Source: Spirochaetota bacterium (GTDB lineage Bacteria > Spirochaetota > UBA4802 > UBA5550). Taken from it: a stretch of DNA of 64,000 nt. The notes under the pieces were generated by a model. That model saw only the letters and a program-made list of their open reading frames with translations, was not told the DNA's origin and searched no databases. Numbering within the stretch: position 1 is the first letter of the stretch; each line of letters begins with the position of its first letter. Made by a program: the position numbers and the translations under genes. Below, one piece after another: positions 1 to 64,000 of the stretch. Location: contig JAJRXZ010000026.1 of NCBI GenBank assembly GCA_024276015.1, positions 1 through 64,000 of the forward strand. The letters are read 5' to 3'.

Positions 1-248
1 ATAGAATTTAATATATCAGAAACCTGCTTCGGTGATAAAATAGAGGGCGTTCCTCCTCCGAAATAGATGGTATCTATTAAAGATACTTTTAAGGCAGGTA
101 TCCTTTCGCCTGCTTCTCTTATTAGTGCTTTTACATAGGAATCTATATGATCAGAGGCGACCGATCCTGAAAGCGGTAAAGAGAAAAAATTACAATAGTC
201 ACATTTCTTTCTGCAGAATGGAAAATGTATATACAGACCTGTGGTCAT
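1..248 (-). CDS. hemW: HemW-type radical SAM protein (partial, N-terminal part only)
   Basis: Translating the minus strand from the ATG at 248 gives an open frame that runs off the left edge (82 codons visible). It starts MTTGLYIHFPFC, shows the radical SAM cluster motif CRKKCDYC (CxxxCxxC, residues about 12-19) and later TIYFGGGTPS. These match the HemW / oxygen-independent coproporphyrinogen-oxidase-like family, where HemW handles haem and uses SAM and a [4Fe-4S] cluster. The start ATG overlaps the stop of the upstream NagZ-like gene as ATGA, so the two are probably translationally coupled. True HemN cannot be excluded without the C-terminus, but the short N-terminus before the CxxxCxxC motif fits HemW better. 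Confidence 0.85.
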   Translation of the reverse strand, partial: MTTGLYIHFPFCRKKCDYCNFFSLPLSGSVASDHIDSYVKALIREAGERIPALKVSLIDTIYFGGGTPSILSPKQVSDILNS

Positions 249-1903
249 CTCTTTTCGGGAAATCCAAGTGACAATTTGCTCTTCATAACCGGTTTAAAAT
301 CTCCATTTATACAATTTCCCATCTGCCTTATCGATTCATCCGTATTTGAAAAGGATATTAAAATATTATCTGCAAAACCTGATCTGACAATGGGAAAAGG
401 GTTGCCTGTGGAAAGTATAACGGGCTCAATGGAATATTTGCGGCAGAAATCTTTTAATCTCTTTATTTTTTTTATATGGGGTTTTAATTCGTGAATGTGA
501 TAGTATAATACTTTTGGGCTTTTCCCTGCTCTCAACTTTCTGTCAGAGAATGCCTTTCTCAGATTTTTATAAACCCGGTCGTTGCCGTCAATCTTTACTG
601 TTTTTAAAAGAATTTTGTCGGACATTATAAAAATTCTTGACGTCTCTTTGGGCGGCATAAGCAGTTCATCATTGCCATGATAAAAGATAGCCTTTCTGGA
701 AATTTCACTGTTTATTCTGTCTGCGTCTTTGAGTATGGAAAGTTCACTATCGGTGAAAAATAACCCGGTTTTTTTTATCTTTTTATCTGTATAATACATA
801 ATATTATACCTCAATTTTAATTCAATAATTCTCCTTACAGAATCGTCGATTCTTTCCATAGTGAGGATACCCTGTTCAACTGCTTTCCTGATTGAATTCA
901 ACATCATGGGAATACTTTTGCCATGGGTTGTGACCAAAACAATATCGGCTCCGGCCAAGATCGATTTTACAGCAGCCTCCCCCATTTTCATCTCTTTAGA
1001 TATGGCATTCATTTCCATATCGTCTGTTATTATTATTCCTTTAAACCCCATCCTTCTTCTCAAAATATCGGTTAAAAAAATCTTTGAGATAGTAGCAGGT
1101 TTATTGCTCTTTAATATCTTCGGGAAAGCTATATGAGCCGACATTACGCAGTCCAGTCCGCTGTTAATGGCTTTGATAAAGGGAGGAAATTCAATACGTG
1201 CCAGTCTTTCCATATTATAGTTTATTACCGGCAGTGTAAGATGGGAATCCTTATTGGTATCCCCATGCCCCGGAAAATGTTTGCCTACCGAAATACATCC
1301 TGACTCCTGAATCCCCTTGATATAATTTACACCAAGCTCCGATACAATTTCAGGATCGGAACCAAAGGATCTTATATTTATTACAGGATTATCGGGATTG
1401 TTATTTACATCCAGAACCGGTGCAAGATTCATATTTATCCCAAGCCGCTTTATCTGAAGTCCCAGTATTTTTGCCATTCTATAGGTCAGCTCTTTACTGT
1501 CGGCAATTCCCAATGCCATATTCCCGGGAAACTGCGTTACTCTTTTTACAATTCTCTTTACTCTGCCTCCCTCCTGATCAGTAGCAATAAAAAGAGGAAT
1601 ACCGGAAGCAGACATTGAAATATTCTGCATACGGGCAATATATTCTTCTATTTTATCTTCATTTTTTAAGTTATATCCGAACAGAATAATTCCGCCGGGC
1701 ATATATCTTTTTATTATAGCCGCGGTTTTTTTATTCATCTTTGTCCCCGGTACGGCTACCATTATCATCTGACCGATCTTCTTTTCAAGGGAGAGTTCCC
1801 TTGCAATAGGCGCAGCAAGTTTATCCATTCTTTTTTTTACGCATGAAGAGACCTGTAAAAGAAGTAAAAGAAGGAGTGCAATAAGAGATTTTCGCGGGAT
1901 CAT
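245..1903 (-). CDS. nagZ: Beta-N-acetylhexosaminidase, glycoside hydrolase family 3 (NagZ-like lipoprotein)
   Basis: GH3 enzymes of this type remove N-acetylglucosamine from muropeptides during peptidoglycan recycling. The protein has a leucine-rich signal with lipobox (VSSC), so it is probably a lipoprotein. The family motif KHFPGHGDT followed by DSH (about residues 206-221) carries the His/Asp acid-base pair, and TDDMEM (about 295) carries the nucleophile Asp. At about 550 aa it is longer than cytosolic proteobacterial NagZ (about 340 aa); a C-terminal extension of about 200 residues resembles the second domain of secreted GH3 enzymes. I chose the ATG at 1903 because AGGA lies 5 bases before it; an in-frame ATG at 1915 is also possible. 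It overlaps hemW by 4 bases. Confidence 0.9.
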   Translation of the reverse strand: MIPRKSLIALLLLLLLQVSSCVKKRMDKLAAPIARELSLEKKIGQMIMVAVPGTKMNKKTAAIIKRYMPGGIILFGYNLKNEDKIEEYIARMQNISMSASGIPLFIATDQEGGRVKRIVKRVTQFPGNMALGIADSKELTYRMAKILGLQIKRLGINMNLAPVLDVNNNPDNPVINIRSFGSDPEIVSELGVNYIKGIQESGCISVGKHFPGHGDTNKDSHLTLPVINYNMERLARIEFPPFIKAINSGLDCVMSAHIAFPKILKSNKPATISKIFLTDILRRRMGFKGIIITDDMEMNAISKEMKMGEAAVKSILAGADIVLVTTHGKSIPMMLNSIRKAVEQGILTMERIDDSVRRIIELKLRYNIMYYTDKKIKKTGLFFTDSELSILKDADRINSEISRKAIFYHGNDELLMPPKETSRIFIMSDKILLKTVKIDGNDRVYKNLRKAFSDRKLRAGKSPKVLYYHIHELKPHIKKIKRLKDFCRKYSIEPVILSTGNPFPIVRSGFADNILISFSNTDESIRQMGNCINGDFKPVMKSKLSLGFPEKR

Positions 1904-2147
1904 CATTATCCTCATAATAAATTGTATGAATTATGTTCTCTAACATTCTTTTTCTCAGATAATTACTTATCAAGCTTTTTTATATAATTCTTCTAATTTA
2001 GAAAAAGAAAGCGCAAAAAAGAGAACACATTAGGTTGGATTTTATAAAATTCCGTATGGTATTATTCAAAAAAAATAAATTTATTATTGATTTTTACGTA
2101 AATTTTATATTTTATGAAAAACTAACATATAATTATTAAAGGATGCA

Positions 2148-2936
2148 GTGATAACCTACATGAAAAAATTTAAACTTCAGAAAGCATTTGACAACCATGA
2201 ATTCATGCACTCGAGAGAAGCGAGGACAATCAGAATAGTCAGTGAGTATATTGAACCGGAGAAGAGATTCAATGAACTCAATGTAAAACACACTGTTGTA
2301 TTTTTCGGTTCTGCAAGAACAATGCCGGAAGGAAATGATAAGACATCAAAATATTACATTGCAGCAGAAGATTTTGCATACGAACTTTCAATGTTAAGCA
2401 AACAACTTAAAGAAGAAATTAACGATTCCTTTTACATCTGCACAGGCGGCGGGCCCGGTATTATGGAAGCAGCAAATAAAGGCGCTGCAAGAGCCGGTAT
2501 GCCTTCAATCGGATTAAACATCGAACTTCCCTTTGAACAGAGCTGCAACGAATATATAACTCCGGAATTAAATTTTGAATTTCACTATTTCTTTATGAGA
2601 AAATTGTGGTTTCTCTTCCATGCAAAATCCATTGTTATTTTCCCGGGCGGATTCGGAACCATGGATGAACTTTTTGAAACACTAACACTGGTACAGACAA
2701 AAAAACTTGAAAAATTCGATATTCCTATTCTACTCTATGACGAAGGATTCTGGAAAGATCTGATCAACTTTGATAAATTTGTCGATTACGGACTTATCTC
2801 TCCTGATGATATAAACCTGTTTCACTATTTTTCAAACTCACAGGAAGGCATTGAGATTTTGAAAGACAGATTAATAGATAGCATGAATAGATTCGATAAT
2901 ATATTAACCCGCAGAAACATCGGAAAGAAATTGTAA
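2148..2936 (+). CDS. LOG-family (lysine-decarboxylase-like fold) nucleotide-binding protein
   Basis: 262-aa Rossmann-type protein. It has CTGGGPGIMEAAN near residues 98-110 and the signature PGGFGTMDELFE near 165-176, the PGGxGTxxE motif of LOG proteins, which in characterised members hydrolyse nucleoside 5'-monophosphates (cytokinin-activating phosphoribohydrolase). The length fits the longer bacterial LOG/YgdH-like group rather than 180-aa plant-type LOG; the exact substrate cannot be inferred. I take the GTG at 2148 as start because AAAGG sits 5 bases upstream; the ATG at 2160 would be 17 bases from it. The stop overlaps the next start (TAATG), indicating coupling. Confidence 0.85.
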   Translation: MITYMKKFKLQKAFDNHEFMHSREARTIRIVSEYIEPEKRFNELNVKHTVVFFGSARTMPEGNDKTSKYYIAAEDFAYELSMLSKQLKEEINDSFYICTGGGPGIMEAANKGAARAGMPSIGLNIELPFEQSCNEYITPELNFEFHYFFMRKLWFLFHAKSIVIFPGGFGTMDELFETLTLVQTKKLEKFDIPILLYDEGFWKDLINFDKFVDYGLISPDDINLFHYFSNSQEGIEILKDRLIDSMNRFDNILTRRNIGKKL

Positions 2937-3451
2937 TGTTAAAAATTATTAAAAATATAATTTTTCTGCTCATTTTAATATACGCTGCCGAGATATATTC
3001 TCTTGAAGAATTCGTAAAATTCAGCAGCGGGCAATTCAAATACAGCGTTGAAATCCCAAAGAGCTGGAGAAGATCCCAGATCAATCTCGGTTATAAAGAG
3101 ATCCTCTTTTTAGAAAAAAACATGAATACAGGTATAAAAATATATGCTGCCTATTCTGACCGGGATGAAATAAAGAAGTGGGCTTCATGGAAAGAGTGGT
3201 ATATCAAAGGAACAGGCAGAAATCTAAAATTAATTTTAGAAAAAAACAACGTTCATGTCAGCAGCAAAATCGACAGCAGGCTTGTTGTATTCCAGTACTC
3301 CCGCCGAAACAGAAAAATACTTAACAGAATGCTTATCAGCAGATTCGGGAATGTTGTACAGGTTATTCAATGCAGCGCCCCGGTGGCCGCCTTTTATAAA
3401 TATGACGCTGTATTCAACAGAGTTATGAGAAGTCTGCAAACCAATCTGTAG
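2936..3451 (+). CDS. Secreted protein of unknown function (PsbP/DUF1795-like architecture)
   Basis: 171 aa with a clear N-terminal signal peptide (hydrophobic residues 7-18, then a polar mature region). The mature part is a single small alpha/beta domain of the pattern seen in PsbP-like or DUF1795-type secreted proteins: an early strand ending YSVEIPKSWR, a long middle helix, and a final amphipathic helix (FNRVMRSLQ). I do not recognise a catalytic motif and do not assign a function. Its start overlaps the LOG-gene stop by one base, so it is in the same transcript; the transglycosylase gene follows after 32 bases. Confidence 0.7.
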   Translation: MLKIIKNIIFLLILIYAAEIYSLEEFVKFSSGQFKYSVEIPKSWRRSQINLGYKEILFLEKNMNTGIKIYAAYSDRDEIKKWASWKEWYIKGTGRNLKLILEKNNVHVSSKIDSRLVVFQYSRRNRKILNRMLISRFGNVVQVIQCSAPVAAFYKYDAVFNRVMRSLQTNL

Positions 3452-3483
3452 ACTGCCTGTAAACTTACTATAAAACATCTCCA

Positions 3484-4179
3484 ATGAATAATATTCTGAA
3501 AACAAGAATAAAAAAATGCATCAAATTTTTTCTTAAAATAATTCTGACATTACACCTGATAATAATATTCATTGTTCTCATAATATCCTTTTATCTGAGA
3601 GATCATAATCCTGAAAGTACCAGCCTTATGCTTTATCGTAAAAGACATGATAATTATAAAATTAAAAAAGTACTATTCATCCCCCTTGCAGAAATAAAAA
3701 ATAATGTCAGGAAGATGTTTATAAAAACAGAAGATCCGTCATTCCCAACCCATCACGGGATACACATAGGAGCCATTATTAATGCATACCGTTTAAATAA
3801 AAAATTGGGTTATATCAAATGGGGAGGCAGTACCATTACTCAGCAGCTTGCAAGGTCGCTGATTCTTATTCCTGCAAAAACGTACTCGAGGAAATATATT
3901 GAAATCATCACAGCACTGACAATGGAACTGGTACTGAGCAAAGACAGAATACTGGAACTCTATATCAACTATATCGAATTTGGGGAAGGTGTATTCGGGA
4001 TCGGACAGGGAGCCAGATTCTATTATAAAAGGAGTTATAATAGACTCAATACCGATGAAATTATTAAACTTGTAACGATTCTGCCCAATCCTCTGAAATA
4101 TAATCCGGAAAATTTCATGTCAAACAGGCATCTGAAAAGAAGGTATTACAACCTTGTGAAGAACTTTAATCAGGAATAA
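3484..4179 (+). CDS. mtgA: Monofunctional biosynthetic peptidoglycan transglycosylase (GT51), divergent copy
   Basis: Polymerises lipid II into glycan strands at the periplasmic face. It has an N-terminal membrane anchor (about 14-38) and then a single GT51 domain: the catalytic Glu is in KTEDPSF (E83), the family hallmark GGSTITQQLAR spans 114-124, and ELYINYIEFGEGVFGIG follows. No transpeptidase domain is present (231 aa total). The substrate-loop segment is unusual: where the second copy at 16484-17233 has YRFYSHPGID, this one has PSFPTHHGIH. The 3' end lies 24 bases from tRNA-Leu. The family assignment is firm; full activity is less certain because of the divergent loop. Confidence 0.88.
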   Translation: MNNILKTRIKKCIKFFLKIILTLHLIIIFIVLIISFYLRDHNPESTSLMLYRKRHDNYKIKKVLFIPLAEIKNNVRKMFIKTEDPSFPTHHGIHIGAIINAYRLNKKLGYIKWGGSTITQQLARSLILIPAKTYSRKYIEIITALTMELVLSKDRILELYINYIEFGEGVFGIGQGARFYYKRSYNRLNTDEIIKLVTILPNPLKYNPENFMSNRHLKRRYYNLVKNFNQE

Positions 4180-4203
4180 TGTGTATTCTCTTTATAAAAG
4201 GCT

Positions 4204-4289
4204 TGCCCAGGGCGGGACTTGAACCCGCACGAGCGTAAAGCTCAAGGGATTTTAAGTCCCTTGTGTCTACCAAATTCCACCACCTGGGC
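4204..4289 (-). tRNA. tRNA-Leu (anticodon UAA)
   Basis: 86-nt class II tRNA read on the minus strand: 7-bp acceptor GCCCAGG/CCTGGGC, anticodon loop CTTAAAA (TAA), a long variable arm typical of Leu, and the T loop TTCAAGT. The discriminator is A at 4204. No CCA is encoded, so CCA must be added by nucleotidyltransferase. It follows tRNA-Cys on the same strand, with a hairpin between them. Confidence 0.96.
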
Positions 4290-4293
4290 GCTT

Positions 4294-4330
4294 ATAAAAG
4301 ACAGGCATCAGCAATAAATTCCGATGCCTG
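4294..4330 (-). terminator. Hairpin between tRNA-Cys and tRNA-Leu, terminator-like
   Basis: A perfect 8-bp stem, CAGGCATC (4302-4309) with GATGCCTG (4323-4330), encloses a 13-nt loop. On the minus strand it is followed by TCTTTTATAAG. It sits between tRNA-Cys and tRNA-Leu, so it may be a leaky intrinsic terminator or a processing spacer for a two-tRNA precursor. The T-run is interrupted, which lowers certainty. Confidence 0.45.
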
Positions 4331-4335
4331 CGCTG

Positions 4336-4408
4336 AGGCGTCGAGCGGATTCGAACCGCTAAATGGAGGTTTTGCAGACCTCTCCCTTAGCCATTTGGGT
4401 ACGACGCC
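4336..4408 (-). tRNA. tRNA-Cys (anticodon GCA)
   Basis: 73-nt tRNA on the minus strand: acceptor GGCGTCG/CGACGCC, anticodon loop CTGCAAA (GCA), T loop TTCGAAT. The discriminator is U73 (complement of 4336), the known cysteine identity base, which supports the call. CCA is not encoded. Confidence 0.96.
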
Positions 4409-4410
4409 AT

Positions 4411-4748
4411 ATCGATTAAATATGACATTAAGAAATCTCATTCTCTGTTGTCAACTGAAATATCACTACTAAAAAAAATTTCAACGCCGAATTCAAGTTT
4501 ATCGTAACCTATTCAAATTTATAAATAATTGTACATCTAAAATATATATTAAAATTAAAATATAAATATAAATTTTTAGACGAAATATTTATTTTAATTT
4601 GACAACATTATCACTTTATAAATAAAAGTACATAAATATTAATTATTTGTTTAAAAATAATCAATTAAATACTATATTAAATTAAATACTTTGGCAAAGT
4701 TACAGCAACAGGAATAATATTTTTTAATTTATATTTTAGGAGGCCTGT
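4411..4748. other. AT-rich intergenic region upstream of fadN, no gene seen
   Basis: About 340 bases, very rich in A and T, with no plausible ORF. The left end holds the minus-strand tRNA promoter. A TTGACA at 4599-4604 could be a -35 for the downstream beta-oxidation operon, with only a weak AT-rich -10 near 4617-4627. The ribosome-binding site AGGAGG lies just before the ATG at 4749. Confidence 0.6.
4425..4454 (-). promoter_or_regulatory. Putative promoter of the tRNA-Cys/tRNA-Leu unit
   Basis: On the minus strand a perfect -35 TTGACA (4454-4449) is followed after 18 bases by TAATGT (4430-4425), a weak -10. The predicted start lies just before the mature 5' end of tRNA-Cys at 4408. The same pattern of a perfect TTGACA close to the 5' end occurs at the other two tRNA loci in the window. 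Confidence 0.45.
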
Positions 4749-7157
4749 ATGAATAGAAGGATCGAAAAGGTAGCTGTCATAGGCTCCGGCATTATGGGAG
4801 GAGGTATAGCTGCTCTTTGTGCCAGTGCCGGTATAAAAACACTGCTCATGGACATTGTCCCTTTTGATTTAAAAGATGAAGAGAGGAACGATCCTGAAGC
4901 AAGGAACAGAATTGTAAAAGCCGGTCTTGAAGCAACCATAAATTCCAAACCGTCGTTATTTATGGATAAAAAGAATGATTTGCAGTTTATTGAAACGGGA
5001 AATCTCGAGGATGATCTTGACAAACTATCGGATTGTGACTGGATAGTGGAGGTTATAGTTGAAAACCTGAAAATCAAACAGGAACTTTTCAGTAAGATCG
5101 AAAAAGTAATTAAACCGGGCACAATAATTTCAACCAATACTTCGGGACTGCCGCTGAATCAGATATCGGAAAAATTCAGCAAAGAAATGAAAGAACACTT
5201 TCTTGGGACACACTTTTTTAATCCGGTGAGATATATGCACCTTCTTGAGTTGATCCCGGGTGAGAACACAAATCCTGATATTTTAAAATTTATGGCAGAT
5301 TTTGGCGAAAAGGTTCTGGGCAAGGGAATTGTTTGGGCAAAGGATACGCCGAATTTTATCGGCAACAGAATAGGCATTCAGTCAATGGTCTATACAATGC
5401 AGGTTATGATGGATATGGATATTTCCATACCGGAAGTGGACGCTGTTTTCGGGACTCCCACAGGAAGACCAAAAACCGCTGCTTTTAAAACCGCCGACCT
5501 TGTAGGACTTGATACATTCAAACATGTTGCAGACAACTGCTACGAGCTGTGTCCCGATGATAAAATGAGAGATACCCTTAAACTGCCCGATTTTGTTTCA
5601 AAAATGGTGGAGAATAAATGGCTCGGCAATAAAACCAAAGGCGGTTTCTACAAGAAAGAGATAACTCCGGAATGGAAAACCATTAGAAAAGTAATCAATT
5701 ATAAAACTCTTGAATATGAAGAATTAAAAAAACCTGAACTGCCGTTACTGGGAGAGGTAAAAAAAGCCAAAACACTTGAAGAAAAATTACAACTGGTTTT
5801 TTACGGAGAAGAAAAGATCTCACAATTTGCCAGGAAAGTACTGACAGGTTCCTTAACCTACTCGGCCAGTTTAATTCCCGAGATATCGGACACAATTGTT
5901 GAAATTGACAATGCAATGAAATGGGGTTATAACTGGCAAAAAGGTCCCTTTGAATCATGGGATGCCATAGGCGTCAGAAAATCGGTTGAAAGAATGGAAA
6001 AAGAGGGCGCTAAAGTACCTGACAATATTAAAAAGATGCTTGAAAGCGGCAATGAATCCTTCTACAAAAAAGAGAACGGCAAAACCTTATATTTCGATTT
6101 TGAATCGGGTACTTACAAAGAAGTAAATTTCAGCCCCAATATTATCATTCTGGAAAATCTGAAAGATAACAACAAAACCGTTAAATCAAACAACTCATGC
6201 TCACTTATTGATCTGGGCCACGGAGTTTTTAATATCGAATTTCATACAAAGATGAACGCCCTCAATAAAGAGATTATTGAGATGATGGCAGAAGCCAATG
6301 AGTATGTTCTTAAGAACGGTATCGGACTCGTTATAGGCAACCAGGCGCCGGGAGTACCGGGAGCCTTCTCAGCAGGAGCGGACCTCTCCTATCTGCTGGA
6401 ACTGGTAAAGGCAGGTAAATTCTCGGACATTGATAAAATGATCGCCGAAGGGCATCGCAATGTTTTAACAGCCAAATATGCGCCCATACCTGTTGTGGCA
6501 GCTCCTTACGGTATGACTCTCGGAGGCGGATGTGAGATCTGCCTTGCGGCAGACAGGATCGTAGCCCATGGAGAGCTCTATATGGGGCTTGTTGAGATCG
6601 GAGCCGGAGTTCTGCCGGCAGGAGGAGGCATCACAAATCTCTGGAGAAAGTTTATTGAGACCAGACCCGGGCCCGTAAAAATTTCCGATTATGCCGCATA
6701 TTTTATTCCTGCATTAATGAATATTGCTCAGGCAAAGGTTTCCACTTCAGCGGCTCACGCTTATGCGATGGGTTTCCTCGGGGCAAAAGATAAAATTGTC
6801 TTCAATAAAGATCATTTGATCGGAGAAGCAAAGAAAGAAGTACTCAGAATGGCGGAAGACGGGTACAGGCCTCCTGCAAAAACCAAAATCCCCGTAATGG
6901 GAAGAGAAGCGCAGGGAATGATATATGCCAATATGCTCAACATGAGGGACGGAGGATATATAACTCCCCACATGGAATTTATAGCCCTTAAAATAGCATA
7001 TGTTATGTCCGGAGGAGATGTTTTACAGGGAACGCTTATTGACGAGGAAGATATGCTTAAACTGGAAAGAGAGTCCTTTGTTGAACTCCTTAAAACCGAA
7101 AACTCGCAAAAAATGGCAGAGCATATATTAAAAACCGGAAAACCACTATTCTTATAA
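4749..7157 (+). CDS. fadN: 3-hydroxyacyl-CoA dehydrogenase / enoyl-CoA hydratase fusion (FadN-type)
   Basis: Catalyses two consecutive beta-oxidation steps, hydration of enoyl-CoA and NAD-dependent oxidation of the 3-hydroxyacyl-CoA. The N-terminal half is the dehydrogenase: Rossmann GSGIMGGGIA (about 11-20) and the catalytic-His motif THFFNPV (about 155-161). The C-terminal part (about 480-750) is a crotonase domain with FSAGADLS (oxyanion loop), GGGCE and GLVEIG, so both crotonase Glu residues appear kept. This order (dehydrogenase first) and the length of 802 aa match Bacillus FadN, not E. coli FadB. A strong AGGAGG precedes the ATG. The thiolase gene follows 35 bases later; no acyl-CoA dehydrogenase is nearby. 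Confidence 0.93.
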   Translation: MNRRIEKVAVIGSGIMGGGIAALCASAGIKTLLMDIVPFDLKDEERNDPEARNRIVKAGLEATINSKPSLFMDKKNDLQFIETGNLEDDLDKLSDCDWIVEVIVENLKIKQELFSKIEKVIKPGTIISTNTSGLPLNQISEKFSKEMKEHFLGTHFFNPVRYMHLLELIPGENTNPDILKFMADFGEKVLGKGIVWAKDTPNFIGNRIGIQSMVYTMQVMMDMDISIPEVDAVFGTPTGRPKTAAFKTADLVGLDTFKHVADNCYELCPDDKMRDTLKLPDFVSKMVENKWLGNKTKGGFYKKEITPEWKTIRKVINYKTLEYEELKKPELPLLGEVKKAKTLEEKLQLVFYGEEKISQFARKVLTGSLTYSASLIPEISDTIVEIDNAMKWGYNWQKGPFESWDAIGVRKSVERMEKEGAKVPDNIKKMLESGNESFYKKENGKTLYFDFESGTYKEVNFSPNIIILENLKDNNKTVKSNNSCSLIDLGHGVFNIEFHTKMNALNKEIIEMMAEANEYVLKNGIGLVIGNQAPGVPGAFSAGADLSYLLELVKAGKFSDIDKMIAEGHRNVLTAKYAPIPVVAAPYGMTLGGGCEICLAADRIVAHGELYMGLVEIGAGVLPAGGGITNLWRKFIETRPGPVKISDYAAYFIPALMNIAQAKVSTSAAHAYAMGFLGAKDKIVFNKDHLIGEAKKEVLRMAEDGYRPPAKTKIPVMGREAQGMIYANMLNMRDGGYITPHMEFIALKIAYVMSGGDVLQGTLIDEEDMLKLERESFVELLKTENSQKMAEHILKTGKPLFL

Positions 7158-7192
7158 AATCTTAACAAAATTGAATCTCAGGAGGACAAATA

Positions 7193-8386
7193 ATGAGAGA
7201 TGCATATATAGTATCAGCAGTAAGAACACCCGGATGCAGAAGAGCCAAAGGAGCTTTTGCTCAAACAAGACCTGAAGATCTCATTGCCCATATACTCAGC
7301 GCTGCTGTTGACAAAGTTGACGGTATTGAAAAAGGCGACATAGACGACCTGATGTTGGGCTGCGCCTTCCCTGAAGCGGAACAGGGATTGAATATCTCAA
7401 GAATTGCGCTCCTTATGGCGGGTTTTCCCGAAAAAGTAAGCGGCGCAACTGTTAACAGGTTCTGTTCATCAGGCCTTGAATCGATTGCCCTGTCATCACT
7501 GAGGGTAATGAGCGGCTGGTCTGAAATTACAATGGCAGGAGGATTGGAATCCATGTCCTTTGTGCCCATGGGCGGCAACTTCCCCAGACCCCACCCCGAA
7601 TGGGCAAAGGAACACCCTGAAGTTTATGTATCCATGGGCATAACTGCGGAAAATGTAGCAAAGAGGTACAATATCTCAAGAGAACAGCAGGACGAGTTTG
7701 CCTATCATTCTCAAATGAAAGCAGCGGAAGCTCAAAAAAACGGGCTCTTTACCGAAATAGTTCCCACGCCTGCGACAAAATTCGGCAAAAACGGCAAAGA
7801 AACCGTAATGCAGGATTTTGACGACGGAGTCAGACCTACAACAACTATTGAAGGACTTGCAAAATTAAGGCCTGCCTTTTCAACTACAGGTTCTGTAACA
7901 GCCGGCAACTCTTCGCAGACCACCGACGGAGCAGCGGCAGTAATTATTATGAGTGAAGATGCTATAAAAAAATACAATGTGAAACCCATTGCAAAATTCA
8001 AATTTTATACCACAACAGGCTGCAAACCGGACGAAATGGGAATCGGCCCTGCCCTTGCAATACCGAAACTTTTAAAAATTGCAGGATTAAAAATCGAAGA
8101 CATCGGGCTCTGGGAAATAAACGAAGCCTTTGCATCACAGGCTCTCTATTCGGCTCAACAGATCGGTATCGGCGATAAAAAATACTGGGCATTTGACAGC
8201 GATGAAAAGATCCTGAACATAAACGGCGGAGCTATTGCACTTGGCCATCCTCTGGGATGCACAGGGTCAAAGCTTGCCGCTACTCTTCTTGCGAACATGC
8301 AGCGTCTCGGCGTAAAGTACGGCGTAGAGTCCATGTGTATTGGCGGAGGTATGGGAGCGGCAGCTCTTTTTGAACTGTGTGAATAA
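7193..8386 (+). CDS. fadA: Acetyl-CoA acyltransferase (3-ketoacyl-CoA thiolase)
   Basis: Performs the thiolytic cleavage that ends each beta-oxidation round, releasing acetyl-CoA. 397 aa, normal thiolase length. The nucleophile is C91 in VNRFCSSG; the C-terminal signatures are GGAIALGHPLGCTG (His about 351) and CIGGGMGAAA (second Cys about 381). AGGAGG is placed 6 bases before the ATG. It is co-transcribed with the upstream hydratase/dehydrogenase fusion and followed by a terminator. Biosynthetic acetoacetyl-CoA thiolase is a related possibility, but the pairing with FadN favours degradation. Confidence 0.93.
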   Translation: MRDAYIVSAVRTPGCRRAKGAFAQTRPEDLIAHILSAAVDKVDGIEKGDIDDLMLGCAFPEAEQGLNISRIALLMAGFPEKVSGATVNRFCSSGLESIALSSLRVMSGWSEITMAGGLESMSFVPMGGNFPRPHPEWAKEHPEVYVSMGITAENVAKRYNISREQQDEFAYHSQMKAAEAQKNGLFTEIVPTPATKFGKNGKETVMQDFDDGVRPTTTIEGLAKLRPAFSTTGSVTAGNSSQTTDGAAAVIIMSEDAIKKYNVKPIAKFKFYTTTGCKPDEMGIGPALAIPKLLKIAGLKIEDIGLWEINEAFASQALYSAQQIGIGDKKYWAFDSDEKILNINGGAIALGHPLGCTGSKLAATLLANMQRLGVKYGVESMCIGGGMGAAALFELCE

Positions 8387-8400
8387 TTGTTTGATCCGGG

Positions 8401-8455
8401 AGGCTGCCCTTGGGCGGCTTTCCGGCATATATTTCTCCCTTAAGAAATATTTTTC
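8401..8455 (+). terminator. Tandem terminator hairpins after the fadN-thiolase operon
   Basis: Two hairpins in a row follow the thiolase stop. The first is a 6-bp GC-rich stem (8403-8408 with 8413-8418, tetraloop CTTG, one G-T pair) followed by TTT. The second is a perfect 8-bp stem ATATTTCT (8429-8436) with AGAAATAT (8443-8450), followed by TTTTC. They separate the operon from the small ORF at 8497. Confidence 0.6.
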
Positions 8456-8496
8456 ATACTCCGATTTAATTAATGAATTATTTACGGAGAAAAATT

Positions 8497-8640
8497 ATGA
8501 AAAAACACTTTAAAAACATTGACAGATGGAAGATCCGGCAGATTAAGTATTTCAAGAAATATCTCAAATCCCTTGAGCATAATACTGATAAGTACCACAT
8601 TATTGAAGAAGGAATTATAAACCTGGAAAAGAGTTTATAA
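8497..8640 (+). CDS. Small basic protein of unknown function (47 aa)
   Basis: A 47-codon ORF beginning MKKHFKNIDRW and ending INLEKSL. It is highly charged (Lys, His, Glu), predicted helical and has no signal peptide or cysteine. GGAGA lies 6 bases before the ATG, and its stop is only 10 bases from the next gene's start, so it looks like the first gene of a unit with the membrane-anchored protein and dCMP deaminase. No family recognised. Support is the RBS and spacing only. Confidence 0.5.
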   Translation: MKKHFKNIDRWKIRQIKYFKKYLKSLEHNTDKYHIIEEGIINLEKSL

Positions 8641-8650
8641 AGTCGGAAAA

Positions 8651-9253
8651 ATGACTAACAATGGATCTTTCTCCGAAAAAACGCTGAGAAGAATAAGAAG
8701 CAATCAGAAATCGGAATCATCAAAGAAAAAGAGACGATTATCCAAGATATTTTTGGCAATTGACGCCGTAGTTATTCTGATCTTACTGCTCTTTTTTTAT
8801 AACAGGAAAGGCCCGGAGCATTCATACTATTCCACCAAGATCAATTACAAAGAATTATTGATCAGATTTTCCATCAGCAGAGAAAGAACCGATAAGGATT
8901 ATCTCTTCTCCGTATCAATGAAATCGAATGGAACCAGTGAAAAAAAATTTATTTTTAACAATTCAATCGGAAAGGTTACACTATATTACAAAAAGGAACC
9001 TGTAGCGGAGAAGATCATAGGCCCCGGTATATCAGGTTTAAATCTTCTGCCGGGAGAGACTAAAACTTTTGTTGAAAATATCGATTCCCGTCTGCTCGAT
9101 AATTTCATTTCCGAAAAAAAGGGACTTATAAAATATAAAAAACGGTCGCTAATCGAGTTTGATAAACCGAAAGTACAATTTGATGCGGAAATATTGCTCA
9201 ATATTGACGAAAAGTTATCTTCAACAATCATATTTGAACATGAGGTAAACTAA
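8651..9253 (+). CDS. Membrane-anchored protein, possible BsuPI-like beta-sandwich
   Basis: 200 aa. A lysine/arginine-rich cytoplasmic tail (1-33) and one transmembrane helix (about 34-50, [15 protein letters not shown]) precede an exported domain. That domain alternates strands and has a segment [12 protein letters not shown] resembling the LxPGE turn of BsuPI-type (intracellular proteinase inhibitor) or related immunoglobulin-like sandwiches. This is a weak structural hint, not an assignment. The stop overlaps the start of the deaminase gene (TAATG), so the two are translationally coupled. Confidence 0.65.
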
Positions 9254-9717
9254 TGGAAGAAAGACTATCCTGGGACGATTATTTTTTAATGATTGCTGAA
9301 GATGTATCAACAAGAGCAACATGTATAAGAAGAAAAGTTGGAGCTGTTATAGTAAAGAACAGAAGGATCCTTTCTACAGGCTATAACGGAGCGCCTTCGG
9401 GCATTTCTCACTGCAGCGAAGAGAAATGCCTCAGAACAAAATACAAGGTACCTTCGGGAGAAAGGCATGAACTATGCAGAGGACTTCATGCCGAACAGAA
9501 CGCAATAATCCAGGCGGCTCGATACGGCATATCCATAGAAAATGCTGTAATATATGTAACTCATCAGCCCTGCTCTATCTGTACAAAGATGCTGATCAAC
9601 AGCGGAATTGTAAAGTTTATTTACAGATCTCCCTATAATGACGACCTGGCTAAAGAGATGGTAGATGAGTCCGGTATTGAGATTGCAGTTGTTGAAAAGG
9701 ATACCGGTATAAATTAA
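9253..9717 (+). CDS. comEB: dCMP deaminase (ComEB-type cytidine/deoxycytidylate deaminase)
   Basis: Zinc-dependent deamination of dCMP to dUMP, feeding thymidylate synthesis. 154 aa, the normal length. The zinc ligands are visible: H79 and catalytic E81 in GLHAEQNAI, and C107/C110 in HQPCSIC. The N-terminal [12 protein letters not shown] and the Cys-containing loop between 54 and 59 are typical of the dCMP deaminase subgroup. It is coupled to the preceding membrane protein by a one-base stop-start overlap. Confidence 0.92.
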
Positions 9718-9800
9718 AATTTGCCTTATTATAAAATGGTATATATTTTTATTTCATACGACGATTATATAATATCCCCTGATCGAGTATATAAGATGTT

Positions 9801-10523
9801 ATGTTAAGAAGAATAATAAATATAATCCTCTCTATCATGCTGATATTTTCCGTATCGGCATATTCTCAGGCAGACAGTGCTGATAAAAAAAAGGATGAAC
9901 TCTTTAGGAAAGCCAAAAGATACTTTTTCCAGAAGAAATATGAAATGGCTTAAATACTGCTGCAGGAGGAGATCAAGAAAAACCCTGAAAACAAACTGGC
10001 CTATTCATATCTCGGCGATATATTTCTCAATAAGAAGAGATTTGACGGAGCACTCAGCATGTATAAAAAAGCCATTGATATAGACCCCTATATTGCTGAA
10101 AACTATTTTCGCCTGGGTCAGGTCTATTATTACAAAAAACTGGGAAATCTCGCTATTGAGAATTTCAAAAAATCCGTTGAAACCGACAGCACGCTTAAAT
10201 ATGCCTACTATCATATCGGACTCTCTTATTTAATGCTTGAAAGGGATAAAATGAATACCATTAAGTACTGGGAAAAATATTTAAGCGTTGCGCCCGAAGA
10301 CCCTCAATATGAGAGCATAAGAAGAGTAATTGAGCTCTTAAAAGACCCCAATTTCTCAATTCCTCCCAAAGGGAGCGAGATATCCATTGAAGAGGCACTT
10401 CTTCTTGGCGGATCAACACTAAAGAAAATCGAAAGAGTTGCCAAGGATAAACAGGCCGGCCATGAAATAAAAAAAACAAAAGACAAGATCGAAGAAGTTT
10501 ACACGGATGATGACGACTTATAA
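9801..10523 (+). pseudogene. TPR-repeat secreted protein interrupted by an in-frame TAA at codon 51
   Basis: The frame from the ATG at 9801 encodes a signal peptide (MLRRIINIILSIMLIFSVSA) and the start of a TPR, then hits TAA at 9951-9953 in the middle of the repeat (residues KKYEMA, stop, ILLQEE). The same frame continues uninterrupted to 10523 with more TPRs (AYSYLGDIFLNKKRFDGAL and so on) and an acidic tail ending TDDDDL. Total length would be 240 aa. Apart from the single stop, nothing is decayed: no frameshift is seen. One base change from CAA, GAA or AAA would restore it. An internal start at 10059 could yield a 154-aa fragment without signal peptide. It lies 14 bases before the large TPR gene. 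Confidence 0.8.
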
Positions 10524-10537
10524 TAACCGGAGGAATT

Positions 10538-12940
10538 ATGCTTAGAAACATTGACAATAAAACACTTGTTGGCGGCGGCATTATTTTGATATTATTACTG
10601 CTTTTTGGCGGATACTACTTTTTTAAACCGAATGACCCGCTGAAAGATATTACCGACCAGAGACTTAAACAGATCAAAATATACAACCAGCTTCTTGATA
10701 CGGACCCGAATAACACTGAAATAATAACCAAAATAGGCAATCTCTATAAAGGGATCGGAGATATTGACAGAGCCATTAAGTATTACAGAAAAGCTTTAAA
10801 GATTGAACCGGGAAATTATGAAGTTTTAAACGAATTGGGGCATGCCTATGCTCTGAAGGGCGATTACGAAAATGCTATCAGAGTATTTAAACTTGCAAAA
10901 AAGGTAAAACCGAAATATTCCAAAGCATATAACAGACTTGGCAATCTTTATGACGATCAGAAAAAATTTAACAAAGCATATAACGAATACCTTCTTGCGC
11001 AAAAAGTTGATCCAAGGGACCCTGAAAGCTACTGGAACCTTGCCAAAAGCAGACTCAGAAGGGGCGACGTTGACGGGGCTATATCGATAATCCGTAAGGG
11101 AATAAGAGCAAATCCCGGACTTGCCGAAGGTTATTATAATCTGGGTAATCTTTATTATAATCTCAAAAGATACGAAGACGCACTGCGATACCATAAAAAA
11201 GCCGCAAGGCTTGATCCTTCCGGATCAAAATATTTCAGAGGACTTGGCGAGGATCTTTTACGTCTCGGTAAAATCGAAGATGCAATCGGCAATTTCAAAA
11301 AAGCGGTAAAGATCAGGCCGTCCGATTCGAAAGCTTCAGAAAGACTGGGGGACATATATGCAAAAATTAAAAATTATCCTGATGCCGTAATTAATTACCG
11401 CAATGCCCTTGAATACAACAGCCGCGATAAAAATCTTAAAAGAAAATACCTTAATGCCCTGGCTAAATTAAAAGATCGTAATGATTATATAGCTAAAAAC
11501 GATGCCGGGAAAAATATGACCCGTTTCCGGGACAGCTCTTCCGGTAATGATAACTCCGGCCTTCAAAGAGGTGACAAAATACCAGGAGACGACAAAGGAG
11601 ATCTTTCCGACGATTCATCATCGGGGAATTCGTCTCAATCGAGCAGCAGAAAGATAAACGAATCGGCAAAGAAATGGCGCGAGATCGGCGACAGGCTCAG
11701 AAAAGAAAAAGATTATGAAGGAGCTCTCAAAGCCTACAGAAAAGCAGTTGATATTGATAAAAATGACGATCATTCCCATTACTGGCTGGGGAGGCTCTAT
11801 TATCACAGCAAAATGTTTGAAGAAGCAAAGAAATCCTTTAACAAAGCGGTTATTGCAAACCCGAAAAATGCGGACGCTCATTTCAGAATGGGTTTGATCT
11901 ACTATATGGAGAAAAAATACGGTAAAGCGATCCGGTCATTTAACAAAGCAATTTTCAGCAGACCCAACTTCCCTAAAGCATATTTCAACAGAGGGCTTTC
12001 ATATTATAAGTTAAATGACAAAAGAAGCGCCATAAGCAGCCTTAAAAAAGCGCTTAGTCAGAACCCCAAACTTGACAGAGCATATTTTAACCTTGGAAAT
12101 ATTTACCTTAAAAGCAAAAATCTTTCCGAAGCATTAAAATATTTCACAAAAGATCTTAAGCTGAGACCTGAAAATCCTGATACAAATTTTAAAGTAGGCG
12201 AAACCTACCATGAAATGAAATCTTACGGCAATGCGGTAAGATTCTATCAGAAAACAATAAGTTTAAATCCTCAGGATTACCAGGCTCTCTTTAATCTTGC
12301 CCTTATTAAACATAAACAAAAGCAGTACAGAGAAGCAATAAGTCTTTTTACAAGAGCCTCTGCTATAAAAGGCAGCGATTATGCATCATATTATGAAATA
12401 GGTAAAGCCTATGAAGCTCTTGGCAACACAAACAGCGCAATTGAGTATTATAACAAAGCCCTCGCTGTTAATCCGAATTACACAAAGGCCTATATCAATC
12501 TTGGCCAGCTGTATTCAAAAAATAAGCTCTTCGATAAAGCCATAGAACAATACAGAAATGCCGCAATGAACAATCCTAAATCTTTTGAAGCTCATTACAA
12601 CCTTGCCAACGCTCTGCTCCAGGTAAAAAAATATGACGAAGCAATCGAGGAATACAAAACCTCCATAAATATCAGACCTGTTTATTCAAGAGCTCATTTT
12701 TTTCTCGGCATAGCCTACAGGGACAGCGGAAACTACTCCGAAGCAATAAGATCATTTGAAAGAGCCGTCAGTCTTAATAAAAAACTCTATGTCGCTCATG
12801 AAGAACTGGGTATGATCTATTACAGAAACCTGAAAGATAAAAGGAAAGCCGTTTTTCATTTTAAAAGGCTGCTTTCTTTAAAACCGAATCATCCCAAAGC
12901 CGACGATATTCAGAATATTATTAACATGCTGCAAAAATAA
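10538..12940 (+). CDS. Large membrane-anchored TPR-repeat protein (about 20 TPRs)
   Basis: 800 aa. A single N-terminal transmembrane segment (about 13-28) is followed by two TPR arrays: about eight repeats over residues 45-310 and about twelve over 375-795. They are separated by a low-complexity Ser/Asp/Gly linker (about 320-375) rich in SSSGN-type runs. Repeats show the usual pattern (A..NLG.LY...K.YEEAI..Y.KAL...P). TPRs are protein-binding scaffolds, so a role in assembling an envelope complex is likely but the partner is unknown. GGAGG precedes the ATG. The upstream neighbour is the interrupted TPR gene; a lipoprotein follows by 27 bases. Confidence 0.85.
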   Translation: MLRNIDNKTLVGGGIILILLLLFGGYYFFKPNDPLKDITDQRLKQIKIYNQLLDTDPNNTEIITKIGNLYKGIGDIDRAIKYYRKALKIEPGNYEVLNELGHAYALKGDYENAIRVFKLAKKVKPKYSKAYNRLGNLYDDQKKFNKAYNEYLLAQKVDPRDPESYWNLAKSRLRRGDVDGAISIIRKGIRANPGLAEGYYNLGNLYYNLKRYEDALRYHKKAARLDPSGSKYFRGLGEDLLRLGKIEDAIGNFKKAVKIRPSDSKASERLGDIYAKIKNYPDAVINYRNALEYNSRDKNLKRKYLNALAKLKDRNDYIAKNDAGKNMTRFRDSSSGNDNSGLQRGDKIPGDDKGDLSDDSSSGNSSQSSSRKINESAKKWREIGDRLRKEKDYEGALKAYRKAVDIDKNDDHSHYWLGRLYYHSKMFEEAKKSFNKAVIANPKNADAHFRMGLIYYMEKKYGKAIRSFNKAIFSRPNFPKAYFNRGLSYYKLNDKRSAISSLKKALSQNPKLDRAYFNLGNIYLKSKNLSEALKYFTKDLKLRPENPDTNFKVGETYHEMKSYGNAVRFYQKTISLNPQDYQALFNLALIKHKQKQYREAISLFTRASAIKGSDYASYYEIGKAYEALGNTNSAIEYYNKALAVNPNYTKAYINLGQLYSKNKLFDKAIEQYRNAAMNNPKSFEAHYNLANALLQVKKYDEAIEEYKTSINIRPVYSRAHFFLGIAYRDSGNYSEAIRSFERAVSLNKKLYVAHEELGMIYYRNLKDKRKAVFHFKRLLSLKPNHPKADDIQNIINMLQK

Positions 12941-12967
12941 CAGACATATAAAAAATAATATGAGACT

Positions 12968-13408
12968 ATGAGAAAGAGATCTTTATTACTTCTTACTGCT
13001 TTAATTCTGCCCGCGGCATATAACTGTGCCTGGCAGAATGGGACCAAACCGGTATTGAAGGATTTTACAAGCCGGGGTTTTATAAGCAACAACTGCTTTC
13101 AGGTAATTGTTAAAATGCCTCCCGATAAAAAGAGCAGAAGCCTCACTGACAGAAGGGAAAGCGCCTATATAAAAGCCAAATTGAACATTAATAGCATTGT
13201 TATTAAAAACCTCTTTGACTACTGTATTAAAATTGAAAAAAATAATTCCCGAAACGCAGCAAAATTAAAAACCAAGTTAAAAGAATATTTAAGATTCGGA
13301 TATGTCTTTCGTGAATATTATAACGAATACGACAATGTAATTCTGGTTTACCGTTTATATAAGATCAATCTCAAAGAAGAAATCGAATCACTGGCAAAAA
13401 AAGTTTGA
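12968..13408 (+). CDS. Putative lipoprotein of unknown function
   Basis: 146 aa with a type II signal peptide: MRKRS, a hydrophobic stretch, and the lipobox AAYNC with the lipidated Cys at residue 20. The mature part is basic and mixed alpha/beta; the segment RRESAYIKAKLNIN around residue 58 recalls the repeated-helix region of LPP20/FlgO-like lipoproteins, but this is only a resemblance. It is the last gene of the plus-strand run that includes the TPR proteins and converges on lnt. Confidence 0.65.
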   Translation: MRKRSLLLLTALILPAAYNCAWQNGTKPVLKDFTSRGFISNNCFQVIVKMPPDKKSRSLTDRRESAYIKAKLNINSIVIKNLFDYCIKIEKNNSRNAAKLKTKLKEYLRFGYVFREYYNEYDNVILVYRLYKINLKEEIESLAKKV

Positions 13409-13512
13409 TCCTGCCGTACCCTCCCTTTTGCCCATAAAAAATAATTTTTTTATGTAAAGAAGTAAAATAGCAATTAATTTCTTGAAAATATTCGATATTT
13501 TTATATATCTTT

Positions 13513-13534
13513 CAACTTCATACAACTTCATACA
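13513..13534. repeat. Short 10-bp tandem duplication
   Basis: The decamer CAACTTCATA occurs twice head-to-tail at 13513-13522 and 13523-13532, followed by CA. It lies in the spacer between the convergent lipoprotein gene and lnt, just outside the lnt stop. Probably replication slippage. Confidence 0.6.
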
Positions 13535-13543
13535 GTTTTCTTA

Positions 13544-15169
13544 TCAGTCCAAGAACTTCAGTAATATATTCATTTTCTTAATGATCTCAACAAAAATTTT
13601 CATTGTGATCAATAATATGAAAATCATCGAAATATACAGAATTACATCACCTGTATATGAATATATTGTAGCGTGATTATATGAAAAATCGATATCTCCC
13701 GTAAGATATCCCTGTTTAAGTATCGGTATTGTTTTAACTGCTCTTCCGTAAGGATCAATTATTGCAGAATATCCGGTATTGCCTGCTCTTATATACCATA
13801 TTCCATTCTCGATCGCTCTGAAAACAGAAGCGGAATAGTGCTGCATATGACCGCTGTATGTGTCCGTCCATCCGTCATTGGTAATGTTCACAAAAAATTG
13901 AGCGCCCCGATTTTTGTATTCTCTGCACAATCTGTAGAAAATTCCTTCATAACATATTAAAACGGCAAATTTTTTTTTCATCAATTCAAATATCATCGGG
14001 CCTTCGCCGGGAATAAAATTGGACCCGCCGTAACTTGCGGCAATTTTTTTCACCGATGGAAGCCATTTTCCATAGGGGAACCATTCGCCAAAGGGGACCA
14101 GATTAATTTTAGGATACGTCATTACAACTTCGCCATTCTTGTTTATCAGAACTCCGTTATTCTGAGGATATCCGAGAAAGGGTTTTTTTCTGATCTCTTT
14201 CACACCTATCTCTCCGGTAAGAAGAGGCCTGCCGATAGATCTTACATAGTTAAGTATTCTCTTATCAAACTTTGAAAGGGAACCTTCTCTATAACGGAAT
14301 GAAATAGTTTCAAGAGTCGCAGATTCCGACCATATTACGAAATCGGGATCTTCTGCAAGAGAGAGATCGGTATATTTAATAAGCTCGTCAAGATACCTGA
14401 ATTTATTCATCCTCCAGTTTTCCCACGGCGAAATACAGGACTGTATTATTGATAACCGCAAATCTCTTTTTATCCTGCCTCTATTTGCAGACAAAACAGC
14501 GGAACCGTATATAACCGACAGGACGATGATACCTGTCAGCACCATTAATCCTTTTGCTTCAGTTAGTTTAAGAATTTCTCTGCGGGTTCTGTTTTCCTTT
14601 TTGGATCTGTATATCAGGTGAGCCAGCAAATAATTAAACATTATCATCAGAAAATTAATCCCAAGGACTCCCACGACAGAAGAAATCTGAATAAAGGATT
14701 TAAACTGATACTGAGAATAGCCCCAATATGTCCATGGAAATGCAAGAAATCCGATGGAAACTATCCAATCCATAATGATCCAGACCGAAGGATATATGAG
14801 ATACCTTAATTTTTCATGCCTCCTGGAAAGAATTTCGGCAATAAAAATTCTGCCTGCAAAAAAGACCGTGAGAAAAGGGATTAGAAGCGAAACAATAAGC
14901 GTATAACCGCCTTCAATTTTACCTGCAAAGTGGCCTATCCAGCTAAATGCCAAATAATTGCCCGCCAGACCTGCCGAAAAAGCTGCAAGATAAACCTTGC
15001 CAATACTTTTATCTCTGATATAAAGAAAGAGAGGTACAAGGGAGACCCAGGCAAACAGGAGATACCCTCTGAGAAACCAGATATCATAACTCGGGAATGA
15101 CATAAATATCAGAAAAGACGTAAGAAAATAATAGTTGTTTTTGAAAAATAATATTATCTTTTTTTTCAT
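13544..15169 (-). CDS. lnt: Apolipoprotein N-acyltransferase
   Basis: Adds the third acyl chain to the N-terminal Cys of lipoproteins in the inner membrane, the last maturation step and a diderm marker. 541 aa. The N-terminal half has about six membrane helices (residues 10-230) and the C-terminal half is a nitrilase-type domain. The catalytic triad is present: Glu in VIWSESAT (E282), Lys in YPKINLVPFGEW (K354) and Cys in VLICYEG (C406). The family loop LVPFGEWFPYG is intact, so it should be active. It lies 3 bases downstream of the patatin gene on the same strand. Confidence 0.94.
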   Translation of the reverse strand: MKKKIILFFKNNYYFLTSFLIFMSFPSYDIWFLRGYLLFAWVSLVPLFLYIRDKSIGKVYLAAFSAGLAGNYLAFSWIGHFAGKIEGGYTLIVSLLIPFLTVFFAGRIFIAEILSRRHEKLRYLIYPSVWIIMDWIVSIGFLAFPWTYWGYSQYQFKSFIQISSVVGVLGINFLMIMFNYLLAHLIYRSKKENRTRREILKLTEAKGLMVLTGIIVLSVIYGSAVLSANRGRIKRDLRLSIIQSCISPWENWRMNKFRYLDELIKYTDLSLAEDPDFVIWSESATLETISFRYREGSLSKFDKRILNYVRSIGRPLLTGEIGVKEIRKKPFLGYPQNNGVLINKNGEVVMTYPKINLVPFGEWFPYGKWLPSVKKIAASYGGSNFIPGEGPMIFELMKKKFAVLICYEGIFYRLCREYKNRGAQFFVNITNDGWTDTYSGHMQHYSASVFRAIENGIWYIRAGNTGYSAIIDPYGRAVKTIPILKQGYLTGDIDFSYNHATIYSYTGDVILYISMIFILLITMKIFVEIIKKMNILLKFLD

Positions 15170-15172
15170 CTT

Positions 15173-16159
15173 CTATATCCAAAATTTTATTTTTCTTAAC
15201 AGAGCATTCCGCGATTTTGTACAGGCTATATAACCTCTGGACATTACCATTGATACATTTGAGAAATCCATGGTGCCCAATCCTGGAATATCAGGCTCTA
15301 TTAATACATGAGGAGAATTATACTTAAGCATTACCATTGTATTCACATATTCCATAATATCAATGGACCGGGAAATAACCTCAATTATATTGGGCATATG
15401 TTCTTTTTCTTTACTGTTAATACCGACCCAGTGTTCAATCGATTTTATGATATTGTTCTGTTTCGATCTATCTTTCGACATCAATTCATACTGATCATCA
15501 ATGATCTCAATATCTTCCGAATCTATCAGATCCTCCCACTCTCCCCTCTTTGACTTTATGTATTTTTTATATTTTCGCTCATCGATTTTCGGGTGAAGGT
15601 TTACGGCTACTACTAATCCTGCACCCATTCTTCTTATTACATTTACAGGCAGCGGATTCGCAACTCCTCCGTCAATCAAATAGGTACTTCTATATTTTAC
15701 AGGAATAAAAATACCGGGCACAGAGATGCTTGCCCTGATAGCCTCCAGAACATTTCCTCTTCTAAAAAGTACCGACTTCCCATTAAAATAATTTGTTGCA
15801 ACAATACCGAGTTTTATCTTGAAATCCTCGATATTCTTATCATGAGGTATATACTGCGCCAGAAAATCAATGATCTTTCTCCCCTCAAGAAGCCCCGATC
15901 TCGGAATTACCGGATCGAAATACTTTATAATTCCCTTTCTGTTAAGTTTAACAATATCTTTTTTAAATCTCTCAAGACTGCCTGCACAATATACAGCGCC
16001 AATAACAGCGCCAATACTTGAGCCTACTATCATATCAACAGGGATATCAAGCCCATTTAGATACTCAATCACAGAAATATGCGAAATACCTTTGGCTCCG
16101 CCGCTTCCCAGAACCAGACCCACTTTTCTGTTTCTAAAATACTTAAGAGGATTGATCAT
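15173..16159 (-). CDS. Patatin-like phospholipase (RssA/YchK type)
   Basis: Serine lipid acyl hydrolase of about 328 aa. The oxyanion loop GSGGAKG (18-24), the nucleophile elbow GSSIG (46-50, S48) and the catalytic Asp in LIDGGVANPLPV (D163) are all present, giving a complete Ser-Asp dyad. No signal peptide; predicted cytosolic or peripheral. The C-terminal 120 residues are a less conserved helical part. It is the first gene of a unit with lnt (3-base gap), suggesting a link to phospholipid or lipoprotein turnover. It is a useful active reference for the degenerate patatin-like domain at 56238-58064. Confidence 0.9.
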   Translation of the reverse strand: MINPLKYFRNRKVGLVLGSGGAKGISHISVIEYLNGLDIPVDMIVGSSIGAVIGAVYCAGSLERFKKDIVKLNRKGIIKYFDPVIPRSGLLEGRKIIDFLAQYIPHDKNIEDFKIKLGIVATNYFNGKSVLFRRGNVLEAIRASISVPGIFIPVKYRSTYLIDGGVANPLPVNVIRRMGAGLVVAVNLHPKIDERKYKKYIKSKRGEWEDLIDSEDIEIIDDQYELMSKDRSKQNNIIKSIEHWVGINSKEKEHMPNIIEVISRSIDIMEYVNTMVMLKYNSPHVLIEPDIPGLGTMDFSNVSMVMSRGYIACTKSRNALLRKIKFWI

Positions 16160-16284
16160 ACTTATATTCTTTTGGAAAATTTTTTACAATTCATCATCTT
16201 GATTTTAGATAATTCACCCTCACTTATGTCAAGTTAATTGCATGTAATCAATATTTTATCATAAAAAAATGTTTTAAAAATATC

Positions 16285-16313
16285 TTGACATATATAGGCC
16301 ATTCTCAATAAGG
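16285..16313 (+). promoter_or_regulatory. Putative promoter for the two Met tRNAs
   Basis: A perfect -35 TTGACA at 16285-16290 is followed after 16-17 bases by AATAAG-like sequence near 16307-16313, a weak -10. The first tRNA begins at 16325, the right distance for a tRNA transcript. Confidence 0.4.
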
Positions 16314-16324
16314 TCAAATGAGAT

Positions 16325-16397
16325 CGCGCGGTGGAGCAGTTGGTAGCTCGTTGGGCTCATAACCCAAAGGCCGCAGGTTCAAATCCTGCCCGCGCTA
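16325..16397 (+). tRNA. Initiator tRNA-fMet (anticodon CAU)
   Basis: 73 nt. The anticodon loop is CTCATAA. Initiator features are visible: position 1 (C) and position 72 (T) do not pair, and the anticodon stem has three consecutive G-C pairs (GGG/CCC). The acceptor is CGCGCGG/CCGCGCT with A73. CCA is not encoded. Confidence 0.93.
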
Positions 16398-16400
16398 ATT

Positions 16401-16474
16401 GGCGGAGTAGCTCAGTTGGTTAGAGCACACGGCTCATATCCGTGGTGTGGGGGGTTCGAGTCCCTCCTCCGCTA
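16401..16474 (+). tRNA. Elongator tRNA-Met (anticodon CAU)
   Basis: 74 nt, 3 bases after the initiator tRNA and clearly co-transcribed. The anticodon loop is CTCATAT. The acceptor GGCGGAG/CTCCGCT with a G1-T72 wobble and the anticodon stem CACGG/CCGTG resemble firmicute elongator tRNA-Met; a lysidine-modified tRNA-Ile (CAU) is the main alternative. CCA is not encoded. Confidence 0.88.
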
Positions 16475-16483
16475 ACAGTCCAT

Positions 16484-17233
16484 TTAATTCAATGCTTCTT
16501 TTCCGGATATTTTCTTAAATTCATTAAACTTTCTGTAGCTGTAATATCTGAACTTAATAAAATAGTATCTGTACGACAAAAATTTTCTCTTTTCAAATGA
16601 GTAGGGTCCGTATGAAATGGGACTGGCCAGTATTGTTATCAACCTGGTTGTTTCATCCAGAGACAAGTGCGGGACCTCTTTCTGATAATAGTATTCTGCA
16701 GCGCTGCCGATCCCGAATATTCCCTTGCCAAGCTCACAATAATTCAGATACAATTCAAGGATCCTATCCTTTGACAGAAACAGTTCCATTTCAACTGCGA
16801 TCAATGCCTCAATATACTTTCTTAATAATAGCTTTTTAGGGATCAGAAAAAAAGTTCTTGCAAGCTGTTGAGTTATTGTGCTTCCTCCGTACATTCTGTA
16901 ACCCACCTTCCGGTTAATTACATAGGCTCTCATCACAGCTTCAATATCAATGCCCGGATGACTATAGAACCTGTAATCTTCAGTAGCGATCACCATCTTT
17001 GCCAGATATTCGGGAATCTCTTTCAAGGGAATATATTTTACCGGTTCTACTTTATAATTATAAAAATACATTCTATACAGCATCAGGCTTGTATATGCCG
17101 GATCATTATTGCGAAGCCAGAGAGCGGACACAAATATTATCAGAGCAAGAAACAGATGAAGTATTATTACAGCACCTGTAATATATTTTGCCGCTCTCTT
17201 TAAAACAATTGCCGTTACATATTTCCTTAACAT
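16484..17233 (-). CDS. mtgA: Monofunctional biosynthetic peptidoglycan transglycosylase (GT51), canonical copy
   Basis: Second GT51 transglycosylase in the window, about 249 aa: one transmembrane anchor (about 17-40) and a single glycosyltransferase domain. The catalytic Glu lies in ATEDYRFYSHPGID (E85) and GGSTITQQLA is at about 116-125. It resembles the copy at 3484-4179 along its whole length, including the unusual shared segment TSLMLYR after the anchor, so the two are paralogues. This copy keeps the canonical substrate loop. I start at the ATG at 17233, preceded by AGGCGGTGAT; a TTG seven codons earlier is less likely. The 3' end is 9 bases from the end of tRNA-Met, in convergent orientation. 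Confidence 0.9.
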   Translation of the reverse strand: MLRKYVTAIVLKRAAKYITGAVIILHLFLALIIFVSALWLRNNDPAYTSLMLYRMYFYNYKVEPVKYIPLKEIPEYLAKMVIATEDYRFYSHPGIDIEAVMRAYVINRKVGYRMYGGSTITQQLARTFFLIPKKLLLRKYIEALIAVEMELFLSKDRILELYLNYCELGKGIFGIGSAAEYYYQKEVPHLSLDETTRLITILASPISYGPYSFEKRKFLSYRYYFIKFRYYSYRKFNEFKKISGKEALN

Positions 17234-17283
17234 CTTATCACCGCCTGAAGACAACTTCCGCAGAACGCAGAAATTGCAATCCT

Positions 17284-18354
17284 CTATTCGCTATAGCGAA
17301 CCCTGGAATATTTCCTATTATCATTTGCTTCATTAACCGGTTGGGAATACCAGATATCATTCATATGGCCCGTCCCATTGTATCCGCCGATAATATATAT
17401 TCTGTCTTTAAATACGGTGCATGTATGGGCAACCCTTTCTCCAAAAACCGATATATTATCAACCACTTCCCAGTTCACCCCGTCACCGGACATTGTAACA
17501 GTACCGCTCTTCCTGAAACCGCCCATTACCCATATCCTGTTAAACAGGGACAGCGAGGTATGTCCGCCGCCGGCAAAAAAGGATGTCTCTTTAACAGTTT
17601 GAAACCATTTTTTCCCATCCGGAGAATACCAGACATCGCTGAGACTATGGAAATTATTCTTATTATCTATAAAGAATCCGCCTATTAACCAGATCTTTTT
17701 ATTGAAAATTGTTACTGCGGCTCCTCCTCTTGCCCCAAAGGGTGCATTTTTAATGACCGGTGTCCAGTCCTTTCCATTTAGCGACACCCACAGATCCGAC
17801 TTTTCAGTTATTCCGCTGACCAGCCACATTCTGTTTTTAAAAACAAAAACGGAATGGCCGCCCCTGGGGCTGAAATCGGCATTTGAAGTAACAAGCTGCC
17901 ATGTTTTGCCGTCATGGCTTGACCATATATCATTGAGATCGCGGATATTGTGCTCCCTGTCAAAGTAGAGACCGCCTATAACAAATAATTTGCCTCTGAA
18001 AACAACAGATGCAAAGAGGCTTCTTCCCTTAAAAGGGGCATTACCTCCGAAATTCCATTTCAAACCGTCATGGGAATACCATATATCATTTTTCACTTGG
18101 GTCCCGTCAAATCCTCCAATGAGCCAGAGTCTGTTCCTGAATACAACAGTTGAATGCCCCGACCTTCCGGAAAAACGAGTATCCATCTCTGCTTTATACC
18201 ACTTAAATCCGATACTATCTCTGTGTAATACACCATATTCGTTACCCGCAACAAAATAGGATATTGCAACAATAAAAACTATCAGAATAAATGTGATCGA
18301 TTTTTTCTTCAACAAAAGATTAAAAAATTTACGGTTCATCACTCTTTTCGGCAT
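17284..18354 (-). CDS. Exported six-bladed Kelch-type beta-propeller protein
   Basis: 356 aa. An N-terminal signal or anchor (about 18-36) is followed by six repeats of about 48 residues with the pattern GHS..VF...LWLIGGF..........DIWYS.DG..W, typical of Kelch / galactose-oxidase central-domain propellers. Propellers bind proteins or glycans; no catalytic residues are recognised. The ORF opens at 18354 and overlaps the upstream lipoprotein gene by 26 bases; an ATG at 18339 would reduce this to 11. Neither has a strong RBS, so translation is probably coupled. The transglycosylase gene follows 50 bases downstream. Confidence 0.82.
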   Translation of the reverse strand: MPKRVMNRKFFNLLLKKKSITFILIVFIVAISYFVAGNEYGVLHRDSIGFKWYKAEMDTRFSGRSGHSTVVFRNRLWLIGGFDGTQVKNDIWYSHDGLKWNFGGNAPFKGRSLFASVVFRGKLFVIGGLYFDREHNIRDLNDIWSSHDGKTWQLVTSNADFSPRGGHSVFVFKNRMWLVSGITEKSDLWVSLNGKDWTPVIKNAPFGARGGAAVTIFNKKIWLIGGFFIDNKNNFHSLSDVWYSPDGKKWFQTVKETSFFAGGGHTSLSLFNRIWVMGGFRKSGTVTMSGDGVNWEVVDNISVFGERVAHTCTVFKDRIYIIGGYNGTGHMNDIWYSQPVNEANDNRKYSRVRYSE

Positions 18355-18736
18355 ATATCATGAAGGGAAGACTTGCTATTAAGCTGTTATTGCCGGAAAT
18401 ATCTGTTAATACTATTTTATATCTGCCCGGCTTCAATCTCTCAATTTTTCCATATATGATCTTCTTTTCAGAATCAATATAATCGGATCTTTTGTAAATA
18501 TCTACCCACTCAATCTCTTTTTTTAGTAAAACTACTCCGATTTTATTATAACCTGATACACTTTTGAAACTGTATATCCAATTGATCTTTGCATCACTAC
18601 TGAACTCCGGTTTTTTCTTTATTCTTCTGTATACATCATCCATTTCGCCTTTTACTGCAAACTCGCCCTGAAAACCGCCGCAATTAAGGGCAAAAATAAA
18701 AACCGGAATTATTATTCGAATTATTCTAACACGCAT
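18329..18736 (-). CDS. Small lipoprotein of unknown function
   Basis: 135 aa. A type II signal peptide ends in lipobox FALNC (Cys 19). The mature domain is a predicted beta-sandwich: charged strands and the turn KPGRYKIVLTDISGN recall immunoglobulin-like or carboxypeptidase-regulatory-like folds. No family recognised. The stop overlaps the start of the Kelch propeller gene, so the two exported proteins are made together and may form one envelope complex. Confidence 0.65.
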   Translation of the reverse strand: MRVRIIRIIIPVFIFALNCGGFQGEFAVKGEMDDVYRRIKKKPEFSSDAKINWIYSFKSVSGYNKIGVVLLKKEIEWVDIYKRSDYIDSEKKIIYGKIERLKPGRYKIVLTDISGNNSLIASLPFMIYAEKSDEP

Positions 18737-18745
18737 AAGATGACT

Positions 18746-18979
18746 TTACTCAACTTTATACTGGTCTTTGTCCAACTCTATGATCTTCCCTTCCTCTCCG
18801 GTTTCAGGATCAACGGCACTATTTTTTCTTTTCCGGTTTTCAAAAGTACTGCTCCTTCCCATATTGGAAAATTTTCTTTTGGTATCGCCGATACTTCTGC
18901 CGAAAAAGAATACCAGCTTAAAGAGATTGTAGATCACGTAGAAAAATAATATTATAAAAAGCAGTTTAAAAATACTCAT
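18746..18979 (-). CDS. Small single-pass membrane protein of unknown function
   Basis: 77 aa. One hydrophobic N-terminal helix (about 3-27, rich in Phe, Leu, Ile) is followed by a basic cytoplasmic stretch (KRKFSNMGRSSTFENRKRK) and an acidic tail with EGKIIELDKDQYKVE. No motif assigned. Its stop is 9 bases from the lipoprotein start and its own start is 32 bases after pdxJ ends, so it lies in the pdxJ-to-Kelch run. Confidence 0.6.
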   Translation of the reverse strand: MSIFKLLFIILFFYVIYNLFKLVFFFGRSIGDTKRKFSNMGRSSTFENRKRKNSAVDPETGEEGKIIELDKDQYKVE

Positions 18980-19011
18980 CTGTTAACTCCACATATTGTG
19001 TATTGCAGGGA

Positions 19012-19740
19012 TCAGAAACCGGATCTGATAATCGAAACCATTTCTCTTACTGCAGCAGACAAACCGGTAAAGACCGATCTTGAAATTATTGAGTGCCCGA
19101 TATTCAATTCTTCCAGTCCGGGAGATCTAAGGACTCTCCGGACATTGCTGTAATTTAATCCATGACCCGCATTCACTCCGATTCCGCTCTTAACAGCAGC
19201 ATCCGCAGCTTCATAGATTCTGTTGATCTCTCTGTTAATATCCTTCTCTTCGCCTGCATCGCAGTATGTACCGGTATGGATCTCTATATGATCCGCACCG
19301 GTATCCTTAGATAATTTCACAATTTCAGGATCGGGCTCTATAAAAAGGGATACCTCAATTCCGGAATCATGAAAATCTTTCACAGCCCTTTTTATCTTAT
19401 CAAAATACTTTTTAATGTCGAGCCCGCCTTCCGTTGTCAACTCCTCTCTTTTCTCAGGTACTATAGTAACCTGATGAGGCTTAACTCTCAAAGCGATCTT
19501 AATTATCTCATGGGAAAGCGATATCTCAAGATTATATTTCCCTTTTACAATATCCTTTAAAGCAAAAACGTCTTTGTCCTGTATATGGCGCCTGTCCTCC
19601 CGCAAATGAACGGTAATTCCATAAGCACCGTTCTCTTCACAAATTTCCGCTCCCTTAAGAGGGTCAGGTTCAACCCCTCCCCTGGCCTGCCTCAATGTTG
19701 CAATATGGTCAATATTCACACAGAGTTTAATTTCGTTCAT
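19012..19740 (-). CDS. pdxJ: Pyridoxine 5'-phosphate synthase
   Basis: Condenses 1-deoxy-D-xylulose 5-phosphate with 3-amino-2-oxopropyl phosphate to form pyridoxine 5'-phosphate (vitamin B6, DXP-dependent pathway). 242 aa, the family length. Signatures: CVNIDHIATLRQARGG near the N-terminus, GAYGITVHLREDRRHI, SLFIEPDPE, IEIHTGTY, and VNAGHGLNY near the end. I start at the ATG at 19740; the frame is open 29 codons further upstream but that extension is not family-like. Dxs, which supplies its substrate, is at 25002-26882. Confidence 0.94.
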   Translation of the reverse strand: MNEIKLCVNIDHIATLRQARGGVEPDPLKGAEICEENGAYGITVHLREDRRHIQDKDVFALKDIVKGKYNLEISLSHEIIKIALRVKPHQVTIVPEKREELTTEGGLDIKKYFDKIKRAVKDFHDSGIEVSLFIEPDPEIVKLSKDTGADHIEIHTGTYCDAGEEKDINREINRIYEAADAAVKSGIGVNAGHGLNYSNVRRVLRSPGLEELNIGHSIISRSVFTGLSAAVREMVSIIRSGF

Positions 19741-19883
19741 ACGGTTCCATTCTTTATTTATGCAATAGTTTAAATTCCTATTCTTATGATACCCTTTAAT
19801 ATGCAATAAAAATATTAGAAAAAACAATTAATTGCAATTTATTGTAAAAATATATTCTATTATACTCCAAAAAACAATCAGGG

Positions 19884-20858
19884 TTATTCTTTTATGATAT
19901 TGACAAGAATTTTTTCAGGGATTATGGAGATTATATCCACTCCTTTTTTCCTATTTTTTAACTTTACATTTATCGGAAAAGAGAGAGTTATCTTATTTCT
20001 CTTTGATCTTGCCATTTTTGCTTTAATATTAATTCTTTTCAGGTCTATATTAGCCTCGAAATCATCTATGGACAACTTTTCATTATCTTCCGTTTTGTAA
20101 TGAACTTTAACGATCTCATTTTTTATGCTGTACTTATATTTTATATCCTGATTTATAACTGATACCGGAACTTCAATAGTATAGAGATTCCCATAATCAA
20201 TTACAGGAATTATTATCTTAACTTTGCCCGGATTTAATACAACATCTTCAAGATCGTCCTTCTGTATTTCAACCTCTTTTATTATATCACCGGATCTGCC
20301 GTCTATAGATATCTTCTCAGTAAAAACTTTATCAATTTTTTCAACCGCCGATTGAGCTCCCTCAATTGTAACATACGCTGGCTCAACTATAATATCTCCC
20401 AAGAGGCTGCCCTCTTTTACTTCACCGGTAATATCCGGGATAACTCTGAACCTTTTAGCGATCTTCCTCTCAACCAGGATTTTAATATTCTTTTGCTTTA
20501 GCGTAATATTAATACTAACAGGGATCTCATTCTTTCTTATTTTAATGGGATACTTCTGCATTTTATTAACAACCGGCTTTTCGAGATTAACAAAAGCCTT
20601 TATATTCTTTACATTCACATTTTTCAGATAATCATTTTTGCCCTCCAGAACAGCGATCACGGATTTACTCGATATATCAACTATAACCATATCGGAAGGG
20701 AGATTATTTATAACAACAGGAATTCTGAATCTGATTTCACCGCTCTTACTGCTTGCAAGATATGCCCACAGGATTATCGAGAGCAAAAGGCTGAGAATTT
20801 TAGCCGCAAGATTTCCTTCGTTTAATTTTTCTTTAAACTTGTTAATGAAATCTTTCAT
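19884..20858 (-). CDS. YbbR-domain protein, CdaA regulator-like
   Basis: 324 aa with an N-terminal transmembrane helix (about 19-37, AAKILSLLLSIILWAYLASSK, the usual YbbR start) and about three YbbR repeats of 80 residues (strand-rich segments such as VVINNLPSDMVIVDIS). In Bacillus the homologue CdaR binds CdaA and modulates cyclic di-AMP synthesis from outside the membrane. The start overlaps the cdaA stop as ATGA, the usual operon arrangement, so that role is likely here. Lysine-rich, low GC. Confidence 0.88.
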   Translation of the reverse strand: MKDFINKFKEKLNEGNLAAKILSLLLSIILWAYLASSKSGEIRFRIPVVINNLPSDMVIVDISSKSVIAVLEGKNDYLKNVNVKNIKAFVNLEKPVVNKMQKYPIKIRKNEIPVSINITLKQKNIKILVERKIAKRFRVIPDITGEVKEGSLLGDIIVEPAYVTIEGAQSAVEKIDKVFTEKISIDGRSGDIIKEVEIQKDDLEDVVLNPGKVKIIIPVIDYGNLYTIEVPVSVINQDIKYKYSIKNEIVKVHYKTEDNEKLSIDDFEANIDLKRINIKAKMARSKRNKITLSFPINVKLKNRKKGVDIISIIPEKILVNIIKE

Positions 20859-21658
20859 TTAATGTTGTAACTCTCCTCATAAGCGGTTTTGGGATTCATA
20901 AAGTAGAGGATCATATTTTTCAATAAGGAAACCTTTATCTTTGGGAACATTTTCCCGTTAACCATCATTGTTATGCCTCCCGTCTCCTCGGATACAGTCA
21001 AAACAAGGGCATCGGTCTCTTCGGCAATACCAAGAGCCGCCCTGTGTCTTGCGCCGTGCTGTTTCTTTAACTGTTTTGAATCACTGAGGGGAAGATAACA
21101 TGCCGCAGCCGCAATTCTCCCGTTTTCAATTATTATTGCCCCATCGTGGAGAGGCGCAAGAGGATAGAAGATCGTTCTTATAAATTCTTCAGTAATCACG
21201 GAATCAATTATTACTCCCGATTCTATATAGCTCCTCAGACCGGTGTTTCTTTCAATTACAATTATTGCCCCCACTTTCTCTTCTGACAGGGCAAGAAGAG
21301 AATTTACAATTTCATCAAGGGGGAATGTTTCCTTCATAGATTCATTTGAAATCCAGTTCCTCTGGCCGAACTGTGTGATCAGTCTGCGCAGTTCAGGCTG
21401 AAAGAGGATCACAACTGTGATTACCACATAGGATGTTATATTCTTTATCAGCCAGTCCAGCGTATCAAGTCTCAGAAGGCTTGATATTATTGCAACAATA
21501 AAGATTATTATGATACCTTTCAGAAGCTGTATGGCCCTTGTGTTGGTAAGAAATACATAAACCCAGTAAAAGATGGCTGCAACAATAAGAATATCCAGTA
21601 TATTTCTTATATACTCCCAAGGAGCGGAATTGATTATTGTATCATATATATTTTCCAT
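20855..21658 (-). CDS. cdaA: Diadenylate cyclase (CdaA/DacA)
   Basis: Makes cyclic di-AMP from two ATP. 267 aa. Three N-terminal transmembrane helices (about 18-80) precede a DAC domain with the metal/catalytic motif PLHDGAIII (DGA about 171) and the nucleotide-binding RHRAALG (about 201-207); both are intact. It is membrane-bound, with the catalytic domain in the cytoplasm. Followed with a 4-base overlap by the YbbR regulator gene; folP lies upstream by about 108 bases. Cyclic di-AMP typically controls potassium and osmotic balance; no phosphodiesterase gene is in the window. Confidence 0.94.
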   Translation of the reverse strand: MENIYDTIINSAPWEYIRNILDILIVAAIFYWVYVFLTNTRAIQLLKGIIIIFIVAIISSLLRLDTLDWLIKNITSYVVITVVILFQPELRRLITQFGQRNWISNESMKETFPLDEIVNSLLALSEEKVGAIIVIERNTGLRSYIESGVIIDSVITEEFIRTIFYPLAPLHDGAIIIENGRIAAAACYLPLSDSKQLKKQHGARHRAALGIAEETDALVLTVSEETGGITMMVNGKMFPKIKVSLLKNMILYFMNPKTAYEESYNIK

Positions 21659-21766
21659 ATTATCATATTATAATAAATACTTATATCAAAAAGCATCGAT
21701 TTTGTCCCTTTACAAAGGACAAAATCCCGATCAGATCATATACTGATCCATTTGATATAGAAATTT

Positions 21767-22582
21767 TCAATGATGATCGGTATATCTTAAATCCATAAGC
21801 ATTTCCATCGACTTTAGTATGAGCCGATGTTCTTTTATATCGTGAACTCTTATTATATCGGCTCCATTTAATATTGCTGCTGCATTTAAAGCAATAGTTG
21901 CCGGCAGTCTGTCCGAATTGTCATTATATAATTTCCCGATTAGAGACTTCCTTGATAATCCGATTAAAACCGGAGAGCCCATCTCTTTTATTTTTGCAAT
22001 ATTATTAATAATTGCGTAATTATCTTCAAGAGTTTTGCCGAAACCGATGCCGGGATCAACAATTATCTTCTCACTGTCAATACCGCCTCTTACTGCTCTT
22101 TCTCTGGCATTTTTCAAAAAATCTGTGATTTCTTCAATTAAATTATTATAATTGGGATTGTTCTGCATAGTTTCAGGAGTCCCCTGCATATGCATTATTA
22201 CAAGCCCGGCATTGTATGCGGCAACAGTTTCAACCATCTTTTCATCAAAGGTTAACCCGCTGATATCATTTACAATGGAGGCTCCTCCCTTTAATGCCGC
22301 TTCTGCAACTTGAGCTTTGTTAGTATCTATTGATATGGGTATGTCCAGATCTTTGCTGACAGCTTCAATTACAGGCATTACCCTGTCTATTTCTTCAGCA
22401 GCAGGAACGGGCTTTGAACCGGGTCTCGTGGATTCGCCTCCTATATCGATTATATGAGCTCCCTCTTCTGCAATTTTATAAGCTCTTTCTATAGCAATTT
22501 TACTATTATAAAAACGTCCTTCATCATAAAAAGAATCGGGCGTAACATTTAATATACCCATTATTTTAATATTTTTTACCAT
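21767..22582 (-). CDS. folP: Dihydropteroate synthase
   Basis: Joins 6-hydroxymethyl-dihydropterin diphosphate with p-aminobenzoate to give dihydropteroate (folate synthesis). 271 aa. Family signatures: MGILNVTPDSFYDEG at the N-terminus, IDIGGESTRPGS (about 47-58), DTNKAQVAEAAL, NDISG, and DPGIGFGKT (about 177-185), with a final IRVHDI. It reads 11 bases after the PorV-like porin stop and precedes cdaA. The motifs are complete, so it should be active. Confidence 0.95.
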   Translation of the reverse strand: MVKNIKIMGILNVTPDSFYDEGRFYNSKIAIERAYKIAEEGAHIIDIGGESTRPGSKPVPAAEEIDRVMPVIEAVSKDLDIPISIDTNKAQVAEAALKGGASIVNDISGLTFDEKMVETVAAYNAGLVIMHMQGTPETMQNNPNYNNLIEEITDFLKNARERAVRGGIDSEKIIVDPGIGFGKTLEDNYAIINNIAKIKEMGSPVLIGLSRKSLIGKLYNDNSDRLPATIALNAAAILNGADIIRVHDIKEHRLILKSMEMLMDLRYTDHH

Positions 22583-22593
22583 AAAACAGTCCG

Positions 22594-23652
22594 TTAAAAC
22601 AAAAAGGATATTGAAGCTAAATTATTATAGCCATAATTTATTTTATCTATAATAAAAGCATAGGAGACATTAAAATTATATAACTTCAGGCTGAAACCTG
22701 TTGAGAAATTTGAATCGTTCATCCCCAAAAAAACCGTCATCCCTTTCAGCATATCATATTTTAATCCGCTATTGATCTGATATTTATCCTGTTCAAGTTT
22801 TTTCACTGCCGTAACTGCAATAACTACTCCTGTATCGCTTGTTATGGAGCCGCCGATTTTAAGGCTCGGCTTTGCAAAATCATATTTTCTCTCAATGTCT
22901 TCACTATTTTTTACAGGCATCAAACCGCTTCCGATATCCTGAACAACAAACCCTATTTTTAAAAAAGGAAGAAAATATATCTGAGCTCCAAAATCGGAAC
23001 CTGCTCCGGCAAATTCAGCATCGCCGATCTTCTCATAAAGCCCCTTCAGAGAAAATCCGATAGATGAAATTCCTGCAGTCCATGCGTATGAAATATATGA
23101 TACGGATCCGATGTATTTTAAATCATTACTTACCAGATTTCCGCTGTCGTCCCTTTCTTCAATACCGGTGGAAACAATTGAATAAATACCGGCTCCGAGT
23201 ACTCCGTCAAAGGCATCAAAGGCAAAACCGGTAAAAGCAGCATCCCTCTCAATATCAAGCATTGCCGCTGAGAAACCGATCTGGAAAAAAGATCTCTTTT
23301 TTTTATCTTCAGAAAAATTCAGCAAATCGGACTCTGATATTTTGTCAACTTCTCCCGATTTTGCTCTCTCTATAATATCCTTTTCGGTTAACATTTTTTT
23401 CCCGATCAATTCCGTTAGACCCGCGGGATTCCAGTAAATTGCATAAACATCATCTGCAACGACCTCTGCTGCCATACCCATTGCCGCATATTCCGCTCCT
23501 ACCCATCCCCCTCGGGTAAAGGAAGCCCGGCTTCCCGCATCACCTGCTCCCGCATAGTGCGGTACAAACAAAAGCAGCAATACAATAACCGAAATTTTCC
23601 GCAAACCTTTAATTACCCAATAAGCCATTGATTTAATTAAACAAGTCCTCAT
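22594..23652 (-). CDS. Outer-membrane beta-barrel protein of the UPF0164 / PorV-like group
   Basis: 352 aa. A hydrophobic signal segment (about 17-36) is followed by the typical start of PorV/UPF0164 proteins: a glycine-rich stretch with GAEYAAMGMAAEVVADDVYAIYWNPAGL (about 50-78), where the YWNPAGL turn is diagnostic. Alternating amphipathic strands follow and the protein ends in FLF, an aromatic C-terminus suited to barrel assembly. FadL/OMPP1 proteins share the fold. It directly follows the gene of the FlgD-Ig-like protein without a gap. In Bacteroidetes PorV shuttles type IX cargo; here that role is only suggested by the neighbour. Confidence 0.82.
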   Translation of the reverse strand: MRTCLIKSMAYWVIKGLRKISVIVLLLLFVPHYAGAGDAGSRASFTRGGWVGAEYAAMGMAAEVVADDVYAIYWNPAGLTELIGKKMLTEKDIIERAKSGEVDKISESDLLNFSEDKKKRSFFQIGFSAAMLDIERDAAFTGFAFDAFDGVLGAGIYSIVSTGIEERDDSGNLVSNDLKYIGSVSYISYAWTAGISSIGFSLKGLYEKIGDAEFAGAGSDFGAQIYFLPFLKIGFVVQDIGSGLMPVKNSEDIERKYDFAKPSLKIGGSITSDTGVVIAVTAVKKLEQDKYQINSGLKYDMLKGMTVFLGMNDSNFSTGFSLKLYNFNVSYAFIIDKINYGYNNLASISFLF

Positions 23653-24033
23653 TTAATATCTGATCAAAACTCTTATGAACTTTCTTCCGAAATCGCCGTT
23701 TGAACTGTTTTCCACTGTGACCTTTACAATGTAAAGACCCGGCTTCACAAGTTTTCCCCGTTCATTTCTTCCATTCCATACAGCAGAAGATGAATTATAA
23801 GTGCGCCTTATTACCAGATCTCCGTTTATATCATAGATTTCGAGCTGAAATTTATCAATATTCAGAGCGGTTTTTCCCGGTTCATTCCCAAAAGTGATAT
23901 ATCTGACAGACCCTTTGAGAGGATTAAAAGGTACCGGATAGGCTATAATATTTCTTGTGTCAAGAGCATGCACACTATGAGATAAAAATAGTATCAAAAA
24001 ACAGATAAAGGCTCTTTTTATATATACATTCAT
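23653..24033 (-). CDS. Small secreted protein with FlgD-Ig-like / T9SS-tail-like domain
   Basis: 126 aa. A signal peptide (about 7-24) is followed by PVPFNP and one immunoglobulin-like domain of the FlgD-Ig type: LEIYDINGDLV, AVWNGRNERGKLVKPGLYIVKV, ending with a basic strand (KFIRVLIRY). The same fold and the NGR..G..v.PGlYiv pattern are found in C-terminal domains of type IX secreted proteins. Here it is the whole mature protein. The stop is immediately followed by the porin ATG (no spacer), so the pair is co-translated. Confidence 0.75.
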   Translation of the reverse strand: MNVYIKRAFICFLILFLSHSVHALDTRNIIAYPVPFNPLKGSVRYITFGNEPGKTALNIDKFQLEIYDINGDLVIRRTYNSSSAVWNGRNERGKLVKPGLYIVKVTVENSSNGDFGRKFIRVLIRY

Positions 24034-24097
24034 CTAATTAGGCCCCAAAACTCCTCTCTCTCATCTGAAATTAAATCAGAACAATCCATTAAGGTCA

Positions 24098-24122
24098 ACA
24101 AATATTTCCGGCCGCGGGAAAT
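24098..24122 (-). terminator. Possible terminator after tlyA
   Basis: On the minus strand a 6-bp stem ATTTCC/GGAAAT encloses a GC-rich 7-nt loop (CGCGGCC) and is followed by ATTTGTT. It lies 28 bases beyond the tlyA stop and before the FlgD-Ig-like gene. The stem is short and the T-run imperfect. Confidence 0.35.
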
Positions 24123-24149
24123 GATGTTAAATAATATTCTATAGTAATA

Positions 24150-24971
24150 CTACGCAAAATAATTATGAGCATCATCTACTGTTTTATTAATTTCCGCAGC
24201 AATTACTTCACTCGATAAATCGGTTTGGCAATTATTGCCTGCAATACTGTAATATGCCAGAAACTCCATATTGCCTGCAGGTCCTCTGACAGGTGAAAAG
24301 GTTATTGCTTTAAAAAACATTCCCATATTGCACAGCGCCGATAAAACTCTTCTCAGTATTTCCTTATGGATCTCCTTTTTCCTGACAACGCCCTTCTTAT
24401 GCTCCCCTTTCTCCGCCTCAAACTGAGGTTTGATCAGAATAACTCCTTCCGAATCCGGGAAAAGATTTTTCATATTTTCAAAAACTTTTGTTATTGATAT
24501 AAATGAAAGATCGGCTGTTACAAAATCAATAGTATCGTCAAAATCTTCGGTTTTAAGATATCTTACATTTGTTCTCTCTTTTAAAACAACCCTTTTGTCA
24601 TTTCTCAACTCATATGCGAACTGTCCGTATCCCACATCAATTGCATAAACTTTTTCTGCTCCGTTTCTCAGCATACAATCGGTGAATCCGCCGGTTGAGG
24701 CCCCAAGATCAACTGCTGTTTTGCCGAAAAGATCAATATTGAATTCTTTAAGAGCCTTTTCAAGTTTCTCGCCGCCTCTGCTGGCATATACTCCCCCGGG
24801 TCTTGAAACTTTTATCTCTTCACTGCCGGTTATTAATCTGGAAGCTTCTCTGACAGTTTCCCCGTTAACCTTTACCCAACCGGATATGATCTCTCTTTTA
24901 GCATTCTCTCTTGAAGAGGAAAGCCCCTTTTTAGAAAGGTATAAATCAAGCCTTATCCTATTTTTGTTCAT
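24150..24971 (-). CDS. tlyA: TlyA-family rRNA 2'-O-methyltransferase (hemolysin A family)
   Basis: 273 aa. An N-terminal S4 RNA-binding domain (about 5-65, RLDLYLSKKGLSSSRENAK) is joined to an FtsJ-type SAM methyltransferase domain (VDLGASTGGFTDCML about 88-102, then YAIDVGYGQ). TlyA proteins methylate ribosomal RNA ribose 2'-OH groups; the haemolysin name is historical. It lies 30 bases downstream of dxs, a common neighbour pair in many bacteria. Confidence 0.92.
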   Translation of the reverse strand: MNKNRIRLDLYLSKKGLSSSRENAKREIISGWVKVNGETVREASRLITGSEEIKVSRPGGVYASRGGEKLEKALKEFNIDLFGKTAVDLGASTGGFTDCMLRNGAEKVYAIDVGYGQFAYELRNDKRVVLKERTNVRYLKTEDFDDTIDFVTADLSFISITKVFENMKNLFPDSEGVILIKPQFEAEKGEHKKGVVRKKEIHKEILRRVLSALCNMGMFFKAITFSPVRGPAGNMEFLAYYSIAGNNCQTDLSSEVIAAEINKTVDDAHNYFA

Positions 24972-25001
24972 CTTTAGTTAACTAGTCAAGTTAGGCGAAT
25001 T

Positions 25002-26882
25002 TTACGGTTCAATTGCTTTTAATATTCTTTCGGAAACAGATCCTGCGTCCAGACTGTAATATCTGAATAGCTGCCCCGTACTTCCATGCTTTATCGATTC
25101 GTCCGGGAATCCCACATTAAAAAGAAGTTTTGATTTCAAATGCGGCTTTATATTTGATACTATATATTCGCCCACTCCTCCGGAAATTATACCGTTTTCC
25201 ATAGTTAAAAAACCTTCCGTTCTTTTAACTGCATTTTCAATAAGTTTAATATCAAGGGGCTTAATGAACATAAGATTTACTACAGAGACAGATATACTTT
25301 TTTTCTTTAGTATTTTTCTCACTTCCAGCGCGATCTCTATCATATCTCCGATCGCAAAGATAACCAGATCATTGCCGCGTGCAACTGTTTTTGCCTTCCC
25401 GAATCTAATCTCATGAAATGCTCCCTTCTTCTGTTTTTTAAGCTCCGACCTTCCTCTTGGGTACCTGATGGCAACAGGCCCCTCATTATATTGAGATGCA
25501 AAATAGAGCATATCCCTTAATTCATCGCCTGTTGAAGGGGCAAGGATAATAAAATTCGGTATATTTTTAATTATGGAAATATCGAATATTCCGTGGTGAG
25601 TTTCACCGTCGTCGCCGACAATACCTGACCTGTCTATAAGAAGTTTGATCTGGAGATTCATCAAGGCGATGTCGTGGATCAACTGATCAACAGCTCTCTG
25701 GAGAAAAGTAGAGTATATCGATACAAAGGGTTTTAATCCTGTAGAGGCAAGAGCCCCTGCGAAAGTAACGGCATGCTGCTCGGCTATACCCACATCAAAA
25801 AACCTTTCAGGAAATCTATTTTCAAATTCAAAGAGCCCGGTGCCGATCTTCATAGCCGCAGTAAGCGCAATAACTTTGTCATCCTTTTCCGCTATTTCAG
25901 CAAGTGTTTTGCCGGCAATTTCAGAATATGAGATAAGATCATCCTTCTTTATACAAACACCTGTTTTCTTATCAAAAGGCCCGATTCCGTGGAATCTGGC
26001 CGGGTCCATCTCTGCGGGTCTGTATCCCATCCCCTTTTTCGTAAGGACATGGATCAGCTTAGGTCCGAAATTTATGTTCTTTACGCTGGTAAGCATATTG
26101 ATCAATGAATATATATCATGCCCGTCAACGGGGCCGAAATATCTCACTCCAAGATCCTCAAAAAGCTGCCCCGGAATAATCATACTTTTAAAACTCTCAA
26201 AAAACCTGTCTATAAAATTGTATGTGGAATCTCCCATCCCGGGAAAATTTTTCAGCGCCTCCATAGATTTTCTTCTAACTTTATTGTAAAAAGAATGCGT
26301 GATTATTCTGTTAAAATACTTTGCCATTGCGCCTACATTTTTACAGATGGAATGCTCATTATCATTGAGAATAATGATCATGTCATTTTTCCGATGGCCG
26401 ATCTGGTTCAGCGCTTCAAAGGCCATCCCGTTTACTATGGATCCGTCGCCTATAACGGCAATAACTTTATGATTCTCGTTTTTTATATCTCTCCCTACCG
26501 CTTCTCCGTGAGCAAGGGAGAGGCTTGTGCTGCTATGGCCCACATTGTAAGTATCAAAAGGCGATTCGCTTCTTTTTGGAAAACCGCTAAGACCCTTAAA
26601 TTTCCGTATAGTGGGGAACCTGTTTCTTCGGCCTGTAAGTATCTTATGAGCATAGGTCTGATGTCCCACATCCCATATAATTTTGTCTTGGGGCGTATTA
26701 AAAACATAATGAAGCGCAATTGTCAATTCAACAACACCGAGAGATGAAGCAAGATGGCCGCCGTTTTTTGAAATCACATCAATAATATACTCCCTGATCT
26801 CTTTAGCAAGCTCAGGAAAATCGTCAAGCTGCATCTTTTTTAAATCGTCGATACTGTTTATCTTATCAAGAATCATGATCAT
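25002..26882 (-). CDS. dxs: 1-deoxy-D-xylulose-5-phosphate synthase
   Basis: Thiamine-diphosphate enzyme joining pyruvate and glyceraldehyde 3-phosphate; first step of the MEP isoprenoid route and supplier of DXP to PdxJ. 626 aa, the family length. Visible: WDVGHQTYAHKILTGR near 70-85, the ThDP motif GDGSIVNGMAFEALN, GHD, VGIAEQHAVTFAGALA in the pyrimidine domain, and HHGIFDISI. The start may be the ATG at 26882 or the one at 26876; no strong Shine-Dalgarno is present. It heads the minus-strand unit with tlyA. Confidence 0.95.
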   Translation of the reverse strand: MIMILDKINSIDDLKKMQLDDFPELAKEIREYIIDVISKNGGHLASSLGVVELTIALHYVFNTPQDKIIWDVGHQTYAHKILTGRRNRFPTIRKFKGLSGFPKRSESPFDTYNVGHSSTSLSLAHGEAVGRDIKNENHKVIAVIGDGSIVNGMAFEALNQIGHRKNDMIIILNDNEHSICKNVGAMAKYFNRIITHSFYNKVRRKSMEALKNFPGMGDSTYNFIDRFFESFKSMIIPGQLFEDLGVRYFGPVDGHDIYSLINMLTSVKNINFGPKLIHVLTKKGMGYRPAEMDPARFHGIGPFDKKTGVCIKKDDLISYSEIAGKTLAEIAEKDDKVIALTAAMKIGTGLFEFENRFPERFFDVGIAEQHAVTFAGALASTGLKPFVSIYSTFLQRAVDQLIHDIALMNLQIKLLIDRSGIVGDDGETHHGIFDISIIKNIPNFIILAPSTGDELRDMLYFASQYNEGPVAIRYPRGRSELKKQKKGAFHEIRFGKAKTVARGNDLVIFAIGDMIEIALEVRKILKKKSISVSVVNLMFIKPLDIKLIENAVKRTEGFLTMENGIISGGVGEYIVSNIKPHLKSKLLFNVGFPDESIKHGSTGQLFRYYSLDAGSVSERILKAIEP

Positions 26883-26910
26883 TATTGCATTTTAAAGGAT
26901 TCGTCTCTGA

Positions 26911-27078
26911 TTGACAAAAAAAGCTACTTTAAATTTATTTCAAGGGATTTTTATAAATTTTATTTATTATAAAGATTTTTCTCCATACAATAAACAAATA
27001 AAGAATTTCTCTGAGTCTTCCGATGAATTTTTAGTCAAACAAAATATATTTGACATCAGGGGATATTAATATATTTAC
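26911..27078 (+). promoter_or_regulatory. Candidate promoters of the glpABC operon
   Basis: Two perfect TTGACA hexamers lie upstream of glpA: 26911-26916 with TTTATT 17 bases on (26934-26939), and 27050-27055 with TATTTA 16 bases on (27072-27077). The second would give a leader of about 60 bases. Neither -10 is strong, which would fit activator-dependent or anaerobic control, but no operator was recognised. Confidence 0.4.
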
Positions 27079-27143
27079 TCTACAGAAGAGTGGAACAGAA
27101 TAATTGCTGAAATATTATAAACCGGGTACTCTATAAAAACTAA

Positions 27144-28784
27144 ATGAAGATATATGAAACAGAAGCTATTATTATCGGAGGCGGGGCAACAGGAACGGGA
27201 ATTGCAAGAGATCTGTCTCTCAGAGGCATTAAATCAATCCTCATTGAAAAGGACGATATTGCATCGGGAACGACCGGCAGAAATCACGGCCTTCTCCACT
27301 CGGGCGCCCGTTATGCAGTTAAAGACCTCGAATCTGCAAAAGAATGCATCAGAGAAAATAGAATACTAAAAAAAATAGCCCGCCACTGCGTTGAAGAAAC
27401 AGGAGGTTTATTTATAACTCTCAGAGACGACGACCCCTCTTACCATAATAAGCTTCTTGAAGGATGCAGATTTGCCGGCATTAAGACCGAAGAGATAGGA
27501 ATTAAGAAAGCACTGGTTATTGAACCCAATCTGAATCCCGAAATTATGCGGGCCGTTAAAGTACCCGACGGTACGATCGACCCCTTCAGGCTCACAGCTT
27601 CCAATATGCTCGATGCAATAGAGAAGGGGGCCCAACTCTTTACATACACTAAAGTCACAGAGATAATCCTAAACAATAGTACAGTTGCCGGAGTTAAATG
27701 TATAAGTACCGCCGGTGAAAAATTTGAAATTCGCTGTAATATTTTAATAAATGCCGCAGGTATCTGGGGCCAGAAGATATGCGCTCTTGCAGGCATAGAA
27801 CTGAAAATGTTCCCCTCAAAAGGCTCGATGCTTATTGTAGATTACAGGATCAACAGCATTGTAATTAACCGGTGCAGAATGCCTTCGGATGGAGATATTA
27901 TTGTACCGGGAGATACCGTATCGCTTATAGGCACAACATCAAAGACCATTGGTTACGAAAAAATTGAGGATCTTCACGCTGAAGACGATGAAATTAATAT
28001 CCTTCTGAAAGATGGAGAAAAACTGATCCCCGCTCTTTCAAAAGCCAGGGCTTTAAGAGCATATGCAGGAGTAAGACCCCTTGTAGCAATATCAGGAGAA
28101 GCTTCAGGCAGAGAGATAAGCAGAGGCATTGTACTGATCGATCATGAAGAGAGAGACCGCGTCAAAGGAATTATAACAATTGCCGGAGGCAAACTGATGA
28201 CATACCGCCTCATGGCGGAGATGACATCCGACATGGTATGCAAAAAACTGAAGGTAAACCGGAAATGCTCTACTCACAGGCTTCCGTTGCCCGGATCCGA
28301 GAAAAGGCCGCCAAGGAATAGAGGGCTTAAAAAATTTGCAGGGATCTCTCAACCTGTTGTAAAATCGACTCTTTATCGTCACGGCATTAGAGTTTATAAC
28401 ATCCTGAAAAATGATAAAAAGAATTACAGAATAATATGCGAATGTGAAATGGTTACCGAAGGCGAAATCGAATACTCCATAAATTGCCTCAATGTAAAGA
28501 ATATAGCGGATATTCGCAGGAGAACCAGAATCGGCATGGGGCCATGCCAGGGAGAACTTTGCGCTTACAGAGTATCGGGTCTTCTGAACGATTATGGCAA
28601 AGCGTCTCCCGAAGAAGCTGTGAATTATCTCAGAGAATTTCTTGAAGAGAGATGGAAAGGGATAAAACCGGTTCTATGGGGCGACGCTTTGAGGGAATCG
28701 GAATTTACATACTGGATCTACCAGGGATTACTGGGTCTGGGAGAAATCACTAAACCCGAAAAGCCCCGGAAAGGGAAGAAATGA
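27144..28784 (+). CDS. glpA: Anaerobic glycerol-3-phosphate dehydrogenase subunit A
   Basis: FAD-dependent catalytic subunit oxidising glycerol 3-phosphate to dihydroxyacetone phosphate. 546 aa. N-terminal FAD motif IIIGGGATGTGIARDLSLRG; GTTGRNHGLLHSGARYAV next (about 41-57); DAO-type middle domain. The C-terminus carries a BFD-like [2Fe-2S] domain with ICECEMVTE and GMGPCQGELC, supplying four Cys, which separates GlpA from aerobic GlpD. Its stop overlaps the glpB start (ATGA), and glpC follows, so the complete three-subunit complex is encoded. No glpF or glpK is adjacent. Confidence 0.95.
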   Translation: MKIYETEAIIIGGGATGTGIARDLSLRGIKSILIEKDDIASGTTGRNHGLLHSGARYAVKDLESAKECIRENRILKKIARHCVEETGGLFITLRDDDPSYHNKLLEGCRFAGIKTEEIGIKKALVIEPNLNPEIMRAVKVPDGTIDPFRLTASNMLDAIEKGAQLFTYTKVTEIILNNSTVAGVKCISTAGEKFEIRCNILINAAGIWGQKICALAGIELKMFPSKGSMLIVDYRINSIVINRCRMPSDGDIIVPGDTVSLIGTTSKTIGYEKIEDLHAEDDEINILLKDGEKLIPALSKARALRAYAGVRPLVAISGEASGREISRGIVLIDHEERDRVKGIITIAGGKLMTYRLMAEMTSDMVCKKLKVNRKCSTHRLPLPGSEKRPPRNRGLKKFAGISQPVVKSTLYRHGIRVYNILKNDKKNYRIICECEMVTEGEIEYSINCLNVKNIADIRRRTRIGMGPCQGELCAYRVSGLLNDYGKASPEEAVNYLREFLEERWKGIKPVLWGDALRESEFTYWIYQGLLGLGEITKPEKPRKGKK

Positions 28785-30076
28785 ATATAGACTGTCTCAT
28801 TATAGGCGGAGGGCTTTCGGGACTCACATGCGGGATCAAATGTGCAGGCGAAGGACTTCGCACCGTTATTATATCGGACGGAGTCAGTTCACTGCATGTT
28901 TCGTCCGGTTCTGTGGACATGCTGGGATACATATCGGGAAGAGTTGTAAAGGGAAATGTTTTTAAAAGCATAAAGGAATTTGTCAAAAAGAACCCCCTTC
29001 ACCCTTATAACAAGACAGGTATCGGAACTTTAAAGGAATCCGTCTCATTTATAAGAGATGAAGTTAAAAACCAGGGACTCATATTGAACAGCAACGGCGA
29101 TGGAAACCATATCCGCTTTACGGCCCTGGGAGTGATGAAGCCCACCTACCTGTCACAAAATACGGTTTTCAACAGGAGGCTGAAACAGGCCATTGAAAGA
29201 AGAGCTCCCATTGCTGTACTGAATTTCCACGGTTTCAGGGATTACTATCCGCAGCTTGCGGCTAATATGCTTATGAATAACAGAATTCTTAAAGGAGCAA
29301 AGATATTATACAGAAATATAGACCTGCCCCGCAGTATTAATTCCAAAAGAAATACTCTGGAATTCAGATCAATCGATCTGGCAGGAATATTTGAAACTGA
29401 AAAATATCTTCCCGGAATAGCGGGCCAGATCAAAAAAAATTCAGGGAATGCCGAAATAGTTGTACTGCCCGATTTTCTCGGAATAAACAATTTTAATTAC
29501 ATCCACAAGAGACTGGAAGAGCTGACAGGGAAATTGATCGTTGAAGTACCGAACCTGCCCCCTTCAATCCTCGGGATGAGGCTTGAAAAGGCCCTGAAAT
29601 CCAGATTCGCAGAGCTTGGCGGAGAATTCATTACAGGCGACAGAGTAATTAAGGGTAAAATAAGCAAAGGGAATGTGGAATATATTGTAACCGAAAATTA
29701 CCCTGAATTCAAATACAGGGCAAAATACTATCTCCTTTCAACGGGAAGCTTTTTCAGCGGCGGACTGGTGAGCCGATTCAATCATCTTAATGAACCGATT
29801 TTCAATTTTAAATTTAAAGGCAGCGCTAAACGAAACAAATGGTATTCCCGCAGTTTCTTTGACAAAAAAAGCCATCCCTTTATTGAATTCGGTGTTGAAA
29901 CGAACAAATCGCTAAATCCTCTTGATGAAAATTCCAGGCCTGTGAAAAACATCTTCTGCTCCGGCGCTATACTGTCGGGATACAATCCGGTAAAAGAGGG
30001 GTCAGGCGGAGGCGTTGCCCTTTCAACTGCTTATGCAGCAGCATTAAAAATAATAAAAAAAATAAAACAAAAATAA
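28781..30076 (+). CDS. glpB: Anaerobic glycerol-3-phosphate dehydrogenase subunit B
   Basis: 431 aa flavoprotein that passes electrons from GlpA toward the membrane subunit. N-terminal dinucleotide-binding motif LIIGGGLSGLTCGIKCAGEG (about 6-25) and a C-terminal FAD-contacting segment with FCSGAILSGYNPVKEGSGGGVALSTAYAAA. Between them is the substrate-like insert typical of GlpB. It overlaps glpA by 4 bases and glpC starts 6 bases after its stop. The assignment rests on the motif pattern and the operon. Confidence 0.93.
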   Translation: MNIDCLIIGGGLSGLTCGIKCAGEGLRTVIISDGVSSLHVSSGSVDMLGYISGRVVKGNVFKSIKEFVKKNPLHPYNKTGIGTLKESVSFIRDEVKNQGLILNSNGDGNHIRFTALGVMKPTYLSQNTVFNRRLKQAIERRAPIAVLNFHGFRDYYPQLAANMLMNNRILKGAKILYRNIDLPRSINSKRNTLEFRSIDLAGIFETEKYLPGIAGQIKKNSGNAEIVVLPDFLGINNFNYIHKRLEELTGKLIVEVPNLPPSILGMRLEKALKSRFAELGGEFITGDRVIKGKISKGNVEYIVTENYPEFKYRAKYYLLSTGSFFSGGLVSRFNHLNEPIFNFKFKGSAKRNKWYSRSFFDKKSHPFIEFGVETNKSLNPLDENSRPVKNIFCSGAILSGYNPVKEGSGGGVALSTAYAAALKIIKKIKQK

Positions 30077-30082
30077 CAAAAA

Positions 30083-31279
30083 ATGATACATCTAAAAAAT
30101 ATCAGTTTTGACCACTGCATAAAATGCACCCTCTGTACCATATATTGCCCTGTGGCAAAGGGAACGCATTTTTTCCCCGGGCCCAAACAATCGGGGCCCG
30201 ATGCAGAACGTTTAAGAATAAAAAATCCCCACCTTGTGGATGCCTCCATTAAATACTGCTCCAACTGCAAAAGATGCGAAATTTCCTGCCCCTCGCAGGT
30301 TAAAATTGCCGACCTCATACAGAGTGCAAAAAGCAGGTATTTTAAAAAACGGATCAGTATCAGAGATTACATTTTAAGCAGAATGGATCTCCTGGGGAAA
30401 AGCATATCGCCCTTCAGCAAAATTTTTAATCCTTTATTGAAAATGATGCCTATCAGGTACATCATGGAAAAAACAGCGGGAATTGCAAGATATCAGAATT
30501 TTCCCGATTTTGAAGAAAGATCATTCAGGGAGAGATTTTATTCGGAAGTTCGGGATCAGTCACACTTTGATGAAACCGTAGTCTATTTTCCCGGATGCAG
30601 TGTGACCAGCATGGATCACAGTCTCGGTATGGATCTGATTAAAGTTTTAAACTCAATGGGCGTAGGCATATCAATACCGGAAACAAAATGCTGCGGAGTT
30701 CCCGCCATTGCAAACAGCAATATAAAGAAAGCAAAAAAAAACGCCCTGTACAATATATCCGTTCTAACAAAGGCAATAGAAAATTCAGACAAAAGAATAA
30801 TCTTAACCTGCTCAAGCGGCAATCTGGCCCTCAAACATGAATATGCTGAATTTCTCGGACTGGACAATTCAAAAATTGCTGAAAAAATTGACTATATAAC
30901 AACATACCTATATAAGAAATTCGGAGAGGCTATGCCCGGATTGAAACCGGTTAACTTCAGGGCTGCCTACCATTCGCCTTGCCATCTTGAAAGAATGGGA
31001 GCGGTAATGCATACGATCGATATTCTAAAAAAAATTCCCGGCCTTGAACTGGTTATCCTTCACTCGGAATGCTGCGGTATGTCGGGCACATACGGCTTTA
31101 AAAAGGAGTACTTTGAGATTTCAAAAAATATCGGGGCGCAGCTCTTTAAAAGTATAGATGGCGCGGATCCGGAATATGTAATAACAGACTGCGTTACATG
31201 CAAATGGCAGATAGAGAATTTCACGGCTTACAAAGTCCTTCACCCGGTAAATGTTCTGGCAATGGCATTAGATCGTTAA
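30083..31279 (+). CDS. glpC: Anaerobic glycerol-3-phosphate dehydrogenase subunit C
   Basis: 398 aa iron-sulfur subunit anchoring GlpAB to the membrane and reducing quinone. Two ferredoxin-type [4Fe-4S] motifs, CIKCTLCTIYCP (about 12-23) and CSNCKRCEISCP (about 59-70). Two CCG domains follow: FPGCS with ETKCCGVP, and HSPCH with HSECCGMSGTYG. All cluster ligands appear present. Its last 4 bases overlap the tail of the convergent small membrane gene at 31276. Confidence 0.94.
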   Translation: MIHLKNISFDHCIKCTLCTIYCPVAKGTHFFPGPKQSGPDAERLRIKNPHLVDASIKYCSNCKRCEISCPSQVKIADLIQSAKSRYFKKRISIRDYILSRMDLLGKSISPFSKIFNPLLKMMPIRYIMEKTAGIARYQNFPDFEERSFRERFYSEVRDQSHFDETVVYFPGCSVTSMDHSLGMDLIKVLNSMGVGISIPETKCCGVPAIANSNIKKAKKNALYNISVLTKAIENSDKRIILTCSSGNLALKHEYAEFLGLDNSKIAEKIDYITTYLYKKFGEAMPGLKPVNFRAAYHSPCHLERMGAVMHTIDILKKIPGLELVILHSECCGMSGTYGFKKEYFEISKNIGAQLFKSIDGADPEYVITDCVTCKWQIENFTAYKVLHPVNVLAMALDR

Positions 31280-31590
31280 AACTTCTTCCTCTCCTTATCA
31301 TGGTTAAGTTTGTTCATAATAAAGAGCGCCGCGTATGCCCCGATAAAACCGGAGATCACGTTAACATATTCATTCTTTGCAAGAAAATCAAGAATAAAGA
31401 GTGTTACATTATTTAAAACATAACCTCCTATAAGCGCACCGATAATTCCTATAACAAAACCACCGATATATCCGCCGAATAGATCTCTTCGTTTAATTGA
31501 ATAAAAAATGAAAGAAACGAAAGCTCCAAGGGCAATAACAATGAGTATGGCAACAACAGCCTGGATGAAATCCATAAATTCAGGTGACAT
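31276..31590 (-). CDS. Small glycine-rich integral membrane protein
   Basis: 104 aa with three hydrophobic segments (about 10-30, 40-62, 78-94). The middle one, GGYIGGFVIGIIGALIGGYV, resembles the glycine-zipper of GlsB/YeaQ/YmgE-type membrane proteins, although the spacing is longer; treat as a resemblance only. It has a basic C-terminal tail (NKLNHDKERKKF). Tail-to-tail with glpC with 4 bases of overlap; the upstream spacer to tsaC is 75 bases. Confidence 0.65.
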   Translation of the reverse strand: MSPEFMDFIQAVVAILIVIALGAFVSFIFYSIKRRDLFGGYIGGFVIGIIGALIGGYVLNNVTLFILDFLAKNEYVNVISGFIGAYAALFIMNKLNHDKERKKF

Positions 31591-31665
31591 ATCAACCTCA
31601 TTAATATCAAATTCATTTAACTTTTAGTGGGCAATACTATAAATATTAAATATAAAGACAAGAAA

Positions 31666-32271
31666 TTAAAAGAAAATTTCTCCTTTGCCGTTTCTGATAA
31701 TAACAGGGTTATCTTCCGTAAAATCAACAACAGTTGAAGGGTCGGGAACAATAGGCCCCGAATCTATTACCAGATCAATTTCATTTCTATATACTTTTTC
31801 CAGTTCTCTGGGATCAATAATATACTCCCCGGCAAGGGTATTAACACTTGCAGACATTATAGGCCTTTGCAGAGAAGTAACAAGTTCCCTGGCAATATTA
31901 TTATCGGGAATTCTGACCCCAATTGTTTTCTGATTTGTAATTACAATGTTCGGCACAAGCTTTGAAGCGCGAAAGATAAATGTATAGGGCCCGGGGAAGG
32001 CCTTCTTCATAATTTTAAAAGCATGATCGGAAATATTTCTCACATAATCGTTTATACTGGATATATCCTTAAAAATAAAACTTAGAGGTTTCTTTTTATC
32101 AATTTTTTTTATTCTGTATATCCTCTCAATTGCTCTTTTATCATTTATATCGCATCCATATGCATAAACCGTATCGGTTGGATAGACAATGATCCCGCCC
32201 TGTACGAGGATATCTTTTGCTTTATTAATTAATCTTTTTTGAGGATTCTCTTCGTTTATAACAAAAATCAT
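31666..32271 (-). CDS. tsaC: L-threonylcarbamoyladenylate synthase (TsaC/YrdC/Sua5 family)
   Basis: Makes threonylcarbamoyl-AMP from threonine, bicarbonate and ATP for the t6A37 modification of ANN-decoding tRNAs. 201 aa, single YrdC domain without the Sua5 C-terminal part. Signatures: GGIIVYPTDTVYAYGCD (about 25-41), YRIKKIDKKKPLSF, FPGPYTFIF and TIGVRIPDN, then SASVN. The KR-K pattern for substrate binding is retained. Orientation is opposite to glpABC. Confidence 0.93.
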   Translation of the reverse strand: MIFVINEENPQKRLINKAKDILVQGGIIVYPTDTVYAYGCDINDKRAIERIYRIKKIDKKKPLSFIFKDISSINDYVRNISDHAFKIMKKAFPGPYTFIFRASKLVPNIVITNQKTIGVRIPDNNIARELVTSLQRPIMSASVNTLAGEYIIDPRELEKVYRNEIDLVIDSGPIVPDPSTVVDFTEDNPVIIRNGKGEIFF

Positions 32272-32602
32272 AATAAAAACTCGAAATATTTATAATGATG
32301 ATCAGCAGGGATCCGGCGCCGCTTTTCCGCTCTCTCTGTCAACACATTTATTAAAAATTATTAATCAGTCAATTAATTTATCGAAAGAAGTAACTAATCA
32401 CCTGTTTAAAAAGCTGAATTGTTGGTAGATCTGTTCTCCAATGAGAATTTTTTCGCGAGCATCTATCACACTATACACTTGTTTCCTAACAGTTGAAATA
32501 AAACTTCTATAGTAAAAAAAATATTTATTGCAAATTTTTAGCTGATTAGTTACATTATAACAAAAATTAATAAAAAGGCTTTACTCATTGCATTGCCTAA
32601 AA
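32272..32602. other. Intergenic region with no gene seen
   Basis: About 330 AT-rich bases between tsaC (start at 32271) and the small Cys-rich gene (end at 32603). Apart from a short GC-rich patch near 32308-32335 I find no ORF, hairpin-plus-T-run or tRNA. It presumably carries the tsaC promoter. Confidence 0.5.
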
Positions 32603-32863
32603 TTATGTATTTAGCTCTTCAAACCCCGGGCATATATAAATCGCTATCTCCAACCCATGCTCCTGCGGATCATTAAGGTCTTCTATTGAGTTAGCAAGAT
32701 TTATCTGAACTATGCAGTTAGTATTCTTTCTGCATAAAGGACATGCTCCATTGCCTTTCTGATTTATATTAAGTTTCATACCGGTATCTCTTAGATCGTT
32801 TTTGAAAATATAACTTGCAAAATAAGTTTGACTGCAATTAATGAACTTGTAAAAATAATTCAT
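32603..32863 (-). CDS. Small Cys-rich protein, CWC/zinc-ribbon-like
   Basis: 86 aa if read from 32863, or 58 aa from an internal ATG at 32779 (MKLNINQKGNGACPLC). The core ACPLCRKNTNC resembles the opening of cysteine-rich CWC-type or zinc-ribbon proteins (CPxC...NxC), and a further Cys lies near the end (YICPGFEE). Metal binding is an inference. Divergent from the CxxC-repeat gene at 32908, sharing a 44-base spacer. The shorter start seems likelier because the first 28 residues do not look domain-like, but neither start has a good RBS. Confidence 0.5.
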   Translation of the reverse strand: MNYFYKFINCSQTYFASYIFKNDLRDTGMKLNINQKGNGACPLCRKNTNCIVQINLANSIEDLNDPQEHGLEIAIYICPGFEELNT

Positions 32864-32907
32864 ATTATACTTTTTTACAATTATTTTTTTTAAAAATATA
32901 GATATTT

Positions 32908-33132
32908 ATGACAGAACATTTCTGCAAATTATGCAGCGGGTCGGGCAAGATAGGCAACAAAATTACCGGATTAAAAACATGCCCATACTGCATTACCGAT
33001 AAAAATGATTTTGGTACTGAAATGTTTGGATGCCCCAACTGTATGGGTGCAGGGAAAAGCGGCGACTATATTACCGGGTTTATGCCGTGCAGCAGGTGCA
33101 AAGGTTCAGGTTATCTTAAAAAATCCGGATGA
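32908..33132 (+). CDS. Free-standing DnaJ-type zinc-finger protein (CxxCxGxG repeats)
   Basis: 74 aa built of four CxxC units: CKLCSGSG, CPYC, CPNCMGAG and CSRCKGSG. This is the arrangement of the DnaJ central cysteine-rich domain, which binds two zinc ions and contacts unfolded proteins, but no J-domain or C-terminal substrate domain is attached. The second unit lacks the glycine repeat. Similar free-standing proteins occur as small zinc chaperone-like or redox proteins; function is unknown. The chemoreceptor gene follows after about 87 bases. Confidence 0.75.
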   Translation: MTEHFCKLCSGSGKIGNKITGLKTCPYCITDKNDFGTEMFGCPNCMGAGKSGDYITGFMPCSRCKGSGYLKKSG

Positions 33133-33219
33133 CACATATAAAAATTTCAAAAGTCAGATGAAAGAATTTTGCATAAAGGATATTATCGTATACAATTGTT
33201 ATACTTCTAGGAGGATAAT

Positions 33220-35514
33220 ATGAGTAAGAAAACGGGTTTTGTTAATTACATACACGAGAATATCGTAAAGAAGAAATCCTTCCTTAAATCGCTCATAGGC
33301 CGTCTGACCTTAATGGTCACGATAGTCTTTTTTATATTCAATTTTGTATTTATTGCCTTCTATATAATCACTAACAGAACAATTTTTGACACTGAAGCAT
33401 ACTCCGAAAAAATAGCTGCTACTATTGAAGACACATACAACCGGAATATGGAGCTTGAAAAAGAATCTTTACTCAAAATTCTTATTGCAATCAAAAAAAA
33501 CAGGGAACTCATTAATATCTATAAAACCAGGGATAAAGAGCTTCTTTATAAAAAAGCTTTGCCAATGTATAAAGAGCTTAACAGATCCTTTAAAATAACT
33601 CACTTTTATTTCCATACTCCTGAAAAAATATGTTTTTTACGGGTACATAATTTTAAAAAATCGGGGGATTTTATCGGAAGGTTAACTCTCAAAAAAGCGG
33701 AAGATTCGGGCAAGCCCTTTGTTGACATAGAATTCGGAAAAACCGGTTTTTTTTCAATGAGAGCCGTAACGCCCATATATGAAAAGGGAATATTAATCGG
33801 CTATATAGAAGTTGGACAGGAAATTGACCATTTTTTTCGAAAAAAGATCCACAGGCAGGATCTCTCTCTTCTAATTAGCGAAGATTTTATTAAAGAAAAA
33901 ATGAAAGCCAATTTTTCACCTGAGAAATTGAAGAAGATACCTAAAGTGGGGAGATACTTTATCACATATTCAACTGACAAAAGCGATACCACGGCAAAAG
34001 GGCTGAACCTGCATTCTAAAAAGCTGGGCAGCAACGATAAAAGCATAGGAACATATTCTTCAAAGGGAAAAACGATTTTTTTCTATGGCAAACCCTTTGT
34101 CTATCTTGATGGAAGAAAAATCGGCAAAATGGTTTTTTCAGCGGACATTACAGAACTTCTTGGCGAGAGAAGAGCTTTAATCACATTTTTTGTTATTATG
34201 ATAATTGCAGAAATAGTGTTTACCTTGATAATATCCGTTACCCTATGGAAAAGGCTTGGTAATAAACTTCACAAACTCAAACTGACAATATTAAAAGTAG
34301 CATCGGGAGATCTGACTGCAGAATATTCTTTAAAAGGAGTCAGGTGCTGCGATACCTTAAATTGCGGACTGGAGGACTGCCCCGAATTTGATAAAGAGAC
34401 CACACGATGTTTTGCCTCAGTGGGGTCATCTGCTCCTATGAGCAACCTGGAGATAAAATGCCCCTCAATACTTAATGGCAGATTCAAATCATGCGAAGAG
34501 TGCGAAGTTATGAAAAAGATCGTCCCTGATGAACTGGACGAGATAGGCTCTATAATCAATACCATGGCATTAAAACTTCACGATTTTATTTCTGATGTTG
34601 CAACTGCAGTAGATTCTCTTGCCACATCATCATATAATATGTCATCCTCAGCAGGAATTTTTTCCGAAAATGCGCAGAGTCAGGCTGCATCTGCCGAAGA
34701 AGTGTCTGCAACTATTGAAGAAATATCAACCGGAATGGAAAATGTTGCTGAGGGAGCAAAGGCTCAGGTGGAAAAACTCAATGAAATGATCTCCATCATG
34801 ATAAAACTTTCGAACCTTATTGACGAATCGGGCCGTGTTATAACGCTCTCCAGCAGAGAAACGGAACAGATAAAGAGTTATGCAGAAGACGGAGGATCTG
34901 CATTGAACAGAATGAACATCAGTATGGAAAAAGTGGGCAGCAGCTCTGAAGAGGTTAAAAATATAGTTGAAATAATTAATTCCATTTCGGATCAGATAAA
35001 TCTTCTCTCCCTTAATGCCGCCATTGAGTCCGCAAGAGCAGGCGAAGCCGGCAGAGGTTTTGCCGTTGTTGCGGATGAGATATCCAAACTAGCAGATCAG
35101 ACTGCAAGCAGTATCAGCGATATTGACAATCTTATCAGAGATAACAATAATGAGATTACTGCTGCCATTAATAATATTAATGAGCTAACCGAAAAGATGA
35201 AAACCATAATGAAAGGCATATTATCAATAAACGAAATTACGGGCAAAATAAACGGACTTATGAACGAACAGAAAGACATGAACGTTATACTTAACAGTGA
35301 AGCCGATAATGTAAAAGGCCTGTCTGATCAGATAAAATTAGCAACCGATGAGCATAAAATAGCTGTAAAAGAGATTGCCAAATCAGTATCAACCATGAAT
35401 GAATCAACACAGTCAATTGCCGCAAGTGCAGTGAAGCTGTCTGAAACATCAACAGGTATATCAACAATGGTAGAAAACCTCAAAATTAAGGTGAATTTCT
35501 TTAAAACCAAGTAA
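33220..35514 (+). CDS. Methyl-accepting chemotaxis protein with a Cys-rich insertion in HAMP
   Basis: 764 aa. First TM about 24-50, periplasmic Cache-like sensor about 55-310 (segment [18 protein letters not shown] is typical of dCache_3-like domains), second TM about 315-340. A HAMP helix ([16 protein letters not shown]) follows, then eight cysteines in about residues 374-430 (RCC, NC, EDCPEF, RCF, KCPS, SCEECEV), then the second HAMP-like helix ([13 protein letters not shown]) and the cytoplasmic signalling hairpin with [24 protein letters not shown]. The Cys pattern resembles the NC..DCPAY..CW..C..C modules seen next to HAMP in other receptors and suggests an iron-sulfur or metal redox sensor. 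AGGAGG precedes the ATG. No other chemotaxis gene is near. Confidence 0.9.
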
Positions 35515-35652
35515 CCGACTCTTCCTATAAACGAGCGTTGCTGTTCAAACTTGAATTCGGCCTTTCAATATTTTGCTTTAAAAAAATAATCTTGACAAAG
35601 GATCTCTATAATATCCTCTAAGCGATATCCAAATATACTCAAGGAGTTCAGG

Positions 35653-36411
35653 ATGTATCCAATTCTTTTTAATTATAAATTCATTACAATCGGCGGATAT
35701 GGTCTCATGCTGGGAATAGGTTTTTATGTTGCTTTTCTACTCCTGGAAAGAGAGATGAAATTGAGAGGCAAAGACCCCGAATTAGCATATAAAATACTCC
35801 TCGGTGCAATCCCGAGCGGGATTGTGGGATCTAAAATATTTCATATTCTGGAACATCTTGACCAGTTCTTTGCCGACCCATCCGGTATGATCTTCTCCGG
35901 CGCAGGTTTATCCGCATTTGGCGGCTTTATCCTCGCATTTATAACATCCTTCATTATTATAAAAAAAAGCAGAGAGAGTATACCCGAAATATTTGACATG
36001 GCATCTATACCAATGGCATTCGGTTATTCAATGGGAAGACTTGGCTGCCACGTAGCAGGAGACGGCGATTATGGGATCATTACCACGTCATTCTGGGGCA
36101 CTGCCTACCCCAATGGTATTGTACCGTCAACAATTGAAGTTTTTCCAACACCTCTTTTTGAAGTTTTCTTTTCACTGCTTGTTCTGGCACTGCTTCTGCA
36201 CCTTAGAAAAAGAGAGCTCCCCAAGGGGCAGCTCTTTTCAATATATCTTATACTTATGGGGCTGCCTCGATTTTTAGTTGAATTCATACGCCTTAATCCA
36301 AAAATTATATTTAATCTGACTCAAGCGCAGATTGTTTCAATATTTTTTATATTAACGGGTTTGCTTGGAATAATTGTTACTAAACGTATGACAGGCGAAC
36401 CAAAAGTCTAA
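35653..36411 (+). CDS. lgt: Prolipoprotein diacylglyceryl transferase family protein, divergent
   Basis: 252-aa, seven-helix membrane protein of the Lgt family, which transfers diacylglycerol to the lipobox Cys. Conserved: opening YGLMLGIGFYVAF, GRLG (the family Arg) and LPRFLVEFIR near the end. Divergent: where E. coli Lgt has MSFHGG with an essential His, this protein reads LSAFGG, and the NGE motif is replaced by GDGDYG. It belongs to a recognisable Lgt-like subgroup with GxxGDGDYG; whether it matures lipoproteins or does something related is uncertain. AAGGAG precedes the ATG. Monocistronic by appearance. Confidence 0.82.
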   Translation: MYPILFNYKFITIGGYGLMLGIGFYVAFLLLEREMKLRGKDPELAYKILLGAIPSGIVGSKIFHILEHLDQFFADPSGMIFSGAGLSAFGGFILAFITSFIIIKKSRESIPEIFDMASIPMAFGYSMGRLGCHVAGDGDYGIITTSFWGTAYPNGIVPSTIEVFPTPLFEVFFSLLVLALLLHLRKRELPKGQLFSIYLILMGLPRFLVEFIRLNPKIIFNLTQAQIVSIFFILTGLLGIIVTKRMTGEPKV

Positions 36412-36456
36412 ACAAAAATATTTATATTTTATTGCAAATGGTATTATTTGCTAAGT

Positions 36457-36499
36457 AAAAAAAGTGTCAAAGGGACACATAAAATTATGTGCCCCTTTG
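36457..36499 (-). terminator. Strong intrinsic terminator of the cytochrome gene
   Basis: On the minus strand two stacked stems, CAAAGGG/CCCTTTG and TTATGTG/CACATAA with one A-C mismatch between them and a 2-base apex, are followed by a run of seven Ts (complement of 36457-36463). The stem spans 36468-36499 and begins 20 bases past the cytochrome stop. On the plus strand no T-run follows, so it serves the minus strand only. Confidence 0.8.
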
Positions 36500-36518
36500 A
36501 AAAGGGAAATCTATATCT

Positions 36519-36821
36519 TTACTTGTGACAGGCTCGACATTTAGTAGGTCCGCCTTTTGCTTTATGGCATCCCCTGCAATTTTTATGAAGCGCCTTTTTT
36601 CCCTTCGCGCCTTTATGGCATCCCATACATTTTCCTGTATCCACTCCTTTATGGTGGCATTTCTTACAGTCGAATTTATGGTTCCCATGACTGAATGCCA
36701 CTGCAGATTTTTTGCTTCCGGATTTTGTTATTTTTATTGTTCCCGATGGGGCGCCTGCAATTAGTGCAATAGGTATTGCCATTGCCGCTGCAATGAAAAA
36801 AGCTAAAAATCTCTTTTTCAT
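36519..36821 (-). CDS. Small periplasmic tetraheme cytochrome c (class III, c3/c7-like)
   Basis: 100 aa. A signal peptide (about 1-23, ending near ALIAGAP) leaves a mature lysine-rich protein of about 77 residues. There are four CxxCH haem-attachment sites (C52-H56, C65-H69, C82-H86, C95-H99) and exactly four further His (45, 48, 57, 79), enough for bis-His ligation of all four haems. FSHGNHKFDCKKCHH is the class III start. It is shorter than typical c3 (about 107 aa) yet has one haem more than c7. Likely a soluble electron shuttle. It has its own promoter and terminator, so it is a single-gene unit. Confidence 0.9.
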   Translation of the reverse strand: MKKRFLAFFIAAAMAIPIALIAGAPSGTIKITKSGSKKSAVAFSHGNHKFDCKKCHHKGVDTGKCMGCHKGAKGKKALHKNCRGCHKAKGGPTKCRACHK

Positions 36822-36850
36822 AAGTAACTCCTTCTTTAAATATTTTGCGA

Positions 36851-36879
36851 ACTATATTTTTTAGATTATTCGTTGTCAA
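36851..36879 (-). promoter_or_regulatory. Near-consensus sigma-70 promoter of the cytochrome gene
   Basis: Minus strand: TTGACA (36879-36874), 17-base spacer, TATAGT (36856-36851). The predicted start near 36844 gives a leader of about 22 bases including AAGGAG 8 bases before the ATG at 36821. One of the best promoter matches in the window; it implies strong, constitutive expression. Confidence 0.7.
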
Positions 36880-36925
36880 GAAATATATATCTTACTATTA
36901 TCTTTTTTTATATTATACTCAACTA

Positions 36926-37050
36926 ATACAGATGGGTTATTATACAGACGCTCGTCCTGACTGCTCTCAACGCAGGCAGAGAAGCGTTGACCCCAAAAAG
37001 GGGCTCAAAGATCGTGAGAAGAATAGGTGCGGCTAACGGAAGCGGTCAAC
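36926..37050. ncRNA. GC-rich foldable segment, candidate structured RNA
   Basis: A stretch far richer in GC than its surroundings between the cytochrome promoter and pyrG. Read on the plus strand it folds as TCAACGC (36967-36973) with GCGTTGA (36984-36990), then CCCC-AAAAA-GGGG (36991-37003), then CTCA/TGAG (37004-37017). An alternative long-range helix pairs GTTGACC (36986-36992) with GGTCAAC (37044-37050), which would exclude the first two hairpins. A TATACT at 36914-36919 could be a plus-strand -10. I do not recognise a known RNA family, and the strand is uncertain: it could equally be the pyrG 3' untranslated region. Confidence 0.35.
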
Positions 37051-38680
37051 TATGCGTTTTCTTTTTCACAGCGGCTCTTATAAAATCCCTGAAAAGCGGA
37101 TGAGGTTCGGTCGGTTTGGATTTGAATTCGGGGTGGTACTGTGTTGCAATAAACCAGGGATGGCCGGGCAATTCAATAGTTTCAATAAGGTCCGACTCAG
37201 GATGGAATCCTCCAAAAGCCATTCCATGCTTTTCATATAATTCTTTATATCTCATTGTAAATTCAAATCTGTGTCTGTGCCTTTCCATTACAAAATTTCT
37301 GTTTCCATATATCTTTTTTATAAAAGAGCCTTCTTTTAATTGGCACTTAAAAGCCCCGAGCCTCATTGTACCGCCCTTGTCAAATATTATTTCCTGCTCT
37401 TCAAGGAGTGAAATAACAGGATGTCCCGAAGTCGGATCAAATTCCGTTGAATTAGCGTCTTTTAATCCGCAAACATTTCTGCCGAACTCAATAACCGCGC
37501 AGTGAAGCCCCAGACATATACCGAAAAAAGGGACCTTCTCCTTCCTTGCATACTTAATGGCTTCAATTTTTCCTGCAATTCCCCTGTCGCCGAATCCTCC
37601 GGGAACAAGTATTCCGTCAACATTTTTCAGCATAGATTTTAAATTATTTTTTTTATCAGATTCAATCTCCCCGGATTCGATTTTTATTATCTCAATTTCA
37701 GCCTCATTTGCAGCTGCGCCATGAACAAGCGCTTCATAAATAGATCTGTAGGCATCCTGAAGACTGGTATATTTACCCACAACAGCAATAGTAACTTTTT
37801 TTTTCGGGCTCTGAATAACTTTAATAAACTTATCCCACTTCGGAAGTTTTAAAGGATTTATTTTAAGACCGAAATGCTTTAAAACAATATCGTCAAACTT
37901 ATTTTTGTGAAGCATGTAGGGGATCTCATATATTGATCCGGAAATATCTTCGGCAGATATAACATTATGTTCCGAAACATTGCAGAAAAGAGCTATCTTG
38001 CTCTTCATCTCAACAGAGAGTTTATCCGAAGTTCTGCACAACAGCATATCCGGGATAATGCCAAGCTCCATAAGTTCTTTAACGGAATGCTGTGTAGGTT
38101 TGGTTTTCTTCTCGCCGGCAACGCTGATGGTGGGGATCAACGTAAGGTGTATATTCATTACTCTGTCATATCCTATTTCATGCTTTATCTGTCTGATCGA
38201 TTCCAGAAAGGGCACCGATTCAATATCGCCGACAGTGCCGCCTATTTCAACAAGAAGAAAATCAAGATCGTTATCTGTGGCAACATCAAATATGCGTTTC
38301 TTTATCTCATTGGTAATATGAGGGATCACCTGAACGGTTCTTCCAAGGTAGTCGCCTCTCCGTTCACGCTGAATAACAGTGTGATAGATCTGTCCTGTTG
38401 ATACCGAGTTTTTTCTCGTAAGCCGGGCATTTGTAAATCTTTCATAGTATCCCAAGTCCAAATCGGTTTCGGCTCCGTCTTCGGTAACGTATACCTCGCC
38501 ATGCTGGTAAGGGCTCATGGTTCCGGGATCAATATTTATGTATGGGTCCATTTTAATTATTGATATTTTGTAGCCATGTCCCTCCAAAAGCAGACCCAAA
38601 GATGCGGTTGAGATACCCTTTCCCAGAGAAGAACAAACACCGCCGGTAACAAATATATATTTTACTCTTTTATTTTTCAT
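37046..38680 (-). CDS. pyrG: CTP synthase
   Basis: Amidates UTP to CTP using glutamine and ATP. 544 aa, the family length. The N-terminal amidoligase domain shows FVTGGVCSSLGKGISTASLG (about 10-29), MDPYINIDPGTMSPYQHGEVYVT and GGTVGDIES. The C-terminal class I glutaminase has GGFGDRG, the nucleophile in FFGICLGLH (Cys about 388), and a final His/Glu pair in ATQYHPEF. All parts are intact. It reads toward the cytochrome gene and is divergent from the PilZ gene, with about 224 bases between. Confidence 0.96.
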   Translation of the reverse strand: MKNKRVKYIFVTGGVCSSLGKGISTASLGLLLEGHGYKISIIKMDPYINIDPGTMSPYQHGEVYVTEDGAETDLDLGYYERFTNARLTRKNSVSTGQIYHTVIQRERRGDYLGRTVQVIPHITNEIKKRIFDVATDNDLDFLLVEIGGTVGDIESVPFLESIRQIKHEIGYDRVMNIHLTLIPTISVAGEKKTKPTQHSVKELMELGIIPDMLLCRTSDKLSVEMKSKIALFCNVSEHNVISAEDISGSIYEIPYMLHKNKFDDIVLKHFGLKINPLKLPKWDKFIKVIQSPKKKVTIAVVGKYTSLQDAYRSIYEALVHGAAANEAEIEIIKIESGEIESDKKNNLKSMLKNVDGILVPGGFGDRGIAGKIEAIKYARKEKVPFFGICLGLHCAVIEFGRNVCGLKDANSTEFDPTSGHPVISLLEEQEIIFDKGGTMRLGAFKCQLKEGSFIKKIYGNRNFVMERHRHRFEFTMRYKELYEKHGMAFGGFHPESDLIETIELPGHPWFIATQYHPEFKSKPTEPHPLFRDFIRAAVKKKTHS

Positions 38681-38774
38681 TTATAGTATCCTTGACTGAA
38701 ATTTGTACGGGAATTAGTCTCTAAATCGGCAATTCCGGGAATTAATAAATTTATGAATATATTCCAAACAAGTC

Positions 38775-38805
38775 TTGACATTATTTAAATATTTTTTAAT
38801 TATAT
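38775..38805 (+). promoter_or_regulatory. Putative promoter of the PilZ operon
   Basis: TTGACA at 38775-38780 is followed after 17 bases by AATTAT (38798-38803) or after 19 by TTATAT (38800-38805). The leader to the ATG at 38905 would be about 95 bases, AT-rich, without an obvious hairpin. Confidence 0.45.
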
Positions 38806-38904
38806 TTTGAAGACACTGTTATTTTTTCAATAATAATTTATTAAAATAAAACTTATCAATGCAAAATTATATCTACTTTTGCATATAGTTCAGAAGGTTC
38901 AGTA

Positions 38905-39291
38905 ATGACAGAAAAGAGAAAATATATCAGAATTGCATGCAGCATAAAGGCAGAATTTGACTATTTTAAAGGAGATCCGGAAAAGATCGATATTGATATA
39001 ACCGAACCGGAAAAGGGCAAAGGACAGATCCTTGATTTAAGCCCCGGCGGATTATTTCTTGTATCGAACAACAGAGTATCGGTTAATTCTCCCATAAGAA
39101 TATACTTTAAAACACCGGGGAAAAGTTACGAGGTAAAAGGAAGAATAATCCGAACAGGTCTGCTTGAGAACAACCCGACAGATGTTGCTGTAAAATATTC
39201 ATCTTTTTCACGTTACGGAGACACCTATATAGGCATTGAATTCGATAAACCTATTGATAATTTTTCCGAAAGCGATCTGCTCCAGCAATGA
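38905..39291 (+). CDS. PilZ-domain protein (probable cyclic di-GMP receptor)
   Basis: 128 aa, a single PilZ domain. The N-terminal arginine motif is present as EKRKYIRI (RxxxR, residues about 3-9), and LDLSPGGLFL (about 42-51) gives the DxSxxG motif, so cyclic di-GMP binding is expected. An acidic insert (DIDITEPEKGKG) lies between the two motifs. The stop overlaps the start of the next gene (ATGA), indicating that the two products act together. Confidence 0.88.
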   Translation: MTEKRKYIRIACSIKAEFDYFKGDPEKIDIDITEPEKGKGQILDLSPGGLFLVSNNRVSVNSPIRIYFKTPGKSYEVKGRIIRTGLLENNPTDVAVKYSSFSRYGDTYIGIEFDKPIDNFSESDLLQQ

Positions 39292-40160
39292 AAAAATCAA
39301 AAAACAGAATTATCAGAATAAACGAAATTTCAGATATTGACACTTCAAAGATATCGGTATATGATCTGAACAACAGGTATATTGACGCCCTGGGAAATAT
39401 TTTCGGCCTGAGATACAACAGGCCCGCAAAAAAAGTTGAAATAATCAAACTTATGAGAATTCACAATGAAGACGCCGCACATATACGCCATGAAATGATA
39501 AAAAAGAAAATTTCCGAAACCGAAAGAGACGATAATGGTATTGCATACGACGAATATAGAGATTATGGGATAGATCTTGACGAAGATTCGGAAGATAAGA
39601 TCAAACCTGAAGATTTCATAGATAAGACTCTTACAATGATGCAAACCCATGGCGAGAGACTAAAAGGAATAATAAACAACATTAATAAATCAAATATTTT
39701 CCCAAAAGAAAACAAAAATATCAGCATTGAACTGGAAGACATTTTCAGATCTATTGAAATTGATGCTGTCCAGCGCTTCGAAAAAATATTGACCTATCAA
39801 AGAGAACTGACCAATTATCCCAGATCTGTTTTACATTACCAGTCCAAAATGGATAAACAGGGACGGGATATCATTGACAGGATATCAGCTAACAGCGAAA
39901 AAACAATGGAATTTATATATTACTATGAAATGATAAATTCCATAAAAGACGTATACCGGCATCTTCAAAAACTTATAGGCAATCTATTGAATTTTATAAT
40001 GGAAAAAGATGTCGATGATATAAAGATCACCAATACTTTTGCGAGACAATCTTTTCAGGATGCTGTCACATCTATCGATAACACAATTGAAGAAGTAGAA
40101 AAGATCCTTGAAGAGATTGGCCCTGTAGAAAAATTTATTATTAATCCTGAAAACTTGTGA
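39288..40160 (+). CDS. Helical protein of unknown function coupled to PilZ
   Basis: 290 aa, highly charged, predicted soluble and mainly helical from about residue 90 on, with probable coiled coils (LTMMQTHGERLKGIINNINK; MEFIYYYEMINSIKDVYRHL). No signal peptide, TM or recognised motif. Starts inside the PilZ stop codon overlap and ends directly against the convergent barrel gene (stops adjacent at 40160/40161). The coupling suggests it is the effector or partner of the PilZ protein; this is inference from position only. Confidence 0.65.
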   Translation: MKKSKNRIIRINEISDIDTSKISVYDLNNRYIDALGNIFGLRYNRPAKKVEIIKLMRIHNEDAAHIRHEMIKKKISETERDDNGIAYDEYRDYGIDLDEDSEDKIKPEDFIDKTLTMMQTHGERLKGIINNINKSNIFPKENKNISIELEDIFRSIEIDAVQRFEKILTYQRELTNYPRSVLHYQSKMDKQGRDIIDRISANSEKTMEFIYYYEMINSIKDVYRHLQKLIGNLLNFIMEKDVDDIKITNTFARQSFQDAVTSIDNTIEEVEKILEEIGPVEKFIINPENL

Positions 40161-41558
40161 TCAAAATACTGCTTCCACTGTAAAAAACACGCCTCCTTTC
40201 CTGGGGCCTAATTTAATATCCCATGAATAGAGAACATTGATGAATAACCTGTTATATCTTGCGGCGAACTTTATTCCGGTGCCGGTTTTGATAAGCCGCC
40301 CCTTATTCTCACTATCAAAGCAGCCCCTGTAAATGAAGGGGCCCGCATATAACAGAGAATAGAATATCTCGTATTGGGAATCCAAACCGGCAATATTCTT
40401 CCATCTTGCGGATGTAAAATCACCGGAATAACCGAACAGATAAGAATCGTATATATAACTCCAGAAAAGTCTTTCCCCGGAAGATGTATACTTTATATTT
40501 ATGCTGGGAATTAATCCGAATCGCGATACCGGATAAACAGCATAAGATCCTTTCAAAGCAATATCTGAATAGAATCTGTTGTTCAATGTTTCCTTTGCAT
40601 AGGCAGCCTGCAGAAAGAGCCTGTATGATTCTTTTTTATCCAGCAGTAATTCGCTGTTGCTTATGACCGCATCAATAGTTATTTTCAGATCATAGAGACC
40701 ATCGGAACCGGGATAATTCCTCAGCCCGATTTTTTTGCCGGAGAAACAGATGGACGCTTGGAGTACTCCGGCAAAATATTTTACACCGGCAAAGGGCATA
40801 AGCCATGCCTGTTGATATTCAATATCTAATGACTCCCATCTGTCAAGAAGCCTTCCCGAATTTATTCCGTAAAACAGAGAAAGAGAATTTCCCCTTCCCT
40901 GCGGCATTATCCTTATGTCCCATTCAATTTTTTTTAACTGTCCTTCCCTGTATCCGGCAACTGCGTGTGTACTGAGAAATGTTTTTCCAAAAGGATAAAT
41001 ATAATAAACAACAGGTGAAATTCCATAGATCCTGTCAAATCCTATCTTACCGGAAAAATTTCCCCTTCTCTCTTCAACAGTAATATTTAAAATAACGCCG
41101 CCGCTCTTATTATGCTTTATAAAGATCCTTTTTATCTTATAATCCAAAAGCCTTTCTGCCGCATCAGCTCTCTTCTTAATAATATATTTGTTATAGGGCT
41201 CATTTCTGCGGGGCATAAATATTATCTTCAGATCTTCTCTGTCAGATCCTGCCGCGCCGGATATATCTACGCCGGCAATATGAGGTTCAATAACGTGTAT
41301 CTCAAGAATTCCGTTCTTTTTTACAGTTGCTTTATCAATATATACTTCCGTAAATCCTTTGCTGTAGTATATGTCGATGATCTTTGCAATTACAGTTCTA
41401 ATCTCCTTCTCAGAGAGGTCGTTTTTTTTCAAAGCAATTGCTTTCCCCAGATCTATTTTAATCCTTTTGCCTGTAATTACAACAGCCTTTACTTCAAAGG
41501 AGTAGCCAGGTCTATAAATTATAATTAAAAAAAAAGTAAGGAAAATATTAATCTTCAT
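40161..41558 (-). CDS. Outer-membrane beta-barrel protein with POTRA domains
   Basis: 465 aa. A signal peptide (about 1-20) and two POTRA-like modules precede the barrel: the first around EKEIRTVIAKIIDIYYSKGF..VYIDKA (about 50-90, FpvA/ShlB-type start), the second around VDISGAAGSDREDLKIIF to VILNITVEERRG (about 98-170). The remainder is amphipathic beta strands ending in VFFTVEAVF, with the terminal Phe used as a barrel-assembly signal. It resembles a small Omp85/ShlB-like transporter, but with a shorter barrel than BamA. Overlaps the LolA gene by 11 bases. Confidence 0.75.
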   Translation of the reverse strand: MKINIFLTFFLIIIYRPGYSFEVKAVVITGKRIKIDLGKAIALKKNDLSEKEIRTVIAKIIDIYYSKGFTEVYIDKATVKKNGILEIHVIEPHIAGVDISGAAGSDREDLKIIFMPRRNEPYNKYIIKKRADAAERLLDYKIKRIFIKHNKSGGVILNITVEERRGNFSGKIGFDRIYGISPVVYYIYPFGKTFLSTHAVAGYREGQLKKIEWDIRIMPQGRGNSLSLFYGINSGRLLDRWESLDIEYQQAWLMPFAGVKYFAGVLQASICFSGKKIGLRNYPGSDGLYDLKITIDAVISNSELLLDKKESYRLFLQAAYAKETLNNRFYSDIALKGSYAVYPVSRFGLIPSINIKYTSSGERLFWSYIYDSYLFGYSGDFTSARWKNIAGLDSQYEIFYSLLYAGPFIYRGCFDSENKGRLIKTGTGIKFAARYNRLFINVLYSWDIKLGPRKGGVFFTVEAVF

Positions 41559-42315
41559 TGTAGTTTTTCTTTACCGTATCGGCAGGCAGATCTATATCAA
41601 AGGCTCTAGTACCGGGTTTTATATTCAACCGTACATTGCTGTAATTTGTTATATTTCTCGTGATCCCTCCGGGAGTTCTTAACGTCACATCCACTTTCAT
41701 GGGAAAATATACATTGCCTATCTTTTTATAATTGCCGTATATCTCTTTTATCAGTTCCCTTTGATTTTTATCCTTCACAACTTTTTTAAGAAGCACCTTT
41801 TTCTCCTTATCTATCCACAAATATATATTCACACCGCTTACTCTGTCTTTAAGAAGAAATAGTTTTGCGGTCTTAGTTATACTGTATATCCGGGTTCCCA
41901 TATATTCTACTCCGAACCGTTTTTCAAGATTTTGTGAAAATTCATCATAGGGATTCATCTTAGGAGCAGACCCGGAAACGGCTCTTCCCATATTGTATAA
42001 GATCTTTTCTTTCGGATAGTACCAGAGAAGATCTCTTCCATTGCCAATAACGATCTGTGTTTCCGGTTTATAATAATCTATTCTGAACCTTCCCTTGTCA
42101 TCCGCCAGGTATCTTCCCTTAAACTGTTCCGGGATATTTCCGTTAGTGCTGACGAGCTGTGTAATTTCAGACTCAATAGAGCTTATTCCCCTATTATTTT
42201 TTATAATTTCTCGAAAAAGAGATAGGTCGCCGGCAGTAACTCTGCCGAAAAAACAGAATAGACACAATGTAATAAATAAAAATAGCTGTCCCATTTTGTA
42301 AATTCTTTTTAACAT
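41548..42315 (-). CDS. lolA: LolA-like outer-membrane lipoprotein carrier protein
   Basis: 255 aa, exported (signal about 8-28). It follows the LolA pattern: a leading helix (SIESEITQLVSTNG), FKGRYLADDKGRFRIDYYKPETQIVIGNGRDLLWYYPKEK (about 62-102; the central F/R-rich strand and the W-Y-P turn are typical), later GVNIYLWIDKEKKVLLKKV, and ends FDIDLPAD. LolA carries lipoproteins across the periplasm after release by LolCDE. Longer than E. coli LolA (about 180 mature residues). Co-transcribed with the POTRA barrel. A second LolA-like gene is at 49684. Confidence 0.85.
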   Translation of the reverse strand: MLKRIYKMGQLFLFITLCLFCFFGRVTAGDLSLFREIIKNNRGISSIESEITQLVSTNGNIPEQFKGRYLADDKGRFRIDYYKPETQIVIGNGRDLLWYYPKEKILYNMGRAVSGSAPKMNPYDEFSQNLEKRFGVEYMGTRIYSITKTAKLFLLKDRVSGVNIYLWIDKEKKVLLKKVVKDKNQRELIKEIYGNYKKIGNVYFPMKVDVTLRTPGGITRNITNYSNVRLNIKPGTRAFDIDLPADTVKKNYNED

Positions 42316-42525
42316 AACATTACTCTAAAGATGATGTAACCTTTGTCCATAAATTTTTATGACTCTTTCCGCTTTGTCAGCAAAGAATATCCGGAAGTTT
42401 TTAAAATCTCCATAAACCTGCTGCAGACGCTTCCGTTAAAAATATTGCTTGAAAAAAAGTATCCCTGAAGAAAATTGTATTTCATATCTCTGACGTTCAG
42501 ATAAATTTAACCGATCAAAAAATCT

Positions 42526-45500
42526 ATGCTTTTAAAACCTGTTGTTGACCAGTTTGTTACATCCGACGAATTCGCTGAATTTAAAAAAACCGAAAAAGGG
42601 AAAAAGATCTCCATAGAAGGAGTTGCTCCTTCATCATTCTCTCTATTGGCTGCGTCAATCTTTCACGAGAGCCCGGGCCAGCTTATCCTTATTACAGAGA
42701 ACCCGCAGAAGATGCAGAACCTCTGCCTGGACATAAGCTGTTATGTAAATCCGGACATTGTATACAGCCTCCCTCCCTGGGAAACGCTCCCCTATGAATT
42801 CGTATCGCCTCCCACATCAACAGAGAGAGACAGGATCACAGCCATTCACAGAATTTTAAGTAATGAACCTTATATTATTGTTACAACGGTTGAGTCCGTT
42901 ATCAGGAAACTGCCGCATAAAGAATTCTTTCTGAACAAAGGGATAAAGCTTGAAATAAACACAGACTATCCCTTTGACGATATTATTGAAATGCTCGTAA
43001 CCTACGGCTACAGAAGAGAAGCCAGAGTTGAAGGATTCGGACACTTTTCGGTAAAAGGAGGCATCATTGATATATTTCTCCCATCAAAAGACTATCCGAT
43101 AAGGCTCGATTTTTTCGGAGATACCCTTGAATCCATAAGGGAATTTGATATTAACAGTCAGATATCTCATACAAAACTTGCCTCTGTGACCATTTATCCT
43201 GAAAGGGAGTTGATCCTTTTCGAAAAAGAAAAAAGAAAGCTGCGGGAAATATTACTTGAGGCAAAGAATAAAAAGCTTCAGCTTACAGATGAGATGCACA
43301 ATTACATCACGGAGATGGAAAGCGGTAATAAAAACATCCCTCCGCAGCGTATAAAAGGTATCGAGGATATATTCCCGCTTATTATGGACAGTGCGTCGCT
43401 TCCCGATTATTTCCGGGACAAGGCAAGGGTCATTCTTATTGAAACACCTGAACTGCTTTCCCAAAAAGCATCATTAGAGAAAACCTTTAACGAACTTTAT
43501 AGAAAAAAGAAAGATTCAATCCTGTGCGTTCCTCCGAAAAGACTTATGGATTACAGTGCTTTTGACAGGATCAGGGAGAATGCAATATCCATTCAGACAT
43601 TTACAACTACACAGGATTATACCGGATTCAGCCTGAAAAGCATTCCGGGATTCAGGGGGAAGATAAAAGACGTACGCGAAGAGATCTCGAGCAGAATTGA
43701 AAAGGGATGGGAGATCATTGTAACAACCGGATTCGAAGGTCAGGCAAGAAGGCTTTATGATCTTTTAAGCGGATTTGATCCTGACAGCGATTTCACAAAG
43801 ATCAATAAAGAAAAGCGCCTCAATATATTGATAAGTCCTCTCAGAGAGGGTATTGAAGTCAATTCAGTTAAAATACTTCTTATTACCGACCATGAAATAT
43901 TCGGAAAAAGCTACAGAAAGAAAAAGCAGTTTAAAAAGAGAAGATCTAAACCGATCGGATCTTTCCTCGATTTAAGCGCCGGAGATTACATAGTGCATAT
44001 AAACCACGGCATCGGTATCTTCAGGGGGATAGAAAGAACCTCGGCAGGAGGAGTGGAAAGGGACTTCCTCTTAATTGAGTATGCAGAGAGCGACAGACTT
44101 TTTATTCCTCTGGATCAGTTGACTATGGTTCAGAAATATATCGGGATAGACGGCAGAAAACCGAGAATCGATTCCCTTGGCAAAAGATCCTCATGGAACC
44201 GAATAAAAAGAAAAGTACAGGAAAACGTTGAAGAGATTGCAAAGGAACTGATGAAGATATACTCAAAGAGGAGCGCAATAAAAGGATACAGGTATCCTCC
44301 CGATTCGCAATGGCAGGAGGAATTTGAGTCTATGTTTGAGTATGAAGAAACTCCGGATCAGATATCCGCAATTGAGGATGTTAAAGACGACATGGAAATG
44401 GACAAACCCATGGACAGGCTCATTTGCGGGGATGTGGGTTTCGGCAAAACGGAAATTGCAATAAGAGCCGCCTTCAAAGCGGTAATGGCAGGAAGGCAGG
44501 TTGCCATTCTTGTGCCTACTACAATTCTGGCCATGCAGCACTTTGCGACTTTTAAAAAACGCTTTGAAGAATATCCCATTGAGATCGATATGATGTCGAG
44601 ATTCAGAACACCGAGCCAAATAAAGATCATTAAGAAAAAGTTAGCCGGCGGTTATATCGATATCATAATCGGCACTCACTCACTGATCTCAAAAGATATC
44701 AAGATCAAGAATCTGGGTTTGCTGATTATCGATGAAGAACAGAAATTCGGAGTCAAACATAAAGAGCAGTTAAAACTCTTCCGAACGCAGGTTGACGTAT
44801 TGACCCTTACTGCAACTCCCATCCCAAGGACACTGCATATGTCCATGTCCGGCATAAGAGACCTTTCAATTATTTCAACTCCACCTGAAAACAGACAGTC
44901 AATAAACACTTATGTCATGGAGGAGAATCCCGATATCCTGAGAAATGCAATTATCAGCGAAATTAAAAGAAAGGGACAGGTTTTCTTTGTGCACAACCGT
45001 GTGGGAACAATAGAGGCCGCAGCATCTATGCTGGAAAAACTTGTTCCGGAAGCAACTTATTGCATTGCCCATGGGCAGATGGACGAACAGGACCTTGAAG
45101 ATATCATGCTGGATTTTGTAAATAAAAAATATGACGTTCTTGTTTCAACCACAATTATAGAATCGGGCTTGGATATTCCCAATGTAAATACAATTATAAT
45201 TAACAGGGCGGATACATTCGGCCTGTCCCAGCGCTATCAGCTTAAAGGAAGAGTGGGACGGTCTGTCAGGAAATCCTATGCATATCTCTTTTACCCGAAA
45301 CATATAAGTTTGACCGAAGAAGCACAAAAAAGACTTCAGGTGATATCGGAGTATTCGGAGCTTGGCAGCGGTTTCAAGATCGCCATGAAGGACCTGGAGA
45401 TAAGAGGCGCCGGAAATATACTGGGCAAAGAACAATCGGGAAGCATTATGGAAGTCGGTTTTGAGCTCTATTGCAAGATGCTGGAAGACGCGGTTAAAAA

Positions 45501-45966
45501 TCTTAAAGGAGAAAAACCGGAATCTCTCTTCAGAACATCGGTTTTTATCAATACTGATCTCTATATTCCGGATACATATATAAGCGATACAAAACAGAAG
45601 ATTGAATTCTATAAAAGGTTTGAATCATGCGGGAGTATCGAGGAAGTGGATAATTTGAAGGACCAATTAATTGACAGGTTCGGCACCCCGCCTCCTCAGG
45701 TAAATATTCTTGTGGAACTGGAAAAGATCAGAGCTTTAGCGTCTTCGCTTCTTATAGACGAAGTTATCGAAGATTCGAGAGCGATAAAGATCCGCATCTC
45801 CGCTCATTCCAAAATAGACCCGCAAAAAATCGTTAAGCTAATTACAACTGACAGCAGAATTTCTATCGACCCCGGAGATAGTGAAAAATTGATATTTACT
45901 CCAAAGTCTCAAAGCCCTGAAAAAATCGTGCAGGAGCTAAAAAAATGGTTGCAACAATTGACTTAA
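42526..45966 (+). CDS. mfd: Transcription-repair coupling factor
   Basis: Displaces RNA polymerase stalled at DNA damage and recruits UvrA. 1146 aa, the family length. A UvrB-like N-terminal part is followed by the RNA-polymerase-interacting CarD-like domain (HINHGIGIFRGIER, about 489-502; DRLFIPLDQLTMVQKYIG) and the RecG-like helicase: Walker A GDVGFGKTEIA (about 635), DEEQ box (about 735), TATPIPRTLHM, and the TRG-type motif region after GRVGRSVRKSYAYLFYP. The C-terminal domain of about 150 residues is present. No strong RBS before the ATG. Single-gene unit. Confidence 0.96.
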   Translation: MLLKPVVDQFVTSDEFAEFKKTEKGKKISIEGVAPSSFSLLAASIFHESPGQLILITENPQKMQNLCLDISCYVNPDIVYSLPPWETLPYEFVSPPTSTERDRITAIHRILSNEPYIIVTTVESVIRKLPHKEFFLNKGIKLEINTDYPFDDIIEMLVTYGYRREARVEGFGHFSVKGGIIDIFLPSKDYPIRLDFFGDTLESIREFDINSQISHTKLASVTIYPERELILFEKEKRKLREILLEAKNKKLQLTDEMHNYITEMESGNKNIPPQRIKGIEDIFPLIMDSASLPDYFRDKARVILIETPELLSQKASLEKTFNELYRKKKDSILCVPPKRLMDYSAFDRIRENAISIQTFTTTQDYTGFSLKSIPGFRGKIKDVREEISSRIEKGWEIIVTTGFEGQARRLYDLLSGFDPDSDFTKINKEKRLNILISPLREGIEVNSVKILLITDHEIFGKSYRKKKQFKKRRSKPIGSFLDLSAGDYIVHINHGIGIFRGIERTSAGGVERDFLLIEYAESDRLFIPLDQLTMVQKYIGIDGRKPRIDSLGKRSSWNRIKRKVQENVEEIAKELMKIYSKRSAIKGYRYPPDSQWQEEFESMFEYEETPDQISAIEDVKDDMEMDKPMDRLICGDVGFGKTEIAIRAAFKAVMAGRQVAILVPTTILAMQHFATFKKRFEEYPIEIDMMSRFRTPSQIKIIKKKLAGGYIDIIIGTHSLISKDIKIKNLGLLIIDEEQKFGVKHKEQLKLFRTQVDVLTLTATPIPRTLHMSMSGIRDLSIISTPPENRQSINTYVMEENPDILRNAIISEIKRKGQVFFVHNRVGTIEAAASMLEKLVPEATYCIAHGQMDEQDLEDIMLDFVNKKYDVLVSTTIIESGLDIPNVNTIIINRADTFGLSQRYQLKGRVGRSVRKSYAYLFYPKHISLTEEAQKRLQVISEYSELGSGFKIAMKDLEIRGAGNILGKEQSGSIMEVGFELYCKMLEDAVKNLKGEKPESLFRTSVFINTDLYIPDTYISDTKQKIEFYKRFESCGSIEEVDNLKDQLIDRFGTPPPQVNILVELEKIRALASSLLIDEVIEDSRAIKIRISAHSKIDPQKIVKLITTDSRISIDPGDSEKLIFTPKSQSPEKIVQELKKWLQQLT

Positions 45967-46048
45967 CTGTTAGTTTTTCCTAATCCGTATTCTTGAGCAA
46001 AGACTCATACATAAGACATTACAATTCAATCAAAATAAGGATAATAAA

Positions 46049-46750
46049 ATGAAATTTACAAAAATAACAGATCTATTAATATTCTTGGCATTGATCCTTT
46101 CATTAACAGTTTGCAGTAAAACAGGAACAACATCTTCACAATCGTCATCCTCGTCAGGCGATTGGGCCGTAAAAATCGATGATGAAGTTATCACAATGGA
46201 CGAATTCAACAGATTTTACTATACTCAGAACAAACTTGCCCTTAATCTTGAAACGAATGCCGATGTTGACAAACTTGCCGCGGACCCATCGTCACTGAGG
46301 CCTGAAATCAAACAGACCATAATCAGAAAAAATTTTCTTGATCATCTTATCGCTCAGAAGTTGATCTATAAAAAAGCAATGAATGATAAAAACGTTAACA
46401 GAGATGAGCTTAATACAATTATTGAACTCTCAAAACTCCAATTAGTGGGTCAGTATTACCTTTCGGTTATTTTGAAAGATAAGATCAATGTTACTCAAAA
46501 AGACGTCGATGTCTTTTACCAGAAGAATAAAAGCAGATTCAGACACATGCCCATCAATGAAGCAGATATGCAGATCCGAAGATACCTCTTTCTTCAGCAG
46601 TTTAAGGCCAAATCAAATGAATACGTAATGGGCCTTATAGCCGAAAGTAAAGTAAACAAAGAAGGTTTTAAGAATTACGAAATTAAAAAATCCAAAATGA
46701 AGAGAAAGGACTCCGATAAAGAAGGGAAAGAGAAGAAAACAAAAGAATAG
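46049..46750 (+). CDS. SurA-N-like chaperone lipoprotein without a PPIase domain
   Basis: 233 aa. A lipoprotein signal ends LTVCSKTG (Cys about 22), then a Ser/Thr-rich linker. The segment WAVKIDDEVITMDEFNRFYYTQ is the usual start of SurA/PpiC-type N-terminal chaperone domains, followed by helices (LDHLIAQKLIYKKAM; QKDVDVFYQKNKSRFR) common to the family. No parvulin domain follows: only a short helical part and a lysine-rich tail (DSDKEGKEKKTKE). A holding chaperone for exported proteins is plausible; enzymatic isomerase activity is not expected. Confidence 0.75.
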   Translation: MKFTKITDLLIFLALILSLTVCSKTGTTSSQSSSSSGDWAVKIDDEVITMDEFNRFYYTQNKLALNLETNADVDKLAADPSSLRPEIKQTIIRKNFLDHLIAQKLIYKKAMNDKNVNRDELNTIIELSKLQLVGQYYLSVILKDKINVTQKDVDVFYQKNKSRFRHMPINEADMQIRRYLFLQQFKAKSNEYVMGLIAESKVNKEGFKNYEIKKSKMKRKDSDKEGKEKKTKE

Positions 46751-46820
46751 AACTGAAGTATCAAACATTGTATATACTAAATTTTTAGAAATAATTATAT
46801 TAGAATATATATTTTTATAT

Positions 46821-46847
46821 TTGACAATATTTTATTCTTAGTATAAT
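46821..46847 (+). promoter_or_regulatory. Perfect-hexamer promoter before the paired lipoprotein genes
   Basis: TTGACA (46821-46826) and TATAAT (46842-46847), both exact consensus, 15 bases apart. The spacing is 1-2 bases short of optimal. The start would fall near 46854, about 67 bases before the ATG at 46921. Confidence 0.6.
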
Positions 46848-46866
46848 TTATTAAATGAAAGACTAA

Positions 46867-46895
46867 ATTATGGGATCTGGATTATTTCCCATAAT
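46867..46895 (+). promoter_or_regulatory. 5'-leader hairpin with an alternative fold
   Basis: A perfect 9-bp stem ATTATGGGA (46867-46875) with TCCCATAAT (46887-46895) and an 11-nt loop lies between the promoter and the RBS GGGGTGA. The 3' arm can instead pair locally: GATTAT in the loop with ATAATC (46891-46896). The two folds are mutually exclusive, as in attenuators. Function unproven. Confidence 0.4.
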
Positions 46896-46917
46896 CTAAA
46901 AAAATTGGGGTGATTCA

Positions 46918-47496
46918 GTGATGAACTTTAAAAAATGTCTTTTTTTACCGGGGATTATTATTTTTTCAATAATTTTCGCTTTTTCCTGCACTACCAAAAA
47001 AGCTGTAAAATTTCTAAAAAAACCGATACCAACATCTGCCAAAATTGCAGTGATCATTGATTCACCGGAAAATCTTAAAAATGTGGTTCTGGTACAGTTT
47101 CTTTCCAGAGGTTACGATGTTAAAGCAATAAATGCCTCTGATTTCTATTCAATGAAAGAGATCTTCGACATCAAAGATCTGAAAAGACTTTCCTATAAAA
47201 GTAAAGCCGAAAATTCACTTGTATCTATGGAAAGAACTTACAACAATATCTATAAATTGCACATATACAATTTTGAGCTGAATAAAATTGAAATCCTTAA
47301 CGAGATCAGGAAAAAGCTCGGAGTTCAGTACCTTGTGATCCTTGATCTTAAAAACTGGGAAGACGTCTGCTGGGGAAGAGCTATAAATCTCAATAATTAT
47401 GAAATTGTATGGATTGAGAACTATCCGACCAAACCTTACGATGATATAAAGACAATAACCGAGAATCTCATAACCGGCATGACGGGAAGTGAATGA
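46918..47496 (+). CDS. Lipoprotein of unknown function (paired with the next gene)
   Basis: 192 aa. Type II signal with lipobox AFSC (Cys about 25). The mature domain alternates strand and helix: AKIAVIIDSPENLKNVVLVQFLSRGYDVKAINASDFY, then a long helix-rich part and YLVILDLKNWEDVCWGRAINLNNYEIVWIENYP. The layout recalls CsgG/LpoB-like secreted alpha/beta domains. A GTG at 46918 or the ATG at 46921 may start it; GGGGTGA is 7 bases before the ATG. Its C-terminal half resembles that of the downstream gene, with which it overlaps by 4 bases (ATGA). Confidence 0.7.
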   Translation: MMNFKKCLFLPGIIIFSIIFAFSCTTKKAVKFLKKPIPTSAKIAVIIDSPENLKNVVLVQFLSRGYDVKAINASDFYSMKEIFDIKDLKRLSYKSKAENSLVSMERTYNNIYKLHIYNFELNKIEILNEIRKKLGVQYLVILDLKNWEDVCWGRAINLNNYEIVWIENYPTKPYDDIKTITENLITGMTGSE

Positions 47497-48548
47497 GAAA
47501 AACAGCATTAATAATCTCTTTTTTTCTTCTCACATCTGCAATATTTATCTCTGATATTGAGGCAAGGCCTTCAATGGCCTTCGGATATCTTACAAATAAT
47601 TCTAAAGATCAGAATTACAACTATCTTGAAACAATCTTCCCTAACTCATTTGCAAGTTCTTTAAAAAATATTTTTGACGTAGAAGTTTTCAAACCTCACA
47701 CTATTAACGCAATTCTTGCAAAATATAACCTTTCATTAAAAAAGATATATGAACCTTATGAAATACCCGAACTTATTAAAAAGCTTAAAGCTGATATCTT
47801 CATTTACGGGAATTTTACGCCCATTTCACATGACAGAATAAAAATCGTACTGAACTATTACAGCAAGGGCTCCAAAAGTATGTTCACTTTTACAAATATA
47901 GGTAAAATGGAAACGGAAATATTCAAACTTGTGGACAGGATAACCCAGATACTGATCAACTACATGGACAAAAGAAATATTTTTCAGAGTAAAATCATTA
48001 AATCAGGTTCCGGAATTGCTATTATATCCAATATCAGCGGGGAAGAGCTTAATAATCTCTACTTCCCATTTATGGAAAGAGGTTACAATCTGATCTCACT
48101 TCAGGGTAATTATCTATACAATCTCTCCGGGGACAGAAACTTTAATTCTTTCAAATATATTCATACTGAGGACAATTCTTTTGACCTGATAACCGCTAAG
48201 GGAAGGCTGAAATTTTTGTACGGTTCATGGGCCGGAAAAAATTATCACAAGAAGCTGAAATTAATAAAAAATATTTATAGAAAATATGACAGTAATTATT
48301 CCGAAACCAAAAAAACCTTTTTTGAAAAAATAGAAAAAGCATATAATAACAGAATTGATAACCTGCTCATAATCGGAATAAACAAAAAAAAGAAGAATGC
48401 ATGGGTAAGGTGTATTGATTTAAAAGAAAAAAAACTTATATGGCTCCAGAAAGATATTAAAGGGAAGAATATTACTGATATTGCCAACAATATCATAAAC
48501 AATATGTCAGCCAAAATCACTTCACCTTTATTACAAAAAGCAGAATAA
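47493..48548 (+). CDS. Secreted protein with a CsgG/TolB-N-like domain and a domain shared with its neighbour
   Basis: 351 aa with a signal peptide (about 1-24). The N-terminal half (about 25-170) contains an inter-strand pattern resembling TolB-N/CsgG-type domains (KKLKADIFIYGNFTP; IVLNYYSKGS). The C-terminal half starts with GIAIISNISGEELNNLYFPFMERGYNLISL and ends LLIIGINKKKKNAWVRCIDLKEKKLIWLQKDI, which repeats the order seen in the lipoprotein at 46918. So the two genes probably derive from one domain. No enzymatic motif. Coupled to the lipoprotein by ATGA overlap. Confidence 0.68.
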   Translation: MRKTALIISFFLLTSAIFISDIEARPSMAFGYLTNNSKDQNYNYLETIFPNSFASSLKNIFDVEVFKPHTINAILAKYNLSLKKIYEPYEIPELIKKLKADIFIYGNFTPISHDRIKIVLNYYSKGSKSMFTFTNIGKMETEIFKLVDRITQILINYMDKRNIFQSKIIKSGSGIAIISNISGEELNNLYFPFMERGYNLISLQGNYLYNLSGDRNFNSFKYIHTEDNSFDLITAKGRLKFLYGSWAGKNYHKKLKLIKNIYRKYDSNYSETKKTFFEKIEKAYNNRIDNLLIIGINKKKKNAWVRCIDLKEKKLIWLQKDIKGKNITDIANNIINNMSAKITSPLLQKAE

Positions 48549-48561
48549 AAGCGAATACTAC

Positions 48562-49299
48562 TCAGATTTTTTTTCTTCTTATTAACTTTTCCGCTTCGGA
48601 ATATCTTCCGAGTTTAGCGTAAACTCTGACAAGGGATTTATCCAGATTTTTATATTTCCCGTCAATCTCTTTTGCTCTTCTTAGGTTCTTAAGGCTCTCC
48701 GTTAAATTGCCCTCAGCTTCCAGAGCAAGTCCCATATAATAGTATATTCCGGCCCTGTTAAACTGCGATACTGTCATAGCGCCGCTTTTGGCAGCTTTTT
48801 GAAGTACGTTAATTGAACCTTTATATCTTCCGGTTTTAAACAGCGCAAGCCCGTAATAGAATAGATTTGTCCCATTTTTATCGACATTATTTTCTTCAAA
48901 AATTTTAATTAAATCATTGTACAAACCGTCTTCAGCAAGGATCTCCAATACTTCATTTAACGTATCATTTCCGACTTTTCCATTCTTCAAAGCTGACAGG
49001 ACCAGTTGGACACCTTCTCTGTCTCTGCCGAGTCTTATGAGGTTTAATCCCTTGAGCCTGTTAAATTCGGGATCTTCATCAAATATTAACGCCATAACCC
49101 TGAGATGTTCGTCCAGATCTTTATATCTTCTTTTTTTGTATAGATCTTTTGCTCTGTTCAGCATCTCCCTATAATCGGCTTTCACGACAATCTTATAATA
49201 AATTCTGTTGTAGAATGTATAAATTTCCCTGCTGAAAAAAAATGAAAGAGTAATTGACACCGAAATTAAAAGAATTATTGTTAAACCTTTGAGTTTCAT
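48562..49299 (-). CDS. Membrane-anchored TPR-repeat protein
   Basis: 245 aa. One N-terminal transmembrane helix (about 5-23) is followed by roughly six TPR units ending in DGKYKNLDKSLVRVYAKLGRYSEAEKLIRRKK. Typical TPR positions are visible (LFYYGLALFKTGRYKGSINVLQKA; YMGLALEAEGNLTESLKNLRRA). A protein-protein interaction role at the periplasmic or inner-membrane face is likely. It converges with the preceding secreted-protein gene with only 13 bases between stops. Confidence 0.8.
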   Translation of the reverse strand: MKLKGLTIILLISVSITLSFFFSREIYTFYNRIYYKIVVKADYREMLNRAKDLYKKRRYKDLDEHLRVMALIFDEDPEFNRLKGLNLIRLGRDREGVQLVLSALKNGKVGNDTLNEVLEILAEDGLYNDLIKIFEENNVDKNGTNLFYYGLALFKTGRYKGSINVLQKAAKSGAMTVSQFNRAGIYYYMGLALEAEGNLTESLKNLRRAKEIDGKYKNLDKSLVRVYAKLGRYSEAEKLIRRKKI

Positions 49300-49683
49300 A
49301 AAAACCCTATATTTGCATAATAATCTTTCTATACAAGAATAATATCATACTCCATTATAAAAGAATCATTTACCAGAACAAATTCATTGACAGCAACAAA
49401 TTAATTATTAAATTTGCTAAGAATTGTTCATAATTAATATTATATCAATCAAGAATAACTTATTATTTTATTCTGTGAATAATTCACTCAACATGGGCGT
49501 TTTTTGTATAAAATAATGAGCAAATTTGCGAATTTTATCTGTTTTTTTTCGAAATGATATATCTTTTTATAACAAAAAAAGGCCGCTAAACTCAAGCAAT
49601 TTAATAAATAATTTAAAAAAATCTAAATTTTATTTGTTTTATTAGATGAAAGATCGTATTAATAAATAAGGGAAAGATGTTAA
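49300..49683. other. AT-rich divergent intergenic region, no gene seen
   Basis: About 384 bases between two divergent genes (TPR protein on the minus strand, LolA-like on the plus strand). Very rich in A/T runs. No ORF, tRNA or convincing hairpin-T-run. It must hold promoters for both directions, but no near-consensus pair stands out. Confidence 0.55.
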
Positions 49684-50295
49684 ATGAAAAAAATAATACA
49701 AGTATTTTCTGTAATAACTATAATTCTTAGTCATATTTCCATTTCTTATTCAATAACCGGAACTGACGCCCTGCAAAAATTCAGGAACCGAATGTATGGG
49801 ATCGGGAAAATGACCGGAATAATATCCTGGACTATCGGATCAGGTCAAACATATACGGCAAGTTTTAAATATATGAGCCCCGGTAAAATATATCTCAAAT
49901 TTAATAACCCAAGAGGAAAAATTGTCGTATCAAACGGGAAAAAACTGTGGGTCTTTAATCCTGCAAGCAACATTTGCGGAATACAGGATCTCACATCCGG
50001 ACATTCCGGAGGTATTGCCGGATTAACTAACGGTTATTTAGCTATTTTAACATCACGGGGGCCCAGAGGGTACACCCTAAAACTGAAAAACAAGAAAAAA
50101 AGATATTCTCAGATAACTTTGATGCTGGATTCCTCTTTTTTTCTTAAAAAAGCAATAATCAAAAACAGGGACGGAGGTACAATAAGCTTTTCTTTATCAA
50201 ATATTGATACAAAAGCTAATGTGATGAAAAGTCTTTTTGATTTCACAGTGCCTGCAAATGCCCAGACTGTAATAAATCCATTAAATATCAGATAG
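49684..50295 (+). CDS. lolA: Second LolA-like outer-membrane carrier protein
   Basis: 203 aa with a signal peptide (about 1-23). LolA-type pattern: FKYMSPGKIYLKFNNPRGKIVVSNGKKLWVFNPASN (about 58-95), ITLMLDSSFFLKKAIIKNRDGGTISFSLSNI, ending FDFTVPANAQTVINPLNIR, the usual LolA C-terminal loop. It is closer in length to E. coli LolA than the copy at 41548. Its stop directly abuts the next ATG (50295/50296), so it is made with the barrel protein and probably ComEC. Whether both LolA homologues serve general lipoprotein transport is unknown. Confidence 0.85.
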   Translation: MKKIIQVFSVITIILSHISISYSITGTDALQKFRNRMYGIGKMTGIISWTIGSGQTYTASFKYMSPGKIYLKFNNPRGKIVVSNGKKLWVFNPASNICGIQDLTSGHSGGIAGLTNGYLAILTSRGPRGYTLKLKNKKKRYSQITLMLDSSFFLKKAIIKNRDGGTISFSLSNIDTKANVMKSLFDFTVPANAQTVINPLNIR

Positions 50296-50892
50296 ATGAA
50301 ATATAATAAAAAATATACGGTTACTTTTTTTCTTTCCATTCTTTTAACCTGTGTCAGCACTGTTAATGTAAAATCACAGGAATACAAAAGGGAGAGAGAC
50401 CTTTTCTATACTTATATGGGCACCAACATAAGCAGCGGATTTAACAGAATAAAATATAAAGACTGGTTTGACGATTCAAGAGATACAAAAAATATACAGG
50501 GCACCTATTTTTCCGGCGGAGTAATAATCAACATTTTTGTAAATCCATTTATCGGTGACTTCAAGATGGAATACACTTATAATCTGAATGACGAATACTC
50601 GATTAGGCATTTTTATTATTCAGCATCAGGGAAATATTCTTACAAGATCAATGATCTCTTTTCTCTTTCAGCAGGTCCCGGTATATACTTTGACGCGCCT
50701 CCTGCCAGCAACAGTTATAACGACAGCAGCGGTTTTCTCTTCTCCCTGGGAACCATCTTTCATATCACTTTCGATATTAAACTAACAGCAGATATTACAG
50801 GAAAATACGGGTCATTCGGTCTTGGGGAAGAGTCCACAAAAATTTCCTATGGGATTAATGCGGGGATAATGTTCAAAGTTGGAAGAATATAA
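50296..50892 (+). CDS. Outer-membrane beta-barrel protein of unknown function
   Basis: 198 aa. A signal peptide (about 1-27) is followed by alternating amphipathic strands rich in Tyr, Phe and Gly, e.g. DFKMEYTYNLNDEYSIRHFYYSASGKYSYKIN and SAGPGIYFDAP, the pattern of a small eight- to ten-stranded OmpA/OmpW-like barrel. It begins immediately after the LolA-like stop, and the ComEC start lies inside its final codons. Product class is fairly clear; function is not. Confidence 0.7.
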   Translation: MKYNKKYTVTFFLSILLTCVSTVNVKSQEYKRERDLFYTYMGTNISSGFNRIKYKDWFDDSRDTKNIQGTYFSGGVIINIFVNPFIGDFKMEYTYNLNDEYSIRHFYYSASGKYSYKINDLFSLSAGPGIYFDAPPASNSYNDSSGFLFSLGTIFHITFDIKLTADITGKYGSFGLGEESTKISYGINAGIMFKVGRI

Positions 50893-52969
50893 GACCCCCT
50901 TAAAAGAGACTGCAGTTCCTTCTCTGTTTATTCTGTTAATTACCGTTTCATCCATCCTGTTCGGATATGCACAGAAAAGTCTCTCATTCTCGGGTATAAC
51001 TGTTTTAGTTACCTCGCTGTTGCTGCTCCCTTTTGTATATAAAAACTCCATTAAAAAAGATACAAAAAAAGGATCCGGAAAAGGAGGGATCAAAGTTCTG
51101 TCAAACTTACTGCCTCTCCTTTTTCTCATTACAATATCAGTAATAATTTCATTTACGCTGATAAATAGAATCCATCACATCATAAATACCAAGCCTGCAG
51201 CAAAGACTGCAGGTTTAAATAATCGCTTCTACGGATCGGTTCTTAAAGTATTTAAAAGAAGATATAATAACGAAGTAATTATAAAATTTGCACAAAACAA
51301 AGAGAATCTCTATTTAAAAAACAATATAACCCGAATTGCATATATTGACAGCAATCTGCCTGTTGATAAAGACGATATAATTGAGTTTAAAGCAAATCTA
51401 AAAAGAATAAATATCGATGAAATTTCCAGTACCTATGAGCTCCAATTGTTCAGAAAAGGCATATCCTACAAAATAAATATTATAAGATCCCATATCAATA
51501 TAATCGGTAAAGCCAAAAAGAATATAATATCAAAGATTAAATTAAAGCTTAAAGATGCTATTGAACATAATTTTTCACCTGAAACAGCATCTTTATTAAA
51601 GGCGCTATATTTCGGCAACAGGAATTATATTGATAAAACAACAATAAATGATTTTAAAAGGGCAGGATTGTTACATCTCTTATCCGCTAGCGGACTCCAT
51701 GTAGGAATTCTGGCAGCGGTACCTCTTCTCATATTCGGTTTTTTCAGGCTGAATAAAAGATCAGCTCTTGTTTCTGCATTTATCATTATAATGATCTACC
51801 TTTATATTACTTCCTTCCCTGTTTCTCTTCTCAGGGCTTCTATTATGTTCGGAGTTTATTCCCTCCAGGAAATATTAGATTTGAACAAAAATATTTATAA
51901 TACACTTTTTATAAGCGCAATCATAATTCTGATTATGTCTCCCTTTGAGCTCTACAATCCGGGATTCCAATTAAGTTTCGGCGCAACAATGGGCATACTG
52001 CTCTTCTTTAAAAAATACAGAGAGAGCTTCTCATATCTGCCGGACTTCCTTGCCGATTCAATATCTGTAACACTTTCTGCACAACTGATTGTAATGCCCG
52101 TAATTCTTTTTCACATGGGAGAGATAAATCTTTCAGGTTTTATCTCTAATATAATAGCAGTACCTTTAACAGGAATAATTCTGATATCCTCATTATTTGT
52201 TATCTGCATATCCTTTCTCTATAGGGGAGCCGCAGAAATAGCGGGAATATTTACCGACAGAATATATATCTTAAACAGGTATTTTATCAAGGCAATGTCT
52301 TCGCTTAACTGTCATTACACTGTTGATAATGTTGATCTTTTCTTAGTAATGGCATTTGTGTTTTTATTTATTCCCCTGTTGCCGAATCTATATAAAAGAA
52401 AAATGGCCTCTCTATGGGTCTTTGTATCTCTTTTTATAATGTGGAGCCTTTTAAAACCCGGATACTCATCTGCAAAAAATGAAATCGCAATAATCAATCA
52501 TCGGAAGGGGAAAACTCTTGTCATTAAAGAAGACAGAAAGATCGCCCTAATCGGCCAGCTGCCCCCTCTGAAAGAGACAATGAAACTGGCTGCCTATCTG
52601 GAAAGATATAGTTTTGAAAATTTCAGCATTTTTGTAATGTATCCGGATTTCAGCAATATTACGGCAAGTTCTTATTTGATCAAAAAATTTGTAATTTCAA
52701 AGTGTTTCATGTCATCAAATTTCTTCTTTTCAAAGCATACAAAGAAGTTCTTTCAACTGATTGATATGGAAAAGATAGTGCTTACCATATATGATCCTAA
52801 TAAATTAAACAATTCGGATTCTCATCAAAAAACCTTTTATGAGAATACCGATATTGTCTCTTTTGACAATATAATGTTTATATATAATATGCTGATAAAT
52901 AAAAATAAGGACGGCAATGTGCTCAGATCCTATTATCCTGATATATCATTAAAAGAGACTGTTCTTTAA
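50879..52969 (+). CDS. comEC: ComEC/Rec2-family membrane protein without a metallo-hydrolase domain
   Basis: 696 aa. About two N-terminal helices, an OB-like exported domain (about 110-215), and the competence domain with FKRAGLLHLLSASGLHVGI and LRASIMFGVYSLQEILDL among eight or more membrane helices. In competent bacteria this protein forms the DNA uptake channel. The C-terminal 180 residues follow the position of the usual metallo-beta-lactamase domain but show no HxHxDH motif. The start appears to be TTG at 50879, overlapping the barrel gene by 14 bases; there is no in-frame ATG nearby. Confidence 0.82.
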   Translation: MEEYKTPLKETAVPSLFILLITVSSILFGYAQKSLSFSGITVLVTSLLLLPFVYKNSIKKDTKKGSGKGGIKVLSNLLPLLFLITISVIISFTLINRIHHIINTKPAAKTAGLNNRFYGSVLKVFKRRYNNEVIIKFAQNKENLYLKNNITRIAYIDSNLPVDKDDIIEFKANLKRINIDEISSTYELQLFRKGISYKINIIRSHINIIGKAKKNIISKIKLKLKDAIEHNFSPETASLLKALYFGNRNYIDKTTINDFKRAGLLHLLSASGLHVGILAAVPLLIFGFFRLNKRSALVSAFIIIMIYLYITSFPVSLLRASIMFGVYSLQEILDLNKNIYNTLFISAIIILIMSPFELYNPGFQLSFGATMGILLFFKKYRESFSYLPDFLADSISVTLSAQLIVMPVILFHMGEINLSGFISNIIAVPLTGIILISSLFVICISFLYRGAAEIAGIFTDRIYILNRYFIKAMSSLNCHYTVDNVDLFLVMAFVFLFIPLLPNLYKRKMASLWVFVSLFIMWSLLKPGYSSAKNEIAIINHRKGKTLVIKEDRKIALIGQLPPLKETMKLAAYLERYSFENFSIFVMYPDFSNITASSYLIKKFVISKCFMSSNFFFSKHTKKFFQLIDMEKIVLTIYDPNKLNNSDSHQKTFYENTDIVSFDNIMFIYNMLINKNKDGNVLRSYYPDISLKETVL

Positions 52970-53006
52970 CAGGCAATTTGATTCTTATTAAATGACGAAA
53001 GCAGAT

Positions 53007-55229
53007 CTACTTCTTTTTTCTGATAAATCTTACCAGTGAGGGCCATCCGTTAATAACGTGCGAATTGTTGACAGATTTTTTCAGTATAAAATCCTCTCCT
53101 TCAAGCAGTTGAGCCTTAAATGGGAGAGTTATCATAATATCAGGGGGAATATATTTCGGAAGTTCATCAAAGTGAAATTGTATTTCATTGGTTGTGGCTT
53201 TCATTTTAAAATTTATTTTGCCGAATCTGGAAGGCGCATCCTTAACAATTATTTCCCGCCCCGATTTAAACCAGTCTTCAACCGGTATTGGGAATATGTC
53301 CAGTCTGTCCTTTGTATCAATAAAGAGCATATTCCTTATAAATATAAAAAAGAGAGCACTTGCCGATTTGGAACAGCCCTCTCCCCAACAGCCATAGCCG
53401 GTGGAAGGGTTAACAAATTCAGGCAGAGTGCAGCTCTCTCCTCCAAACTTAGATAGATCATCTATCACACCGAGAGCCCTTCTGTCCTTTAATGCCAGCA
53501 GATTATTAGCCAGTATCAGATTAGAGATAATATCAATCCCAAGGGATCTGTTAAATAATTCGGTTCCGTTAAAATAATCAATTATTTTATCTATTACTAT
53601 TTTTAACCGGTCGCTTTTTGAAATATTGAGCCTGTAAGGAAAACCTGAAACCATATCCATATAGAAAAAATCATCTGTAATCGATTTTTTTTCATATCCG
53701 GAAAGATAAGCAGCGTACATATTTTGGAGCCTTTCGGACTCCCCTGCAAATGCAGCCTCATCTCCGAAAATACCGAGACACCTGGCCATATAGGAACACT
53801 GGTCAAGAGCAAAGGAGAGCAATATTATGTCATGGAAATGAGCTCTATCCTGATAAAAGAAATCCAATGAATTTTCTTTTAAACTGTTAATATTTTTTAT
53901 TTTCTCAGAATATTTCAATATCTTCTCAGCAATTGTTTTAAACAGACTGTTATAATTCAATTGGAGATAATCGAGGTCACGCGTGTGCAAAAAGTAATCT
54001 GCGAAGGATACAATAAAATAACAGTAAACAATTGCAAAATTGAAGTCCGCTTCCTGCTCCTTTACAGTATATTTACCGATCAAATCCGCTATTAACCCTT
54101 TTGATTCATTAAAATACCCCATTCTGTTGTAGCCTGCAATTATATATGAGATCTCTCTCCATTTTGCAATATATGCGGTATTTAATGAGAGTTCCTTTTT
54201 AATATAATTCAGCGTTGATAACTTTGAACAATAAAACCAGCTTATTAGTTTATCATCCGGTATCTTTATGTTCATACCGGAATTGATCCTGATCTTTGAA
54301 TATTCATGATATTCCTTTTCAAGCTCTTTGAAATTCATTTTAAGAGAAGACAAATTACCTTTACCGCTTAACATAACTCTGAAGTGGAAAATATTTTTCC
54401 CCTTTGTTATATTATATCCGAACAGCATAGTGCTCATATACTGGCTGCACCTGACATTATAAGAATTCTTTTCAATACTTTTGAGGTCAACATCTCCTGA
54501 CTCTCCATTGCCTGTTAAAACGAATACCGGGTCGCCCGATAAAGCAAGGGATCTTCTTCCGTTTATACTGACAAGTTTGCCGCTTTTACTGTAATCTATT
54601 GAACCGATACTGCCTATAACCAGTTGGTTGTAAGGCCGTACCGCAAGAATAAGATAAGCATCTTTTGCCTGCCCCTTAAGGGAAAGCAGAACCTCCACAA
54701 CCGCTTCATCAACCGTACTCTTTGCACCGTAAATTTTCTGTTTTAAATTAAAGAGTTTATTTTCCAGGTTAACTTCAATATTGGAGGTGCTGAGATCAGA
54801 TCTGACTGACACATCGTCAATATTCTCCTGGGCTCTGTATAATTGTCCCCCCTTTAAAATCCAGAATTCCAGGGACCAATTGTCATAAGATATTGAAATG
54901 GCCCCTGACGGATCGATACAGAGCTCTTCATCAGAGATAAAGGTGGTGAACGCGGTCCACTGTCTCACTCTGTTATTACACAGATAAAGAGGAGTTATAA
55001 GGTTCAAATGATTGAATGATCTATTGTCTATATTTTGATTTTGCACCCAGACAGGCCATCTGAAACTTGAAAATTTTTGGAAACGAATGTAATTTTCAAT
55101 TCCATAGATCAAATCTTTCCCTGAATATTTAACTTTATCCCTGTCAAGACCGGCAAGCCTTAAATCTGAAATATTTACTAACGAATCTGATTCTCTATTC
55201 TTTCCTTCGCGAAATTTAAAAGCTTTCAA
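53007..55229 (-). CDS. Large protein resembling six-hairpin (alpha/alpha)6 glycosidases
   Basis: 740 aa without a signal peptide. An N-terminal beta-rich part (about 1-330) and a long helical part (about 340-640) resemble the beta-sandwich plus (alpha/alpha)6 barrel layout of GH15/GH78-like enzymes. The segment LPEFVNPSTGYGCWGEGCSKSASALFF (about 620-646) is the typical helix-pair near the barrel end, and a final beta-sandwich follows. Catalytic acids cannot be identified by eye, so enzymatic activity is unproven. TTG is the only start near the upstream STAS gene (15 bases after its stop). Last gene of the cluster beginning at 59423. Confidence 0.6.
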   Translation of the reverse strand: MKAFKFREGKNRESDSLVNISDLRLAGLDRDKVKYSGKDLIYGIENYIRFQKFSSFRWPVWVQNQNIDNRSFNHLNLITPLYLCNNRVRQWTAFTTFISDEELCIDPSGAISISYDNWSLEFWILKGGQLYRAQENIDDVSVRSDLSTSNIEVNLENKLFNLKQKIYGAKSTVDEAVVEVLLSLKGQAKDAYLILAVRPYNQLVIGSIGSIDYSKSGKLVSINGRRSLALSGDPVFVLTGNGESGDVDLKSIEKNSYNVRCSQYMSTMLFGYNITKGKNIFHFRVMLSGKGNLSSLKMNFKELEKEYHEYSKIRINSGMNIKIPDDKLISWFYCSKLSTLNYIKKELSLNTAYIAKWREISYIIAGYNRMGYFNESKGLIADLIGKYTVKEQEADFNFAIVYCYFIVSFADYFLHTRDLDYLQLNYNSLFKTIAEKILKYSEKIKNINSLKENSLDFFYQDRAHFHDIILLSFALDQCSYMARCLGIFGDEAAFAGESERLQNMYAAYLSGYEKKSITDDFFYMDMVSGFPYRLNISKSDRLKIVIDKIIDYFNGTELFNRSLGIDIISNLILANNLLALKDRRALGVIDDLSKFGGESCTLPEFVNPSTGYGCWGEGCSKSASALFFIFIRNMLFIDTKDRLDIFPIPVEDWFKSGREIIVKDAPSRFGKINFKMKATTNEIQFHFDELPKYIPPDIMITLPFKAQLLEGEDFILKKSVNNSHVINGWPSLVRFIRKKK

Positions 55230-55244
55230 TATAATTATCCGAAT

Positions 55245-55589
55245 CTATTCATTTTTAAATGCCTCAAGAGCATCTTCTTCAGTATCATATATATCAAACA
55301 TATCCATGAGTTCAACGACTTCGAATATCTTTTTTACCGCATTATTCATTTCGCATAGTTTCAATTTCCTTTTTGATTCTTTCAATATCCTCATAGTCGA
55401 TACAAAAATCCTCAATCCCGAACTGCTCATATATTCAACTTTTTTCAAATTTAAAAGCAAATGGTCGCCGGGATTATTTTCAATTATTTTATTGATCTCC
55501 TTTTCTATATCAACCGACAAATGCACATCCAGTCTGCCGGAAAGCTCTATTACCCAGACATTATCAATTTTTTTTGTATTAAGTTTCAT
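55245..55589 (-). CDS. STAS-domain anti-sigma-factor antagonist
   Basis: 114 aa, a single SpoIIAA-type STAS domain: LNTKKIDNVWVIELSGRLD at the start, then LLLNLKKVEYMSSSGLRIFVST (about 44-65) with the phosphorylatable Ser in the SSSGL loop, and KLKLCEMNNAVKKIFEVVEL. Such proteins bind and release anti-sigma kinases in phosphorylation-controlled switches. No kinase or phosphatase gene is adjacent. GGAG (in GATGGAGTAA) precedes the ATG. Followed by the glycosidase-like gene in 15 bases. Confidence 0.9.
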   Translation of the reverse strand: MKLNTKKIDNVWVIELSGRLDVHLSVDIEKEINKIIENNPGDHLLLNLKKVEYMSSSGLRIFVSTMRILKESKRKLKLCEMNNAVKKIFEVVELMDMFDIYDTEEDALEAFKNE

Positions 55590-55665
55590 ATTTACTCCAT
55601 CTTTTCAGGTCATTTTAGTATAGAAATATTATTTTAATATGTTAATTAATCAATTAAAAAATATA

Positions 55666-56172
55666 TTATTCCAGACCGCTTCCGGCCTGTTTTTTTGTAA
55701 TTGCCAAACCTACGGCTGTAAGAAGACAAATCAGACTAAAAACGATACCCAGTATAACAACCGGCAAATGGATCGTATTGCCGGCTGAGATCAACTTTCC
55801 GTCAACAGTTACTATTTCTCCGGCAGTAAGCATCCTGATAAAACCATTATACATAAAAAGCGCGCCTGCCAGAAACGGAAAAATTAACCCGTTATAATAA
55901 ATAAGCCCCCTGTATCTCAGAGGTTCAAATAAGGGCATTATCATTGCAAGTCCCGATGTAAAAACAAGAGCGGAAAAACCTCTTGTCAGATAGTAGAGAG
56001 GCGCAACAAGCTCATTATCTCTTACAAGATCAAGCCAGTTTTCAGAAACATTCTCCGCAAATATTTTAAGCAGACTAACGGGGCTGATATAGAGGAATAA
56101 TCCCAAAAGTATATATATCAAACCGGTAAGCAGAACAATTCCCTGCAAAATATTTGTTGCTCTTGATCTCAT
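55666..56172 (-). CDS. Four-helix integral membrane protein of unknown function
   Basis: About 168 aa with four predicted transmembrane helices (roughly 8-30, 58-80, 88-108 and 135-160 from the chosen start) and one polar loop (GEIVTVDGKLISAGNT). I start at the ATG at 56172 because GGGAGGG lies about 8 bases before it; the ORF is open eight codons further. No family recognised. Lies between the cNMP/ParA/patatin-like gene (65-base gap) and the STAS gene (76-base gap). Confidence 0.65.
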   Translation of the reverse strand: MRSRATNILQGIVLLTGLIYILLGLFLYISPVSLLKIFAENVSENWLDLVRDNELVAPLYYLTRGFSALVFTSGLAMIMPLFEPLRYRGLIYYNGLIFPFLAGALFMYNGFIRMLTAGEIVTVDGKLISAGNTIHLPVVILGIVFSLICLLTAVGLAITKKQAGSGLE

Positions 56173-56237
56173 TATAAGTCCCTCCCTATTCAGCAAACAA
56201 TTTAATCAATTAATATATATCCGATCAGATTTATTCT

Positions 56238-58064
56238 TTATTTGATATCATTATCGTTCAACAATTTAATTGAATTTTTTTCAGAATTTTCTATAATCCG
56301 ATCAATTTTCATATCTTTTTCGGATACCTCAATGGAAAGGTTCTTATCTGCCAGTTCAGTTCCCTTTTCAAGAATCTGATCATTATCAAATAATTCAATA
56401 TATGACCTAAAAAAATTGAGCAGCCTCTTTTCTCTGAATTTTAATTTTTCTCTGTTGTTGATCGAAACATAAAAAATCTCGTCAATATCAGCTCTGAAAA
56501 GATCTTCAACTTTTACTCTCTTTGAAGGATAACCGGAATTAAATTCAATATTATTGATCTTTTCCGATTCAAAAACAGGATGCATTAAAAAAGAAGCTCC
56601 TGCAAGCTGCTTCATGTAACCGGTACTGAATATCTTTCTGCCGCCCTGTTCCGATCTGCTTAAAAGGACAACCGGTAAACTCTTAAATTTTTCAATTCTG
56701 GTATTTGAGCATATCTCAGAAAAATATTTTGCAATATTATTTTTCTTAAAAACATAATTCTCCGGGAAGACAATGTTTAAAAGAGTATTAATTCTTTCTT
56801 CAGAATAAAGATCTTTGACTTTTTTCACAAAGCCCGCATCATCTCTGCTTAAAAGATACAGCGTTATTAAAATATAACTAAAGGATGATGAATACAAAAA
56901 ATCAATATTAATATCTCTTTTATCCAGGGCTTTGAAAAAACCGGCAAAGACAACGGATTCTATCAGATTCGTTTCGCAGACAATAGCCCTCTTTTTCTCG
57001 GTAATAAGGCTTATATACTCACTCATACCGCCCGAATCATTCAGAAACTTAATAATTTCGGAAACTCCTCGATCTCTGTCAATATTAAATTTTTCAAAAA
57101 TTAAGCCTCCCTCAACCTTGTGCTGTTTCCCTGAAAAAAACTCATTCTTAACATAATATACCCTCTGCCCTGCTGAACAATTGCTGTCAAAAAGATTATA
57201 AATACTATTATAATCTTTGGGTCTGTCAACTATACAGAAAATCTTATCTGAGAGTTTTAACATTTCATCCCTGAGAGCATGATCATAATCGGACAAATCA
57301 ACCAGTATATATCTATATCTGCCGGACAGAGCAAAGAGTACGGGAGATATTATTTCAGGATTGACCTTAACCTTGGATCCGAAAGATATATTAATCAAAT
57401 CAAGATTATCATTGACCCTCTCTATTTTCTCATCAATAATTTTAGCCGACGGATTATCGACCTGTTTTTGAGAAAGAGGCGAAGTGATCTTTTTATCGAA
57501 GAAATCGAAAACAGATTCACCTGTATAAGAAAGATCCAGAATTATAGATTTCCCATGATCAGAGAGAGAAAGTCCCATAAGAGCTGACAAGAGGGTTTTG
57601 CCGCATTTATTGTAAATGCTGTAAATCGAGATCACCCGGCTCATCTCATTGAAAAATCTGCCTGCAGAGGTTGAAATGCGGAAACCCATTTTGTCAATTG
57701 CCTTAATATAGCCTCTTGCCCCTTTCCAGGTGCCGATAAAAAATTTATATATATCCTCCTCGTTGAATATCAGCAATGTGGAATCTTTTACAGCTTTAAT
57801 TGACCCGCTCTGTCTGTTATCGGTAAAGGGGATACTGCCGAAATATGATCCCGGGGGGAGGTAAACAATCTCTTTTTTACCAAAAACTTCGATCTCAAAT
57901 ATCCCATTAATGACTACGTTAAGAGATCTGGTCTTTTTTAAATCAAAAATCTGATCCCTTTTTATTCTTGAAATACGTCCTATCTTATGGAGATGAGATA
58001 TTTCAGTATCGGTACAATGTCTGAGAAAGGGGATGTCGGAGAGTATTTTCCTGATAAAACTCAT
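56238..58064 (-). CDS. Degenerate cNMP-binding / ParA-like / patatin-like three-domain protein
   Basis: 608 aa, cytosolic. N-terminal cyclic-nucleotide-binding fold (about 10-115) with YLPPGSYFGSIPF in place of the usual FGE motif. A ParA/MinD-like domain (about 143-345) follows, with a deviant Walker A NKCGKT (152-157) and a Walker-B-like YILVDLSDYD (252-261). The C-terminal domain (about 358-550) aligns in order with patatins such as the gene at 15173, but the oxyanion loop reads CETNLIES, the GxSxG elbow reads SSSFS (392-396) and the DGG Asp is replaced in FNSG (N509). So the fold seems kept and the catalysis lost. The arrangement resembles NTE/Rv2565-type cNMP-patatin proteins. Starts 9 bases after the TPR-Mrr-like gene. 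Confidence 0.7.
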   Translation of the reverse strand: MSFIRKILSDIPFLRHCTDTEISHLHKIGRISRIKRDQIFDLKKTRSLNVVINGIFEIEVFGKKEIVYLPPGSYFGSIPFTDNRQSGSIKAVKDSTLLIFNEEDIYKFFIGTWKGARGYIKAIDKMGFRISTSAGRFFNEMSRVISIYSIYNKCGKTLLSALMGLSLSDHGKSIILDLSYTGESVFDFFDKKITSPLSQKQVDNPSAKIIDEKIERVNDNLDLINISFGSKVKVNPEIISPVLFALSGRYRYILVDLSDYDHALRDEMLKLSDKIFCIVDRPKDYNSIYNLFDSNCSAGQRVYYVKNEFFSGKQHKVEGGLIFEKFNIDRDRGVSEIIKFLNDSGGMSEYISLITEKKRAIVCETNLIESVVFAGFFKALDKRDINIDFLYSSSFSYILITLYLLSRDDAGFVKKVKDLYSEERINTLLNIVFPENYVFKKNNIAKYFSEICSNTRIEKFKSLPVVLLSRSEQGGRKIFSTGYMKQLAGASFLMHPVFESEKINNIEFNSGYPSKRVKVEDLFRADIDEIFYVSINNREKLKFREKRLLNFFRSYIELFDNDQILEKGTELADKNLSIEVSEKDMKIDRIIENSEKNSIKLLNDNDIK

Positions 58065-58073
58065 CAGATTATA

Positions 58074-59423
58074 TTATATCTTCTTCAGGATTTCTATTAA
58101 ATCACTTTTGGATAAAATTTCAATGGGTCTTGTATTGGCAAAATCAACAGCTTTTGAAGAATACTCGCCTGTTGAAATTATCATAACCCTTGAAGCGTTT
58201 TTTAATTTCATTGACTCGTGCAGCTTCCTTAAAAGTGATTCCTGTACTTTGTCTGTTGTGCGGATAAACCTTATTATTCTATTTGTCTGCCTTGTGTTGC
58301 GCCATTTGCCCTCTGTTTCATTAGCAATGATCTCGATCTCAGTATCGCTGATTATCTCAATATCACTTACGTTAAAACCCATTGCCTGAACCATCTTACG
58401 GCACATGTGCTCAAACTTCGAAAGTCCCGCTATCATAAAATCTTTTATCCTGTCGTCCTGTCTGAATTCGGCAAATTTCTTTAACTTCTCCTGCACATCT
58501 CTGAATTTAGGATTTACTGCAGAAATTTTTTCCCAGTTAGTAATAGCGGAGTGAACGTCTCTTAACTTCTCCTGACATTCTGCAAGGAAATACCTCAGGT
58601 TCAATTCGGTAACGGACCCGCTTCTAACATATTTCAAACCTCTTTCAAACTCTTGAACCGCTTTTGGGAAATGCCCCCGTTCCATATGACAGGAACCCTT
58701 TGCAAGAAAACATTTTACTCTCAGCTCTTCACTCTTTTGAGCGGTCTCAAACTCCTTAATGGCCCATTCATAATCGTTAAGCTGTCTCAATACAAGGCCC
58801 AAAAAATAATGAGCTCTGTAATTCTGCGGATCCTGTTTTAAGACATTGATAAACATCTGCTTTGCATCCTGATAGATCCCGCTTTTATAGAGGATCTGAC
58901 CGAGATAGTAGTATGACATTTCATGCCTTGGGTTCACAGCAATGCTCTTTTTTAAAAAACCGGACGCCTTTTCCATTACTCCCAGATCATAAAAGATCAA
59001 CCCCAGTTCAAAATAGTTAACATAATTGTCAGGTTCCAGTTTGGTTAATATGAGATACTCTTTTTTAGCCTCTTCAATGGATTTCCTTTCTTTAAACAAT
59101 CTTGCAAGATTTGCTCTTACCTCCGTTTCTTTTATCTTATCAGTATATCTTCCGAGCCGCAGCACCTGTCTGTACTCGATTATTGCATACTGGCTGTTCT
59201 TTTCCAGATCATAAGCTTTTGCCAGCAAGAAATGAGCATAAGCATTTCTGTCGTCTTTTTCAATAAGTTCATTCAATTTTTTTATTGCCGGTTTTGTCTG
59301 ACCGTTTTCAATCATCCTGGCAATCTCCTCAATCTTCTTTGGAATAATTATACTGCTGAAAATATAGAACACAATTATCCCCAGAATAATAAAGAGTACA
59401 AAAATCATTACATAAGTGATCAT
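58074..59423 (-). CDS. Membrane-anchored TPR protein with a C-terminal Mrr-like nuclease fold
   Basis: 449 aa. One N-terminal transmembrane helix (about 4-26), about eight TPRs (about 33-310), and a last domain (about 330-449) resembling the type IV restriction endonuclease Mrr catalytic domain: FEHMCRKMVQAMGFNV, TEIEIIANE (where D of the core is Glu), NRIIRFIR (where QxK is expected), MIISTGEYSSKAVDFAN and IEILSKSDLIEIL. The catalytic QxK lysine is missing, so nuclease activity is unlikely. First gene of the five-gene minus-strand cluster. Confidence 0.72.
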   Translation of the reverse strand: MITYVMIFVLFIILGIIVFYIFSSIIIPKKIEEIARMIENGQTKPAIKKLNELIEKDDRNAYAHFLLAKAYDLEKNSQYAIIEYRQVLRLGRYTDKIKETEVRANLARLFKERKSIEEAKKEYLILTKLEPDNYVNYFELGLIFYDLGVMEKASGFLKKSIAVNPRHEMSYYYLGQILYKSGIYQDAKQMFINVLKQDPQNYRAHYFLGLVLRQLNDYEWAIKEFETAQKSEELRVKCFLAKGSCHMERGHFPKAVQEFERGLKYVRSGSVTELNLRYFLAECQEKLRDVHSAITNWEKISAVNPKFRDVQEKLKKFAEFRQDDRIKDFMIAGLSKFEHMCRKMVQAMGFNVSDIEIISDTEIEIIANETEGKWRNTRQTNRIIRFIRTTDKVQESLLRKLHESMKLKNASRVMIISTGEYSSKAVDFANTRPIEILSKSDLIEILKKI

Positions 59424-59639
59424 CTGCCAAATAACCCGAACATTATTTTTATTGTGCTGTAAATCATACTTGATTTATTTTATATATTATCGGTATTTTC
59501 AAATAAGATCTTCTTAAAAAACCGGTTCCTGAAATAAACAACTTTTTGGTAAGAAGAACACCCTCCAGAATAGATAATGTCAAAAGATATTATGACCGGT
59601 TCAAAATTAAATACAACAATAAAAAGTTTTAAATTTATA

Positions 59640-59672
59640 TTGACAAAAGTACGCCCTAAAAGAAATTATATA
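59640..59672 (+). promoter_or_regulatory. Putative promoter of tRNA-Ala
   Basis: TTGACA at 59640-59645, followed by AATTAT (59664-59669, 18-base spacer) or TTATAT (59667-59672). The tRNA starts at 59679. The same TTGACA is found before the other tRNA loci in the window. Confidence 0.42.
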
Positions 59673-59678
59673 AAAAAC

Positions 59679-59751
<73 letters not shown>

Positions 59752-59790
59752 AAACGTTAAACAAATACACAACTCTCCGCTGCCTTAATT

Positions 59791-60294
59791 TTATTCATTA
59801 CTAAACTTTTCTTCGGATTCATCGCCGTGGATAGTTTTCACTTTCTCAACAAAGTATCTCTTTTTACCTGCAGGGATCGTAAATTCAACCTTATCACCTG
59901 CTTTTTTATTCTGTAAAGCAATGCCGATAGGAGAAGATAAGGAAATTTTTCCTTCCGAAGGACTTATTTCGTCTGAAGATACAATTGTAAAGTTGATCCT
60001 GTCTTCAGATTCAAGGTCAATTACTGTTACTTCAGAGCCAAAACCTATTTTGTCTTTCGGGATGTCCGACAGGTTCAGATCGTTCAATTTGGCAAGCTGT
60101 TCCGAGAATTGAGCAATCCTTGCCTTAACAAAGGATTGACGTTCTCTTGCAGCATGATATTCGGCATTTTCTTTTAAGTCCCCATAGGATCTGGCTTTTG
60201 AAATAATTTTAGGCAATTCCACCTTAAATTCATACTTCAGTTTTTCCAGTTCTTCTTTTATTGCCGCTTTTTTGGCTTCGATGTCACTACTCAT
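59791..60294 (-). CDS. greA: Transcription elongation factor GreA
   Basis: Stimulates RNA cleavage by backtracked RNA polymerase. 167 aa, the family length. N-terminal coiled coil with ARSYGDLKENAEYHAARERQ (about 33-52), which includes the acidic tip residues, and a C-terminal FKBP-like domain (VTVIDLESEDRINFTIVSSDE; SPIGIALQNKKAGDKVEF). GAGAG precedes the ATG. A 42-codon ORF lies just upstream on the same strand. Confidence 0.95.
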   Translation of the reverse strand: MSSDIEAKKAAIKEELEKLKYEFKVELPKIISKARSYGDLKENAEYHAARERQSFVKARIAQFSEQLAKLNDLNLSDIPKDKIGFGSEVTVIDLESEDRINFTIVSSDEISPSEGKISLSSPIGIALQNKKAGDKVEFTIPAGKKRYFVEKVKTIHGDESEEKFSNE

Positions 60295-60320
60295 ACCGCT
60301 CTCCTTAAAATATGACAGAT

Positions 60321-60449
60321 TTAATCCTTATTTCTTAATTTAATCAAAAGTTTAATTTTATTTCCCTTATCTCTCTTTACAGTAAAGCCATTTTCTTTTA
60401 ACGATTTTTCAATCTTATAAGTTAATAAATCAACTACTTTTTCAATCAT
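60321..60449 (-). CDS. Small basic protein of unknown function (42 aa)
   Basis: A 42-codon ORF upstream of greA on the same strand: MIEKVVDLLTYKIEKSLKENGF, then a lysine-rich KGNKIKLLIKLRNKD. It looks like an amphipathic helix plus two strands. The gap to greA is 26 bases and includes the greA RBS. No strong Shine-Dalgarno of its own, so it is only plausible. Confidence 0.4.
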   Translation of the reverse strand: MIEKVVDLLTYKIEKSLKENGFTVKRDKGNKIKLLIKLRNKD

Positions 60450-60588
60450 TTAAATCAACCCGATCAAAGATTTTACAATATAATTTCAATTAACTGAATT
60501 ATACTGGGACAAGAGGACAGATAAAAATTGAATATTCAATTTCATCAACCATTAATTATTTCTCGGAAGAGTTGCCCGATGAATTAAG

Positions 60589-61035
60589 TCATTTGTTTAT
60601 TGAGTTTTTTTCAATTCCGGTAAGTACTGGCAAAAACGTTTTTTTATTCTTTAAACGGTCCGAAACAAATTTTATTAACAGGAATGATAAAACCAGCGCG
60701 ATAATTCCGCCTGAAAGAGATGAAATATCCTTATCAAGATCTAAAACCTTGTGGTATGATGAACCGATAATAAGACCTGCAATAAGCATGATAACAGGGA
60801 ATAGATAGAGCAGAACAGACGAATAAATAACGCTTTTCTCCTCTATCCGGAATGTTACGGGATCGCCAACCTCTGCTTTCAGGGTATTTTTTATCCAGAT
60901 GGACCTCTTTTTATCCGCACTGCCGGCCATACATGAAGCTTTGGCATGGCATGAGCTGCACCCGCTATTCGGTTCGGTCTCCACAAGAATGGAGTTCCCC
61001 TTTACTGTTTTCACAATTCCGGTCTCCAGTGCCAT
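60589..61035 (-). CDS. rseC: RseC/MucC-family membrane protein (SoxR-reducing system)
   Basis: 148 aa. An N-terminal cytoplasmic domain with METG-type start (MALETGIVKTVKGNSILVE) and the family Cys pattern SGCSSCHAKASCMAG (Cys 26, 29, 35). Two transmembrane helices follow (about 70-90 and 103-122) and a basic tail. RseC proteins accompany Rnf/SoxR-reducing complexes or sigma-E regulators; no rnf or rpoE gene is in the window, so the exact role is open. It follows the M16 pair on the same strand (30 bases). Confidence 0.85.
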   Translation of the reverse strand: MALETGIVKTVKGNSILVETEPNSGCSSCHAKASCMAGSADKKRSIWIKNTLKAEVGDPVTFRIEEKSVIYSSVLLYLFPVIMLIAGLIIGSSYHKVLDLDKDISSLSGGIIALVLSFLLIKFVSDRLKNKKTFLPVLTGIEKNSINK

Positions 61036-61065
61036 TATTACTGCCTCCTGCCCATCAGAATATGA

Positions 61066-62490
61066 TCATTTATCATTAAGAATAACCACCTCACCCAATC
61101 TACTCAAGCTATCCTTAATTTTACTGCTCCCCACAACCACTCTAATGACGCCCTTCTGAAAAAGCTTAATGCTCTCGTCTTTTATTTCGTTTCTGCTGAC
61201 CCTCTTTATCAGCGCCGGATATCTTAAATAATAATCATAGGGAAGATCATTATAGCTGATACTTAAATAGTTGCTCAGTATATCAAGATATGAGTCAAAC
61301 CTGAATATATAAGAATTGTAAATAGAACTCCTTGCCCACGACAGTACTTCTTCGGGGATCATCTCTTGATGCATCTTTTTAATATTATCCTGCATTAAGG
61401 AGAGCACAATGCCGGCAGTATCATTTCTGGTCTGAGCATAACCCAGAAATATGCCAGTATTTCTTCTGAATCTGATAATTGAATGAACGGAATAAGCAAG
61501 CCCCTTTTTTACTCTTATCTCTTTCATAAACATCGAATTAAAGGATCCGCCGCCCAGAATATAATTCATAAGTGTCAGATCATATATGCCTTTATAGTGA
61601 ATATCAGGCGCAATTGTCCCGATTACAATAGTTGACTGCGGAATATTTTTTGGCAGAAAATATATTTTGGAGCTCTTCTTTTTTATTATCTCATCTATTT
61701 TTTTTCTGTCAAGATGGTAAACCTCTTTTTTGCCTTTTTTAATTTCGGATAGATATTTTTTGCTCTCTTTTTTAACAGAGCTGAAAGAATCGGGAGATGA
61801 AATTCCCACCAGTAAATTTGCTCCGGTAAAATATTTTCCCCAGATCCTTGCCATTAATTTGACAGAATATGATCTAATCCCCTTCTCAGTGGGAACCGAC
61901 CCGTAACCTCTCCCGTCAAAAATAATTTCCCTTAACTTTTGGAATGCCAGGCTTTCCGGTTTATCCTTCTTTCTTCTGATCCTCTCAATAACAATTGATC
62001 TCGCTATTTCCGCATATTTTTCATCAAAATTGGGATTTAACAGCAAATCCGATAATATTTTAAAAGCCGTAACTTTATATCTTTTCAGAACAGTAATAGA
62101 AATTATAGTATTCTCCCAGGAAGCTTCAATAGACAACTTCCCGCCGATGGAATCAATCTTTTCATGAAGTTTTTCCGACGGATAATTTTTTGAACCGGCA
62201 AGCGATAATGTTGTTTCAATCATTTCGGAAATGCCTGCATTCTCTTCTGTTTCATAGAGCCTGCCGAACCCGGCAGCAGCATAAATAGTCAATCTTGGGA
62301 GGTCATCTTTAATGTAAAAGAGATTTATTCCATTATTCAGTGTAAATGACTTTACGCCCGGAAGTTTGAGATCAGTGAGATCCAAACTTTTCCCTTCCGA
62401 TTTACGGTTGTTTCCAAGTAATAAAAAGAAAAAAATTATTACTGAAAAGGCAGCAATTAAATGAAATCTATTTTTTCTTTCTGCTGTCAT
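61066..62490 (-). CDS. M16-family peptidase-like protein, non-catalytic subunit
   Basis: 474 aa with an N-terminal signal or anchor (about 10-26). M16 (pitrilysin/PqqL-type) fold: TLNNGINLFYIKDDLPRLTIY at the start, then the site where active members have HxxEH reads EMIET (E89 to T93), so both zinc His are missing. The C-terminal half retains GGGSFNSMFMKEIRVKKGLAYSVHS, the substrate-binding R/Y region of M16B. It overlaps the catalytic gene by 23 bases, and such active/inactive pairs form heterodimers. Confidence 0.88.
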   Translation of the reverse strand: MTAERKNRFHLIAAFSVIIFFFLLLGNNRKSEGKSLDLTDLKLPGVKSFTLNNGINLFYIKDDLPRLTIYAAAGFGRLYETEENAGISEMIETTLSLAGSKNYPSEKLHEKIDSIGGKLSIEASWENTIISITVLKRYKVTAFKILSDLLLNPNFDEKYAEIARSIVIERIRRKKDKPESLAFQKLREIIFDGRGYGSVPTEKGIRSYSVKLMARIWGKYFTGANLLVGISSPDSFSSVKKESKKYLSEIKKGKKEVYHLDRKKIDEIIKKKSSKIYFLPKNIPQSTIVIGTIAPDIHYKGIYDLTLMNYILGGGSFNSMFMKEIRVKKGLAYSVHSIIRFRRNTGIFLGYAQTRNDTAGIVLSLMQDNIKKMHQEMIPEEVLSWARSSIYNSYIFRFDSYLDILSNYLSISYNDLPYDYYLRYPALIKRVSRNEIKDESIKLFQKGVIRVVVGSSKIKDSLSRLGEVVILNDK

Positions 62491-63973
62491 ATAAAATCCC
62501 TACAATCCTGTTTCTGTCATTCAGATATTTACCTATAGCTTTCTTAATGTCATCTCTGCCTATACTCTTTAAAACCTTAATATAATCAGCGGCATACTCC
62601 CAGTTTCCGAATATGGTCTGATAATAGCTTAATAAACGCGCCAATCCTCTGTTAGAGTCGAGCCCAAAGACAATTTCAGATTCAAGTTTATTAACCGCCT
62701 TTTTTATTTCATGATCCGAAATATTAAGCGATAATTTTTTTAACTCTCTATATATTTCTTTCTCAATCTTTTCCGGATTATACGATCTCTTCGGAACTGC
62801 ATAGATAATAAAGAGATTGTTATACCTTGCGCCCGGAGAGCCGTTCCATGAACTGACAGAGGCAACCATTTTCTTTTCAATAACAAGGGATCTATATAGT
62901 CTGGATGATTTCCCGCCGGCAAGGACTTCGGAGACTATATCGAATATATAATCATCTTTTGAGGGAAATGTCGGTTTATGCCAGCCTATGATCAAATAGG
63001 GATTGGATTCATAGTAATATTTAAAACGTATCTCTCCGTTCATGGGAGGTTCCTTAACCGGGATCTCTCCGGGGTCCGGACGGCTCTCTATATCCTCAAA
63101 GTATTTCCTGATTATTCCGTAAGTATGATCGGTATCCTGCTTCCCAACAATAGTAATTGTCATTCTGGAAGGGATGTAGTAACGGTAATAAAATTCCCTC
63201 ACATCCTTTATTGAAAGCAAGGGGATATTCGATTTCCACCCGATTATGGGATGTCTGTAAGGATGGGCAATAAAAGAATATGCAAGGAATCTTTCAAAGA
63301 TCCTTCCCTCCCCTGACGAGCCGTAGCGCATGAGCCTCTCTTCAAGAACATTGCTCCTCTCAAGATAGTATTCTCTTAAAACCGGATTGCGGAGTCTTTC
63401 AGATTCAAGTTTTGCCCACAACTCAAGTTTCGACGAGGGCAGCCGGATATAATATCCGGTTTTATCTCTGGAAGTCGAGGCATTAAAGCCCACGCCGCCC
63501 TCTGCAGTGTAAATTTTATCATACGGAGAAGTAATAATATATTTTCTCTCCCGAGCCTGCAGTTTTTTCAGCTTTTTTTCAAGCTGCGGGATCAATGAAT
63601 TATCCGGATCCTCGGTCTTCAATCTGTCCAGCGTTTCCCCTACTGCTTCAATCTCTTTAAGAAGGACCTTCTCTTTCAGATAATCTTTAGTCCCCAGTCT
63701 GTCGGTTCCTTTAAAAAGCATGTGTTCAAGAAGATGCGCCGCCCCTGCTGTTCTGTATGACTCGTCGGCAGAACCTACTCTGAAAGCGGTTTCAAATGCC
63801 AGGGTGGGAGAAAAACCGCGGTTAAGCATTAATAGAGTAATGCCGTTTTTCAGCCTCTTCCTGATAACATTTTTTTTAAGATATTCTCCGGCATCTTCAA
63901 TATTTGCCGAATATCCGGAAGATGTACAGATGAGTGATACAAACAAGATTATTGCTGCATAAATTCGTTTCAT
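62468..63973 (-). CDS. M16-family zinc metallopeptidase, catalytic subunit
   Basis: 501 aa with a signal peptide (about 1-22). The inverted zinc motif HLLEH (80-84) is intact, and a downstream Glu in RSNVLEERLMRY (about 211) completes the site. LKNGITLLMLNRGFSPTLAFETAFRVGS is the typical M16B start, and SEVLAGGKSSRLYRSLVIEKKMVASVSS the C-terminal half. Likely periplasmic, acting with the non-catalytic partner that overlaps its 3' end. About 60 residues (about 100-160) form an insert rich in Lys/Glu compared with short M16B proteins. Confidence 0.92.
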   Translation of the reverse strand: MKRIYAAIILFVSLICTSSGYSANIEDAGEYLKKNVIRKRLKNGITLLMLNRGFSPTLAFETAFRVGSADESYRTAGAAHLLEHMLFKGTDRLGTKDYLKEKVLLKEIEAVGETLDRLKTEDPDNSLIPQLEKKLKKLQARERKYIITSPYDKIYTAEGGVGFNASTSRDKTGYYIRLPSSKLELWAKLESERLRNPVLREYYLERSNVLEERLMRYGSSGEGRIFERFLAYSFIAHPYRHPIIGWKSNIPLLSIKDVREFYYRYYIPSRMTITIVGKQDTDHTYGIIRKYFEDIESRPDPGEIPVKEPPMNGEIRFKYYYESNPYLIIGWHKPTFPSKDDYIFDIVSEVLAGGKSSRLYRSLVIEKKMVASVSSWNGSPGARYNNLFIIYAVPKRSYNPEKIEKEIYRELKKLSLNISDHEIKKAVNKLESEIVFGLDSNRGLARLLSYYQTIFGNWEYAADYIKVLKSIGRDDIKKAIGKYLNDRNRIVGILYDSRKKK

Positions 63974-64000
63974 AATTGCTCTGTTGAAATACTATTTTTT

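Follow-up and report, generated by a model that had tools for sequence, protein, structure and literature searches.

The window analysed here, a stretch of 64,000 nucleotides, comes from contig 10 of a draft genome of 2.86 Mb that is 95% complete. It contains an open reading frame, 56238 to 58064, that begins with ATG and encodes a protein of 608 amino acids; these limits agree with the first-pass annotation, made from the sequence by eye, and the ORF is real (Table 1). Across the order of uncultured spirochaetes to which this genome belongs, the gene lies in the series GreA, TPR/Mrr protein, 608-aa protein, 176-aa membrane protein, STAS protein and 740-aa protein, an order kept, with single exceptions, wherever contigs are long enough. 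The gene begins 9 bases past the stop of the TPR/Mrr gene, so co-transcription of the two is probable. The TPR/Mrr protein carries one N-terminal hydrophobic segment, and its gene is found throughout the phylum (177 of 198 Spirochaetota genomes). Inspected by eye, the strand expected to carry the QxK of active Mrr nucleases reads RIIRFIRT instead; judged from these residues, this partner may be a second pseudo-enzyme beside the first. The 176-aa membrane protein, whose gene separates that of the pseudo-patatin from the STAS gene, has no Pfam or NCBIfam match. The 740-aa protein has no confident match in either collection, and its C-terminal part may resemble six-hairpin glycosidases; ORFs weakly related to it (22 to 23% identity) follow the STAS gene at two loci sampled outside the order (L137 and L140).

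Table 1. Features of the 608-aa protein and its conserved neighbours in the window.
Feature	Position	Strand	Basis
Three-domain protein (CNBD, ParA-like, NTE-type patatin)	56238..58064	-	ORF; order-wide homologues
Degenerate CNBD fold, residues 1-138	57651..58064	-	Pfam PF00027 in homologues; Foldseek 1u12
FGS at the FGE position of the phosphate-binding cassette, residues 75-77	57834..57842	-	
ParA/MinD-like P-loop domain, residues 142-330	57075..57641	-	Pfam in homologues; Foldseek 3ea0; family HMM
GKT Walker A core, residues 155-157	57594..57602	-	
Asp177, Walker A′-type LDxS motif (41/42)	57534..57536	-	
Asp256, Walker B position (41/42)	57297..57299	-	
NTE-type patatin fold without catalytic residues, residues 356-540	56445..56999	-	hhalign; Foldseek PlpD; PF01734
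ETNLIES replacing oxyanion loop GGGGAKG, residues 364-370	56955..56975	-	
SSSFS at the GxSxG position, residues 392-396; Ser394 in the nucleophile column	56877..56891	-	
SGY replacing DGG, residues 510-512	56529..56537	-	
TPR + Mrr_cat-like protein, directly upstream, gap of 9 bases	58074..59423	-	
176-aa membrane protein, conserved downstream neighbour	55666..56196	-	
STAS anti-sigma factor antagonist-type protein (TIGR00377, 85.5 bits), conserved neighbour	55245..55589	-	
740-aa protein, conserved neighbour	53007..55229	-	

Homologues in genome contigs were found with an alignment of closer members, a broader alignment being too diverse; a scan of the contigs with the single 608-aa sequence returned no matches. 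In addition, 296 Spirochaetota genomes were scanned with a family profile (HMM). The named homologue records all belong to Spirochaetota metagenome bins. Viral contigs scanned with the family gave none, and so no sign of a phage origin. NCBIfam and PADLOC named no informative family for the protein, and a PADLOC nickase match (residues 377-476, E 3e-4) falls inside the patatin fold and was taken as chance. A defence-system reading was dropped in view of the fixed gene order in the order, the single copy and the housekeeping neighbours (GreA, RseC and M16). Among the open-access titles and abstracts searched, we found none describing a pseudo-patatin of cNMP-ParA-patatin architecture.

By itself, the protein matches Pfam only below threshold (cNMP_binding at 24.2 bits against a cut-off of 27.5, and no ParA or patatin profile), so that its domain assignment rests on homologues and on fold. 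In a Pfam scan of 33 family members, cNMP_binding (PF00027) matched 32 and Patatin (PF01734) 17 (best 1.5e-8), while ParA, CbiA and AAA_31 matched up to 14 (best 5.7e-6). An AlphaFold2 model built with 20 sequences has a mean pLDDT of 87.6 and a pTM of 0.89. Searched against the PDB with Foldseek, it retrieved 1u12 for the CNBD (TMt 0.79), the ATPase 3ea0 for the ParA region (TMt 0.60) and PlpD (5fya) for the patatin region (E 4.3e-11, TMt 0.69); this fold search superseded a phmmer search of the PDB in which nothing was significant. Profile-profile alignment with hhalign matched a patatin alignment (E 2.3e-18) and ran colinear with full-length NTE-like proteins over residues 4-535 (E 7.5e-23). 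The family HMM directly reached NTE-like patatin domains (2.9e-19) as well as ParA-sized and CNBD-sized ORFs in the 296 genomes. Together these comparisons uphold the domain order first proposed, cNMP to ParA-like to patatin-like, including a patatin-like fold at the C terminus, which is the architecture of NTE/PNPLA6-like proteins.

The active-site columns of the patatin domain were counted in an alignment of 42 family members. No member has a GGGxxG oxyanion loop, and none has Asp or Glu in the DGG column, where Ser (37), Ala (4) and Asn (1) are found; the loss of loop and catalytic Asp suspected from the window is therefore common to its homologues, none of which keeps the dyad. The proposed replacement of GxSxG holds for its glycines and fails for the serine itself: profile-profile alignment sets SSSFS on GTSAG, which leaves Ser394 in the nucleophile column. 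That column holds Ser in 22 members, Gly in 13, Ala in 4, and Cys, Phe and Asn in one each; 31 of the 42 have Ser at position 393. R456, E458 and R524 are retained in 41 of 42. The protein therefore has the fold of PF01734 and lacks its Ser-Asp dyad (GxSxG, DG[GA]) and GGGxxG loop, and the catalytic serine hydrolase site of NTE/PNPLA6-like proteins is absent.

Serines at 394, 393 and 510, in the former active-site columns, are possibly compatible with another chemistry. A hydrolase with a rewired site would use Ser394, or Ser393, as its nucleophile, with a different base taking over from the DGG Asp, and both the serine counts at these positions and the strand-turn-helix round the elbow, retained in the AlphaFold2 model, speak for it. 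However, the same alignment offers no oxyanion loop in any member and no acid at 510, and residue 394 itself is often Gly or Ala. In a genus with Gly at 394 (L010, L012, L014-L016), purifying selection on the patatin domain is the same (omega about 0.08-0.12), and those NTE-like proteins of the phylum that were inspected retain the full motif set. We consider a rewired hydrolase improbable.

Loss of canonical motifs in all three domains, together with the more degenerate state of members from other families (434-637 aa), might suggest a decaying gene on its way out, tolerated through its operon. The selection data contradict this. Nei-Gojobori dN/dS among close relatives lies between 0.04 and 0.35 for every domain and pair tested, well below 1, with the patatin domain (0.08-0.28) like the others, although many dS values exceed 1 and the larger distances are rough. 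Moreover, the locus is retained in the order: the gene is single-copy and found in 43 of 45 other genomes, the two genomes without it being 66-69% complete, and nearly all have a full-length ORF without internal stops, with the gene split over contigs in a few drafts. We give decay almost no credence. In a patatin-domain tree, all family members group together with a support of 84, at the end of a long branch; in view of midpoint rooting and long-branch attraction, the exact position of this clade is provisional.

The two N-terminal domains are altered to different degrees. In the CNBD, which passes as such by fold and lacks the FGE...R phosphate-binding cassette, F75 and G76 are conserved and the third residue varies, being Glu in 7 of 42 members. 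Here the cassette reads FGS, in line with the replacement of FGE noted at first reading, and it lacks the Arg that 2 of 42 members have at the canonical spacing. In the ParA-like domain, the fold, the Walker A′ and the Walker B Asp are those of the ParA/MinD group, and Walker A deviates from KGGxGK[ST]: the KGG is missing here, and the signature Lys at 151 occurs in 4 of 42 members. The first-pass annotation took the Walker A Lys and Thr as kept, which is correct for this protein (GKT) and does not extend to the Lys in the family; G155 and S/T157 each occur in 41 members, while K156 occurs in 34 and is Thr, Asn or Gly in the other 8, which belong to several genera. Judging from the near invariance of G155, S/T157, D177 and D256, ATP binding is possible in most members. 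At the level of sequence, then, the lipase site is gone in the whole family and the P-loop mostly retained.

This retention raises the alternative that the working part is an ATP-driven, ParA/MinD-like switch, cycling on a membrane or partner by ATP-dependent dimerisation, with the other domains as cargo or adaptor. The four nearly invariant positions and the Lys at 156 in 34 of 42 members are in its favour, as is mean column entropy across the 42 members, which is lowest in the ParA domain by a small margin; furthermore, the active NTE-like relatives inspected are without a P-loop, so that its retention here looks selected. Substitution of K156 in several genera and the missing signature Lys and GG of KGGxGK weigh against such a switch, which we hold to be rather unlikely, though it can overlap with the explanation we prefer.

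We also asked what occupies the same slot in other spirochaete families, using 20 loci outside the order that were picked for diversity and do not constitute a frequency sample. Divergent homologues (434-637 aa, HMM E 2e-8 to 3e-72) directly follow TPR/Mrr at seven sampled loci from four families (f22, f38, f41 and f46); Pfam scans of four of them gave no patatin, ParA or cNMP match. At three sampled loci of family f34 (L137, L140 and L143), the gene after TPR/Mrr is instead a 910-1033-aa ORF, which Pfam identifies in L137 as a GAF-SpoIIE-HATPase protein, and the STAS gene behind it is 53-60% identical to that of the window. At a locus of family f24 (L147), a SpoIIE protein, identified by Pfam, and a STAS protein follow TPR/Mrr, with one gene between. 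SpoIIE-type phosphatase genes, Pfam-supported in L137 and L147 only, stand beside TPR/Mrr and STAS genes at all four loci. TPR/Mrr-SpoIIE-STAS is possibly a conserved partner-switch locus of the phylum.

Since the same slot holds a GAF-SpoIIE-HATPase protein in another family, a part for the 608-aa protein in a STAS partner switch suggests itself. The protein is linked to a STAS gene and has no PP2C phosphatase or HATPase kinase domain. A search for the SpoIIE protein of the other arrangement at a different place in the host genome showed 11 SpoIIE domains there, with no full-length match to the L137 protein. Taken from gene order alone, such a role is tentative and, in our estimate, rather unlikely. 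The neighbouring membrane protein is absent from the SpoIIE arrangement, so that a displacement of SpoIIE would be read from position.

We favour the interpretation that the 608-aa protein is a predicted non-catalytic descendant of a bacterial NTE-like, cNMP-ParA-patatin protein that acts as a regulator or scaffold, to which we assign a probability of roughly 0.7. The earlier suggestion had two parts. That a dead lipase has become a scaffold or sensor finds good support in the loss of dyad and oxyanion loop, in selection, in the fold and in the locus. That it is nucleotide-gated is a tentative part: the CNBD is without the Glu and Arg by which cyclic nucleotides are held, and 8 of 42 members lack the P-loop Lys. 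In most members, the P-loop domain would bind an adenine nucleotide, which might set the conformation or dimerisation of the protein. The CNBD and pseudo-patatin would serve as binding or sensing surfaces for lipid or protein, the TPR partner could tether the protein to the membrane, and its output may feed a STAS-based partner-switch pathway. A bolder version holds that, in one spirochaete lineage, a dead NTE-type phospholipase replaced a SpoIIE/RsbU phosphatase as the partner-switch input at the membrane TPR/Mrr protein, with a ParA domain that binds ATP and a pseudo-patatin that senses lipid, and that, of the active sites of a shared cNMP-ParA-patatin ancestor, NTE-like proteins retained one and this family the other; as a whole, we regard this as speculative and unlikely to be correct.

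If the interpretation of a non-catalytic regulator or scaffold is right, patatins that are dead and under selection across an order provide a clean natural case in which the function of an NTE-type protein must sit in its non-catalytic parts. They bear in this way on the roles of the CNBD and the ParA-like region in NTE proteins.

Among the closest known systems, the RsbU/SpoIIE-STAS loci (L137, L140, L143 and L147) share the flanking TPR/Mrr gene and differ in having a SpoIIE-type occupant where the order has the 608-aa protein and a membrane protein. With CNBDs of the CRP/CNG type, the N-terminal domain shares the fold (1u12) and the FG of the phosphate-binding cassette, whereas the Glu is Ser here and the family has a motif of its own, G.FFG..PF...G. 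The middle domain resembles ParA/MinD ATPases (3ea0 and FlhG, 4rz3) in fold (TMt about 0.6), GK[ST], LDxS and the Walker B Asp; unlike them, it is without the signature KGG, has a variable Lys and is set between a CNBD and a pseudo-patatin.

The patatin domain has the fold of PlpD (TMt 0.69) and of an RssA-like patatin in the window (15173-16159), with which it shares colinear sequence segments. Unlike the 608-aa protein, the RssA-like protein, first annotated as active, has intact motifs (GSGGAKG, GSSIG and DGG; PF01734 at 1e-29), and it is the only other patatin found in the host genome. In PlpD the oxyanion loop, GxSxG and DGG are likewise intact.

According to an NTE review (PMC9025805), PNPLA6 has three sites for the binding of cyclic nucleotides, and its phospholipase domain is C-terminal. 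The bacterial NTE/PNPLA6-like proteins (L077 and L151-L158) have the same full-length domain order as the 608-aa family and share with it the stretches of the patatin domain around RIE and FSTG, but they retain the GGG/GGA loop, GxSxG and DG(G/S/A), while the family is without the dyad. In their middle region, a motif search and inspection by eye found no P-loop. The pattern is reversed between the two groups, with a P-loop and no dyad in the 608-aa family and a dyad and no P-loop in the inspected NTE-like relatives. This reciprocal retention suggests a nucleotide-binding switch as the origin of the ParA-like region in NTE, and the order-wide protein, catalytically dead by prediction, is a variant of a known, NTE-like kind.
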